Shown: positions 1-64,000 of the stretch, in pieces | Layout of the letters: the number at the start of each line of letters is the position of its first letter | How positions within the stretch are numbered: the stretch's first letter is position 1 | Assembly (NCBI GenBank): GCA_005656395.1 | Contig: SRSI01000044.1 | Span: 1,612,001 to 1,676,000, forward strand | Reading direction: 5' to 3' | From: Strongyloides papillosus | Taxonomy: Eukaryota; Nematoda; Chromadorea; Rhabditida; Strongyloididae | DNA: 64,000 nt | The notes under the pieces: generated by a model | Seen by the model: the letters and a program-made list of their open reading frames with translations, nothing else | Databases searched by the model: none | What the model was told of the DNA's origin: nothing | Made by a program: the position numbers and the translations under genes

Positions 1-603
1 AAACAATTTACTAACAAAGATAAGTTCAAATATTTTAATAAAAAAATAACAAAAAGCAAAAACTATTATTTAACTACACAAAGTATTAACAATTAAAAAT
101 ATTATTTTTGTATTTGTTTTTAATTTAAATATAAAGGTTATTTTTTACAATGTAGAAAAATGCGCATAATTTTAAAACTTTTCATAGGTTTAATTTTAAA
201 AAAAGACCGTTTTCAAAGACATTATAAAAAAAAAATTTGAGTTTTATATGAGTATAATTTTACAAAAAAATGCAATTTCTAACAACTTTAACTATTAAAG
301 CATATTAGAAAAACTACTATGATATGTTAATAAATGTTTTTTGTAAGAACATCTACAATCTTACTTAAAAATAACTTTCAATCTAATATTTTGGAATGTA
401 TTGCAAAAAACATCTTAAAATTTAAGATAAAAACAATATAGCAGAAAAATAAAAGATAATTTTGACAACTTTTCAATTATTGTTTTAATTTTTATGTACG
501 AAGTAGTTGAGATAAAATTAGTCACAAATAAAAAAAGTTCAAATTTTATTAAGTAGGAAAGATTTATTACATTTCACATTAAAACTTTCCCTTTTCCGTG
601 TAA
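1..603 (-). repeat. R3 interspersed repeat, copy A (cut by window start)
   Basis: This non-coding AT-rich sequence matches, nearly base for base and inverted, 21208-21800. More diverged relatives lie at about 28.6-29.6, 30.4-31.3 and 35.7-36.6 kb. The family ends in ACACAC-type inverted termini (intact in the 30361-31312 copy), and here the corresponding terminus is near 582-606. No open reading frame of note is present. It is probably a non-autonomous DNA element. Superfamily unknown. Confidence 0.6.
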
Positions 604-940
604 TTCTTTAAAATTATAAATATACTAAAATATTTAACAAAAGTAGAACTATTATTTTTTTAAATATTACATTAAATTAATGCCAATTATAACACAAAAA
701 AAAATTATATTCGCAATTTGTCTCACAATCTACTCTAACATAATTTTAATGCATTAAATGTGTGAAAAATTATACTATAAATTGCACAAGAAATAAATTT
801 TTACTAATTTGTCACCATATTTAAAATAAATTGCATTAAAAAACTATTAAACAATTGAAAATTATTATAAAAAGGTAATATAGGTTGAGATAATATGATG
901 TAAAATTTAAATAATATTTTATCTAGAAATAAAAATGCCA
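604..940. repeat. tRNA-Asn upstream flank shared by loci A and B
   Basis: This unannotated AT-rich flank is repeated inverted at 20871-21207. It ends ...AAAAATGCCA directly before TCACTATG (941-948), which is the unoccupied form of the 8-bp site duplicated around the MULE in locus B. It therefore serves as the empty-site reference for that insertion. Confidence 0.7.
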
Positions 941-948
941 TCACTATG
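941..948 (+). other. Empty target site of the tRNA-targeting MULE
   Basis: TCACTATG occurs once here, directly before tRNA-Asn nucleotide 1 (949). In locus B the same eight bases appear on both sides of the 4.7-kb MULE (16151-16158 and 20863-20870). Confidence 0.85.
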
Positions 949-1724
949 GCCTCCGTACACTCAGAAGAGAATCCTCACCTTAAGGTGATGATTTTAAAAA
1001 CATCACCTTGAGGTGAGGATTTTGTTTAGAATAAAGTATACAGGAAAAATGTCTTACGAAGGTGTAACACAACATTGGAATTATATATCAAGTTGTCAAA
1101 ACATTGTTATTTCGTAACTTTTTTCTACTAATTTTAACTTATTAATATTTCTATTTTAGGTGTAAATTAAGGAGTGCCGACTAATTATTTATAAATAGAA
1201 TAAACTACAGATAAAGATAAGTTTTTTTTTACTTAAAATTTAGGTATTTTTTAGGCAATGCATGGAATTGTTACTTATATTTTAAAATCAACAGGAATAT
1301 TCAAGTATACAAGTAAGTTATTGTTTCAGTTAACATTTATAATTGTTTCTAGTTTGCAGGATAGGTGAATCTCACTATTTAGCATGCAGGTACGATTTAT
1401 TACCAATCTAGGCAAGTTTTACCACTATATTTATATTTATTATTTATTGCTTTTGTTGTCATTATCTTTCTTATATTTAAAGTTTTAAATATTCATTAAA
1501 TTGTTATATCTTTATTTTATAATAAAAAATCTTAATTATTACTTCTAATTGTTGAAATATAGCTATAAATAAGAACATTGCTATAAACAGATGTTCTAAG
1601 GCATTTTATTGGGGAAAGGTATCCCTTTTGTGTTTTTTTAAAATCATCACCTCAAGGTGATGAATTGGTATACGCACAAAAATCGACGAAATCATCACCT
1701 TGAGGTGATGCTTTCTTTCTGAGT

Positions 1725-1789
<65 letters not shown>

Positions 1790-1792
1790 GCG
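949..1792 (+). pseudogene. tRNA-Asn(GTT) interrupted by a 770-bp MITE
   Basis: The 5' acceptor strand GCCTCCG (949-955) pairs with CGGGGGC (1785-1791), but the two are separated by a 770-bp insertion between tRNA positions 8 and 9 (957-1726). The rest of the gene is standard: D arm, anticodon loop with GTT, T arm with TTCAAGC, then TTTT from 1797. The uninterrupted paralogue is 16077-16150. Unless the insert is removed from the transcript, this copy cannot give a normal tRNA. The A box is now far from the natural start, though internal promoter elements survive. Confidence 0.85.
957..1726. mobile_element. MITE inserted inside tRNA-Asn
   Basis: A 770-bp insert with terminal inverted repeats ACACTCAGA / TCTGAGTGT, defined exactly against the intact tRNA in locus B (empty site CCTCCGT|GGCG). 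The insertion adds no target duplication, or at most one base (T). Both ends carry subterminal palindromes built on CATCACCTTGAGGTGATG (about 972-1022 and 1648-1710). No credible reading frame is present. Near-zero duplication is unusual for a TIR element, and the superfamily is unknown. Confidence 0.8.
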
Positions 1793-1864
1793 CATACTTT
1801 TGCTTTTAATCACAATTCTTACATGAAATTATTTTAAAATGTTTTTATTAACTTTATCTAAAAC
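1793..1864 (+). other. tRNA-Asn 3' flank with Pol III terminator
   Basis: TTTT runs at about 1797-1806 follow the tRNA and should stop RNA polymerase III. The flank is conserved at locus B (about 16005-16076, inverted), so it belonged to the duplicated segment. Confidence 0.6.
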
Positions 1865-2580
1865 GGATACACGTAAAGTGTTCAAAACTTTTTGTCAAAA
1901 AACGCGATTTAGATCATTCCACGTTTTTTGACAAAAAATGCATCTCAGAAATTGCATAGTGAAATAATGCATTTCTACTATACAATTAATAAAATGCAAA
2001 CCTCAGTATTCTCGACTACCGAGAAACTGGATTTTATAAACCGACGACATTGGAAATGTACCAACCCTACACCTATTTCATTTCATTCACTTAAAATTTT
2101 TTTGTCACTTAAAAAAAAAACTAAAGTACACATAGTATATACGTTTCTCCAAAAAATGGTAAAAATTTTCTTCCTTTGTCTTTTTAAAAAATAAATAAAT
2201 TTTGTGTCTTTTTTTTCAAAAATATGAACATGCTTAAAGTAAAACTGTATAAACAAAAAAATATTGCATCAAAAATTTTTTACTTTAAATAATTTTTAAT
2301 ATTTTACTGTATCAGTTGAATTTTTTTAATAAATAATTCGTAGAATTTTCTACCAATTCTTTATATGAGGGCTAAACTATGCGTTGCTGGTTAAAGGAAG
2401 GCCACGGGTCAAGACTTATCAACAAATTGATAAAAATAGTGTGATTTAGATATTTTTTATTATTATACTTGTTAATACTCCATATTTTTAACCTGTTTTG
2501 CTAGCTACTCCTACAAAAATTTGGAGTTTCATGTATCACGGTGAATTGGTAAAAAACGTATTGTACATTTGACGTGTCAC
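1865..2580. repeat. D element, copy A
   Basis: This 0.7-kb non-coding repeat is found again at 15292-16004 (inverted), 38715-39423 and 39446-40110 (inverted), with a fragment at 53790-53950. One end reads GGTGACACGTC inward and the other GGATACACGTAAAG or GGTGCACGTC, a weak terminal inverted repeat. Inside are a hairpin of TTTTTGTCAAAAAACGCG type and a conserved GC-richer block near 2365-2425. The 88-codon frame at 1928-2194 is not conserved as protein between copies and is probably spurious. The outer end abuts half of a tRNA-Glu. Confidence 0.6.
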
Positions 2581-2581
2581 C

Positions 2582-2601
2582 AACCACTAGACTACATGGG
2601 A
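2582..2601 (-). pseudogene. tRNA-Glu 5' half, cut in the D loop
   Basis: On the minus strand the sequence reads TCCCATGTAGTCTAGTGGTT, matching nucleotides 1-20 of the intact tRNA-Glu at 37030 except one base (G9 to A). It stops in the D loop where the D element begins (GGTGACACG...). The matching 3' half is not next to it. Upstream of its nucleotide 1, six bases away, is the end of a short MULE-family element. Confidence 0.8.
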
Positions 2602-2607
2602 CGTTCC

Positions 2608-3879
2608 GAGGCATACCTATTTCTTCACTACCATAATTATACTGGTGGAGAAGTATGCATATATATATGACATGGTTCTGTAATAATATATTATGGTAGT
2701 GGAGAAGTATGCTATATATATATATACCTATTTCTCCACCATAGTATATTCCCATGAACAACTGATAAATCTAATCAGTATATTATTTTAAATGATAAAT
2801 AATTTCATAATTTAATGAGTTTTATTAAAAAAGTGTTGAAAATGTGGTATTAATTTTTGGTACATTACTCTTGTACTATAATAACATAAAGAAACTTCAT
2901 ATACTCTAAATAGACATCGTCTTTAATGATTTATAATTTGCATTAAATGGTTTGAAATATATTAAATTGAAAGGATTTTTTTTGAACAAATCATTTTGGT
3001 AGTGGATAGAGTGATAATTGTTATTTATCTGTATCATAAATGTAATTTTGATATCAAAAGTTATCATATAAACAAAATTAAATTTTTTATTTCACTTTAA
3101 AGTAGTTTTCCCCATCAATTTTTTATCTATTTCATAATTCAATGGTATACTACTAAAAAATTTTTTCACATTCTGTGATTCTTCAAACTCTTAAAAAATC
3201 TAGTAATTCGAAAGATAAAGTCATAAGAAATTACCAATTAATAAAATTAAAAAAATAAACTGATTAGAGAATATTGTTATATATCTAATATCTTTAATTT
3301 CTTATAATGTTGCATATTTTTTGTAAAAAATCATAACTATTGCAATATATATGGGTATATTTTAATAAATAAGTAGTTTTATGTTCACATCAATTATAAA
3401 ACATTAGAATACAATGGTGTTATTTTAAATAATTTGTATATGGGAGGAAAATGAAAAATCAAATTAAACAGTAAATATTTTCTTTCAATAATTAACAGTT
3501 TAAAAACAGTTTTTTTACACTTTCAACTATTTAATGCAAATTACTAAATTTTTATAAAAGAACTAATTGTCATAATCTAATGAAAAACAAAATTGTGTAA
3601 ATATCTTTAATCTTGAATTAACAGTAAGACATTATTGGTAGGAATTTATTGCAATATAATATTTATATAAATTTTAACTTTCAATTTTTTAATATTTTTT
3701 TATAAAATGTAATTGATTATTATTTATTAACATTCTCAATATTGTTTTTTAATAATTTAAACGAAAAAAACAAGGGATTTTGTAGTTTAAATGATAATGT
3801 CACATAATGTCACTTAATGACACATAATGTCACATAAAGTCACATAATGTCACTTCTTGTGGAGAAGTAGGACGCCCCC
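2608..3879 (-). mobile_element. Short non-autonomous MULE-family element (M1)
   Basis: This 1.27-kb element is the near-identical inverted partner of 33765-35044. Its ends match the 4.7-kb MULE: GAGGCATACC at 2608 and, reading inward from 3879 on the minus strand, GGGGGCGTCCTAC. Next to the tRNA-facing end are inverted GTGGAGAAGTA motifs. Next to the other end is a tandem array of about six TGTCACATAA-type repeats (3797-3857). No transposase is encoded. The flanking 8-mers (GACGTTCC left, CTTGAAAG right) do not match, so one flank has probably been exchanged by rearrangement. Confidence 0.8.
3797..3857. repeat. Subterminal tandem repeats, about 10 bp each
   Basis: Roughly six copies of a unit like TGTCACATAA/TGTCACTTAA lie just inside the GGGGGCG end. 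The same array occurs in 20780-20838 and 33789-33850. Repeats at this place in MULEs are often transposase binding sites. That role is inferred here. Confidence 0.7.
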
Positions 3880-3886
3880 CTTGAAA

Positions 3887-3959
3887 GATTAACGTGTACC
3901 CGTGGTTGTGATTTGTGGCTCTCACTCGCAAGGCCCGGGTTCGATTCCCGGCATGGAAA
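3887..3959 (+). pseudogene. tRNA-Glu(CTC), acceptor stem not paired
   Basis: Anticodon loop CTCTCAC, T arm GGTTCGATTCC and 3' strand CATGGAA are clear, and TTTT follows at about 3964. The D stem differs from tRNA-Glu(TTC) at 37030, but its C13-G22 and A12-T23 pairs still form. The seven bases expected at the 5' end (GATTAAC) do not pair with CATGGAA, so the 5' acceptor strand seems lost or replaced. The GGGGGCG end of a MULE element is only seven bases upstream. It could be a pseudogene or could need 5' editing. Confidence 0.65.
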
Positions 3960-6359
3960 TACGTTTTATGACTTTAATGTTACTAAGTTAATCTATTTAG
4001 CTCCAAAAAGTATGTTTTTGGTATAGTCTTTTAATAATTGCTTCACCATGTTTAGTACTTTTAAAAAATAGCATTTAATAGTTAGAGACTAATATTTAAG
4101 TAGATTTACACTTATTCTATTAAAATTTCAGTAATAATCTATCTAGAAAATAATATTTAATTTCAAAATGTAAGAATAATTGTTTTATAGTCATTCCATT
4201 TTTAAAACAACTACTTTTGACAGTGATATATTTTGATAGATACACTTAAAAAATCTACATATTTGGTTTAATTTTACCAGTTTGTTAATTTCATTATTAT
4301 GAGAATTTAAAAAAATTAATAAAATTTCATTGGGATATACACTGTTCCATTAAACAATATAAGAAGATAAAATTAGATTGAGTTATAATAAAATAATAAC
4401 AAAAAAACGTAGTTCTCCCTTATTTATATTTTTTTAATTAGATAGCTTGTAAGCACTAATAAATATAATTAAGCTCTCTTAATTGAATAAAAATAAGAAC
4501 AACAAAATTGTTACTAATAATGTGTCTTTGTAGTGAGACAAAACAACAATTGGGAAAATAATGGCAAATTGTTGTAAGAAAATAAAAAATATTACAATAA
4601 AAGTATAACTTTCATGCATACAAGTTTAGAAAAAATTATTTATTTCCACATCACTTTTAGCGTGAGACACGTCATTCTTGATAAAATTAAATTTCTACAA
4701 AATTTTTATAAATTTAGCATTGTCAAGAATAATTGCAATACTTTGTTACTACATTTTTTACTAAAAAAATTAATACTTATAATTTATTTTTTTTTGTAAA
4801 AGCAGAATTGAAAGCAAATTTAACTTAAAAGAATATTCAAATTTTTGCATATACAAATTTCGGATATTAAAATCGTTACTGATATTTTGAAATACTTGAA
4901 CTCATTTCAGTGGAATTTAAAAAGCTTCCTTTAATTTTGATACTAATTTAGAAAAAAAATAACGATATTTATTGGCACACACTTATGAAATAACTGACTA
5001 TATATAAAACTTTATAAAGACGGACTATAAAAAATATAGTAAAAGACATATTAAAATTAAAACACTTACCTTCGGTAAAGAGGTAAATTAATTAGGATGA
5101 AAACACTGTGATAATAATAGGTACGAATGTTAAGATTATACAAAAAATGGAGGTTTATATAGATATTAAAATGATGACAGTTGATGTGTCATCCAATTCT
5201 TCTTTATTATTTACTTTCTTTAATAATTCACTTTTCCAATTAATAAAGACAACAAAATATTTTTATGATTTTACACTATCTTAAATAATTTAAAATTTGT
5301 TAAATGTCACTACTAAAATAAACGCAATTTTCACCGTTATGTCAACTATCTGTTATATAAGTGATCTATCTACAATTAGATTTTAAAATAATCTAAAGCA
5401 CAGATCAGAACAAGATAAAAAAAACCAGTAAAAAATGTCTTATATATAAATCTTATACTGTTATTGCTATAGTTCTATTTTTTATTATCATTTTATTATT
5501 CCTTTATGATGTAATGTATTTACAAGTTTCTATAATTATTTATATCTCAGAAGTTTATAGATCAACTTAAATAAATTTTAAAAACAATAAATATTTTAAA
5601 AATAACAGCTTTGTGTTAAAAAAATATAAAAATAAATTTTATTATTGAATTACCAATTTAACTGTCATAAAAGTACATCATTTTAATTGTCAAATAAAGC
5701 CATCATTAATGAATAATTATTTTTAATCAAGAAACGTATAAGTTTTAATATAATAACACAGCAATTATATAGCATTATTTAAATAAAAGTGATAAATCAT
5801 TAAACAATTAGAGTGATGTTTTTTAAAATAAGTATAATTAATGGACAAAAAAATAAGAAAAGAAGAATTCGCTTGTGGATGAGTATGCAAAATAGCATTT
5901 TTTTATTTGTACTAACATATTTCTAGTTATTCCATTGAATTCATCTTACACACGCATACAAATTTCACAGCGACTCCTATTCTAATTAACAAAAAGACGA
6001 TGGAAATTCGCCTGCCCGTGATTACTCATAGACAAGCGAAATAGCATTTAAAAAAAAGAAAAAATATGGGTAACTATGGTCAACCAAAGGTCTATTATCT
6101 CAGATCAACAAAACTAGTAACATTAGGTATTCGAATGAAGCTGAATTTTTTAAACTAGTGTTTTAATAAAGTAAGTAATGTTTGACAAGTTTGGTGATTT
6201 TAAGTATTTATATAAAAATTAGTTATTTTTAAATAGTAAAAAACAATTTACGACTTATTAGTAAAATTTTGTAATGTACAAAAAAATGACTAAAAAAATA
6301 AATTAAAAATAACTATAAATATTTTTTTAAAATCACATAATAGATTTTAAAAGAAATTC
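3960..6359. other. AT-rich stretch without recognisable gene
   Basis: Only AT-rich non-coding sequence is seen. The one open frame above 60 codons (4614-4799) has low-complexity composition and no recognised domain. A small inverted repeat (CGCTTGTGGATGAGTA at about 5870, and CTCATAGACAAGCG at about 6026) may bound a 180-bp MITE. Confidence 0.5.
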
Positions 6360-6441
6360 TGTCGCGAGTGGGGTTCGAACCCACGCATCTTACGATATTG
6401 GGTCTTAAATCCAACGCCTTAGACCGCTCGGTCATCGCGAC
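6360..6441 (-). tRNA. tRNA-Leu(TAA)
   Basis: The acceptor GTCGCGA pairs with TCGCGAC. The D arm (GACCGAGCGGTC), anticodon loop with TAA, a long variable arm and T arm GGTTCGAACCC are all present in 82 nt. A T-run follows below 6356 on the minus strand. No intron is apparent. A second MULE begins 100 bp upstream of its 5' end. Confidence 0.93.
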
Positions 6442-6827
6442 TTGGTGACCAATCCCTTATTTCTCAAAAAAAATTTTATTAGGTAAAATGCTAAAAAATT
6501 TGTATAAATGACTATTTCTCTTTAACTATATTTATTTACGAGATGGTGGACATTAGTCCATCGCAAAAATTTATATCGCAGGCGGCAATAAAGCGCGAAA
6601 TTTACTATGTAAAAAGGTAATTTTTTTATTAACATTCAAATATCTATAAAATTAAATTATTATTCAAATATTTTAAAAAATAGCTAGCCACGTAAAAATA
6701 AATTAATTTTTTCTAAATATTCATAGCAAGACTCAATATTATCCCTATCATAGTTCTATAGAGAGAAGAAAAATCTATCGTTCTTAGTAATATTTCGAAT
6801 ATTTTTATCAATTCTTAATTGATAACA

Positions 6828-7382
6828 TTAAGTTGCTTCATGCAAATCCCACTTTTTAAGTGACTTAACAAAACCATTAAAAGATCCATGTGAACGAAAT
6901 AATAAGCTTTTTTTTAATTGGGAGTGTTCTTGTTCTGCTGGATTTGTAGTACGGAAAAAACTACCATTACAAGATAACATTTGTACAGAATATGATAAAT
7001 TAGGCTTAATCCATTCATTTCCATAATATTCTGAAAAATTTCTTCTAGCATTAGAATGATTTTGTAATTTTGATTTTAGATCTTTCCAAACATTTAATAT
7101 ATCACAAGCACGAAGAAATGGAATTCTATAAAGAATATTTAAGTAGTATTGTGCCTTCTTATCCTGATCATAAAATTTTTTAGCAAATCTAGTATCATAA
7201 ACTTTTTTCTTTGTAGAATAAAAAAATTTCTTTATAGCATTTTTTCTAATATTCTTCATATAATGAAATACACATAGCTTTTGTCTCCAATTAACAAAAC
7301 ATCTTTTACATACTTTTAAAAAAGCATCATCTTTATCTGACATTATTGTCTTATCATTAATTGAATTTGGATTTATAGCCAA
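6828..7382 (-). pseudogene. MULE transposase, C-terminal part
   Basis: This 184-codon frame continues the transposase of 7439-8527 after a frame break. It holds the second acidic cluster (SDKDD, about residues 15-19), the MULE-type CVFHYMKN segment (residues 37-44, C-x2-H) and NPAEQEHS (E150), likely the catalytic glutamate. Between the frames (7383-7438) another frame stays partly open, so the lesion is a frameshift, perhaps with a short deletion. An intron at the junction is less likely because no good GT...AG pair fits. Confidence 0.75.
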
Positions 7383-7438
7383 AAGTTTTTTTTTAAGAAA
7401 TTAAAGTGCATTGCAATAGGCTTTAAATGAAAGTCTTT

Positions 7439-8527
7439 TTAATAGAAAATAACAGACTGCAATTGTTTTTTTAGATCTTCATTTAAAGGTACAACATGAA
7501 AAATTAAAAGCTCTGACCATCCTTTTGGTGCTTTTTCATAAGTACTATCAGCAAATATCATACTACTGCTAACCATAGCATTAAGCATTAACGAAGAACC
7601 AAAAAATATAAAATCACTTTGGTTTTGATCAATATTGCTTTCTTTAGAATTTAATAAATTTTGATAAATCCATTTAGAATTATCATAGTATGTTAATTCA
7701 TGATTTTCTAAAATTTTCGAAAATTCTATTGATTTATGCTTTTTAAATGTATCCATTAATGTTTTTTTTGAAATAAAACCAGCATTTGTAACAACACTTT
7801 CATACGATATTGCATTTAATGAACAAAATGAACTTATTTGCAATAAATAATCTTTGTAAGCATCACCTGGTGTAATTAAACCTTCTTTTATTTCATTGCA
7901 AGTTTTTACTTCTAAGTCTTTAAATAAAAATTTTCCAAGATTAATTGATCTGCAGCTGCTGTCATGTGAATTTACAAGTGATAATACAGAATTTTCAATT
8001 TTTAAAAGTGTCTTTATCGTTTTTTTCTCTTTATTAACAATAGATCTGCATTCTGAACAATAAAATGTTTCAATTTTATTAAATTTGCTCAAAAAAATAT
8101 ACCGCCGACAATTTCTAGTTAAAAAATTTAAATTATTGTCTTCATATACAATAATGGCTCTATTATTTCTCTCTGTTTTATATCCATCTATGTAAGTCCC
8201 CATATCACGACAGAGAAAAGAATCTAAATTATAAGTTTTTGATGAGCCAAGACATAATTTAACATCTCCTTCAACTTTTTCATCTTCTTTATTTTCTTTA
8301 TCTTCTTTATTACGAAACTTTTTTAAATAAAGTTTTACAGTTGAAAGCTTCATTGGATTTTCAAAAACATCTAAGTTTGTTTTAGCTTTACATGCCGTAA
8401 TATTTGGCTCATTTTTTAACATGGTTTTCAATGCTTCTAATTGTTGTAAACATATTTTAGGTGCCATAGTTAAGTAAATAACTTTATTTAATATAATATT
8501 AAAAATTTGTAGAAACGTTTGTGACAT
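7439..8527 (-). pseudogene. MULE transposase, N-terminal part
   Basis: 362 codons. The N-terminal part is a basic/acidic linker. Around residues 140-193 there is a cysteine/histidine cluster (C-x2-C at 157-160, and H-D-S-S-C) resembling the FLYWCH/WRKY-like fingers found before MULE domains. D327 in FADSTYEKAP matches the first catalytic aspartate of the DDE MULE domain. The frame ends at 7439, before the second aspartate, so this copy is probably dead as it stands. Confidence 0.75.
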
Positions 8528-8761
8528 TATTATTACTCTATTACATTATTTTTATAAAAAATTTAATTTGCATACAAAAAATACTTTAAACATATATATA
8601 ACTAAATTATTAGATTTTCTACTTTTTGCATATTATTGAAGAACTGTTTAATCAAATATCTTTGAAATTTGTTTATTGTAAAAATTATGCGGCAAAAATT
8701 AAGTGGCGGCGCGATTAGCTATATAGCCATTAGACTAATGTCCCTTTTCTCTTTATTTACG

Positions 8762-9782
8762 TAATATATTTCTAGATAATTAATACATTTTAATGAATTT
8801 TTTTTTTCACAACATATTAAAATATTTTGTTTAAAATCTGCCAGTATAAAAATATTTTGATAATCTTTTATTATGTTTCCTACTCTAAAAGTTGTGGAAA
8901 TGTAAACAACTTTATTAAAGATTTAACTTTATTTTTAGAAATATTCTTTTACTCAATTGAAATATAAGGTTAATTAGAAAAAACAAAAATAACATAAAGA
9001 TAATTCTTAAAGTATTTTAAAATGAGTTATTTAACACAAAAAAGTTCAATATTAACTATATTATTTAAAAATAAAATAGTGATACTCTTAATAATTATCA
9101 ACTTTTTTCATTCTACAAAAATATCTTTAAATTTTACACAGAATATAAGTCATAAATATCAATAACCAATTAAATATATAAACATTTATTTGATAAATAA
9201 ATTTTATAAATGAAGAATTTATTATAGCACTTTGTTTAGAAATTACAGCTAATTAAACACAAATAAATGTGAAGCACAATTAATTTACTAAAGGAAACAT
9301 GCTTATTTATAATCGTGAAATAATAATAATATTTGAATATATATTTAAAAATATTTAAATTTAAAATATTTAAATTTTCATTCACACTTCAACAAAGAAG
9401 AAAATATTTATTAAAATAGTATTTATTGTTTAACATGATTTTTGTTTTAACATTACTATTTTAATAATTTTAATTTATTACATAAAGTGTGTGAATGTTA
9501 AATATTTTTTATTTTATGCCCCACTTCTAGTAAAAATTGTAATATAAATAAGCATTTGTAAAAAGTTACCTTTTTTAAATAATTCTTTTGCTCAAGTAAA
9601 AATTCTTTAATTTAGCAATTATACAACATTTTGAAATTTCTAATATAAATTATGACAGTTAGCAGTTATAGTAAGGACAAAGAAAATGTCATCTTTTGTC
9701 GTTCCTTTAATTTTGCACATTTTTATTTACAATTTATACGAGACCAATCATAAGCAAAAAAATGTTATTATAAAAAACTATA
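8762..9782. other. AT-rich spacer, no feature seen
   Basis: AT-rich sequence without a coding frame, tRNA or clear repeat termini. It separates MULE 2 from the LTR retrotransposon. Confidence 0.5.
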
Positions 9783-9787
9783 CTTAA
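9783..9787 (+). other. TSD CTTAA of the LTR retrotransposon
   Basis: CTTAA here and at 14750-14754 flanks the two LTRs. Five base pairs is normal for Ty3/gypsy-type integrases. Confidence 0.9.
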
Positions 9788-10084
9788 TGTTTAACTGGTC
9801 CTCGTGACCTCTAGTTATTTAATTTACAAATTTATTTCACACCAAAAAACCTTAATTACAATCATAACAATAATAATAAAGACATTAACTTACCTCCTAC
9901 TTCTCGTGGAGGTTTATCTAATCTTAGTACGTTAGTAAATAGCTTAACACCTAGGTCTAAAATTACAAATGTTAGTACACGTTAAAATAATATTCTCATG
10001 ATGACATAAAATCTTATACGTTATATACTTCTATTCTTGATGACACATTTACAGCCAACGTGACAAGCACGTTTTACTCAAACA
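9788..10084 (-). repeat. 3' LTR
   Basis: 297 bp. In element orientation it starts TGTTTGAGT and ends CAGTTAAACA, with the usual TG...CA ends. It includes a CCTCC...GGAGG hairpin. It is followed by the CTTAA duplication. Confidence 0.95.
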
Positions 10085-10094
10085 TCCCCTCTTC
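10085..10094 (-). other. Polypurine tract
   Basis: GAAGAGGGGA on the minus strand directly abuts the 3' LTR, as expected for the plus-strand DNA primer of an LTR retrotransposon. The stop codon of the last reading frame overlaps this place. Confidence 0.85.
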
Positions 10095-12339
10095 ACATTG
10101 CTGTAAATGACACAGCTTTACTTAAAGATTTCATAGCTCCCTCTCGTGCCAGCTTGTCTGCTAAGACGTTAAGCTCGATATCCCTATGACCTGGAATTCT
10201 ACAAACATACAAATCTATTGTTTTTAACAGACTTCTAGCCTCCCGTATAATCCGTTCATGGACTAACTTCGACCCATCTGTTTTCAAAAAATTGTTCCTT
10301 GTCCATACCCTCAAGTCTTCGGATAATGCTCTAGCTGCATAACTTGAATCCAACAGAATTAAAGCTTTGCGTTTCTTGAGCTCCTGAGTGCTATTACATC
10401 TCACCATCTCTTTCAAGCACTGTACCGCTCCCACAATCTCGAGAAACTGAGCTGTACTGTTGTTCCCACATCTGACACTTTTCTTTACTATGTTTTTCCC
10501 ATTTAAATTTATTACATAACCAAAACCTTTTCCTTTATCACAACTACCATCACTAGATCCTATCAATTTTATATCATGCAACTTAACAAATTCATCGACT
10601 TCCTTCTGTGATTTTAACTCAAACAAGCTTGGAATCTCAAAATCATTACTATTTCTGGGTGATACACTTCTGTTACGCGCCCTGTTTGGTTTAGCACTAG
10701 GCCTAGGATAGATATCCTCTCGCTGCATGAGTTTTATCAAATCAACTTTTTCCAGAGTGTCAAAAAAATCTACACCCACATCCAAACTATCACTGTCTCT
10801 AACTAACGTCTCTTGATACTTCTCTTTCCCAGCAACTTCTGGAGACACTATTTTCGAGACATTCGCAATCCTCCCCTCTTGATTCAAGAAGTTGATGTGA
10901 TCTATCTTTCTGACCCAAAATTTACCTTCGAATTCAATCTTATATATCGAACCTTCTATTTTTTCTACAACCAGTCCATCATACCATGTATCATCTTGCC
11001 TATTCTTTTTAAATTTGCAAGGCACATTCATAGAACAAGAGACTGTTTTATATTTCGAAAATATATTCTCTACTTTCTCGTCATACCCATAAAATAGCTC
11101 CATTGCTGACTTGTTATTGCGCGTTACCCTGGAATTCAAAGTTAGCTGTGCTCCCTGTAATGCAGTATTAAAATTCTTAGACTTAGAGAGCTCTTTCTTC
11201 AATTGTGACTTCACAAGACCAATACAACGTTCCGCATAACCATTAGATATGCTAACAGTTGGTATTGAAAACATTGCATGTACATTGTGAGCCTCCAAAA
11301 ATGATAACGTATGTTCTGAAGCAAAAGCCAAAGCATTGTCTGAGACAAGCATAAGTGGTTTTCCATAAAAGTTAAATAATTCCGTATATTTATTAATTAA
11401 TTCATTACTCGACAGAGATTTTAGTGGAAACGTCATTATGAAGCCTGAATAGGTGTCGTAAACCCCTAGGAATTTTCTTTTATCAATTTCTCCAACATCT
11501 GCGTGATAGCGTTCCCTGGCATACTCTGAAGTTGTCCAAGAATGAACAGCTAGCCTTTTATTTCTCCTATTCGCAATGCATAAACTGCATGAATCATATT
11601 TATTTTTAATCATCGAATACATTCCCGAAAACAGAAAAAATTTCCTAGCTATCTTTAACATAGCATCTGCTAATTGGTGATTTTCATGCAATTGCTCAAC
11701 TACCTTATCTGCAAGCGATTTCGGGATTACAACTTTCCCCTCCATAAAAACCAACTCTTTCTCCACAATAAACGTTTTAGCATGATCTCTAAATACCGGG
11801 TCAAGTTTCTTCTGCTTAAGCTCAGACCAACCATTGCTTTTAATATTCATAAGGATTTGGATATCCTTGTCCGATACATATGCTCGCTTTATTTCGTCTA
11901 CATCTACTTTCAAATGCTTAAATGGCTCTGCTATTTGCTGAGAGAAGACAATCAACTCATCCGGTGCCTGATTATTTTCATAATTTGCTTCTACCATTTC
12001 AGATATAATGTTCTTATCGGTGTCAATCGTTCTGAAAGTAACATCATATGGGATTATCTTTGACAGAATGCGTTGTGTTGTGTTTCGTACGACAATTGGA
12101 GCTTCATCTATGATACATTGAAGGCCTTTTTGTTTTGAACAACATGTTACTCGAAATGCTGAACATAAGGTAGAATTATTATGTAGTGCTTCTTGAAGAG
12201 AAAGAAGAAGCTTTAAATGTAACGAATAATTCTTCTCATATTTTTTCAAAACCCTTCCACCCATCGAAAATGGGCACACACCATTTTCATACTCGCATTG
12301 CACGAGGTACGCCATGGCATTATCTGACGCATCTACCAC
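10093..12339 (-). CDS. RNase H - integrase - second RNase H polyprotein
   Basis: This 748-codon frame is in phase with the RT frame upstream and separated from it only by a TGA at 12355-12357. Its listed first codon is GTG, so it is probably not an independent start. Residues 1-110 are the usual Ty3/gypsy RNase H (VDASDNA, D3). An integrase zinc-binding region follows (H218, H221, C251, C254). The catalytic core has D281, D334 and E370 (D-x52-D-x35-E), then a GPY/F-like C-terminal module (about 440-485). A linker leads to a complete extra RNase H (about 590-735) with D597, E634, D664, H718 and D728. Placement after integrase is atypical. Confidence 0.9.
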   Translation of the reverse strand: MVDASDNAMAYLVQCEYENGVCPFSMGGRVLKKYEKNYSLHLKLLLSLQEALHNNSTLCSAFRVTCCSKQKGLQCIIDEAPIVVRNTTQRILSKIIPYDVTFRTIDTDKNIISEMVEANYENNQAPDELIVFSQQIAEPFKHLKVDVDEIKRAYVSDKDIQILMNIKSNGWSELKQKKLDPVFRDHAKTFIVEKELVFMEGKVVIPKSLADKVVEQLHENHQLADAMLKIARKFFLFSGMYSMIKNKYDSCSLCIANRRNKRLAVHSWTTSEYARERYHADVGEIDKRKFLGVYDTYSGFIMTFPLKSLSSNELINKYTELFNFYGKPLMLVSDNALAFASEHTLSFLEAHNVHAMFSIPTVSISNGYAERCIGLVKSQLKKELSKSKNFNTALQGAQLTLNSRVTRNNKSAMELFYGYDEKVENIFSKYKTVSCSMNVPCKFKKNRQDDTWYDGLVVEKIEGSIYKIEFEGKFWVRKIDHINFLNQEGRIANVSKIVSPEVAGKEKYQETLVRDSDSLDVGVDFFDTLEKVDLIKLMQREDIYPRPSAKPNRARNRSVSPRNSNDFEIPSLFELKSQKEVDEFVKLHDIKLIGSSDGSCDKGKGFGYVINLNGKNIVKKSVRCGNNSTAQFLEIVGAVQCLKEMVRCNSTQELKKRKALILLDSSYAARALSEDLRVWTRNNFLKTDGSKLVHERIIREARSLLKTIDLYVCRIPGHRDIELNVLADKLAREGAMKSLSKAVSFTAM

Positions 12340-12354
12340 TATATTTATTCCTCT

Positions 12355-13119
12355 TCATTCCGGTCTAATTACTTGCAACGCTATCGATTTCGTAATACCT
12401 ATTTTGAGCTTCTCAAATTTTTCCTTAATAAGATCCTCAATTACACCTTTTTTGGTTGTAAACGAATGCAAATCGTCTACTAAAGTTGTGAACGATGGAA
12501 TAAACTGTGCATAGTATTGAAACTTTGCCAATACTGACTTCAAATCCTTCGCTGTTCTTGGAGTCTTAATCTCCAACATTGAATCCATTTTACACTTTGG
12601 TAATGATAGACCGTGTTTCACATCAATTTCTATCCCCAGGAAATTTACACAAGACACATTTACCATACACTTGTCTTTCGATAATTTAAAGTTGAATTTC
12701 CTTAACCTTTTTAATATTTCCAAATTAACCTCTTGATGAATTCTCAACGGCGCGATATTCAACAAGTCGTCCATGTATATTATGAGGTGTGTTTCCAAAC
12801 CCTCCATAATTTTACAAATTGTTTTATAATATAACGCCGGTGCACATTTAAGACCGAAAACCAACACATTTGATTGATAAACACCATAAGGCGTATTTAT
12901 GTAACAGTATTTTTTGCACTCATCTGATAAATTAAGTCTGTTAAATGCTGCATTTATATCCCAGATCGATAATGTTCGGATGTTTGACTCAAGCAAAATT
13001 TGTTTTATATTGGGTAAGGTTGGCATGTCTACTAATTTAATAAATTTGTTTACATGGACACAGGAGTAACATAAGCGAGGAGATTTTCCCTCCCTTCTTA
13101 CGATAACACATTGATTCAT
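12355..13119 (-). CDS. Reverse transcriptase (main part)
   Basis: 254 codons from the first methionine, but the frame is open from about 13158. Residues 50-58 hold the first catalytic aspartate (SIWDINAAF), and YMDDLL at 115-120 holds the catalytic pair D117/D118. The C-terminal part has the Ty3/gypsy FLGIEI and connection features. It ends at TGA, beyond which the same frame continues into RNase H. It is joined upstream to the Gag-protease frame by a -1 shift near the A-run at 13159-13163. Confidence 0.9.
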   Translation of the reverse strand: MNQCVIVRREGKSPRLCYSCVHVNKFIKLVDMPTLPNIKQILLESNIRTLSIWDINAAFNRLNLSDECKKYCYINTPYGVYQSNVLVFGLKCAPALYYKTICKIMEGLETHLIIYMDDLLNIAPLRIHQEVNLEILKRLRKFNFKLSKDKCMVNVSCVNFLGIEIDVKHGLSLPKCKMDSMLEIKTPRTAKDLKSVLAKFQYYAQFIPSFTTLVDDLHSFTTKKGVIEDLIKEKFEKLKIGITKSIALQVIRPE

Positions 13120-13151
13120 GTTTTCAACTACTTCTCCTGGTTCGACCTTTC

Positions 13152-14453
13152 TTATCCAATTTTTCTTCTCATTTCCTCCAGTACCTGCTTAACTTGATCT
13201 GCAATGTCATCTGGAACAGCTATTGGGGGGTATCTTCGGGGTTTATAATCAGCTCCGACATCGAAATGAACTGTTATTTTATTCCCTGGCTCAAATTCAG
13301 GATCTATTAATATCTTAGAATCCTCCTCCAATAAAAACTCCTTTATCGCTTCACACTTTTCACCCATCTTTATTCCCAAAAACAAGTCGTCCGATGTTTG
13401 CTCAAGTTTTACAGAATCCACCGGGTTTATTCGATGCTTCTTCATGAAGTTACAGGATAGTAAGCACATAGATGATAGTGGATCCATATATACTCTCAAT
13501 GAAACCCTCTCTAAATTATAGTCTGGTACGCTAATCACCGTATCAATATAACCTAAACAATATGAGACAGAATCATGAACTCCTTTTATTATAACTTCAT
13601 TTCCAGTATTCATTAAACTGTTTCTGGTTGATTCGCTTAGCATTTCAAAAGTTTCTTTTGTGATTGTCGATACTTGTGCACAACTGTCAAGCCCAAATTT
13701 TACATTTACCGATTCATGACCCAAGACACAGTCTGTTGCTGCGAAAGTATTTTTGGAGTCATCCAGCCTAGATACATTTTGGTGGAAAGTTATCTCTTTC
13801 TTAATTGTTTTCACCTCCTTTTTATCAGAAGAAGAGTTCGATCGACCCTCTCTCCCTGCCTGTTCTTTCTTATCAAACTCCTTCTTGCTTTGACCATGCT
13901 TGGAATTCCCGGTCTCATCTTTCTTAAAGTAAGATGTATGTTTGAATTGAACATCTTGTAAACGCGCAAATGATGATATTTTCTCATAAGATGGTAATTC
14001 TTGATCCAAACACAGTTCTCTTTTAAGACGCACTGGAATCAGATGAACGAAGAATAATCTGACTATTTCCTCTTGACAGTTCTCCGAGACGATTGAACAT
14101 GCTGCAGATTCCAAGTCATTTATCAAACGACAACAGGCGTCCTCAGCCTTGTAATCAAATTTGACATTAAAAAGTTTGTTAACCAAAACTGATGACGGCT
14201 CTGACTTAACCTCCAGCTCGGCAATTTCCTCCACATATTTCAAAGTTAAATCTGAAGAAAACATGTCTAACTCATTCTTCAGAAGTACTTTCCTGGAAAT
14301 TTGATCCATCCACAACCTAGGAATACTTTCAATCAATTTCGAGACTCTCTCATCCTCACTGAGGTGATTTGTCATCAATCGCAACCATTTAGAGTAATGT
14401 TTTCTGTTCGGACAGTTGTCTAATGATAGGTTCACAATCCTCGGGGGCGCCAT
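13152..14453 (-). CDS. Gag-protease and start of reverse transcriptase
   Basis: 433 codons. Residues 1-235 form a Gag-like region with a basic/charged tail (170-225) and no CCHC zinc knuckle. D256-S-C-A with following hydrophobics is a retropepsin-like protease site, with Cys in place of the usual Gly. Residues 385-430 are the N-terminal RT segment. The frame stops at TAA after RRKIG, while RT homology continues in the -1 frame. The ATG takes its A from the last LTR base and its TG from the PBS. Loss of one A from a homopolymer, or ribosomal slippage, would explain the break. Confidence 0.88.
   Translation of the reverse strand: MAPPRIVNLSLDNCPNRKHYSKWLRLMTNHLSEDERVSKLIESIPRLWMDQISRKVLLKNELDMFSSDLTLKYVEEIAELEVKSEPSSVLVNKLFNVKFDYKAEDACCRLINDLESAACSIVSENCQEEIVRLFFVHLIPVRLKRELCLDQELPSYEKISSFARLQDVQFKHTSYFKKDETGNSKHGQSKKEFDKKEQAGREGRSNSSSDKKEVKTIKKEITFHQNVSRLDDSKNTFAATDCVLGHESVNVKFGLDSCAQVSTITKETFEMLSESTRNSLMNTGNEVIIKGVHDSVSYCLGYIDTVISVPDYNLERVSLRVYMDPLSSMCLLSCNFMKKHRINPVDSVKLEQTSDDLFLGIKMGEKCEAIKEFLLEEDSKILIDPEFEPGNKITVHFDVGADYKPRRYPPIAVPDDIADQVKQVLEEMRRKIG
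14442..14452 (-). promoter_or_regulatory. Primer binding site for tRNA-Asn
   Basis: TGGCGCCCCCG lies with no spacer after the 5' LTR. It is complementary to CCA + discriminator G + acceptor CGGGGGC, the 3' end of the tRNA-Asn genes at 949-1792 and 16077-16150 (11 of 11 bases, counting added CCA). Initiator Met is the commoner primer in many gypsy elements. Confidence 0.85.
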
Positions 14454-14749
14454 GTTTAACTGGTCCTCGTGACCTCTAGTTATTTAATTTACAAATTTAT
14501 TTCACACCAAAAAACCTTAATTACAATCATAACAATAATAATAAAGACATTAACTTACCTCCTACTTCTCGTGGAGGTTTATCTAATCTTAGTACGTTAG
14601 TAAATAGCTTAACACCTAGGTCTAAAATTACAAATGTTAGTACACGTTAAAATAATATCCTCATGATGACATAAAATCTTATACGTTATATACTTCTATT
14701 CTTGATGACACATTTACAGCCAACGTGACAAGCACGTTTTACTCAAACA
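14453..14749 (-). repeat. 5' LTR
   Basis: 297 bp, identical to the 3' LTR except one base that I could find. It should hold the element's promoter. Its final A is also the first base of the Gag start codon. Confidence 0.95.
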
Positions 14750-14754
14750 CTTAA

Positions 14755-15236
14755 CATTATAAATTTTTTAGTACTTTGATTAAAAGACTATTAAAATTTA
14801 TAAATAAATGATTATACACAGATTAAGGTATTACTTTTATAAAATAAATAGATTACTATTTTAAGATATTAAAGTTAAAAAAAATTTTTTTAAATTAAAT
14901 GCTATCTTAATTTCTTTTAACAACTCTTTATTTTTATTATTCATAAATACATTTACAAGAAAGCTCAGTTTTGTTATAGTTGACTTGATGTACACCTAAT
15001 TGCCATATATAGTAGAAAATTTGTAAACTTTAAAAGAAGTAAAATTATTTCATATATATTTTTAAGAAATACTATATTCTTATATAATAATGGTGCAAAT
15101 TTTTGTACTTTAATATAAGTACAGTTTCATTCATAAAATGTCAGTGAAATTTCAGTACAAAAGTAGAAAACGTCTATGAAATCTATAATATTTTTATTAT
15201 ATAATTAGAAAAAGACAAATATATCTTTCTAAAATA
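14755..15236. other. AT-rich spacer, no feature seen
   Basis: No coding frame, tRNA or recognisable repeat terminus between the LTR element and the tRNA-Gln fragment. Confidence 0.5.
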
Positions 15237-15291
15237 AGGTTCCACCGAGATTTGAACTCGGGTCGCAGGATTCAAAGTCCTGAGTGCTAAC
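15237..15291 (-). pseudogene. tRNA-Gln(TTG) 3' half, cut in the D loop
   Basis: On the minus strand it starts GTTAGCACTC and continues through an anticodon loop with TTG, a T arm GTTCAAATC and the 3' acceptor TGGAACC, followed by a T-run. Everything 5' of GTT in the D loop is missing and replaced by the terminus of a D element (...GTGTCATC). The missing 5' half is not seen in this window. Confidence 0.85.
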
Positions 15292-16004
15292 GATGACACG
15301 TCACATGTACAATGCGTTTTTTACCAATTCACCGTGATACATGAAACTCCAAATTTGTGTTAATAGTACCTTGCAAAATAAGTTAAAATATGAAGCATTA
15401 GCAAATAAGATAATAAAAAAACATCAAAATCATACTATTTTTATCAATTTATTGATAAGTCTTGACCCGTGGCCTCCCTTTAACCAGCATCGCATAGTTT
15501 AGCCCTCATATAAGGAATTGGTAGAAAATTCTACGAATTATTTATTAAAAAAATTCAACTGATACAGTAAAATATTAAAAATTATTTAAAGTAAAAAATT
15601 TTTGATGCAATATTTTTTTGTTTATACAGTTTTACTTTAAGCAAGTTCATATTTTTGAAAAAAAAGACACAAAATTTATTTATTTTTTAAAAAGACAAAG
15701 GAAGAAAATTTTTACCATTTTTTGGAGAAACGTATATACTATGTGTACTTTAGTTTTTTTTTTAAGTGACAAAAAAATTTTAAGTGAATGAAATAGGTGT
15801 AGGGTTGGTACATTTCCAATGTCGTCGGTTTATAAAACCCAGTTTCTCGGTAGTCGAGAATACTGAGGTTTGCATTTTATTAATTGCATAGTAGAAATGC
15901 ATTATTTCACTATGCAATTTCTAAGATGCATTTTTTGTCAAAAAACGTGGAATGATCTAAATCGCGTTTTTTGACAAAAAGTTTTGAACACTTTACGTGC
16001 ATCC
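15292..16004. repeat. D element, copy B
   Basis: Inverted, near-identical copy of 1865-2580, with the same neighbour (tRNA-Asn 3' flank) on one side. On the outer side it meets the tRNA-Gln 3' half instead of the tRNA-Glu 5' half. No protein-coding content is supported. Confidence 0.65.
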
Positions 16005-16076
16005 GTTTTAGATAAAATTAATAAAAACATTTTAAAATAATTTCATGTAAGAATTGTGATTAAAAGCAAAAGTACG

Positions 16077-16079
16077 CGC

Positions 16080-16148
<69 letters not shown>

Positions 16149-16150
16149 GT
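16077..16150 (-). tRNA. tRNA-Asn(GTT), uninterrupted copy
   Basis: 74 nt with complete D, anticodon (GTT), variable and T arms, and a T-run downstream. Base 1 is A in this copy, opposite C72, whereas locus A has G1-C72. So the first acceptor pair is a mismatch exactly at the edge of the MULE target duplication. The other six acceptor pairs form. The autonomous MULE abuts its 5' end. Confidence 0.93.
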
Positions 16151-16164
16151 CATAGTGAGAGGCA

Positions 16165-16350
16165 TACCTACTTCTCCACTACCATAATTATACAGGTGGA
16201 GAAGTATGTCATATATATAAACATACTTCTCCACTAATATATTATGGTAGTGGAGAAGTATGTTATATATATATACATATTTCTCCACTAATATATTATG
16301 GTAGTGGAGAAGTATGTTATATATATATACATATTTCTCCACCATAGTAT
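16165..16350. repeat. Subterminal palindromic GTGGAGAAGTA repeats
   Basis: Multiple inverted copies of GTGGAGAAGTATG separated by TATATATATA spacers, forming several hairpins next to the tRNA-facing end. Similar blocks are at 2615-2755, 26872-26925 and 34915-35035. The 77-codon frame here is a by-product of the repeats. Confidence 0.8.
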
Positions 16351-16704
16351 TGTTCCATTAAAAATTAGTAAATATTATCATTATATTGCTTTAAATGATA
16401 AATTTAATCATAATTTAATAAGAGCTATTTATACAATAATTAACTATTTGAAAATAGTACTTTATTTTTAAAATTATTTAATGAAAATGATCAATTATAC
16501 ATAAACAACTAATTTTCATTTTTTTATATATATCATTATGATAAAATATTAAGTTGCTATTATTAAATAAGTTTATATTTGATACTGAAAAAACATTTAT
16601 ATATATTACTTAAAAAATCTAAAAACAACACTATTTTTACTAGAAATAAAAAATAAAAAACTTCAATTTTACCAGTTTTAACAACAATTATATATGAGAA
16701 ATAT

Positions 16705-19574
16705 TTAGCAGTCATTAAAGATTGCTCTTCTAACGGTTAAAATATCATCTTCATTTATACTCCAATTATCAAATGGAATGTTTTTTAAAAGATTATCTAC
16801 ATACAAACATACATATACTCCACAATCAAAACTATTTTTTTGACGAGGAATACCTTCTACATCATAAAAATTCCAATTATCAATATCAAGATGATTTTTA
16901 AAATGTTTTTTAAATTGTTCATGAGAAAAAAATTGTTTTTGTGAGCCTAACGGATCCATATAATATATAGATTTACCTGGAGAATAAAGTGACACAAGCA
17001 CCCAATGTACACCAGAAACAAACGCTCCAGAGGTATTTGCAACTAAAAAAACCCAGTCATACATAAGCCTTCCACTATTTACAATCATTTGAAATCCAGG
17101 TTCACATAGACTTAATGTATTTTTATTTAATGGATCAAAACAAATTGCTGAAGATATATGAGTATTCAATATATATGAACTCATCTCTGTACTTGGAAAT
17201 CTTCTTACTAATGATCTCATTATGTAATTTTCAATTTGAACGTCATTGATCCATTGTTTTCTGTATTCTAATGTTGATATGTCAATAATTTTTTTTGATA
17301 TATTCTGTGAAGACTCCTCATTTTCAATTATATATTTTTTAATTTGATTAATTGAACTAATTTTGTTAGGATAGGCATCCGAACAGCGATTTTTATCATA
17401 TTCAATGCGAGCTAAGTGTCGTTCATGTTCTTTCATTCTTTGTACACGTTGTGGAAGATATTTTGAGGCAGCTTTTCGACCCGGATAAATAATATTTTTT
17501 CTGGTATTTATTTCAAATTTTTTTTTCCCCGTTTGTCTTAGAATAGTAGAAGTATCCAGTTGAAGATTTTGTAAAGCTTTAACGAATTTTGAAAGTACTT
17601 GATTATGCCCAAGATAGATGTAGTTTGATAGTGAACTGTGCCATGATTCGATCAAATTTGTCGTTAAAATCTCTTCTGAATACTTAGAAAGCATCTTTGC
17701 GTATTCTTCAACAGCCCAATATTTTTGAAAATACTCTTCTACCAATGTCCATGATTTTAACTCGTCATCTTTAGCTAACTGTTTAATCTCTAGAAATATA
17801 TTTTGCCATTTTCCTATTATACGATCTGCAGGAAGGATGTATATTTGAACAAGACTTTGAATTTTTTGAAAGTATAAAGACATACGTTTTTTTTCAATAA
17901 TATAGACAGAAAAAAGTCCAACATCTTTAAGTTTATTGAATATATTTCTTTGATAATGAAAAACACATAATGATACAATTTCAGGATTATCGAAAAATTT
18001 TTTTAAGGAATTAATAACTGCCTGCTCTCTATCAACATACCAATGAGTTACATTCATTTGACAATTCAAAAATTCAACCTTCCTAAATATCCAATTCAAC
18101 ATTTTATTGTATGAAGATTCTTTTTTTGATTTCATTAAAGTATATACTAGGGGAATACTGATTTCTTCATCATTGCTTGTAAATGTACCTACGATAGTGT
18201 ATAATTGAACAAAATTCTTTGGTGTGTAATAAAAAGTGCCATCAGAAGTTATGTATTTACATTTTGATAAGATTCTTAAATTTTCATCAGTTGAAAAAAT
18301 TATTATATCACTTTCATCATAAAGACCCAAAAAATTTTCTTCTTCTGAATCAAGTGACGGAAAAAAACCAGTTTTTAATTGAATATTAAATTGTTCTTTT
18401 TCTGACTTATCATTAAGCCTATTGAATAAACGACGACGAAGATGATAATATCTTTTCATAAACGACAAAATTAGTGATGGTGGATATCCTATAGAGTTAG
18501 AAAATTTAATAATATCTTCTCTAAATTCTTGATATTTTGCAGCTGGTGAGAGAATTGTTCCACCACACCTTTGAGTAATTAAATTCTCCAAGTGAAATCC
18601 AAAAAAATCAGTAAAATTTATTTCATTACACCCAGGTCGATGATTTTTGTTTTCTAAAACAATAGTTCCAGACTTAATTTTACATGTAGCACATTTAACT
18701 AAATTATAATATAAAAACAATAAATATTATATGAAAACTTACTCGTTTCACTAACTTTAATTTTAGAACAGTTTGAACAGCGAAAATACCCAGTTGTAGT
18801 ATCGTCGAAACATTGTGGAAGTAATTTTTCATTTGCAACTTTTGTTAATGTAAAAGTATATCCTCTTAGATCAAGAATATCATTGGTCTTATTTGCTTTC
18901 ATAAATATAATATTTCTTCTTAATTTTGTGTTTAAACCACCAAAAATATAATCATCCTTGTCTATTAAACCAAAAATACTTAAAAAGTTTAACAAAAATG
19001 GTTTATTATCATATTCACTTAAATGTTCATTAATATTTTCATTATTGTTGTTTTCGAAAAAAATTGGTTCTAAAATTGGCATGGTATCCATACAATCATT
19101 ATCCTCCTTAGTGTTTACCAATTCAGAAGATATAGGTTCTTCCATTAATTCAGGAAATGCAGGTTCTTCTATTAATTCAGGAAATACAGGCTCTTCTATT
19201 AATCCAGGAAATATAGGTTCTATTAATTCAGAAAATATAGGCTCTTCTACTAATCCAAAAGATATGGGTTCCTCATTTTCAGATGAATATTGTTTTGTAT
19301 TATTTCTTTCAATGTGGTTAAAAGATGCCTCTGGTAAACAAGCAATTGGAGGTGTTGAAGGTTGAGAAGGTAGAGATCCAGAGATACTATTAACATTAGT
19401 TCTAATTATATCATAACAAGCTCTTAAGAATGTTATGTATGTAGGTGTTAAAGGTTCTCTTTCTTTCACAGTTCTCCAAAGACTTTTAAAATTTATGAGT
19501 TTTGGATTAGTTGATGTAATTAAGTATCCAATTTCATCTTTATTTAAACTAATTGGAATAAATTTCTTGACCAT
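16705..19574 (-). CDS. MULE transposase fused to Ulp1-like (C48) protease
   Basis: Two exons (19574-18743 and 18698-16705) join in frame across a 44-nt intron, giving 941 codons. Exon 1 has a short N-terminal domain, an acidic EEPxFPELI repeat region (about residues 95-150) and the start of a Cys-rich finger that is completed across the splice. The MULE domain follows with D430 (SDGTF), D500 (YVDREQ, before CVFHYQRN) and E628 (NLIESWHSSL). The C-terminus is a C48 cysteine protease with H842 (VHW), D859 (YMDPLG), Q897 and C903 (SFDCGVYVC). All catalytic residues are present, so the gene looks functional. MULE-Ulp fusions are known from plants and animals. Confidence 0.92.
18699..18742 (-). other. 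44-nt spliceosomal intron in the transposase gene
   Basis: GTAAGT...TTTAG on the minus strand. Removing it restores the reading frame and completes a zinc-finger-like CxxC pattern across the junction. It shows that the host has a spliceosome and tolerates very short introns. Confidence 0.85.
19133..19275. repeat. In-frame 30-bp minisatellite in the transposase
   Basis: About five units of a 30-bp repeat encode a ten-residue EEPIFPELI-type acidic motif. One unit has lost three bases, keeping frame. It lies in the linker between the N-terminal domain and the finger/DDE domain. Confidence 0.75.
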
Positions 19575-19680
19575 TTCTCTTCTTTTACATTTACTAGTTA
19601 TTACCTTAAAAATATGTTTAAAATACGTAAGGAAATTGATAGCTTACAAAAAAAAATACTGCGTGGAAAATATTATGTAA

Positions 19681-20779
19681 GAAACAATCTTTATATATAA
19701 AAAAAAACTATCTTAACCATTCAAACATTATCCCATAACTACATTTATTTCTCTTCCAGAATATCTTTAGTCTTTTTTGCCCTTGCGAAAAGATAGTTCA
19801 TAGTTCATAGTACATTCTCATCGTATAACTGGTGTTCAACTTCAATCATAATATAGTGGATGTGATTTTACTGGAACAACGCCTATAAAAAAAGCATATT
19901 AAAAATTCAACATAAGACTTTTGTTTAAAAAACCATTAGAAAAAATGTTTTTGAATGTAGGTAATCATTGATGCTCATTAATAACAAAAACTTAATGTTT
20001 ATCATTAGTAAATCGTTTTTAATATTCAAATATACATCTAATAGATTAATAAAAATTATAAACAACTACATTTGTACCTCTGTTCATGTTATCTTTTTAC
20101 GTTAGAGTGATTTATACCTTAACCTTCCCTTTGGACATTTAAATTTAAAAAGACTGCATCAAGAATGAAACCAATAAATCAGAATATATGTGTATGTAGA
20201 TCTAAAGATGTTACAAAGGTTTAAAAATTAATGAAAAAATAAATAAAGAGCCTGCTTACCTTAGTTAAAATAGAAATTTATCGAATTCAAAATTGCTTCT
20301 TATCAATTCCACATAATTTTAATTAGTATGTTAATAAAACTAAAATAAGATAAATATTATTATAATGGTAAAAAAAAGTAAAAGAAAATTTAAAATAAAG
20401 AATGACTATAAGATGACATTTTAGATCTTATATATTAAATTTTGTCTCCTCTTTTTAACTATGAAATAGTATGAGAAAATAAAAATCGTTAATCTGCTAA
20501 GATAGATATAAATTTCTTATTGCTTTATTTAAAAAAAAACAACTATATGCTATAAAACAATGAAAAGCAAGATGAAATAAAAATGTTTTATCTTTAATTG
20601 ACAATATGATACTAATGATGGGGCATTTATTGCAATATAATATAAATATAAGATTCAACTTTTAATTTTTTCAATATTTTTTTTATAAAATGTAATTGAT
20701 TATTATTTATTAACATTAAAAATATCATTTTCTAATAATTTAAACGAAAAAAACAAGGAATTTTGTAGTTTAAATGATA
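19681..20779 (-). other. MULE 5' untranslated/internal region
   Basis: The transposase promoter should lie here, but no clear promoter is recognised. The last 240 bp (about 20620-20862) is shared with the short elements 2608-3879 and 33765-35044. Confidence 0.5.
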
Positions 20780-20838
20780 ATGTCACATAATGTCACTTAA
20801 TGACACATAATGTCACATAAAGTCACATAATGTCACTT
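20780..20838. repeat. Subterminal tandem repeats of the intact MULE
   Basis: Same TGTCACATAA array as in the two short elements, next to the GGGGGCG end, which always lies away from the tRNA. Confidence 0.75.
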
Positions 20839-20862
20839 CTTGTGGAGAAGTAGGACGCCCCC

Positions 20863-21207
20863 CATAGTGATGGCATTTTTATTTCTAGATAAAATATTAT
20901 TTAAATTTTACATCATATTATCTCAACCTATATTACCTTTTTATAATAATTTTCAATTGTTTAATAGTTTTTTAATGCAATTTATTTTAAATATGGTGAC
21001 AAATTAGTAAAAATTTATTTCTTGTGCAATTTATAGTATAATTTTTCACACATTTAATGCATTAAAATTATGTTAGAGTAGATTGTGAGACAAATTGCGA
21101 ATATAATTTTTTTTTGTGTTATAATTGGCATTAATTTAATGTAATATTTAAAAAAATAATAGTTCTACTTTTGTTAAATATTTTAGTATATTTATAATTT
21201 TAAAGAA
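20863..21207. repeat. Distal TSD and locus B copy of the tRNA-Asn flank
   Basis: 20863-20870 is the distal 8-bp duplication of the MULE. The rest repeats 604-940 inverted, showing that this flank was next to tRNA-Asn before the MULE arrived. Confidence 0.8.
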
Positions 21208-22330
21208 TTACACGGAAAAGGGAAAGTTTTAATGTGAAATGTAATAAATCTTTCCTACTTAATAAAATTTGAACTTTTTTTATTTGTGACTAATTTTATC
21301 TCAACTACTTCGTACATAAAAATTAAAACAATAATTGAAAAGTTGTCAAAATTATCTTTTATTTTTCTGCTATATTGTTTTTATCTTAAATTTTAAGATG
21401 TTTTTTGCAATACATTCCAAAATATTAGATTGAAAGTTATTTTTAAGTAAGATTGTAGATGTTCTTACAAAAAACATTTATTAACATATCATAGTAGTTT
21501 TTCTAATATGCTTTAATAGTTAAAGTTGTTAGAAATTGCATTTTTTTGTAAAATTATACTCATATAAAACTCAAATTTTTTTTTTATAATGTCTTTGAAA
21601 ACGGTCTTTTTTTAAAATTAAACCTATGAAAAGTTTTAAAATTATGCGCATTTTTCTACATTGTAAAAAATAACCTTTATATTTAAATTAAAAACAAATA
21701 CAAAAATAATATTTTTAATTGTTAATACTTTGTGTAGTTAAATAATAGTTTTTGCTTTTTGTTATTTTTTTATTAAAATATTTGAACTTATCTTTGTTAG
21801 TAAATTGTTTAAAATAATGATCTTCATTAAAATGTCAACAACATCACACGGAATCTTTACTTAAAGTAAATTATTTTATAAAATAAAAAACTAGTTATAC
21901 TTTAAGATAAGCATAATATCATAAAAAGTATCAAGATTAAATAAATAATACATAAAAAAATAAGTTATTGGTGATGCTTACTTTAGAAAACAATGTGGCG
22001 ATTCTATCTTACACTTTCATTAAACGTACTATAAAATAATAAAAAGACATAAAGATATTAATTAACCTACTTTTTATTTTAAGAAATAGAAAAAGGTGGT
22101 ATTATGTGGTACAATAAAAAAAATTTAGGCTTATATACAAATTCACAAGTGATAACATAATTGTCATAAAATATTTTTTCACTATTACATTAAAATGCCA
22201 AATACATATATTTTTGTGAAAAATGACAAACTTTATGCAACAATATAATATTTTGCGTTGTTTAAAACTTTTTTTCTCACTTAGTATTTGAAAAATTGTT
22301 AAATTCTTTGTGCAGAAGCGAAAAATAAAA
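21208..22330 (+). repeat. R3 repeat, copy B
   Basis: Inverted copy of 1-603, extending past the window edge of copy A. It starts at TTACACGGAAAAGGG and runs to about CTTTGTGCAG. Non-coding. Confidence 0.55.
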
Positions 22331-22440
22331 TAATTGAAATGACTATGAAAAACTTACAAAATAACGCAAACTGTAGTTTTGTCTGAACATTCACCTACAG
22401 GTTACTTCATAATGACCGTTTTGCTTGAACATTTCGCCCG

Positions 22441-22566
22441 AACGTTTAGGCAAAACATACGTTTAAAAAAGATTTCTAGATGAATATTCAGGCAAAACGT
22501 ATATTTTAAAATGACTCTTAGATGAACGTTCAGGCATAACGTACATATATAAAAGTTTTTTTAGAA
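22441..22566 (+). repeat. Three tandem 42-bp repeats
   Basis: Units start at 22441, 22483 and 22525 with AACGTTTAGGC, AATATTCAGGC and AACGTTCAGGC. They share GGCAAAACGTA-like and TCTAGATG-like positions. No gene is associated. A related single motif is at about 22925. Confidence 0.7.
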
Positions 22567-23150
22567 TGATTTCTAAAATAATGGAACATTTTACTCGACA
22601 CGAAGTGTTAACGATAGTTTAAAAAAATGCATTTTATGTAATTTTTAAATAAATTATACTAGTTTTTTTTATTTTCTGATAAAGATAGTGTAATGCACCA
22701 CTTGTTTAGCACTGCCGTCATAATATACTCCATATAGGAAATCGACAGGGAAACACAAAATTTGAAAAAAAAATAAATTTTTAATTAATTTTTCTATAAT
22801 TATTATATTTAATATGTCATAAAGAATATATGATTGTTTTAAAAAAAAAAACAACTAATTCTCATTTGAAATATTTTTTTTAGATAAAAAAATGATCGCT
22901 ATTTCAAAAATAGTCCTTTTTTATATGTATGTTTTGCTTAAATGTTTAGACAAAAATGGTAGTTACCCAAAATAATTTATAATATTATTACAGATTACTG
23001 GTAATTATTAAAGCTGACAGGTCTTTTGTAAAATTCTACATTTTTTTGAATAATGTATGGTAGTTATTTGTGACATTTATATACAACAAGATTTCAAAAA
23101 TCATTACTAAATATTTTTGTTCGGTGGCTTATTAGATGGTACGCGGTTGT
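22567..23150. other. AT-rich spacer upstream of tRNA-Ser
   Basis: No gene recognised. The 61-codon minus-strand frame at 22669-22854 is low-complexity and probably spurious. Confidence 0.5.
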
Positions 23151-23232
23151 GCAGCTATGTCCGAGCGGTTAAGGAGAGTGATTAGAAATCACTTGGGCTT
23201 TGCCCGCGCAGGTTCGAATCCTGCTGGCTGCG
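23151..23232 (+). tRNA. tRNA-Ser(AGA)
   Basis: Acceptor GCAGCTA/TGGCTGC with one G-T pair, D arm TCCGAGCGGTTAAGGA, anticodon loop with AGA, long variable arm typical of serine, T arm GGTTCGAATCC. TTTT lies at about 23237. 82 nt, no intron. No element abuts its 5' end. Confidence 0.94.
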
Positions 23233-23559
23233 AATTGTTTTGCTTTTATTCTTCATATAAATCAGTACAAGTTATTAAAACAATTTAATTTATTTCTACC
23301 ATGTATTTTTAATCATTTTAAATGTTTATAAAAATATTATATATGATAAAATTTAGAGCAACTAAAAAGAAATAAACTAATTCTTAAAGTTAGGTAGCTT
23401 TTTTTCATAATGATTTATAATGTTTCTACGGTTAATTTGTAGAAAGAGTTTAATATATATGAATGATGTTACTTAGTAATTGGTTATCATTATTTTTAAG
23501 ATATTTTTTTTCTAAATAATTAAAATTTTATATTCAATGATTGAGTATCATTAGATTTT

Positions 23560-24800
23560 TATATACTTTTATATTGACTCGTAGATGTATGTATGCAACA
23601 AAAAATGCAACGTTAGCATTTTTGACCTCTTTAATTTTAGAATTAGACCCTGAAATTTTGCATGAAGGTAGATCCCAACATGGACTACCATAATTTAAAA
23701 AGAAATTTTCAAAAAAGTTTTTCCAAAGTGGAAATAATTAATGCCAAAGTGCCAAAAATGGTGATTTTTTTGAATTAATGGCTGGGCCGTAAATTAACTA
23801 TAGATTTGACACACACATACAAATTTAATATATATATGTGTCATTACTTTGTGTTGAATAATTATGTTACAATATACAAGAAAGATAAAAAAATCGTAGT
23901 TTTTTTGCATCACCAGAAGGTTTTTTGTGACAATAATATTAAAAACAAGTTAGACTTTAGAAAAAATTCTAACTTTTTGGATTTAAAATCTTCAGATATT
24001 AACTTTTAACGTTTTTAATGTATATTTTTAGAAACTAAAATCCATTTAAGTGAAAATTTTTGTAAATTATTTTCTTTTTATTGTTGCAAATTTACAATTT
24101 TTACTGTTTTTTTCTTATGTTTAATATAGATTTAAATGATTTAAAAATTAATTAATGTCATGATTGAAAAGATGTACCTAGAAACTGTTTTTTGGCTACT
24201 TGCAATATAAACATTTTTCATTGTAGAGTTTGTAGATAATTTAATTAATTTTTGTCACGAAAAATTATGAAAATAAATAACAATACCAAAAACTTCGTTT
24301 TTGTAAAAAACATACTTTTATATTGAGATTCATTTTGCGCACTCAAAAGTATGAAAATAAATTATGATTTTCATATTATCACTTTACCTGGCAATACAAA
24401 AGTATCGCCGTCCGAGGCATTTAAATATTTGTTGAAGACTACAAAAAGATATCACTGAATATTAAATAATAAGAGCTTTTCTCATTAAAATAATAAAAAA
24501 TAAGCATATACCTAATAATACATTTATAAACAAGTCTCTACAAAAGTAAGTATTTTAATTTCTAACCAATAAAGATCAAAATGTAAATAATTTAAAAGAA
24601 ATGTTTGCTTCGACTATAGTTCAATCACAAACGATAAGGTATTCAAATGCCTCGGACGGCGATACTTTTATATTGCCAGGTAAAGTGATAATATAAAAAT
24701 CAAAATTTATTTTCATACTTTTGAGTGCGCAAAATGAATTTCAATATAAAAGTATGTTTTTTACAAAAACGAAGTTTTTGGTATTGTTATTTCTTTTAAA
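23560..24800. repeat. P repeat, copy 1
   Basis: About 1.24 kb: an outer 0.7-kb arm (23560-24280), then an inner inverted repeat pair (24280-24430 and 24650-24795) around a 0.2-kb centre. The inner arms contain GCGCACTCAAAAGTATG, TTTACCTGGCAAT and GTCCGAGGCATT. The same unit occurs inverted at 26997-28240 and, diverged, at 58781-60545. The 67-codon frame at 23806-24009 is not conserved as protein in the other copies. Fold-back DNA element, superfamily not recognised. Confidence 0.65.
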
Positions 24801-25440
24801 AATATTTAAAATAAAGTAATTTCTTTTTATTTAACACCATAAAATTGACAGAAAAGTTTTTGTGCAATTTGAAGAAATAGCAAGGAATGTTTTTTACTTG
24901 AATGTTGTACTAAACTTTAAAATTTCTTTAGTTTGACAAAAATTTTTTAATTTTAATTCTTCCCAATGTATAATAGACAGGGTTATCTTACGTATATCTA
25001 AAAAAATATATATCTACCGTATACTGAGTTTAATTTACAGAAAAAAACACTGAAATTTATTTTTCTCACAATTATTTCTCTAGTAATTTTTATTTTTCCT
25101 GGAATAATTTTCCTGTCAACCAAAATTCGGGAAAACTTAAACATAAAATTTCATCTGTTTTATTGGAAAATAAAAATACTATCATTTAAAATTAAAAAAT
25201 AAATAATTATTAATTCACTACTTACAACTTTTTAGTAAAATTATACACTATAATAATTATTTATATTTTCTTTTGTTATGACTAAGCATAATTGATAAAT
25301 ATTTTGATAACAGTAGAAATAAAATAATGAAAAAAATTACTTTTGTTGAATTTCATTTATTTCTAAAAATTAGCAAAGATAATTTACAGAAACAAATACA
25401 TTATAATTTATAAAAAAAACGCTAAAAAAGGCAAAAGATA
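24801..25440. other. AT-rich spacer
   Basis: No gene or repeat terminus recognised between P copy 1 and tRNA-Ile. Confidence 0.5.
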
Positions 25441-25514
25441 TGCCGCCAGCAGGGGTCGAACCTGCGACCTTGGGCTTATTAGACCCACGCTCTAACCGAC
25501 TGAGCTATGGCGGC
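25441..25514 (-). tRNA. tRNA-Ile(AAT)
   Basis: 74 nt. Acceptor GCCGCCA/TGGCGGC, D arm TAGCTCAGTCGGTTAGAGC, loop CTAATAA with anticodon AAT, T arm GGTTCGACC. TTTT lies downstream on the minus strand. No element lies directly at its 5' end. Confidence 0.95.
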
Positions 25515-26503
25515 TTGCCGGTGGAGAGTCGAAATTGTTCTACTGAAAAATAATGGAAAGTGATTGTATGACAATTTCTTTGCAAATATAATTAATAAAG
25601 TAAATCAAAGTTTGGCATAAAGATGTTTAACACTTTTATAAAGACATTAAATGTTAAATTATTCTTTGGTGAAATTCATATAAAGAAATTAATAAAATAA
25701 TTCTTATTAAGCTATTAATTTGTGATAAATAAAATAGAAATATAAGCAGATCTTTTAAAATATCTTTCATTCCTTTAAATTTATGCATCGTAAAAATTAT
25801 ACCATTGAAATCAATTGCAATCAATGTTATATAAATCTTCATAACAATAATAGATATATCTTTTTTTTGTACATTATTGATAAACTTTTTAAAAAATTTA
25901 ATTAGAAATTTAAGTAGTATGATAAAAATAACTATTTTTTTTATATTTACAACGAATAGAATCTACGGTGAAAATAAATATCAGCGTATTCTTTAAAGTT
26001 AAGTTTATGAAGATCTTAACAACAGCTATATTGAAATTAAAAAAGCATTAAAATTAACAATTTATTTTTTGACAAAGATGCGTCAAACAAATACAAATAA
26101 TTTATAAATAAATCACGACGTAAAAAGTAAGAAACAAATTACTTGCCACAACATTTTTATTTGTCTAAAAAAGACATAGATAGTTGAAAATAACAACTGC
26201 ATTTGAATTTTAGGAAATAAAAAATTTCTTTATTATTAAAACAAAACCTTAATGTTAATTTAGTAATTTAACAAATTTTTTTTATCAATTAATTATTATA
26301 TTTTATTACTTTTTTGTATTATGGTATTAAATTAATTATTACTTTTAAATATTAATAAATTTTTAAACAAAATTGATTTTAGTCAGAATTTTGAAAGAAA
26401 GATACATAATATTTGCTTAAAAGTTATTAAAGAGCCAAGGACATTGGCAAAAATAAATTGAATTGAAATAGTGTTTTATAAAGGAATAAAGTGAACCCAA
26501 GCA
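25515..26503. other. AT-rich spacer between tRNA-Ile and tRNA-Thr
   Basis: No credible coding frame. The minus frame at 25654-25842 is low-complexity with no domain. Confidence 0.5.
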
Positions 26504-26575
26504 GCCTCATTGGCTCAGGGGCAGAGCGTCTGTCTAGTAAACAGAAGGTCGCTGGTTCGATTCCAGCATGAGGCA
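26504..26575 (+). tRNA. tRNA-Thr(AGT)
   Basis: 72 nt. Acceptor GCCTCAT/ATGAGGC, D arm GGCTCAGGGGCAGAGC, loop CTAGTAA with anticodon AGT, T arm GGTTCGATTCC, TTTT from 26577. Its acceptor stem is identical to that of the tRNA-Arg gene 208 bp away on the other strand. Confidence 0.94.
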
Positions 26576-26783
26576 TCTTTTGAGATTCTCACTTTTATTA
26601 TTTACAAAGAAAAATAGTTTTTTATATTAAATAGCTAATATTGTCAAGAAAGTTTATATTTTTGATGTACAAGAAAACTTTTTTTATTCCGAAACAAATG
26701 AAAAAAAATTATTTATAGTATTAATTGTTTGGAATAAATTTAAAAAATAGTGAAGAGCATTAATATCAAAAAATGCGTTTGTT

Positions 26784-26857
26784 AGCCTCATCCCGGGCTC
26801 GAACCGAGGACCTTATGATTAGAAGTCATACATTCTATCCAACTGAACTAATGAGGC
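26784..26857 (-). tRNA. tRNA-Arg(TCT)
   Basis: 74 nt. Acceptor GCCTCAT/ATGAGGC, D arm TAGTTCAGTTGGATAGAA, loop with anticodon TCT, T arm GGTTCGAGCC with one T-G pair. The discriminator base is T, uncommon for this tRNA. A MULE-family terminus starts eight bases upstream of nucleotide 1. Confidence 0.9.
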
Positions 26858-26865
26858 GATCCAGG

Positions 26866-26996
26866 GTATCTACCTACTTCTCTACCACCGTAATTATACT
26901 AGTAGAGAAGTATGGTTATACGTATCTTTATCCACTAGAGTTTTTTTAATAGAAAAATGGTAAATATTATCACTATATTATCTTAGATGAGTTTAA
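26866..26996 (-). mobile_element. MULE-family remnant facing tRNA-Arg
   Basis: Sequence starting GTATCTACCTACTTCTC aligns with the tRNA-facing end of the 4.7-kb MULE, including CCGTAATTATACTAGTAGAGAAGTATG and the adjoining AAATATTATCACTATATT. It is cut at 26997 by a P repeat. The eight bases between it and tRNA-Arg (GATCCAGG on the plus strand, 26858-26865) would be the target duplication, but the distal copy is lost. Confidence 0.7.
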
Positions 26997-28240
26997 AAAT
27001 AAATAACAATAACAAAAACTTCGTTTTTGTAAAAAATATACTTTTATATTGAAATTCGTTTTGCGCACTCAAAAAGATGAAAATAAATTTTGATTTTTTT
27101 ATTATCACTTTACCTGGCAATATAAAAGTATCGCCGTTCCAGGCATTTTAATGCCTTATCACTTGTGATTGAACAATAGTTGCAGCAAATATTTCTTTTA
27201 AATTATTTACATTTTGATCTTTATTTAGAAATTAAAATAATTCCTTTGTAGATATTTGTTTATAAATTTAATATTAGATATATCCTTATTTATTATTTTA
27301 ATGAGAAAAGCTTTTTATTATTTGATATGTAGTGATATGTTTCTATAGTCTTCGACAAATATTGAAATGCCTGAGACGGTGATACTTTTATATTGCCAGG
27401 TAAAGTGATAATAAAAAAATCAAAATTTATTTTCATCCTTTTGAGTGCGCAAAACGAATTTCAATATAAAAGTATATTTTTTACAAAAACGAAGTTTTTG
27501 TTATTGTTATTTATTTTCATATTTTTTCGTGACAAAAAAATTATTTATCTACAAATTCTATAACGAAAAGTATTTCTATTGCAAATGGCCAATTAACAGT
27601 TTCTAGGTACATCTTTTCAATCATGGCATTTAATAATTTTTAAGTTACTGAAAATCAGTTTTTAATATTTTCAAAAAACAGTAAAAATTTAAAAATTGTA
27701 AATTTACAACAATAAAAAGAAGACAATTTGCAAAAATCTTCTCTTAAATGTGTTTAAGTTTCTAAAAAATAGGTTAAAAACGTTAAAAGTTAGTGTTTGA
27801 AGATTTTAAAGACAAAAAGTTTGAATTTTTTCTAAAGTCTAACTTGTTCTTAATATTATTGCCACGAAAAACCTTCTGGAAATACCAAAAAAACACGATT
27901 ATTTACCTGTGTTGTAACAAATTTATTAAATACATAGTAATGACACACATACATATTAAATTTCTATGTATGTGTGTGTTAATTTATTGTTAAATTGCGG
28001 TACGGCCATTAATCGCGTAAATTGCGATTTTTTGGCACTTTGACCTCAATTTTCTTCACTTTGAAGAAACTTTTTTGAAAATTTCTTTTTAAATGTTGAT
28101 AGAGCATGTTAGATTCTACCTACAGGCAAAATTTCAGAGTCTAAATCTGACATCTAGGGGGTCAAAAATGCTATCGTTGCATTTTTCGTTTCTTGCATAC
28201 GTTAACGAGTTAATATAAAAGTATATAAAAATTAGCTTTA
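26997..28240. repeat. P repeat, copy 2 (inverted relative to copy 1)
   Basis: Inner arms at 26997-27150 and 27370-27520, outer arm to about 28240. It is inserted in the MULE remnant. With copy 1 it forms a 4.7-kb inverted arrangement around tRNA-Ile, tRNA-Thr and tRNA-Arg. The 66-codon frame at 27793-27993 lies in the outer arm and is not conserved in the paired copy. Confidence 0.65.
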
Positions 28241-28624
28241 CGGATTACTGTATTTCTATATGAAATGCATATTCAACAAAGCTAGTGTACTTCTTTGAAT
28301 ACGAAAACAATATAGAGATTTAGAATAAATAGATGACTACAAGATGACGTTTTTGAATTGTATATATTAAGTTTTGTGGTTCTTTTTAGCTATCAAATAA
28401 GATAAAAAAATAAATATCGTTAGTCTATTAAAAATAAATATAAATTTTTAACTCCTTAATTTTTTAAAATAGAAATTGATATAATTTTTGTAGTAAAAAT
28501 TATAAAAAAATAAACTTTATCTTCTTTATAACTCTCTATAAATTCAACAACATTTTTATGAGTAAATAGCTAAAAGATTGTTTTTTAGCCAAAGGAACTT
28601 AAAAGTTTAAAAATTTTTAGATAT
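28241..28624. other. AT-rich spacer
   Basis: Nothing recognised. Confidence 0.4.
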
Positions 28625-29575
28625 GACACACAGAAAAAAAATGGAAAACTTTTGACATTATTACATAAAATGCAAAAAAATTTCCCACCTGTTAAAAAAA
28701 TCAACATTTATTCAAATTTTAAAATTATCAAGCAAGAGCAAAAATGTTTTAAACGATGAAAAATATCGGATTGCCGCAAAACTTTGCTGTTTTTTTTACA
28801 AAATTACATATGTTTTATATTTTAATTAATGTAACTTTTATTTAATCTTAATATTTTTGATATAATGCTAATTCTAGTATCTATTTTTTTTTCTAATATA
28901 CATGAAACATGTTGTTAGAAGTCAATTTCGTGTAGAGTTGTTAAGTTTTAACAAAAAATCATTATCCTAAATAATTTACTAGTAACAACAAATATAAAAA
29001 TTCATAATAACAATAACAAAAAGCCAAAAATTATTATTTAACTACACAAAGCATTAATAATTAAAAATATTTATTTTAGTATTTGTCCATATATTAAGTT
29101 TAAATATGTAAAAGATGTTTTTTACTATAGATAAAAATTCATATAATTTTAGAACTTTTCATAGATTTGATTTTTAAATATGAACCTTTAAAGTACCAAA
29201 AACATTTCCGCCTTTAGAAGAGTGTAACTTCATAAAGAAGCAAAATTTATAATAATTCAAACTACTTAAACTTATTAACAAAAATATTGTGATATGTTAA
29301 AAAAAACTTTTTATGAACGCATTTATAATCTTATATAAAATTAAATTATAATCTTATATTTAATGTATTGTAGAAAACAATCTTAGTTTAAAAATAACAA
29401 TGATATAATAAAAAATAGAAACTTTTCTTAATAACTACTTAATTATTGCTTAATTTTTATGTAAGATATAACTGCGTTAAAATTAGTCGCAAATTAAAAA
29501 ATTCAAATTTTGTTAGGTGGAAAAATTTCATTACATTTTACGTAAAAATGCTTCCCACTTTTTTTCTGTGTGAAT
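28625..29575 (-). repeat. R3 repeat, copy C
   Basis: Ends ACACACAGAAAAAAAA and TTTTTTTCTGTGTG in inverted orientation, with the interior alignable to 1-603. Non-coding. Confidence 0.6.
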
Positions 29576-30360
29576 TAGACTATGTTATTTTTAAAAAAAA
29601 CACTTTTTTTTCAGAATTTTAGTATAGTTTTGTTAAGAAGATAATCTTCATCAAAGTTGACAAAATAGTTTGGTTAGTATGCCATTAAAAAAATAAAATA
29701 GTGGAATAGTTCAAAAACATAGTAGCATTGGAATTAATTGATTATTGGCAAGATTATGATTTAAAAAATGACAACAGTTTTCAAAAAATTGAACGTTAAA
29801 TAGGTATAACCTTGTGATAACTTGATTAAAAATATAAAATATTATTTTTTACGTAGATTTCAGTCTAATTTAAATGATAAATCTATAATAAATTTTATTA
29901 GTTGACAACATAGCATGTTACGATTATTTAGATAACAATTTTTTCATTTTTTTGTAAAAATTAATGTTATGATTAACATAACTTTATTTAAACTATACCA
30001 TCTTTATGATTAAATAGTCATTAAGTTTTTTTTTGTTAACTTGGTAAATAAAAAAAACATTAAAAGCTTTAGTTTATAATAGACCATGTTATTTTTAAAA
30101 ACACTACTTTTTCGTGTTGTTTTGTCTTTCAAATAATTTTGGTAAAAGTAAATGATATTTTTGTTTTATGATTCATTTAAAAAGTGCAAGCAATCAATAA
30201 GAGAAAAAATTAATATAAAGAGATTGGTCAAAAACTAGCTTGTCAAATACTAAAAAGTACTGTCAATGTTTTTAGTGAAAAAATAGCTAATTTTTTTAAT
30301 AACAATATTTTGATTTACGTTTTAATACATAAAATTCTTCTATAAATTATGGTCTACAGG
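29576..30360. other. AT-rich spacer
   Basis: No gene or clear terminus. Composition is similar to R3 flanks. Confidence 0.4.
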
Positions 30361-31312
30361 CTACACACAAAAAATAAAAAGGACACAGGTTTGTATAAAA
30401 TGTAACAATTTGTCCCACCTAAAAAAATTCGAATTTTTTTAATTTACGACTAATTTTACCGCAATTATTTCGTTTATAAAAATTATAACAATAGTTAGGG
30501 AATTATTAAAATAAGTTTCTATTTTTCTAGTATACTATTTTTATTTTAGAATACAAGTTGTTTTCTACAATCCATTTAAAAATACATGATTAAAATTTAA
30601 TTCTATGTAAAATTACAAAAACTTTTATAAAAAACATTTTTAACATATTACAGTACATTTTTTTAATATTTTTCAATAGTTTAAATTATTATAAATTGTA
30701 TTTTATGAAATTTTCACATTTGATTCTCTAAATTTTTTCCATAATGTCTTTTAAAAATCATCTTTAAAAATCAAACTTATTAAAAGTTATAAAATAATAT
30801 AGATTTCTATTTCTAGTAAAAAAGTAACTTTTACATATTTTAATTTAAAAAAGAAAGAATACTAAAATAATGCTTTTTAATTAATAATGCTTTGTGTGAG
30901 TAGATAATTATTGCTTTTCATTGTTATTTTTATGAAATTTTTAAACTTTTTGTTGTTAGGAGATTGTTTAGAATAATGATCTTTATTTAAACATTAATAA
31001 TTTTACACGAAATTGACTTTTAATATCATATTTTATAAAATAAAAAAACAAGTTAAGATCTAAATGAGCATAATGTCATAAAAAATATCAAAATTAAAAA
31101 AATTCACATTAATTTAAAAGTCAAACATATATATCTTTGTAAAAAAACGGCAAAAAGTAAGCGACAACCTAATATTTTGCGTTGTATAAAAATTTTTGCT
31201 GTCGCTTGATATTTTTTGAATTTGAATAATATTCAATTTTTTAAAATGGTGAGATATTTTTTTGCATTATAGATAGAATTGTCAAAATTTGTCCTTTTTA
31301 TTTTGTGTGTAG
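30361..31312 (+). mobile_element. R3 repeat, copy D (best-preserved ends)
   Basis: 952 bp with terminal inverted repeats CTACACACAAAAAATAAAAA / TTTTTATTTTGTGTGTAG (about 23 bp in all). Interior homologous to copies A-C. No reading frame, so a MITE. No convincing target duplication is seen. Confidence 0.7.
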
Positions 31313-31984
31313 CTGAATCTGCCGAATGCAGGTCTATAGTTGGTAATATAGATAGAAATAATTTGTACAAAATGAATCATTTCATCTTTTTCCATAAGAA
31401 CGCTAGTTATATTTAAAGATTTCTCCAAAAAAATTGGTATACGGTAGAAAAACAATTATTAGAAGATGAAGAAAATTTTTATATCAGCGTTACAATGAAA
31501 TGAAATTTAAATATCTTTATATAGCACGATTGTACATTTTGTCATGAGAGCAATCGTTTTTGTACAATAATTAAAATTTTAATAAAAATAATTGTCAACT
31601 TTTTAGAAATCTTATATTATCAATTTTATTTGAATTAAAGTGTTATAATTTTGGTAGATATATTTTATTAATTCTGAACATTAATTTAAAAAATTTATTT
31701 ATTTAGTATGATAATAACGTGTAAATAGTTAACAAATAATCATAACTTATACTGTTTCAACTGAATTTTTACTAATAATAAATGTAGAGTGAATTAACAT
31801 TCTTGTTATCATTAGTTTTATTTTTATAAAAAAATGATTTCAATATTATATTTCTGTAAAAAATTCTAAAACAAAGTAATAATTTACATCTGAAAAAGAT
31901 AATACTTACTATATTAGTTTTTAAAAAAATAATAACAATTCACTAGTTTATTTCAGCAACAAAATGGAAAAGGCGGGTGCTCGT
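31313..31984. other. AT-rich spacer upstream of tRNA-Ala
   Basis: No gene recognised. No transposon end directly abuts the tRNA. Confidence 0.45.
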
Positions 31985-32056
31985 GGGGATATAGCTCAGG
32001 GGTAGAGCGCTCCCTTAGCATGGGAGAGGGCTGGGGTTCGATTCCCCATATCTCCA
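31985..32056 (+). tRNA. tRNA-Ala(AGC)
   Basis: 72 nt. Acceptor GGGGATA/TATCTCC with one G-T pair, D arm TAGCTCAGGGGTAGAGC, anticodon loop with AGC, T arm GGTTCGATTCC, TTTT from about 32064. The usual alanine G3-T70 pair, the main identity element, is present. Confidence 0.95.
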
Positions 32057-32984
32057 AGGACTCTTTTGCTTTTTAAAGCGCTTTTAATTACGTTTCTGTC
32101 TTTTTATATTACGTTATGAGTTTTTTTATATCAAAATCGCAAATTAGAGCTTTGTACGTTTTTTAACGAATTTCTTTATATAACAATATTATTTTATTTT
32201 TGTAATTATGATCTGATGTGTCTTGATATGACTGTAATTCGTAGCGGGAACATTTACAAATATATAAGTTTTAAATGATATTACTTTAAATGATACCATA
32301 TTCAAAGAACAAATATAAATTAATGTAATAAATAAAAAGATTATTTCATACAATACATAGTACTCTATTGTGAGAATGTATATACTCTTTTTTAATGATC
32401 CAAATTATTTTATTATTGTCACAAATGTTAATGCATCTGAGATATCAGGCAAAATTTTAAGTAAAGTAAAAACAATCTAGCTTTTCTTCTAAATTATATA
32501 ATAACTTTAATCCCATTAATTGTAAAATTTCTTATTATCTTAAATAAAATATTTTAATTAATTATCTATTAGTAATTTCCTATCAAATATTACTGCACCA
32601 GAGCATAAATTCATAGCTTTTCAACATATTTACCAATTAAAAGAAAAGAAGTTTAACGTAAAGTAAAGTTTATTTATCTGTCTCCAATTATCTATAAATA
32701 AAATATTTAAATAATATATAAATAAAACTGGCGAAAAAACAAATAGAAATATAATGATAAAAATGTTTAATTTACTATTAGATTTATTAAAAACCTTTTA
32801 TAGACTGTATTTTTACCACTGTAGAATTTAAGCATTACTTTTATATTATGTTGATTAACAAAAATAATATTTTTTTAATATAATGAAAGTTAATTTTTAC
32901 TTTAAAATTAATTTTAAAAGACATTAAATAAACTAACTTATAAATAAGGTAGAAAGACTTTTATTTAGTAAAAAATATAATTAA
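32057..32984. other. AT-rich spacer
   Basis: No gene or repeat terminus recognised. Confidence 0.45.
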
Positions 32985-33765
32985 CCGTTCTCGCCGAGTA
33001 CACCTTAACTAGCCAAATTAAAACGCGTCAAAACTCTTGATTGGAATTTAGTTTATATGAATGTTTTTTTAAGAATCTTAACATTTTATGTACATTTTAA
33101 GGCTTATTCTCGGAAATGAACTTTATTTTCAATAACGTAGCTTAACTCAGAATGATAATATTCAATTTTTTGATCATTTTGTCTAGATAAATGCAAATAA
33201 AAATTCTTGTAAAAGTAAAAATAATATTTTTTTCTAAATGTGGTACAATTCATCAAATGTATATTAATACATTTAATGGCATCTTTAATTGTAATACCCA
33301 TAGTAAAAGACACAATGTTTTAGAAAACAAGATTATTTTATGAAAAATGATTTCATAAACTTATATATAATACATAAAATATATTTTTTAACATTGATTT
33401 TAACAAAGAATTCTTCTTACAACAAACATTTTGTTCAAAAGATAAAAAGTGTATGAAGTGATATTTTTAAGTTTATTCATAAAAATTAAGTTGGTAGTTC
33501 ACTTTTAACAGAAATCTCTTTAAATTTAATTAAAAAGTGTGTTTAAAACAAAAATAACTGATAAAGCATATCATACAATTATTTTTCTATTAATCACGTA
33601 GTTTTTAAGATAAATATAGTAATGATAATATAAATTATCATAAATAACCCTTAAAAGTATAGAAAAAAATGCCAAAACTATATAAAAACACTATATAAGC
33701 TAAATTTCAGTCAAGAGTTATGACGCGTTTTAATTTGGCTAGTTAGGCTGATCCCGTTCTCGCCG
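32985..33765. mobile_element. 757-bp MITE with 10-12 bp TSD upstream of tRNA-Tyr
   Basis: The direct repeat CCGTTCTCGCCG (32985-32996 and 33754-33765) flanks 32997-33753. Inverted termini contain ACTAGCCAAATTAAAACGCG, about 33 bp in all with a few mismatches. A long direct repeat suggests a MULE-type element, but its ends differ from both other MULE families. The 69-codon minus frame inside (33104-33313) has no known domain. The duplicated site overlaps the sequence that originally bordered tRNA-Tyr. Confidence 0.8.
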
Positions 33766-35044
33766 GGGGCGTCCTACTTCTCCACAAGAAGTGACATTAT
33801 GTGACTTTATGTGACATTATGTGTCATTAAGTGACATTATGTGACATTATCATTTAAACTACAAAATCCCTTGTTTTTTTCGTTTAAATTATTAAAAAAC
33901 AATATTGGAAATGTTAATAAATAATAATCAATTACATTTTATAAAAAAAATATTAAAAAATTGAAGGTTGAAATTTATATAAATATTATATTGCAATAAA
34001 TTCCCATCAATAATGTCTTACTGTTAATTCAAGATAAAAGATATTTACTCAATTTTGTTTTTCATTACATTATGACAATAAATTCTTTTATAAAAATTTA
34101 GCAATTTGCATTAAATGGTTAAAAGTATAAAAAAACTATTTTTAAACTGTTAATTATTGAAAAAAAATATTTACTGTTTAATTTGATTTTTGATTTTCCT
34201 CCTATATACAAGTTATTTCAAATAATACCATTGTATTCTAATGTTTTATAACTGATGTGAACTTAAAACTATTTATTTATTAAAATATATCTATACATAT
34301 TATAATAATAATGATTTTTTACAAACAATATGTAACATCATAAGAAATTAAAGCTATTAGATATATAACAATAACTATATTCTCTAATCAGTTTATTTTT
34401 TTAATTTTATTAATTGGTAATTTCTTATGACTTTATCTTTCGAATTACTAGATTTTTTAAAAGTTTGAAGAATCACAGAATGTGAAAAAATTTTTTAGTA
34501 GTATGCCATTGAATTATAAAAAAGATCAAAAATTGATGGAGAAAAATACTTTAAAGTGAAATAAAAAATTTAATTTTTTTAATAAGGAAACTTTTGATAT
34601 GCAAAATTACATTTATGAGACAAATGAATAACAATTATTACTCTATTTACTAGCAAAATGATTTAATTTAAAAAAAATCCTTTCAATTTAATACATTTCA
34701 AATCATTTAATGCAAATTATAAATCATATAAAGACAATGTCTACTTAGAGTATATGAAGTTTCTTTATGTTATTATAGTACAAGAGTAATGTACCAGAAA
34801 TTAATACCACATTTCTAAAATTTTTTTAATAAAACTCATTGAATTATGAAATTATTTACCGTTTAAAGTAATATACTGATTAGATTTATCAGTTATTCAT
34901 GGGAATATACTATGGTGGAGAAATAGGTATATATATATAGCATACTTCTCCACTACCATAAAATATTAGTGGAGAACCATGTCATATATATATGCATACT
35001 TCTCCACCTGTATAATTATGGTAGTGGAGAAGTAGGTATGCCTC
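33765..35044 (+). mobile_element. Short MULE-family element (M2) abutting tRNA-Tyr
   Basis: 1280 bp, flanked by an exact 8-bp duplication TTCTCGCC (33757-33764 and 35045-35052). Ends are GGGGGCGTCCTAC and GTAGGTATGCCTC, as in the 4.7-kb MULE. Interior is near-identical (inverted) to 2608-3879 and encodes no protein. The right duplication ends on the first base of tRNA-Tyr. Confidence 0.92.
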
Positions 35045-35051
35045 TTCTCGC

Positions 35052-35138
35052 CCAACCATAGCTCAGTTGGTAGAGCGGAGGACTGTAGATTTAGTTGCTG
35101 ATATCCTTAGGTCACTGGTTCGAATCCGGTTGGTTGGA
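35052..35138 (+). tRNA. tRNA-Tyr(GTA) with 14-nt intron
   Basis: Acceptor CCAACCA/TGGTTGG, D arm TAGCTCAGTTGGTAGAGC, anticodon GTA, then an intron at 35089-35102 (ATTTAGTTGCTGAT) at the normal 37/38 position, followed by the 3' anticodon stem TCCTT and T arm GGTTCGAATCC. TTTT follows at about 35144. The mature length is 73 nt. An intron in tRNA-Tyr is nearly universal in eukaryotes. Confidence 0.95.
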
Positions 35139-35706
35139 AAATCTTTTGCAATTTAATTGTTTTAATATATAAAGCAAATAGGTTATTAGTAAATATTTAA
35201 GACAAAAAATTACTTTTAGTTTAGATTTTTTTATAGAAACAAATGAGACACTTATTTTGATAATAAGTAAAAGTTAAATATTTATCGAAACGTAGATGTA
35301 TAAAAAATCAAAAAACATGGTTATTTATTTTAATTTTTCTTAACGTTTACACTAATTTTTTTTATTAATTTTCACGATGATTTGCTTATATTGCTCTACT
35401 TAAAAATTATTTAGTACAAGAAATATCCACAAAATGGTATAAAATTTATTGGAAAATAAAAATTTGCACAAAATTTTAAATATATAAATCCATCTAAAAG
35501 AGAAAACTACTCTTTATGGACTCTTAATTATTTACCTTTCACTAATCGTTAGTTTAAAAAATGAAAATTTTTCGTTGACAATAATAACACCACACCTTAA
35601 CATATATCATTTACCATTTACTCTTCTTCATGATAATATTTAAATTTCGTTAGTATTAATTTTAAATATTATGGTAAATGATATATTTCTTTTTTAAATT
35701 TTTTCA
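35139..35706. other. AT-rich spacer with an imperfect inverted repeat
   Basis: ATATATCATTTACCAT (about 35603) and ATGGTAAATGATATAT (about 35671) form a small hairpin. Nothing else recognised. Confidence 0.45.
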
Positions 35707-36628
35707 TTTGAAACTTTATTACACAAAGAAATCTGCACAAATTTTAGCAATTCTTCATAAAATATAATAAAATGTCTAACCTGTTAAAAAAATTAAATTT
35801 TACTCAAATTTTTAAATTATCAAACAATAACACAAACTTTAAAAATGATGCAAAATTTATGCTGACATATAAATTTTACCATTTTTAAAAAAAATAAATT
35901 TGATATTTTTAGATAATGTAACTTTTTTTTAGTCATGCTATTTTTTATGATTTTATGCTCATGTTAGAGTCTTTTTTAATTTTTATTTTTATAAAATACG
36001 TTATTAGATGTCAATTTCGTGTAAAGTTGTTAATGTTTTAACTAAAATCATTATTTTAAACAATCTACTAGTGATAATAATTTTAAAAATCTCCTTAAAA
36101 CAATAACAAGAAGCAAAGAACTATTGTTTAACTACACAAAGTATTAAGAATTAAAAACATTACTGTAGTATTTGCTCATATTTTGAATAAAAATATTTAA
36201 AAATTATTTTTTACTTTGAACAAAAATACATATAATTTTATAACTTTTTTAGAATATTAATTTACAAAGATGGTTTTTAAAGATAATATATAAACAACAA
36301 TTGTGCTTTCAGATGAGTACAATTTTACCAAAAAAAAATAATTTACAATAATTAAAAATATTAAAACTTTTAAAAAATACTATGCTATTTTAGTATATTT
36401 TCTTTATAAAACCATTTACAATTTTATTTAAAATTAGCATCTAATTTTGTATTTGAAAATGTATTATATAACACAACTTAAATTTTATGATGAGAATAAT
36501 ATCACAGAAAAAAAGTAACTTATTTTACCAACTCTTTAATTGTTACTTTTAATTTAAATGTGCGGGATAATTGCGATAAAATTAGTCTCAAATTAGAAAA
36601 ATTTGATTTTTCTAAATTTTGTGTGTAT
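35707..36628 (-). repeat. R3 repeat, copy E (diverged)
   Basis: Alignable in patches to R3 copies, e.g. TAACTACACAAAGTATTAA near 36130 matches 73-91. Ends degenerate. Confidence 0.5.
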
Positions 36629-37029
36629 TATTAATAACATAAATATTTAAAGAGTATTAAAAGTGATTTTTTTAAATAGAACAAATTTAAAGCTTAATAT
36701 GTCGCATAAAAAATTACTTTTCAGAATTTAAAAAAAATTTTAATTATTTAAAAGTCCAAAAATCACATTACAACAACTTTGTTGCTATACCATACATTAT
36801 TTACCATTATTAGTATAAAATTAGTTGTAAAAGTTAAAAAACAAAAAAAACAATAAAATATATTATTTGCGCATAAAGTTTAGCAATATAAAAAGGATAA
36901 AACAATACTTTAAATTATTTTTACAATATATTATATTACTATGACTGTTTTTATACAAGTTTTCTCTATAATTAAATGTAATAATATATTAATATTAAGT
37001 GAAAGTTGGTATTTTTCGGTACCCCGGTA
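36629..37029. other. AT-rich spacer upstream of tRNA-Glu
   Basis: Nothing recognised. No transposon terminus at the tRNA 5' end. Confidence 0.45.
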
Positions 37030-37101
37030 TCCCATGTGGTCTAGTGGTTAGGATTCGTGGTTTTCACCCACGCGGCCCGGGTCCGATTCCCGGCATGGGA
37101 A
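37030..37101 (+). tRNA. tRNA-Glu(TTC)
   Basis: 72 nt. Acceptor TCCCATG/CATGGGA, D arm GGTCTAGTGGTTAGGA, loop TTTTCAC with anticodon TTC, T arm GGTCCGATTCC, T-run from 37104. Intact reference for the half gene at 2582-2601 and the damaged CTC copy at 3887-3959. Confidence 0.96.
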
Positions 37102-38714
37102 GTTTTTTCCATTTACTATCACCAAAATATTATTTGTAAAATTTTTGGTTTAATATATAAAGTTGTCCATAAGTAGTTCTCCGGATATTAATATCTATAA
37201 TTTTTTTTGTATTTAATCTAAAATTTATATATTATAGTTATTTTGCAGGTAAAATTCATACAAATATGATTTTAAAGTTTCACAACGATATTGTAATTCT
37301 GAGCGGAGTTATATAAATTCAAGATTTAGCTACGTTCATTAACTTGAATTGAATATAACCTTTTGAATTGTAGTTATCTAAGTGTAAAATTTTATAACAA
37401 ATAATAATAGCATACAAAATTCAATAAACTTTGAAATTGTTTAAATCGTGTTTTTTTTTAAATACCCTATGGTTATTAAGTAAAATTATTCAAACTATTA
37501 AACCTATGATTTTTACTTTTCTATTGATAGTAAAATAAATTTATATTTTAATTATTATTAATATGTTTATAATTAATTTAAACTGACTTTCTTTTTAAAA
37601 AATAAATATTTATAAATTTAATTAAAATAAGAATATCAAACATTTAAATTAACAATAATATGGCTTTATTAACAAAACATTATTCAAGTTTTAATTGTTT
37701 TGAATTTTGATTAATTTGACATAATTATAAGATTATAATCTAAAATACATTTTTTAAATTGTACTATTTTCTATGTATAAAATTTCATTAAAAGTAGTAA
37801 AATAAAAAAAATAAATAAATAAACATAACATTTCTAATTATGAATAATATTACGTTATCATTCAATGTATTATCTCAACTCTTAATTATTTAAAAAATAT
37901 TAACATCTATTTTTCTACAATGATTAAGAGATAAGGGTAAAAATTTATTTAAATATTAACTTGACTATTACAGTAAAGTACCAGTTGTTTTATTTCAATT
38001 TGTTATTTATATTTATTAAACTAAAAAATTAGCAGTTTTCAAAAACTATTTACTTCAAATAATTATTATTTCTACAAATAATATAAAAAGAATCCGAAGA
38101 TAGTAGTCGTATTTGGTTGGCCTCCAAGCAAATATATGGTGCAAATCATGAAATTTTTCCACGTACATATCATGATTGACCACCAAGTAAATAATATATG
38201 ATGCTAATTATTAAAATTTGAAAAACAAATTTCCCTGATTTTTATTTTTTATAGCTTATCAATTTCTTTTTTATTATTTGCATAACTTATATTCTTTTCT
38301 TTTATTTGATAAACTATTAATTATTTAATTTTTGTCTTGTTGAAATGATGTTTTTTCTTTTTTCCTATTAGGAGTCGTAATGGGTTGCCATACTAAACTA
38401 GGGCAACTATTTTAAGATTTTATTTTAATAAACATAAATGGTACAATAGGATATATATATATATATATATATAGTTAATTATTCTTCAATAGGTTACAAG
38501 TCTCCCACATTGAGGTACGTAGTAGTAATTGAGAAAGTGACAGATCATTCTTCTAAAAGTGACAAGCCATGAGTGATATACTCTTCCTGGTTTGCCTTCT
38601 TTTATACACATCGGATTTCGTAATTATTGCGAAATACAAAGATATTTTTGTTTTTACCTCTGATTTCTAGAAGCTTCTATCACAATATTTTTGTTTTTAC
38701 ATTTGATTTCTAGA
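37102..38714. other. AT-rich spacer with a TA microsatellite
   Basis: A (TA)n run at about 38450-38473. Near 38130-38205 two related motifs with CCAAGCAAATA and CCAAGTAAATA occur. No gene seen. Confidence 0.5.
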
Positions 38715-39423
38715 GGGTGCACGTCAACTATTCAAAATTTTCTGTCAAAGAACGCGATTTAGAAAAATCACGGTTTTTTGACAAAAAATGCATTTTAGAA
38801 ATTGCATAGTGAAAACAGTGTATTTCCACTATGCAATAAATAAAATGCAAACCTCAGTATTCTCGACTATCGAGAAACTGGGTTTTATAAACCGACGACA
38901 TCGGAAATGTACCAACCCTACACTTATTTCATTTCATTCACTTAAAATTTTTCTGTCACTTTAAAAAAAACAAAAGTACACATAGTATATACATTTTCCC
39001 AAAAAATGGTAATAATTTTCTTCCTTTGTCTTTTAAAAAAATAAATAAATCTTGTGTTTTTTTTCAAAAATATAAACTTGCTTAAAGTAAAACTGTATAA
39101 ACAAAAAAATATTGCATCAAATATTTTTTCTAAATAATTTTTACTATGATTGTATCAGCAAAATTTTGTTAAAAAATAATTCGTAGAATGTTTCTTCCAA
39201 TTCCTTATATGAGGGCTAGACTATGCGATGCTAGTTAAAGGGAGGCCACGTGTCAAGACGTCAACAAATTGATAAAAATAGTATGATTTGGATGTTTTTT
39301 TATTATTATATTTGCTAATGGTCCATATTTTAACATATTTTCCAAGGTACTTTAAACACAAATTTGGAGTTTCATGTATCACGGTGAATTGGTAAAAAAC
39401 GCATTGTACATTTGAGGTGTCAC
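38715..39423. repeat. D element, copy C1
   Basis: Full-length D element, starting GGTGCACGTCAAC and ending GAGGTGTCACC. Same orientation as copy A. Near its end the block ...TATGAGGGCTAGACTATGCG... is conserved among all copies. Frames here are not protein-conserved. Confidence 0.6.
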
Positions 39424-39448
39424 CGTTCTGACCCTGCTGGTGGCGCAG
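39424..39448 (+). pseudogene. Possible tRNA 5' fragment between two D elements
   Basis: A 25-bp spacer between two facing D ends reads GTTCTGACCCTGCTGG then TGGCGCAGT. TGGCGCAGT matches positions 8-16 of initiator-Met or Trp-like tRNAs and stops in the D loop where the second D element begins (GATGACACG). The acceptor part cannot be verified without its 3' strand. Weak call. Confidence 0.3.
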
Positions 39449-40110
39449 TGATGACACGTAAAATGTGTACAATACGCTTTTTGCCAATTCCCGAGAATAC
39501 ATAAAACTTCAAATTTTGTGTTGGAGGTACCTAGCAGAATAGGTTTAAAATATGGAGTATAAACAAATATAATAATAAAAAAAACATCTAAATCACACTA
39601 TTTCTATTAATTTATTAATAAGACTTGGCTTATAGTTTCTCTTTGACTAGCATTGCATTGTCTAGCCCTCATATAAGCAATTGATAGAAAAATTTTACGA
39701 ATTATTTACTAAAAAAATTCAAATAATACGGTATAATATTAGGAACTATTTTAAGTAAAAAATTTTTTAATGCAATATTTTTTTATTGTACATTTTTACT
39801 TTAAACATGTTTTTATTTTTGAAAAAAGTACATTAAATTTATTTATTTTTTTACAAAATTTATTTAAATATAATTTATAACCGTGTAGTCTCTTTTAAAA
39901 TACTTTATATAATTAGTGGAAAAATGTATAACTCATACTAAAAGAAGGGGATTCTTTACCATTTATTGGGAAAATGTATATATTGTGTACATTTTTATTT
40001 TTTATGAAGTGACAGAAAAATTCAAAGTGAATGCAATGAAAAAGTACAAAATAAAAGGCGGTGTTCGGACGTCGGTTTATAAAACCCATCTTTTTTATGC
40101 GACCGAGAAA
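39446..40110. repeat. D element, copy C2 (inverted, diverged)
   Basis: Head-to-head with copy C1. The outer half is diverged or cut. ORFs in both strands at 39913-40170 arise from the same repeat DNA and have no domain. Confidence 0.5.
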
Positions 40111-40808
40111 GATGCTTTTTAATTTCTCCCTGAAATTTTTACTATGAAATTTGTATGAGGCCTCTATCAATGAAGAATCTAACTACTTATATTCAAGTTC
40201 CACGCTAAAGAGTAGAAGTAACATATTCTTCACTTTTATCAGCTCGTTTATAGCGAGGTATTTTACCCCAATAGCTAAGTTACCCCATTAATTATTAATA
40301 TATTAATTTCATATATATCTATGTCATCAAATTTACAATCATTAAATAAAGATAACAACTTTGGTAATTTAGACCAAGCAGACATAACACATATTCTTAA
40401 ACTACTACCAAAATGTAGATTAAATGAGAATTGGGAAATAATTGTAGACAGTAAACTTTATTTTATTTGTACGTGCATCTATAAAAACATATATAATTAA
40501 AAATAACATATAATAATATAATAATGAAATAATTATTATTTAAGAAAATTAAATTAAATTGACAGTATACTTAACTTTTTCATCACTTTTGAATATTATG
40601 TACATTTGTATACTGCTTACTAGACACTCCAGATTCCTATATAGAGAAAATTAGCAAAAAGATAAAAAAACCAAAACAATGCATAATGAGGGCGGCACGT
40701 CGTTTCACCACTGGTTTGTATGGAAATTATGAACAAGCTTTAAAGCCTATTTTGCATTTTTCGACATCTGTTTTAGCACTATAATATATAACAATATAGA
40801 ATAAATTT
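40111..40808. other. AT-rich spacer
   Basis: No gene recognised. A lone motif resembling the ATGCAAAATAG repeats occurs near 40750. Confidence 0.4.
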
Positions 40809-43800
40809 ACTTCGTATTAGTACAGAGATCCGGAGCGGGGCAGAGCGGATCGGATACTTAAAAGAATTTAGAAAGTGCTCCGGAGCGGACGCAGATCAGA
40901 TCCGGATATATCCATAAATGGTAAAAATTGCCGTTAAATGGTAAATTACAATGCGGCTTAAAAAAATAAGACATGTATGTAAAGAGTGAATAATTGTGAT
41001 ATTCTTATCATGATCTGTTGATCAAAAGTATCAAGGAATTAACTACTGTTTTTATTGCACAGTAACAAGTCCCAAAATTAATATTAATTATTATTAATAT
41101 ATTGTTAAAATATATAAATATTTTTATTGAAATAAACTATTAATTATATTTTTATCTTAAATAAATTATTAATTATATTATTGTTGTTGATAAATTATTA
41201 ACTATTTCATTATTATTATTAAATTATTAATATATTTTTGTTTTTAAAAATTGTTTATTGTTTTTTCTATAGTTTAATTTTAATATTATGTTATTAATTA
41301 TTTAATTATAATATAATTATAATATTTGTTATTATTTTTATATATTAAAAAAATTTTTTAAAGGTTCGATTAGTGATTTTTCTGATAGCTTTTAAAAATC
41401 AGGATGAGCAAAAGAATTAATAGAAGCCGCAGAAGTGATCAATATGCTGGTTGTGAAAAAAGAATTGTTGACCTCTTGTCATCTTCAGAGGCATCAAATT
41501 TTATTGAAATTAAAGATAATAATGAAGTTGTTTTAAAAGATGGTGATGAAATAGTTGCTTCGGAGGGTGACAATTCCGTAGTTGTTGAGGAAAATGATAA
41601 TAAAAATTGTAATCCAAATGTTTTGGAGGATGATAATGACAAAAAATTTGATCCAACTGTTCTGGGAGATGATGATGATGAAAAATGTAATCCAATTATT
41701 TCGGAGGGTAGTGATGATAAAAAATGCGATTCGAGAAGTAAGTATGGAAAGTACGGGAAGATGACTGGAAAATACTTCATTTGTGAGGGTTGTGGTGTCC
41801 AGATTTCTAGAAATGGAACTTCCGCAATTCGAAACCATATTAGAAGAAGGCATGAGAGTTGGTGGCAAGAACTTCTTGGTAACGATAATTAAAAAGAAAA
41901 AAGTAACATGCTTTCATGTCAAGAGATGGTTGTGAACCCTAGAAGAGTTCTAAGCCTTTTTGTTGCTACCACAGGTTAGTATTAAATTTATTAAAATAAA
42001 TTTTTTTACATAAAAATTAGTAAATAAGTTTTTCTTTGTAAAGATGTTGGGAAAACTTTAATTGACCATCTTATTAAACTCTAAAAGCAACAGACTATAT
42101 GTTATACCTGTAGGTGCCGTGAAGGCTTAAATTGTTTTTCAAAATTTTTTTAATAAAAAAAATACTAATTATTATGAATTAGTATGTAATAATTAATAGT
42201 TATTAAGAAGTTTAAACATCATAAAAAAATTTGATTTTAATTTAAATATTTTTTATTTTAATGAAAATTTTTGTCTTAAATAATTGAGTTTAATAATAAC
42301 CCCTTTGTAGGAGTACCAATGAGAATCTTAGACAATAAATATTTTAAAATTATAACGAAGTCTCCTTACCACATCTCAAGGTCGTCTTTTACAAGATCGC
42401 TGGAGGACCATGCTACAAAATTGCGTCAGTACTTGGCCTCGTTGATACCAAAAAGTTGGTGCTTAACACTAGATGGATGGAGCAAAGGAGATCTGAAAAT
42501 TTATGCTTCTGTTGCTTCGTTCTTATCCCCAACTGGCCCCCAACAATACCTACTCGACGTGTTTCATGTTAAAAAATCTCGTACAATGGACATTAAAAAG
42601 ACGATAGACTATCTAGTGAGTAAGTATGAAATTTCTCCACCTAGTGTAATACAAAGTGATTACGCAAGGAACATGGAGTCGCTTCAGATAATGATGAAGA
42701 CACCAGATATGGAATGCGTAACTCATAAAATCAATTTATGTTTAAAGAAACTGGTCGAGAGCGATGAAACTATTGCTAAGTTGTAAAAAAATATAAAAAT
42801 CTACATAGCTTGTTATCAATATCTCAAGGTTACAAAAATCAACTTTATTCTTTAACAAGCGACTTAAAATTAAAAACAATAAAATTTTTCTCGTCAACTC
42901 GATTCAATGGTTTTGGTCTGTTTTTATAATCATTATATCCTTATCTTTCTTTTCTACCTACTGTAATCAATGATTTTCGTATAAGTGAGGAGGAGGATAA
43001 TTTATTAAATCTTCTAATAGTAATATTTAATATTGTTGACAGATCAATAAAGGCAACGAGCAACATTTCATATTCATTGGTTCCAGCTGCTTTACAAAGT
43101 TGCCTTGATGATCTAGAAAGTGAGATTTTGGAGGATCCAAAGCAATCGGAATCGAGTGACACAGGAAGCGATGATAATGATTGTTCTGAAACAGATTTTA
43201 CATCTAATATAGTAAGTCAAGAGGATGAATTGTCACTTTCTAGTAGTGATAATGAAAGTGGTAATGAAGGGGGGAAAGGTGGATACAAAAGAAAAAAAAA
43301 GTATGGATTTATCAGTGTAGATAAGTCATCAATAGAAAGTTTGAAGAATAATGCAAAAAAAATGTTCGTAGAAGAAATAAATTTAATCAAATCATCAAAA
43401 TTCTACAAGAAAGCTGCCTACCTAGATCCAAGAACCACCTACACACAATTAAAAAAAGATAGTAAAATAAGTTTATTTAAAGATAGAGAAATCAATCAGG
43501 ATTTCTCGTTTTCAAAGAAAGAAAAATGTAAATATTTATTGAAATTTTATTCTTTATATATTGTTCATTTATGTTGCATTTCCCAAGCCTCCATTAGCTT
43601 GGTTAATGCAACATTTTTATTTTAATGTTTCATACTTTGTCTTATTGATACCATTAGCATGTTTTAAATATCTTTACACAATTATATACAATGGAGACTT
43701 GGTGCGAAATAGAAAAAGAAATAAGTGCCGAGTTTGTAGAAATTAGTGATGCCAAGAAGAATGATAAACAAAAAAATGATGAGAAAACATTATTTGGCCC

Positions 43801-44558
43801 AAAAAAATTAAACATAAACAAGATTCTGAAAATGAGAAGTTTTTAGTATTCAAAAGACTTCTCACCAATTACTCACCCACCACCACTTATGAAGACTTTA
43901 TAGAGGAAATCAACAAAACAATTCCTGAAGGTTTTGAATTGATGTCCAGATACTATGCTAAAGGATCATCAATACCGGTTGAGCGTGTGTTTAGTCAAGC
44001 TAAGTTGACATACAAAAAGCAGCACAAGTTTAAGAATTTTTGAAATCTACTAATGATTAAATGTAATTGTAAAATTTTTGAAAAAATGAAATTGTAACTT
44101 CTTATTTATGTTAAAAATGATTTTTAAATGTTTTTGGTGATTGTATAATAAATGTTTTGTGTTAGTTAATTTTAAAAGTATTTAAAATACACCAAACATT
44201 ATAACAAATATTGAAACGTTATATAAGTAAGAAATTTTATTTGAAATTGGTCTCGCAATCTACTATGACATAAAATCTAGAACATTAAATGCATAGAAAA
44301 TCACAAAAAAATGTTATATTGTTTAAATAAACAAATTTAAATAATTTGTTAATATATAATTAAATTTTTATGTAATATTATTTTTAAATTTTAAAATTTA
44401 CAAGTATCTACGGATACTGATACGGATCGATCCACGGATACTTATACGGATCGGGGCGGATAGTAAAATTCTCGATCCTAATCCGCTCCGATAGTCAACT
44501 ATCCGCTCCGTAATATCCGGGGCATTATTCGTTCCCAGTAATGTACTACTTCGTATTA
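40809..44558 (+). mobile_element. Decayed hAT transposon
   Basis: Direct repeats ACTTCGTATTA at 40809-40819 and 44548-44558 bracket the region. Ends share TCCGGAGCGG / CCGCTCCG subterminal motifs, clustered at 40830-40900 and 44400-44520, and a weak AGTACA/TGTACT inverted terminus. The interior encodes a broken hAT transposase. hAT elements normally make 8-bp duplications, so the 10-11 bp repeat is odd. Confidence 0.75.
41404..44043 (+). pseudogene. hAT transposase pseudogene (BED finger to dimerisation domain)
   Basis: 41404-41892 encodes an acidic repeat region and a BED-type zinc finger (CEGCGVQISRN...IRNHIRRRH). After one TAA the same frame runs to FVATTG at 41974, then a GT...AG intron-like gap (41975-42310) leads in frame to VPMRILDNKYF. 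42319-42786 holds the catalytic region (LTLDGWS and later QSDYARNM). 43077-43560 has an acidic linker and AAYLDPRTTY. 43880-44043 has the C-terminal dimerisation motif (RYYAKGSSIPVERVFSQAKL). Several stops and frameshifts show that it is dead. Confidence 0.85.
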
Positions 44559-45486
44559 TATATAATAGTGTATAAAAATGCAAAATAGACATCGTACAGT
44601 GTATAAAAATGCAAAATAGGCATGTAGTTAAATAAAAAATACCGATTAAGAAGCAATATATAGAAGTACAAAAAAGCGAAATAGACATCTAAAATGTAAT
44701 AAAAAAGGAAAACAAACATATGGATTAATAAACAACACTATAAATAAGGTATAATATAGGGGTACAAATAAAATGCAAAATAGACATAGTACAGTGTGTA
44801 AGAATGCAAAATAAAGTTACAAGAGTTTAATGCAATTAATAAATTGTTTTATATAGTACTACTGATAATATTAAATATGTTTTAATAATTAAAGAATAAT
44901 TAATTTATATTTTAATGAAGTTGCACAAATTACCGTGCTGAAAATTTTTTATATACTTTATTTTAAATTTACAGCAATAGCAATAATAAATTGGTAATTT
45001 TTAACATTTAATATATTGATAAATTAAAAAAACATTTTTATATACAATGTGGAAATTATTATAAAATATTTTTTATTAAAATAGTAAACATTAAATTTAA
45101 AAAATAAACAATTAAAATATAAATTACACTCTATCACCTAATTGCATTGTGTTTGGATTGTACTTTTCTTCTCTTTTTCTTAAGTTACTGATAGTTGTTG
45201 ATAGTGACTTGGCTTTTTCATTTAAACATGGTAGAAATAGTGTTAATGTATTCAATAACACTCAGAAAAAGAAGAGTACAATAGAAAAAATTATTTTTAA
45301 TGAAAATCTAATAGCATCCAAAACTTTATCCAATTCTAATGATTTAAAATAAATATAGCCAACAGCCAATGCTATTGTAGTTCCAAATAAAAACATAAAT
45401 ACAGCTCCAATACAAATGTAAAATTTGTATTTCTGTAATGTGTGTCCAAACCATCTAGTAGACAATTTTGTAAATATAAAATTCAT
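44559..45486. other. AT-rich region with ATGCAAAATAGACAT repeats
   Basis: The motif AAATGCAAAATAGACAT recurs four or five times at 44575-44820, loosely spaced. Frames at 45149-45486 on both strands have hydrophobic low-complexity products and no recognised domain. Confidence 0.5.
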
Positions 45487-46196
45487 TCAAAATGTTGCCT
45501 AAAAATTCTTATTTACGACAAGCTGGCAATGATTTCTACAATATTGAGAAACATAAGAAATTTATATACAGCAAATAACATGAATCAGCTGCAGAATTTC
45601 TTTTCTTCATACTTGATCAGTTTCAAAACTGGACTTTAGACTTAATGAAATGTCTTAATTGTAAATAAGAAAATAGTCTAATTTGCGAACACTGTAAAAC
45701 TAGCAGAATAATAGGTGAATTTGAAGCACTTATTTTGAATATAAATATCAATGATATGAATAACAAGAAGAATATGAACAATGCAATAAAAGAAATTTTG
45801 GAATATGAAAAAGAAAGTGTTGTTCGCAAATGTTCATTATGCAACAAGACTTCAGAAAGTATGACTAAGAAACGAGTTATAAGGAAATATCCAAAATATT
45901 TATTTGTGGAACTTACAAAAAATATCATAGATAAAAATTCTGAAAGTATGGAGATTGACTTCATATCTTCAAAAGATTCTTTGTATGTAAATGAATTCTT
46001 CACACAAAATACGCCTTATTTTGCGAAAGGATTTATTGCATACGAGAAATTTGGACGTAAAACAAGGCATTATTTAACTTTTATACGTTATGAAGATATG
46101 TGACATTGCCTTAATGATAGTCAAAAGATAAAAGTAATGAAAGAAAACAAATTGCCTACAAAAAATTGTACTATTTTGCATTGTGAAATGCTCTAA
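45487..46196 (+). pseudogene. Ubiquitin-specific-protease-like relic
   Basis: Translated across stops, this region shows features of a USP/UCH catalytic domain: an ESAAEFLFFILDQF segment (Q-box-like region), two CxxC pairs of the finger (KCLNC, KCSLC), YPKYLFVEL, and a C-terminal HYLTFIRYEDM...CLNDS segment where the catalytic His and nearby residues lie. The longest open part is 45735-46103 (122 codons). TAA at several places and TGA at a position where Trp is usual show decay. Origin (host gene, virus or transposon cargo) cannot be told. Confidence 0.55.
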
Positions 46197-46739
46197 ATAA
46201 TGATAAATTACTTATTTTTTATAGATAAATAAAAGTTTTTTTCTATTTTGTTTTTTAATTTTCATGATAAATACTATTTTCTTATTCAAAAATATGACTA
46301 AAATTTTTTTTAGACTTCAATAATTTTTTATTGTATTGATGACATTCATTATAGTTTATAATATGGAGCTTTATTTGTAGTGTTTATTTTTAATTTGTGT
46401 TGTAGATGTTTTATCATATCATTATATTTAAAAAAATATAACTTTCTTACTTTTTTATTGTTTGTCATATTTAATTAAGAATAATATCTTTATAATACAT
46501 TAATATACATTTGTATCATATAAAAATTGCCATCCTTTAAAGTTTGCATCATTTTTAAAATTTCGTGTTATCACATTATTCATATATAATAAAAGGTTAT
46601 ATATGTTAATAAGATAAGAAAAAGTGCCATAACTATGAGAATAACACAGTTAAGGCACATTACGACACTAAATACTCATTGTTAATACATACTTTACCAA
46701 TGTCGAAAAATGCAAAATAGCAGTAGTGGAGAGATGGGC
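46197..46739. other. AT-rich spacer
   Basis: No feature recognised. Confidence 0.4.
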
Positions 46740-49700
46740 TCCCATAATGAGATATTTAGACTTTGAACTTAAAAACAGGATTATGCTGGATCTACCTTTA
46801 ACTACCCTTCCTATTTCAAAAGATAACATAAAAAAAAGAAATTACCAAAAAATTCAATCTTAAACAAAGAGATTTTCCAAGTGCAATAAGAGACCCACTC
46901 ATAAATGAAGAAGTTCTTTCAAGATCATTAATCCCTAACCAACTTAGAAAATTCAATTTCAATAAAAAGATTCAAACTGGTAGAGAAAGAAATGAGATTA
47001 CAAGTAGCAATGATATTAATTTTCAGAATAACCAAAATGAAAACCAAACATGCACTCCAACTAAGGAAACAATAATAATGCCCCAAGTTTTAAATAATAC
47101 ACTAATAAATTATAGCTTTAATGTAGATAATAATTAGGATAAAATCCATGAAACTATTATAGGAAAAAAATCTTATGCTGATAAAGTTAAAGAAAATATT
47201 AAGAGTAAAAATAAAAGAGTGAAAACTGATAAAAAGCAAAAAGGAAAGGTTGCTAATTCACATAAAATAAAACACAAACAAAACCATTTAAAGACCAAAG
47301 CCGAATAGAAAGATGGAAAATCATGGAGAAAACTAATGGTTCCATATTCAGATATAATATTCACAAATGGACTCCAATGAATGAAATCGATAAAATATTA
47401 GAATCTAAACTTGCAAACTACAATAAAGTATGAAAACAAGCTAATGTATCTGAAAATAAAGCTATTAACAATTGGCGTAAAGCAACGAAAGAACTAAAAA
47501 TAACTGCACGTATTTTGAAATCCTATGATCATACAAAAATGGGCATAGATGGTATGAAAATTGATAATATAATTAAGATCAAATGAGCGAGAAATAAAAC
47601 ATCTAGATTTGTAGATAAAGTTAAAAAACTTATCTTGCGAAAAAACTCCCGCGATAAAAAAGATAAAGCTAATGCCAATTACAAACTTAGAAAAATAGTC
47701 CAATTCTGTAAAATAAAAAGAAATTATAAAAAAATAGAAAACATTGACCAAATTCTTTATTTTAATAATGAAAAAATTAAAAATTTAGACAAAAGAATAG
47801 AGATGGTACATAAAAAGAATAACGATAATAAAATAAGATTTAATTTCAAATCCAAACCTTTCTTTAAAAGTTTAAATTTAGACAAAAACCAAAAAACAAA
47901 CATCCCAAATGAAACAATGGAAGACTATCTTACCGATCTTTTTAACGAAGAAGATACCAAAGATAACGGGTTGTTAAGACAATGGTTAAATGAAACTCAG
48001 TTTGAACAACAAAATATTGTTAATATTTGGAATGAAGAATTATTTGAGAATGAGTTGAAATATAGTAAGAGATGGAAGGCGGCAGGTTTAAACGGCATAT
48101 ATTTAGCTTTATATAAACAATTACCCAGTGCCAAAATGTTTCTTAAGAATTGGTGTTTGGGGGTTCTTAAAGGTAAAATCAAAGTATCCAAATTTAACGT
48201 TGTTAGTAAAACATTTGAAATATTTAAATCTGGAGATGCCAACCTCCCACAAAACTAACGATTCATTAACGTATTAAACAGTCACTTTAAAATTCTGTCA
48301 CAAATGATGAATGAAATGATAAGAGATCATCTTATTAAGGTTATGCCAAAAGAACAACAAGCAAATTAAAAAACAAAAATGGATTACATGATGGTACCAT
48401 CTTTAACCGACTTCTTGAACAATCTCATGGTAGCGAGGGAAACCAATTGAATCAAGCATAGATTGATTTCCGTGAAGCTTTTGTCACAATATCACACTAA
48501 AAATTAAAACTAATGCTTTCTAAATTAGAGGTTGATAAAAGAATTTTAAACATCATCTTCTCATCAATGAAATATTAGTTATTTAAACTAAATTCTTCTA
48601 AATCAAAAACCTGGATCCATCTCAAAAAAGCATTTACCAGGGTGATAATATGAGTCTAACGTTATTCATAGTCTCAATTTTACCTTTAAGTTACATTTTA
48701 AATTAACAAATAACAATTTTCCTGTCTCCAAACATCAGCCTAAATCATGTTAAATTCTATGACGACATCAAACTTTTTGCAAAAACTCCCGATGATCTCA
48801 ATATTCTTGTATCATTGGTTGAAAAGTTCGGACAAGAGATAGGACTATTGACAAATACAAAAAAATGTACCTATAGTTTAAGTGAAATTCTAAATTCTTC
48901 TCAATTAGAAGAAATAGCATATGCAGATTACAATGAACTTAAAGCCACGTATAAGTATCTTGGTATTGACGAGGACCAATATGGGTATAATATGGAAGAA
49001 AATGTTGAAAGAATATACGAAGCAATCGAGAAATTCTTGAATTTAGTTTTCTCGATTCCTTTATTCATAGGTGATATGATAAAAGCTATAAACACTTGCA
49101 TTTTACCAAAAGTTTCCTACATTTTCAGCCATCAAGGAGAACCAACTCTAAGAAATAAAATTGCACAAAAAATTGACTTAATTATACGTAAGTTTATGAA
49201 TGAACATAAAATTAAAATGTCAAAAATAACAAATGCCCGTCTATATCTTACAAATAAGAACATGGGGGTTAAGTCTAGAAAACACACAAATTGAACTTGA
49301 CAAAATCAACCTGAAACTATATGTCCACTTACACTATTCTAAATTCTTTAATGATTTAAAAGATAAGTTAATAGGGTTTAAAAACCTATTTAGTAACCTA
49401 GCCAACATATATGGTCTTAAAATAGAGTACGAAGAAGACCATCTTATAATCAAAGATATAATCTTTGAATCTGAAAAAAAATGTAATAAATATATAGTTG
49501 AATCCATTGATAAAGTTGATGAACCATATTGGTTAACAGAATATAGTAAAAATAGAACTTACCCAGCAACTGTAGTTTCACAAAAATTATTCACTCTTGG
49601 ACATGGTATAATGTTCTATCACCAAAATTGTATAACAATATAACTATGATTCAAGAAAGCATTTATCCTTAACTCAATAACCCTGCTAATTCAAACAGCA

Positions 49701-50085
49701 AATGTGAACTAAATAGCAATGAAGGACATAAATGTAATAAATTTGATCATCCTAACAATATCCTAAGTGAATGCGAATTAAATAATGGTAATCAAAGAAA
49801 AAGACATGACAAAATCTTATATCAAATAGTAAATATAATTTCAATGGCCAACTCAACGAAATTTATATCATATGAAGATAGTAGCAAACCATTAGAATTC
49901 TAAAATCTCAAAATTTGTGTAGATCACCCATTCTCTTTCAACGTAACAATATACCATTCTAGATCAGACATAGTTTTCTACATGGAATCTAAAATCATAG
50001 TAGCCGAATTATGTATTTCTTACTATAAAAACCTGGAAATAGCAGCAACAATTATACACAAAAAACCTAAACATGTCTTTTAGAC
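46740..50085 (+). pseudogene. R2/R4-like non-LTR retrotransposon relic
   Basis: Scattered frames (47635-48258, 48815-49294, 49233-49643) align in order with a LINE polyprotein. There is a basic N-terminal region, then WKAAGLNGI...YKQL (start of RT), INVLNSHFKILS, IDFREAF (motif A), FYDDIKLFAKT near 48756-48790 (catalytic YDD) and KATYKYLGI (thumb). The tail runs to about 50085. Stops of all three kinds and frame changes mark it as dead. The RT style resembles elements with restriction-like endonucleases, but the endonuclease motif itself is not clear. Confidence 0.75.
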
Positions 50086-51387
50086 CAATACGATTTATAT
50101 AAAAAAGGCTATATTCGATAGTATTTTGGAGCCTTGGTTTTTTACCCTTTTTGAAAACACATTCTAGCCTATTTTGTATGTACATTCTATCTCATTTTGC
50201 ATATACAAAACGAATTAGAATATGTGTTTAAAATGAAGTAGAATGTACATCCAAAATTGGTTAGAATGTAGCCTATATTTTACTACCAGTTTGTAACTTT
50301 CATAGTTTCTTACGTATTGTGTTAAATTAAAAGATTTTTAAAACGTTTTTTCAGTTAGTTGATAGAAATATTTATTATCTATCGATAGAATATGGCATCA
50401 CTACTTAATATTAATAAGTAACAAAACAAACAAAAATAAATGATAGATATTTTAAAAGTTTTTTTTAACCATCCTGTTAAAAATATTAAAAGCAAACAAA
50501 GTAAAAAAATATTCATATTATTTTAAGAATAAACTTGACAATAAGTGAGTTTTTCTCACAATGTTCACAAAAAATCACATCATTTGCAGTACATTCTTGA
50601 TTCTCTTCAATCAACTAAAAATTAAGAGTTTCCTAATGATTTTTTAAAATTTCATAAACACATAAAATCACCATCTAAAACTTCTAGGAATCATAATCCT
50701 TACTCTCTAAGATAATCATGCAACATTTAATGTCCAAAATTGTTGTAGTAATAAGTGGTTACGAAATTTCTTTTATGTTAACATATTACGATCTTAGTTT
50801 TATATCAATATAAAGAGTTCCAAATCTTATTAATTTTGTAAGATCACTAACTAAACTAAAAATGTTGAATTTCACAGTAATAGCGGACCATCGCGTTTAT
50901 ATCAAATTAAACTTTTTAAGTATGTCTAATTTGGTGAGAGACTCCAACAGGTGAATATATCTAATTAAATATTGCTAATATTATTGTACTTGATATTCAT
51001 TAGATCTATAAGAATTGTAAAATAATTTTTGCTGTTTTAAAGTAAATTTAATGATGTAAAAATACATAGGATTATGGTTTTTGAAAAGTGATGCCGTTAT
51101 TTTTTCCTTTATTATTTTATATTTGTTATTATCTTTTAGTATCAACTTTCAATATTGTGTAAAAACATTAATAAGTCTGTGAAATAGTATAAAATGGGTA
51201 AATAAACAAATAAAAATTTATAATAACTTCACAACAGGGTCAATTACTAAAAAAACTTGGAAGTCTAAAATCATTTAAGATAGATAAAGCTACAGGCTAA
51301 ATTCAAGCTCATTTTGCATATACAAAACGAGGTAGAAATGTATATGCAAAAAACAATTCAATGTATACACAAAATGATACAAAAATA
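50086..51387. other. AT-rich region with palindromic TAGAATGTA motifs
   Basis: At 50150-50270 a palindromic cluster contains ACATTCTA, CATTTTGCATATACAAAACGA and TAGAATGTACAT. Related motifs recur at 51300-51380 and 52850-52920, i.e. on both sides of the next element, which interrupts the second cluster. Confidence 0.5.
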
Positions 51388-52844
51388 TACAGGGTGGCCC
51401 ACCTAAAACTCCCCAGACATTTGCGTATATATCTCCACGCATAGATAAGCTACAAACATGGTATTATAATCATTTTGTAGCTGAGATATATCCCATCCTA
51501 AATCTATTGACAAATTAACAAAATGTGGATTCTAGTTGGAGTTATGAGCTATTGAAATTTAGGTGCATTTTTCGACTTTCACTAAATGTAACTTTTTTAT
51601 TTGGAAAGATTTTTTAATAATTGTTGCAGACTCTGAAAGTACAAAGTCTTTTGTACTAACCCCCAAAATTAGATAAAAATTAAAGTACAGTAACTATGTT
51701 TAATTTTTAAATAAAGGTTAAAAATCTTGATTTTTGTCGAAAAATCGATGTTTTTTAAGGATAACATTTTAATCAGATAATTTTTAAACATTTTTTATTG
51801 ATATTCTGGTAGAGTAAGCGAATCTCTATCGAATGCATATATAACCGTTCTGAGCAGTTGACATTTAAAGAAGTTATGATTTGCCAAAGTCGACTTTTTG
51901 ACACTTTCATTTGAAAGTTAAAATACAAATAATACTTTCCCAGGTCTTTATGGTATCCTAATAGCAATAATAAGACTACTTATCCATATTAGTTTACAGA
52001 TGATTACTTGTTTGTTCATAAATTGTCTAAAGAACTGAAATATTCCTTATCACATAAATTCAAGAAAAAAATAATTTTTCTAATATTTTCACACTATTTA
52101 CAATTATTTTAAACTATTTTGTATAAATATTACTCTGTAAGAACAATTATAATGTGTTTTTTTAATTTCTTGTATATCCACTTATAATCTCATACCCTGT
52201 ATTTTTAAAATATGAGCGAGTTTTTATCAAATAAGGGTAATATTTTTAACACATTTGAAAATAAAACATAATCCGTGCCCGAAAATTTGAAAAAGATTGA
52301 CATATTTTCTTTTTTTATAGAATTATTGTAAAAAATGGTCAATTTTTGACTATTCATAACTTTCTTCAAACTTAATCAAATTTAGTGACACTATACTTAT
52401 TCGATAGAGCTTTGCTTACTCTATCAGAATATTAATAAAAACTTTTTAAAAATTATCTAATTAAAATGTTATTCTTAAAAAACTTCGATTTTTTGGCAAA
52501 ATCAAAATTTTTAACTTTTATTTAAAAATTAAACAAAGTTGCGAGACATCAATTTTTACGTAATTTTGGGATTTAGTACAAAAGACTTTGTAATTTCAGA
52601 ATCTGCAACAATTATTAAACAATCTTTTTAAATAAAAAAGTTGCATTTAGTGAAAGTCGAAAACTGCACCTAAATTTCAATAGCCCATAACTCTAACTAG
52701 AACCCACATTTTGTTGATTTGTCAATAGATTTAGGACGGGATATATCTCAGCTACAAAATAATTATAATACCATGTTTGTAGCTTATCTATGCGTGGAGA
52801 TATATACGCAAATGTCTGGGGAGTTTTAGGTAGGCCACCCTGTA
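51388..52844. mobile_element. Fold-back element with TACAGGGTGG ends
   Basis: 1457 bp. Ends TACAGGGTGGCCCACC and GGCCACCCTGTA are flanked by TA. Inverted arms of several hundred bp include CTCCCCAGACATTTGCG, ATCTCCACGCATAGAT and GCATTTAGTGAAAGTCGA. TA flanks fit a Tc1/mariner-type target, but no transposase is present. Frames inside (51773-51967) are spurious. Confidence 0.75.
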
Positions 52845-54355
52845 TATGCAAAATGTGTACAACAATAGAATAAAAACAGACTTAGAATGTAGATGTAAAA
52901 TGGAGTAGAATGTAACCTGTCGCCTACACCATTCTGGATGGTCAGTTATTTTAACATCACCTGCATTTTTTAGCATTCTGAGCATTTTCGGTGGAAAAGA
53001 CATGTTTAGGTTTTATGTGTAACACAAAGATACACATTATTTGGAGAAAAAGAATTGAAAGACATTATACCAAAAGAAAAAGAACATGAGAATATCGGAA
53101 TAAATAATTTTGTTAAGTCTCTAAGATTAGGAGAAAGTAAAGATGCTGAATTTATACCGTTAGTAATCGGTAACATGGATGAATTAAATGAAAATAGATA
53201 CCAAGATGGGGTCAAATTATTTAAAATCTTAGAAATCAAAAGAATTAATAAGTAAAAATTTTTATTGGTAGTTAGCTCTCTATAATTAAATATATTAATG
53301 CAATAATAACAAAGGACTACAATATGAGAAAAATGATTACATACAAAAATATCAGAAATGTAAAAAATGATTAGTTCAAAACAATTTTACTAATTTATAC
53401 TAGATTTTCTTGGGAATATGTCACTATAAAATAATTAGTAAGATCTCAAAAAGAATAGCAATAGAAAGTGAATTTTTAATATACAAATATCTCAAATCTA
53501 CAGATAGAATTAAGAACAAAAATTGTGAAGAAGAATAATAATATTTATTGTGTAGTAATTGAGCCCTTAATTTTTAATCAAATATCCACAATTAAATCCC
53601 TTAATTTACATTCAACCTAAATTATAAACAGACAGTTAACAAATCGCATACTTACAACTAATCTTAAGATATTATTATAATTAACGTTGTTATTCTTATC
53701 TTAATTTAATTTATATGTTACTTTTATGTGAAGCTGCGTCTTTCACGTTCATTTTAATTTAAGTAAGTGTAATAAAATGTTATATAAAACCCAGTTTCTT
53801 GATAGTCGGGAATACTAAGGTTTGCATTTTATTAATTGCATAGTATAAATGCATTATTTCACTTTGTAATTTCTAAAATGCATTTTTTGTCAAAAAAGGG
53901 GGAAATACTCTAGTTCGCGTCTTTTGACAAAAAGTTTTGACCACTATTCGATGGCTTAACTTCTTTTCTATTAAGTATTTGAAGCAACATTTTTTTTAAA
54001 AGTTAATTAAAGATTAAGTTTTAGACAATTTTATAGCTAAATTCTTATGCAATTTATTAACAAGAATATGGTTAGAAAATAAAACTAACATACTATCTTG
54101 ATAAAAAATATCAATAAGCATTTGAGTTATAAAATATTACAATTAACGTCAAAACATTAATATTTGCTCTTCATTCTTTCGTATAGCATCTAAACATTGG
54201 AAGATTTATAGTAAATCTTTTTTAATGTGAACAAAAACACATAATATTGTTTTTTAACTTTACTTATTTTTGATTTTTAACAACGGCTCTTTAAGTATTT
54301 TATAGAACGGAAGTTGAGATTTCAAATACTTTTATAATATTGTAGAAAAATGTTA
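52845..54355. other. AT-rich region with short coding-like and D fragments
   Basis: 53040-53255 has an unbroken charged frame (about 70 codons, ...KEKEHENIGINNFVK...) of unknown origin, perhaps part of the LINE. 53790-53950 is a D-element fragment (AAACCCAGTTTCTTGATAG onward). Nothing else recognised. Confidence 0.5.
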
Positions 54356-55935
54356 CACACCGGTAAGATGACCGGATTTTATGCTTTTTCGCGCATTTTG
54401 GCGGGAGGAGGAGCATTTTTATAACTTTAGGGCGCACCGTAAAAGTGATATTCAAACATTTTGTATTGTTATTTTTATTAAAAATTATGTATTATGCTTT
54501 TTTAAAAATTTAAAAATTTCAATTTTGAAGGTGTTTTTCACCTCAAAAAATGACCAAAAATGGCACTTTTTGGGACTTTACAGGTGCTACCACGAGATTT
54601 CAAAAAATATGAGATAGATCTCTTTCGATTCCTAAACTTCTTATCTATAACATATTTTTTTTTCGAAGGACATTTTCTAACAGGGAAAAAAGTTATGAGG
54701 CAAAATGTAAGTTTACCTCAAAAAGTACCAAATTTTAAGATAAAAATGATAAAAAAATAGTTATTTATATTATAAAAAATATTAACAATTAAAAACATAT
54801 ATTATAAAACTCTATAAGAATGCAAACAAATAAAAAAAGCAAACAATAAACACGTTAGGAATGCCAACAGGCTTTTTATCAAAACAAAGCAATTTTTGAC
54901 TAAAAATGCTAACAATTGTTAGCTATAAAGGCATAAACAATTAATTTTTCTTAACTATTTGATTTATTTACCTATCTCAATATGCCTAGAAAAATAAAAC
55001 TTGCTTTATTAAGATTTAAAACTAGCTGTCTCAATATAAATATGCTAATGCACAAACAAAAAGAAGAAATGAACTTTTTAAAAGCCTTAGGACTTTTTAT
55101 ATAAGTTCTTATTATGCATTACTGATGAATTAACAAAATGATTTGAATATCTACATTTAAAATTTGAAGAATCTTTGCAAACATTCAACTTTAACTAAAA
55201 AATTCTTTGTATTACCGAAATATCATATATTTGGTTGATCATTTAGTTGAATTTATTGGTGATTATGGGATCTCTTGTTATTTCAGTGAGCAAGAAATTA
55301 AGAGTTTATATGCTTGGTTTAAGAATGACTCAATTTGTTTTCATTATATAACTTATAATACCACAAAACAACGAAAAAAAATGCTTTATTTAATGAAGGC
55401 AGCAAATAATTGTCACGAATTTTAAAATTGGTAATATTTTCAAAATTTTTTCTTTTTTTTACTTTTATATAATGAATATTTGAATTTATACAAAAATACT
55501 AAAAAAAGTTATGTATAAATATTGTTTTACGTTTTTTATCATTAAAAATTTGGTACTTTTTGAGGTAAACTTACTTTTTGTCTTATAACTTTTTTCCCTG
55601 TTAGAAAATGTCCTTCGAAAAAAAAATATGTTATAGATAAGAAGTTTAGGAATCGAACGATATCTATCTCATATTTTTTGAAATCTCGTGGTAGCTCCTG
55701 TAAAGTCCCAAAAAGTGCCATTTTTGGGTATTTTTGAGGTGAAAAACACCTTCAAAATTGAAATTTTTGAATTTTTAAAAAAGTATAGTATTTAATTTTT
55801 AATAAAAATAATAATAAAAAATGTTTTAATATCACTTTTACGGTGCGCCTCGGAGATATGAGATTTTATAAAAACGACGCGGAAAAGCGTCATTTATGCA
55901 AAATCCCGTTTTTAATACTACGCGTTAGCGGTGTG
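54356..55935. mobile_element. Fold-back element CACACCG...CGGTGTG, copy 1
   Basis: 1580 bp with 4-bp duplication GTTA (54352-54355, 55936-55939). Inverted arms of about 400 bp are joined by a 0.8-kb centre. Ends CACACCGGTAAGATGACC and ACTACGCGTTAGCGGTGTG. Small frames (54381-54760, 55207-55425) repeat in both arms or copies without a known domain. The 5'-CAC termini and 4-bp TSD recall Chapaev-type elements, but no transposase is encoded. Confidence 0.82.
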
Positions 55936-55939
55936 GTTA

Positions 55940-58780
55940 AAAAGGCTTGGGGTAAACTCAACATGCGACTATATTGTGCGATATATGTTACCGCGCGGCT
56001 TTCATTTATTGTTACCAGAATTTTTTTATTTAAAAAAAATTTAAAATTAATTATATCAATTGACTTTATTTTAAAGATTTTGAAAAACATTTAACTTATA
56101 TACGAGAATTTATTTATGAAATTTGAATATAAATCTAAACTTTTATAAACATGCGGCGAAATTTTCCCACGCGGCAAAATGTGTCATGACACACCGTGTT
56201 GAGTTTACCCTTTCCCGTTAAAAACTGAAAAAGTTACAATATTTTATAAGCAGATGAATTTTTACTTTTGCTAATAAAAATGTACAAAAAATGGCACTCA
56301 CATAAATTAATAACGAAGATTTTGTATTAAACTACTTTTCGTAGAAAAAATAAAACTGTAAAAATTAATCAATTTTTAGCTATTGATGAATATTTTTCAT
56401 ATTCCGCAGTAAAATTCAATAATTAGTTTAGCGAAAATTTATAATAGTTTAAAAAAATCGTAATAAATATTTTTCTAAAGTAAAAACAATAGAAATCAAA
56501 AAACAGTACAAATATCGGAGTTTCCATTTTGCAAAAAAAATTTTATTTATGACGCGTATACGTTTCATCCTGTCGGCAAAGAATTAATTTTAGGCTTTTC
56601 CAAAAATATTTTAATATGTTGCAGAAGATAAGTAAAGCTATCAAATAGGCGTAATATTATAAAATCCTGTATTGTACAAAAAATTTAATAATCATTTTAT
56701 GCAAACTGTGGTGTTACTTTTTGCCCAATCTGCCCTATAATTGTATCCGAAGAAGAAAACATATGAACATGTTTAATATCACACGCCTACAGTTAATCAG
56801 TTAATTTGTTAAAACGGTATTAATATAAAGTCAAACATATATTTTGTAACTATTATTATATTAATAGCTAATTGAAATTTATACCAAATGTTATATAATA
56901 ATTTATAGTAGTAAATTTTTATAATGCTTTAAAAATTACACGCTTTATTAATTTTATTTAATAATTTCTATTTTAATTGCCTTAAGTTACACATTGTTTG
57001 AAAATAAGTTAGTAATTAGGATTATTCATTTTATTTATAATAAAAAAAATTTTTGAAAAAATAATATTATTTTTTACATTTATATATATCTTTTCTTCTT
57101 GAAATCTGTCAATTTTCTTTATATGAGACATTTAGATACATAAAAGTTTCTAAATAAATTATAAAATTTTATTTATGTGATTGGTATAGGGTGAAAAATT
57201 AAAAAAAAAGATTAGTTTGTGAAGTACTTAATTATCAAATTACAGCATTTTCTTAATTATTCTTCCTTTAAAACATTAAAAATTTTTTATATATTTTAAG
57301 AGATTTCGACATTTTGCAGTCAGTATTTTAAAAATAATTGTAAAAAAGTGTTTTGGAAAAAAATATTTATCTGGAAAAATATTTTCCTTTAAATAAATGT
57401 AGCAATAAATTTTGTATCTCATTTTTATCATGATGAAATTACTAATTGAATTTAAGTAATTTATTTTGAGTAAATTTTTAAAAATTACATTTATCCATTT
57501 ACAAATTTAACAATTGTATATACATTTGATACTTTTATATTATATTGAGATGAAACAAACCGTTCCTGAAAAATAACTTATTAATTTGAATTTACTTACT
57601 ATACTTCTTTGACTGACGTGTTTTTTTATATATAAATTCATTAAAAATAATTTTAAAAAAAGCTTTTTTTCACCATTAAATATATGTAAAAGTTTTGCGC
57701 TTTGTTTGCGAGATAGATATTTAAAAAATTTTCTAAAACCTCTTTCCGATATTCTTACTTCTACAACACATATTTTTCGTTGCAAAATGTTACGTTTATA
57801 CTTAAAGGAAGCTCCATTTAAGAAGGATACTAAAAAAATAATTAACAATGTAATAAATGTTATATTAAAAAATTTCATTATTAAATAGTTTCTGTATCTC
57901 TAAAATTTTATATACTCAAGACGTAAATCTGCCTACATAATCTAACAATAATTAAACATTAGAAATCATTTAAATGTAAATATGGTCTTAAAGTGAGCAA
58001 TGATTATAAAATTTTTTAAATATAAAGAATGAAAAAAATATTCGTTATACGTAATGATAGGAAATCAAAAAACCATAAATATGCGAAGCAATTATTTGTT
58101 AATTTTAAATGATTAAAATGGTGTGGAAATATATTAATTGATGAAATACCTTTTTTAATATTTAATTATTATAAAATTTCCAAAACTAAATATTTATGTA
58201 CAAATATATTTTATTTAGTACACTTTTATTATTTCAAATGAAAAAAATGTATTTCATATAATAAATCAAATGGTTAAAATTAAAATTCGTAGTAGTTATT
58301 TGATTTTCGTTTAAATAAAATTTCCTGATTTTTTAAAATAAAAGTCACTATAATTCATGTTATAGCCAATATTTTGTCAAATGTTTTATAAACTTTTGAA
58401 AAAAAATGCTCTCTTCTGTACATAATAGCAACGACTATTAGAAAGATTTTTATTCAATGTAATATATTTTATATGGAGTAGTGAAATTTATAATGACTAA
58501 TTATATGTCAAATCAGATCTATTTATATTTTTTTTGATCCAACGTCTTCTAAAGCCATTGAAAACTGTAAAATATAACTATAGTTGTGGCAAAAAGAAAC
58601 ATTTTTGTGAAATGTTTTTTATGTTTAACACTGGTAAAGATTATGAAAATTTATATTTTATTAAGAGTTTAAGCTTATGAGAATAATTAAACATTTTAAT
58701 TTAAATATTTTTTCTGAAAATGTTATAGAATATATTCTATACATAATTTTACATTGATTAAAATTTCATATTTAAAAAAT
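55940..58780. other. AT-rich region without recognised gene
   Basis: A slightly GC-richer patch (55940-56220: CTTGGGGTAAACTC and ACCGTGTTGAGTTTACCC, an inverted repeat) may be another terminal inverted repeat pair, about 270 bp apart. Frames at 57540-57888 overlap on opposite strands and have no domain. Confidence 0.5.
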
Positions 58781-60545
58781 AAATAACAGTACCAAAAATC
58801 TTAGTTTTTGGTAAAAATATACTTATATTATGAATCCATTTTATGCACACGTAAAAGGATGAAAATAAATTTTGCGCACTCAAAAGTATGAAAATAAATT
58901 TTGATTATCATATTATCAGTTTACCTTTCATAATAAAGTATATTGCCGTCCCAGGCATTTGAATACTTTATCTTTTTGATTAAATTACAGTTGTAACAAA
59001 TATTTTTTTTAGATTATTAATATTTTTGTTCTTTTACTTGTTAAAAGTCTTTCGATGAAAAAAGCTCTTATTATTAAATATACAATGATATCTTTTTGTA
59101 GTTTTCGATAAATATTTAAATGCTTGGGACGGCAATATACCGTTAATATGTCAAAAATCGGTAATTGATCAAAGATTAATAAAATGTCAAGAAAATAATG
59201 GAGAAAAATGATTAATTAAGACTATTTATCACCCATTCCTAAAATAGTAAAGTAAACATACCGATAAATAGTAAATACAGAATTTTTAATGAGAAAAGAG
59301 ACTATATAAGGGCATCAAAATGAAGAATAGACGAACTGGATCTTAGACATCACCTAAAAATTCCTTTCCAAGAATATCTCAGCCGATTCATTATATTATT
59401 ATTGTTATTAAATTTATCAATTCACTCTAATCCTAAATAAACATTTTACCACAATTGTTGCTTTTTATTATAATTAAGAACAGCTACACTATAGGTATCA
59501 TGACGATACTTTTATTATGAAAGGTAAACCGATAATATGATAATCAAAATTTATTTTCATACTTTTGAGTGCGCAAAATTTATTTTCATCCTTTTACGTG
59601 CGCATAAAATGGATTCATAATAAAAGTATATTTTTACCAAAAACTAAGATTTTTGGTAATGTTATTTATTTTCATAATTTTTCGTAACAATAAAATAATT
59701 ATCCACAAACATTGTAGTGAAATATTCTTCAGTTAAAAAATAGCCAAATTTACAGTTTATTTGTACGTCTTTTTTAATTATGACATTTGATAATTTTTAA
59801 ATCACTTAAACAATGTTTCATATTTAAAAAAAACAGTAAATTTTAAAAATTGTAGATTTATAATGATAAAATGAAGACAATTTACAAAACTTTTCTCTTA
59901 AACAGGTTTAACTCTTGATAGAGTCATCTTAAATATGGATGACAATTTTATTATATAAATGTTGTTCTACCTAAAGTTAGCATATTTAATCCACTAACTT
60001 TAGGTAAGTTATTTTACTAAATAAAGATATTTAATCCACTAACTTTAGAATTGTAGCAACTCTTTAAAAATATACATTAAAAACGTTAAAAGGTAATGCC
60101 TGACACTTTAAAAATTTGAAAAGTTTGGATTTTTTCTAAAGTCTAACTTGTTCTTAGTGTTGCTGTCACGAAAAACCTTATGAAAATGCCAAAAAATCAC
60201 TATATTTTATCTTTATTATAACGGAATTATTTAACACATAATGATGACACATATACATATTAAATTTGTATGTGTGTCTGTTAAAATTATTAATAATTTA
60301 GGGCTCGGCCATTAATGCAAAAAAATCACCTATTTTGGCACATTGGCGTCAATTTTCTTCACTTTGGAGAAACTTTTTAAAAATTTTCTTTTTAAATTAT
60401 GATAGAGCATGTTAGAATCTATCTACATGCAAACTTTCAAGGTCTAATTCTGAAATCTAGGGGGTCAAAAATAGTTAAGAGTACAAATTTTTTTGTGCAC
60501 TTAACAAGTCACAATAAAAGTATATAAAAATTATATATGTATTAC
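58781..60545. repeat. P repeat, copy 3 (diverged)
   Basis: Inner arms at about 58790-58965 and 59500-59690 (TTTTGCGCACTCAAAAGTATG, TTTACCTTTCAT, GTCCCAGGCATT) around an enlarged centre, then the outer arm to about 60545. Two copies of ATATTTAATCCACTAACTTT lie at 59977-60050. Confidence 0.6.
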
Positions 60546-61789
60546 GAAAAAATTTTTAAATGGTCACAATATTGCAATTTTAAACTTTTAGAATCAATGG
60601 TACAATATTTTTGAATTAAAATTGGCTTATTCTGTTTTGGAGAGATTTATATATGTCGTAATGTGAAAAAAAAGATTGTGACACGATAAGTGTAATATAA
60701 AAAAATTTTTCGTTTTGAATAGCAATACCTATTTTTTTAAAACTTCTTATTCGAGAATTATGTAAAAAATAAGGAAAAATTCTTTAATTGTATTTTTTAA
60801 AATGTCTTCAACTTAGTGCAATGTAATATGTACCATTAAATCCTTTTTATCACCTTTTTTGTATGCACAGAAATATCCATATAAAAGAAAGTGGTAATTT
60901 TAGAAGAATCAGCTTTTATTTTATGTTATTGTTTGTAAGCTGATTTGAAATTTCGTTTGCAAATATAATTCTATTTTTGTTATAATTAAACAGTTACGCG
61001 AAGCACAAAAAATAAAAATCTCAATAAATCTATTTATTATATAGTTTAAGATTAATCATAACTTGAAAATTAATCATTTTAGAAACTACTCGTAATTTAG
61101 AAAATACGCTATTAAAATATTACTGCTGAATTGATTAGTCATATTGAAAAAAATTTTTCCTAATAACATTATCTTTTGCAAGAAGTAAAATATATTCTAA
61201 AAATCACTAAGGTCCATAGAAGGAAATGACATCTATTGTTGTAAATACCAAGAAAATTATAAATTTAATCATTATTTTGTTTTATCCGTTAGTTATATTC
61301 GTTTAAATAAAAGTTATTTAAATTTGTATTATTTACCAATGAGGAAGGCACTTCTATGTAAAACTTGCAAATAGAACTATTTATTAATTAAACCAACATT
61401 AAAAATCTAACCGCTGGTTTGGTTTTTGAGAATGCACTAAGATATAAAGATATAAGCACCGAACTCATAATACTCTTCTTCTAATTTCTAAAATTATAAA
61501 AAAGAGAGTTGTATAATTAATTTAGCAATAAATAAAATTTTTATTTGTATAAATTTACCTTAAAAAGTAAAGTAAGATAAATTCAAAACTTTAAGTTCTC
61601 TTGATACGATTTTAGTCACGCGAACTAATTTTGTACTGTATGATTTATCACTGTCTTATCATCAGTTTATGTATTGTGATTATTGTTTCTCATTTGTCTC
61701 CCCACTCCTTTTATAACATATAATGTATGTTGTATGTTTCTAGGTTTACACACAAACTTAAATAAAAATCCCAACTATATGACAGAAAA
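60546..61789. other. AT-rich spacer
   Basis: No gene or repeat terminus recognised between P copy 3 and tRNA-Val. Confidence 0.45.
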
Positions 61790-61862
61790 TGGTTTCGGGC
61801 GGGATCGAACCGCCGACCTTCTGTGTGTAAGACAGATGTGATAACCACTACACCACGAAACC
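61790..61862 (-). tRNA. tRNA-Val(TAC)
   Basis: 73 nt. Acceptor GGTTTCG/CGAAACC, D arm TGGTGTAGTGGTTATCACA, anticodon loop with TAC, T arm GGTTCGATCCC. TTTT just downstream on the minus strand. The next element begins 200 bp upstream. Confidence 0.95.
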
Positions 61863-62062
61863 TTAGGGGAGTGAAGGAGTGTTTTATTTGAAAAAAATTA
61901 CCAGTGTTTATTAATTTTTCTAAAAGTCATTAAGTTTATTTATATTCGTTTTTTTTTTGCAAATTATAGTGCTAAACAATACATTTAGACAATTCTCATA
62001 TCCAGAAGATATTTTATTAATATAAATATATAGTTTTTAAAGAATAAATAATACTTATTTAC

Positions 62063-63639
62063 CACACCGGTAAGATGACCGGATTTTATGCTTTTTCGCG
62101 CATTTTGGCGGGTAGAGACGCATTTTTATAACTTTAGAGCGCATTGTAAAAGTGATATTAAAACATTTTGTATTGTTATTTTTATTAAAAATTAGGTATT
62201 ATACATTTTTAAAAATTCAAAAATTCCAATTTTGAAGGTGTTTTTCACCTCAAAAAATACCCAAAAATGGCACTTTTTGGGACTTTACATGAGCTACCAC
62301 GAGATTTCAGAAAATATGAGACAGATGTCATTCGATTCGTGAACTTTTTATCTATAGCATATTTTTTTTTCAAAGGATGTTTTACGACTGGGAAAAAAGT
62401 TATGAGGCAAAAAGTAAGTTTACCTCGAAAAGTACCAAATTTTATTGTAAAAATGATAAAAAATAATTGTTAAAATTATAAAACATACTTAAAATTAAAA
62501 ATATATATTATAAAACTTTTAAAGAATGCAAACAAATAAAAAAAGCAAACAATAAACATGTAAAAAATGCCAACAGGCTCTTTATTAAAACAAAGAGATT
62601 TTTGACTAAAAATGCTAACAATTGTTAGTTATAAAGGCATAAACAATTAAATTTCTTAACTATTTGATTTATTAACCTATCTCAATATGCCTAGAAAAAT
62701 AAAATTTGCTTTATTAAGATTTAAAACTAGCTGTCTCAATTTAAATATGCTAATGCACAAACAAAAAAAAGAAATGAACTTTTTAAAAGCCTTAGGACTT
62801 TTTATATAAGTTCTAATTATGCATTACTGATGAATTAACAAAATGTTTTGAATATCTACATTTAAAGTTTGAAGAATCTTTGAAAACATTTAACTCTAAC
62901 AAAAGAATTCTTTGTATTACCGAAATATCATATATTTGATTGGTCATTTAGCTAAATTTATTGGTGATTATGGGACTCTTTGGTATTTCAGTGAGCAAGA
63001 AATTAAAGGTTTATATGTTTGGCTTAAGAATTACTCAATTAGTTTTCATTATAAAATTATAATATCAAAAAACAGTAAAAGAAAATGTTTTATTTAATGG
63101 GAATAACGAATAATTGTCATGACTTAGAAATTGGTAATATTTTCAAAATTTCTTCGTTTTTCTTACTTTTATATACTAAGTATTTAAAATTAAATAAAAA
63201 TACTAGGGAAAATTACGTAAAAACTATTTTTTCGTTCTTTATTATTAAAAATTTGGTACTTTTTGAGGTAAAATTACTTTTTGCCTCATAACTTTTTTCC
63301 CAGTCGTAAAACATCTTTTGAAAAAAAAATATGTTATAGATAAGAAGTTTAGGAACCGAATGACATCTATCTCATATTTTTTGAAATCTCGTGGTAGCCT
63401 CTGTAAAGTCCCAAAAAGTGCCATTTTTGGGTATTTTTTAAGGTAAAAAACACCTTAGAAATTAAAATTTTTAAATTTTTAAAAAAGCATAATACCTAAT
63501 TTTTAATAAAAATAACAATAGAAAAAATTTTAATATAACTTTTACGGTGCGCCTCGAAGATATGAGATTTTATAAAAACGACGCGGAAAAGCGTCATTTA
63601 TGCAAAATTCCGTTTTTAATACTACGCGTTAGCGGTGTG
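62063..63639. mobile_element. Fold-back element CACACCG...CGGTGTG, copy 2
   Basis: 1577 bp with 4-bp duplication TTAC (62059-62062, 63640-63643). Same structure and near-identical length as 54356-55935, direct orientation. No transposase. Confidence 0.82.
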
Positions 63640-64000
63640 TTACCACTACCTTTGTATAAATATTGTTAAAATTTAAATATTACACAATAATATTATAATT
63701 TTATATATGTTCTTATTTATAAATAATGATATTTTTTACATAAATAAAAATTATTTTCCTTCTATTTTCTTCTTTCTTGTGTCTTCAGTGGAAGACAAAA
63801 TAGAAGCACTCTTTAAGGAGAAGTGCTCCGAACTCAACAAATATATAAAAGAATATATTGATCTTAAAAAATATTTCTGTTGCAAATATATAGTTAAAAT
63901 AATATTATTCATAAATTAATTTGCGTTGGATTTTATATATTTTCATAAGTTATCGTTTAATTTATCTTAATTAATGTTTTAAGACATATTTTTTTTGAAA
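63640..64000. other. AT-rich end of window
   Basis: A 70-codon plus frame (63707-63919) has a hydrophobic N-terminus and a short charged part, with no recognised domain. It could be the edge of a gene or chance. Confidence 0.35.

What the first reader, a model, noticed from the sequence alone, without database searches (positions are those of the whole stretch)
16151..20870. MULE that integrates in one orientation exactly at tRNA 5' ends
Four family members have the same terminus (...GTATGCCTC side) facing the 5' end of a tRNA: Asn (16159-20862), Tyr (33765-35044), Arg (26866-26996) and a half tRNA-Glu (2608-3879). The gap from element to tRNA base 1 is 8, 7, 8 and 6 bases. In the two intact cases the 8-bp duplication occupies positions -8 to -1, within a base. 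Different tRNAs and different TSD sequences (TCACTATG, TTCTCGCC) rule out one duplicated event for Asn and Tyr. Ty3, Ty1 and Dictyostelium TRE/DGLT retroelements target Pol III genes, and Dada DNA transposons target RNA genes. I know of no MULE with fixed orientation at the Pol III start. Recruitment through TFIIIB/TFIIIC is inference.
Basis: partly seen in the sequence, partly recalled or inferred. Interest (0 to 1): 0.93.

Follow-up and report, generated by a model that had tools for sequence, protein, structure and literature searches.

The report
Transposons homing on tRNA gene starts
In what is likely a Strongyloides roundworm genome, most copies of two families of Mutator-like DNA transposons sit 3 to 8 bases in front of many different tRNA genes, in both orientations, so they are likely steered there by the machinery that transcribes tRNA genes rather than by a DNA sequence.

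Summary
A tRNA-blind search of the host genome (58 Mb; likely Strongyloides papillosus) for the element's two ends gives 18 units at 17 loci. At 16 of 17, one end lies 5-8 bp from base 1 of a tRNA gene (13 whole, 3 half), eleven amino-acid types. Target duplications differ, and the 5 bp upstream of the tRNA carry almost no shared sequence. The GAGGC end faces the tRNA at 13 loci, the opposite end at 3 (Phe, Val, Lys); merged for duplicates 10:3, p = 0.09. A second MULE family (transposase core 32% identical, other termini) does the same: 23 of 27 copies lie 3-6 bp from tRNA base 1, the 8-bp duplication straddling it. Family 1's transposase ends in a SENP/Ulp1-like domain, family 2's in a ubiquitin-hydrolase-like domain. 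Maize Mu shows no such preference in print; Ty3, TRE5-A and Dada are the nearest analogues. Most likely the transposases are tethered to the Pol III initiation complex (inferred). New variant of a known kind, high interest.

The parts
16159..20862 (-). Full-length family-1 MULE, 4,704 bp; GAGGC end (16159) faces tRNA-Asn, GGGGGCG end at 20862; strand given is that of its transposase gene
16151..16158 (.). Target duplication copy 1 (TCACTATG in the tRNA sense), positions -8 to -1 of tRNA-Asn
20863..20870 (.). Target duplication copy 2, identical 8/8
16076..16150 (-). tRNA-Asn (GTT), whole by ARAGORN; base 1 is A where the paralogue at 949 has G
18743..19574 (-). Transposase exon 1 (predicted): N-terminal part with CxxC zinc-like motifs at residues 266 and 280
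16705..18698 (-). Transposase exon 2 (predicted; 44-bp GT-AG intron at 18699-18742; 941 aa in all): MULE DDE core and C-terminal SENP/Ulp1-like domain with His, Asp, Gln, Cys kept
33765..35044 (.). Short family-1 copy without a transposase match, 1,280 bp, GAGGC end facing tRNA-Tyr
33757..33764 (.). Target duplication copy TTCTCGCC
35045..35052 (.). Target duplication copy TTCTCGCC, positions -7 to +1 of tRNA-Tyr
35052..35138 (+). tRNA-Tyr (GTA) with 14-bp intron
2608..3879 (.). Short family-1 copy, GAGGC end 6 bp from a half tRNA-Glu (about 2581-2601, minus strand); no duplication; rearranged locus
26866..26996 (.). Truncated, diverged family-1 GAGGC-side end, 8 bp from tRNA-Arg (TCT) base 1; not found by the pattern searches
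26784..26857 (-). tRNA-Arg (TCT)
941..956 (+). Natural empty site: single TCACTATG directly before tRNA-Asn bases 1-8, in an inverted duplicate of the Asn locus without the MULE

Best explanation
Most copies of two families of Mutator-like (MULE) DNA transposons in this genome lie with one end 3 to 8 bp in front of tRNA genes, in either orientation, most likely because their transposases are guided to the RNA polymerase III initiation complex rather than to a DNA sequence. Shown: the ends, the 8-9 bp target duplications, the near-fixed distance to base 1 of many different tRNAs, both orientations, whole tRNA genes next to most copies, and transposases that join a MULE catalytic core to a SENP/Ulp1-like (family 1) or ubiquitin-hydrolase-like (family 2) domain. 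Inferred: the staggered cut centres near -4 (family 1) or near the first base (family 2) because the transposase docks on a Pol III factor (TFIIIB being the first candidate) bound at a fixed place; the internal A and B boxes stay whole, so the tRNA gene likely stays transcribed and the site is a safe harbour. Which part of the protein does the targeting is unknown.
For: Family 1: end patterns found without reference to tRNAs give 18 R + 18 L ends = 18 units at 17 loci, 16 with a tRNA base 1 at 5-8 bp (gap 8: 8 loci, 7: 5, 6: 1, 5: 2). Duplications 8/8 or 9/9 at 10 of those 16, 7/8 at 2, poor at 4. A gap of 5-9 bp is expected for 8e-4 of positions in the tRNA-rich DNA held; even 11 of 15 would have p = 2e-31, and with Leu and Thr duplicates merged the count is 12 of 13. 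Targets: Leu, Trp, Phe (two sites), Val, Glu, Asn, Tyr, Ser, Thr, Lys, Arg-ACG and, as a fragment, Arg-TCT. Bases -5 to -1 carry -0.09 to 0.22 bits each, A-box positions of the tRNA up to 1.8. Family 2: 45 ends in 27 copies; 23 of 45 ends, i.e. 23 of 27 copies, face a tRNA at 3-6 bp, 20 of these tRNAs called whole by ARAGORN; 12 of 16 tRNA-facing two-ended copies have an exact 8-bp duplication. At C5:929578-934138 a family-2 copy sits between a family-1 end and tRNA-Trp, so one target took two different MULEs. Eight other repeat copies of the window: nearest tRNA 139-8,943 bp. Domains. Ty3 precedent: 0-20 bp upstream, needs TFIIIB (PMC7175516, passages).
Against: No protein contact was tested; nothing separates TFIIIB, TFIIIC, Pol III itself or an open DNA bubble. 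Misses: family-1 locus C24 (exact duplication, but no tRNA called by ARAGORN or by Rfam at E <= 1); a diverged copy at C57:141 kb has no tRNA at its L end and a tRNA-Arg only about 1.1 kb beyond its interrupted R side; family 2 misses 4 of 27, one of them with an exact duplication 50 bp from a tRNA-Ile-like sequence. Duplicated loci inflate counts (Leu x4, Thr x2; in family 2 Lys, Ile, likely the Thr single ends). Three family-2 pairs are 8.6, 13.8 and 19.8 kb long and were paired by their duplications. The held DNA was fetched around the elements, so the background rate is only a stand-in; a full tRNA map was not available (one search scored 63 of 3,467 candidates). Several partial matches to the middle of the element (C21-C25, C37, C8:89 kb) were not examined.
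Confidence: 0.72

Rival explanations
1. The transposase itself reads the tRNA gene sequence (the A box, positions 8-19) and cuts a fixed distance upstream, as Dada transposons read their RNA-gene targets.
For: The only shared target sequence is inside the tRNA (A-box positions up to 1.8 bits); both proteins carry CxxC zinc-like motifs, seen by eye, that could bind DNA; several Dada lineages target nucleotides 8-13 of tRNA genes (PMC8869645, passages).
Against: Any set of tRNA genes shares the A box, so its conservation is no evidence of recognition; the gap varies by 1-3 bp within a family, more than a strict sequence reader would give; Dada duplications lie inside the RNA gene and resemble each other, here they are upstream or straddle base 1 and differ.
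Confidence: 0.2
2. Insertion is random or merely follows open chromatin, and only copies in front of tRNA genes survive selection in a compact genome.
For: tRNA 5' flanks tolerate insertions; the genome is compact (58 Mb).
Against: Selection would allow any distance upstream of tRNAs and any gene-free DNA; the spacing is held to 1-3 bp at 16 of 17 loci, whose long matches are 87-98% identical to the Tyr copy.
Confidence: 0.04
3. A few insertions were spread by segmental duplication.
For: True in part: the four Leu loci score 0.90-0.96 in far-flank similarity, the two Thr loci 1.0.
Against: No other pair of the 16 family-1 loci exceeds 0.75, and tRNAs and duplications differ; Leu-a and Leu-b differ at two bases in both duplication copies at once, which fits two insertions.
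Confidence: 0.02
4. The enzymes sense the unwound or bent DNA of a transcribing Pol III start site rather than a protein (not exclusive of a tether).
For: The cuts lie at the likely start; both orientations occur.
Against: Would predict other Pol III genes among targets; none of 11 family-1 loci scanned, the unexplained ones among them, matched a family other than tRNA above its gathering score. Family-2 misses were not scanned.
Confidence: 0.1

Closest known systems
Ty3 (yeast LTR retrotransposon)
   Different: Retrotransposon integrase; here DDE MULE transposases with 8-9 bp duplications
Dada DNA transposons
   Same: DDE transposons aimed at tRNA and other small RNA genes (PMC3706591, PMC8869645, passages)
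   Different: Insert inside the RNA gene, 6-7 bp duplications of related sequence; Dada-U6 and Dada-U1 lack terminal inverted repeats; families keep to one or a few RNA genes
TRE5-A and DGLT-A of Dictyostelium
   Same: Upstream of tRNA genes; TRE5-A can use in principle all of them and its ORF1 protein binds TFIIIB subunits (PMC5633606, passages)
   Different: Retroelements, about 50 bp and 13-33 bp away
Maize Mu and other MULEs
   Same: MULE transposase; Mu inserts near transcription starts
   Different: Mu follows Pol II starts and near rRNA/tRNA genes resembles random sites, with an exception for somatic Mu that the authors lay to larger numbers (PMC7337890, passages); nematode Tm1 shows no target consensus (PMC3169594, passages)
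Plant MULEs with a captured Ulp1 domain (Kaonashi/KIU)
   Same: MULE carrying an Ulp1 domain (PMC13317346, passages)
   Different: There Ulp1 lies in a separate gene of a non-TIR MULE, function unknown, no tRNA link in the passages seen

Membership tests
MULE (Mutator) superfamily | MULE-type transposase with D, D, CxxH, E in order | tested here: met
   Pfam PF10551 1e-6 family 1, over its cut-off; 5.7e-6 family 2, just under it, 27.1 of 27.6 bits; family-1 motifs D430, D500, C522-H525, E628 of the predicted protein; family-2 motifs read by eye in the protein
MULE (Mutator) superfamily | About 8-11 bp target duplication (range recalled) | tested here: met
   8-9 bp, exact at 10 of 16 tRNA-facing loci in family 1 and 12 of 16 in family 2
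MULE (Mutator) superfamily | Terminal inverted repeats | tested here: met
   Short and imperfect in family 1 (CCTACTTCTCCAC shared by both ends); 66 bp at 86-88% between opposite ends in family 2
Dada superfamily | Insertion inside the RNA gene, 6-7 bp duplication | tested here: not met
   Upstream or straddling base 1, 8-9 bp, varied sequence
Dada superfamily | Dada-type transposase | not tested
   No Dada profile was run
Works like Ty3 | Near-fixed position at the start of many tRNA genes | tested here: met
Works like Ty3 | Dependence on TFIIIB | not testable with these tools
   needs an integration assay

The most novel reading that the evidence does not exclude
The C-terminal SUMO- or ubiquitin-protease domain is the homing device: a branch of MULEs reads SUMO/ubiquitin marks on Pol III machinery at tRNA genes and so turned the superfamily's Pol II start-site habit into near base-pair-precise Pol III targeting, swapping one Ubl-protease domain for another as it diverged.
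Probability: 0.15. Interest if true: 0.92.

Novelty: new variant of a known kind. Interest (0 to 1): 0.78.

Why it matters
It would put precise Pol III-gene targeting, known from retrotransposons and, inside genes, from Dada, into the large MULE superfamily of cut-and-paste transposons, in two families of one animal genome. It gives a paired natural experiment: two related transposases with different Ubl-protease tails and targets about 4 bp apart, so tail swaps could reveal how a DNA transposase is steered. It might also lead to a gene-safe integration system for animals, and may be one reason why the tRNA-rich stretches seen here are so rearranged.

Tried and rejected
Fixed orientation: rejected. 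Segmental duplication as the cause: rejected for the set, kept for Leu and Thr. R-like ends dropped before counting, 3 of 21: C43:23199 (by eye it shares sequence beyond the end with two C33 repeats, so it is another repeat), C1:2791702 (old relict, 72% identical, L-type end, no ARAGORN tRNA in its 3-kb locus), C1:3570598 (no match to the short element there; no ARAGORN tRNA). The C24 flank looked tRNA-like by eye; Rfam gave no tRNA at E <= 1, so it counts as a miss. The C6:1579881 relative (36% identical, Ulp1-like piece, two stops inside) could not be bounded; a tRNA-Ile 3' half, named by eye, lies about 1 kb beyond its end, behind another element, and is not counted. A MULE-like piece at C39 (469 aa, no protease domain matched) has no ARAGORN tRNA in its 3.5-kb locus: a single control. 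Each transposase found one relative at E <= 0.001, both named Strongyloides papillosus (word-limited searches), so spread beyond this species is open.
Full report
What the window holds. The element at 16159-20862 has ends GAGGCATACCTACTTCTCCAC (R, at 16159) and GGGGGCGTCCTACTTCTCCAC (L, at 20862), flanked by the 8-bp duplication TCACTATG. Its R end is 8 bp from base 1 of tRNA-Asn. A 1,280-bp relative lies 7 bp from tRNA-Tyr (33765-35044, duplication TTCTCGCC), a third 6 bp from half a tRNA-Glu (2608-3879), and a truncated R end 8 bp from tRNA-Arg-TCT (26866). A natural empty site exists: 1-949 is the 100% reverse complement of 20862-21810, and 1725-2458 is 98% complementary to 15416-16144; there TCACTATG occurs once, directly before the tRNA, although that tRNA is itself broken by another element.

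Host. The genome is 58.2 Mb in 79 unnamed contigs. In a word-limited search of 5.8 billion proteins the one relative at E <= 0.001 is a Strongyloides papillosus protein, 98% identical over 67%; for the family-2 transposase likewise one, 90% over 74%. I take the host to be S. papillosus or very close; this rests on names given by a source.

The enzyme. Two ORFs join by a predicted 44-bp GT-AG intron into 941 residues in one frame. They carry a MULE core (Pfam PF10551, 1e-6) with D430, D500, C522-H525 and E628 in order and a C-terminal Peptidase_C48 (7e-13) that aligns to SENP1 with a His, an Asp, a Gln and a Cys in place (that these are the catalytic residues is recalled).

Genome-wide test of family 1. 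The two end patterns, allowing 3 mismatches, gave 21 R-like and 18 L-like places; reversed-pattern controls gave 0. Three R-like places were dropped (see Tried and rejected). The other 18 + 18 ends pair into 18 units at 17 loci, one of them a composite of two units on C24 whose outer ends share an exact duplication. Flanks were read outward from each end. At 16 of 17 loci tRNA base 1 lies 5-8 bp from one end: Leu (4 loci), Trp, Phe (2), Val, Asn, Tyr, Ser, Lys, Arg-ACG, whole by ARAGORN; Thr (2) and Glu, half genes. The R end faces the tRNA at 13, the L end at 3 (Phe C5, Val, Lys). Merging duplicated Leu and Thr loci and adding the Arg-TCT fragment gives 10 R to 3 L, binomial p = 0.09; 11:3 gives 0.057 and 12:3 gives 0.035 if more events are held apart. 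A preference may exist, a rule does not. Outside the pattern count, a truncated copy at C5:934138 is also R-facing, 6 bp from tRNA-Trp once the family-2 insertion between them is discounted. Two diverged copies (C14 near 47 kb and 662 kb, 76-84% identical) have tRNA-Arg-ACG about 8 bp from one end and tRNA-Glu 7-9 bp from the other; a third at C57:141 kb has none at its L end and tRNA-Arg about 1.1 kb beyond its interrupted R side.

Second family. Among transposase relatives, a 984-residue ORF occurs nearly identically on C5 and C14 (97.8% over 4,552 bp), with a MULE core and a UCH domain (PF00443, 1.5e-12); its match to solved ubiquitin hydrolases is weak (best E 9e-4). The C14 copy spans 1221049-1225600 with duplication CAAGCCGC, of which three bases precede and five belong to tRNA-Ile. 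Its terminus pattern occurs at 45 places, controls 0; the flanks of all 45 were read. 23 of 45 ends face tRNA base 1 at 3-6 bp; as 18 pairs and 9 single ends, 16 of 18 and 7 of 9. 20 of the 23 tRNAs are called whole by ARAGORN, three (Lys, Ile, Pro; the last named by eye) are half genes. Targets: Lys, Ala, Val, Trp, Ile, Thr, Leu, Gly, Pro, Tyr. Both kinds of end face tRNAs. Among the 16 pairs the duplication is exact in 12, 7/8 in two, 6/8 in one; the Trp-C61 pair scored 2/8 in the script but matches over 7 bp when shifted by one base (flanks). Far flanks show Lys-C10 a duplicate of Lys-C5 and Ile-C57 of Ile-C14; Trp-C61 and Trp-C14 are 0.89 similar. Misses: C5:792017-792957 (exact duplication, tRNA-Ile-like sequence 50 bp away), the C5:1156431/1158912 pair, and single ends C6:1570138 and C5:1184197.

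What sets the site. In the tRNA sense, family-1 bases -5 to -1 carry -0.09 to 0.22 bits each and family-2 bases -3 to -1 0.01 to 0.36, whereas tRNA positions 8, 14 and 18 carry about 1.8. So position relative to the gene, not upstream sequence, is held. That is how Ty3 behaves (PMC7175516, passages) and unlike Dada (passages). I infer a tether to Pol III factors. Yeast Rpc53 is sumoylated, and Siz1, Slx5 and Cdc48-3 are found enriched at tRNA genes, above all when Pol III is defective (PMC6128692, passages), which makes the Ubl-protease tails a testable homing device; that is speculation.

Effect on the host gene. 13 of 16 tRNAs next to two-ended family-1 copies are whole by ARAGORN. Since A and B boxes are internal (general knowledge), they likely remain transcribed.

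Known or new. Six searches listed no MULE with tRNA targeting, judged by titles and abstract starts; four of the lists were cut (20 of 291, 25 of 28, 12 of 8,560, 12 of 37). In four MULE papers the word tRNA does not occur. For maize Mu a test at rRNA and tRNA genes found a random-like distribution, apart from a feature of somatic Mu laid to its larger numbers, and the authors call the habit specific to Pol II (PMC7337890, passages). Subscription papers and Repbase were not searchable here, so priority is not proven. I file it as a new variant: a MULE by its transposase, ends and duplications, working like Ty3.

Noticed in passing
window 957-1724: A different 768-bp element (ends CACTCAGAA, apparent 2-bp duplication) sits inside tRNA-Asn; of 18 further copies whose flanks were read, 10 lie inside tRNA genes (Thr, Lys, Val, Glu, Arg, named by eye) near the A box. 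It looks like another tRNA-gene-targeting DNA transposon family.
   Followed up: partly
window 2557-2581 and about 3891: Terminus GGTGACACGTCAAATG of a third element inside tRNA-Glu, perhaps with a 7-bp duplication GTGGTTG; 19 places genome-wide; of 6 flanks read, 5 are inside tRNA genes (Glu, Thr x3, Gly, by eye), 1 is not. Dada-like by its target, membership untested.
   Followed up: partly
L007 (C14:1213394) and L140 (C10:1593492): Further elements beginning CACTCAAA (Thr) and CACTCAAAG (Lys) interrupt tRNA-Thr and tRNA-Lys next to MULE copies, so tRNAs flanked by a MULE are hit again by other elements.
   Followed up: no
C24:688687-694877 (L010, L030, L011, L031): Two family-1 units enclose 3.8 kb of other DNA and the outer ends share an exact 8-bp duplication: it seems to have moved as a composite transposon.
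   Followed up: no
window 1-949 with 20862-21810; 1725-2458 with 15416-16144: Large inverted duplication of the tRNA-Asn locus, one copy with the MULE and one without.
   Followed up: partly
L081 (C13:118340-121840): Another MULE-like match near a sequence that reads by eye like the Cys box of a ubiquitin hydrolase: perhaps a third MULE with a Ubl-protease piece.
   Followed up: no
L061, L062, L065, L067 (C14 about 46951-48287 and 662326-663370): Diverged family-1 copies abut tRNA genes at both ends (Arg-ACG and Glu), unexplained unless the two tRNAs once lay head to head or copies recombined.
   Followed up: no
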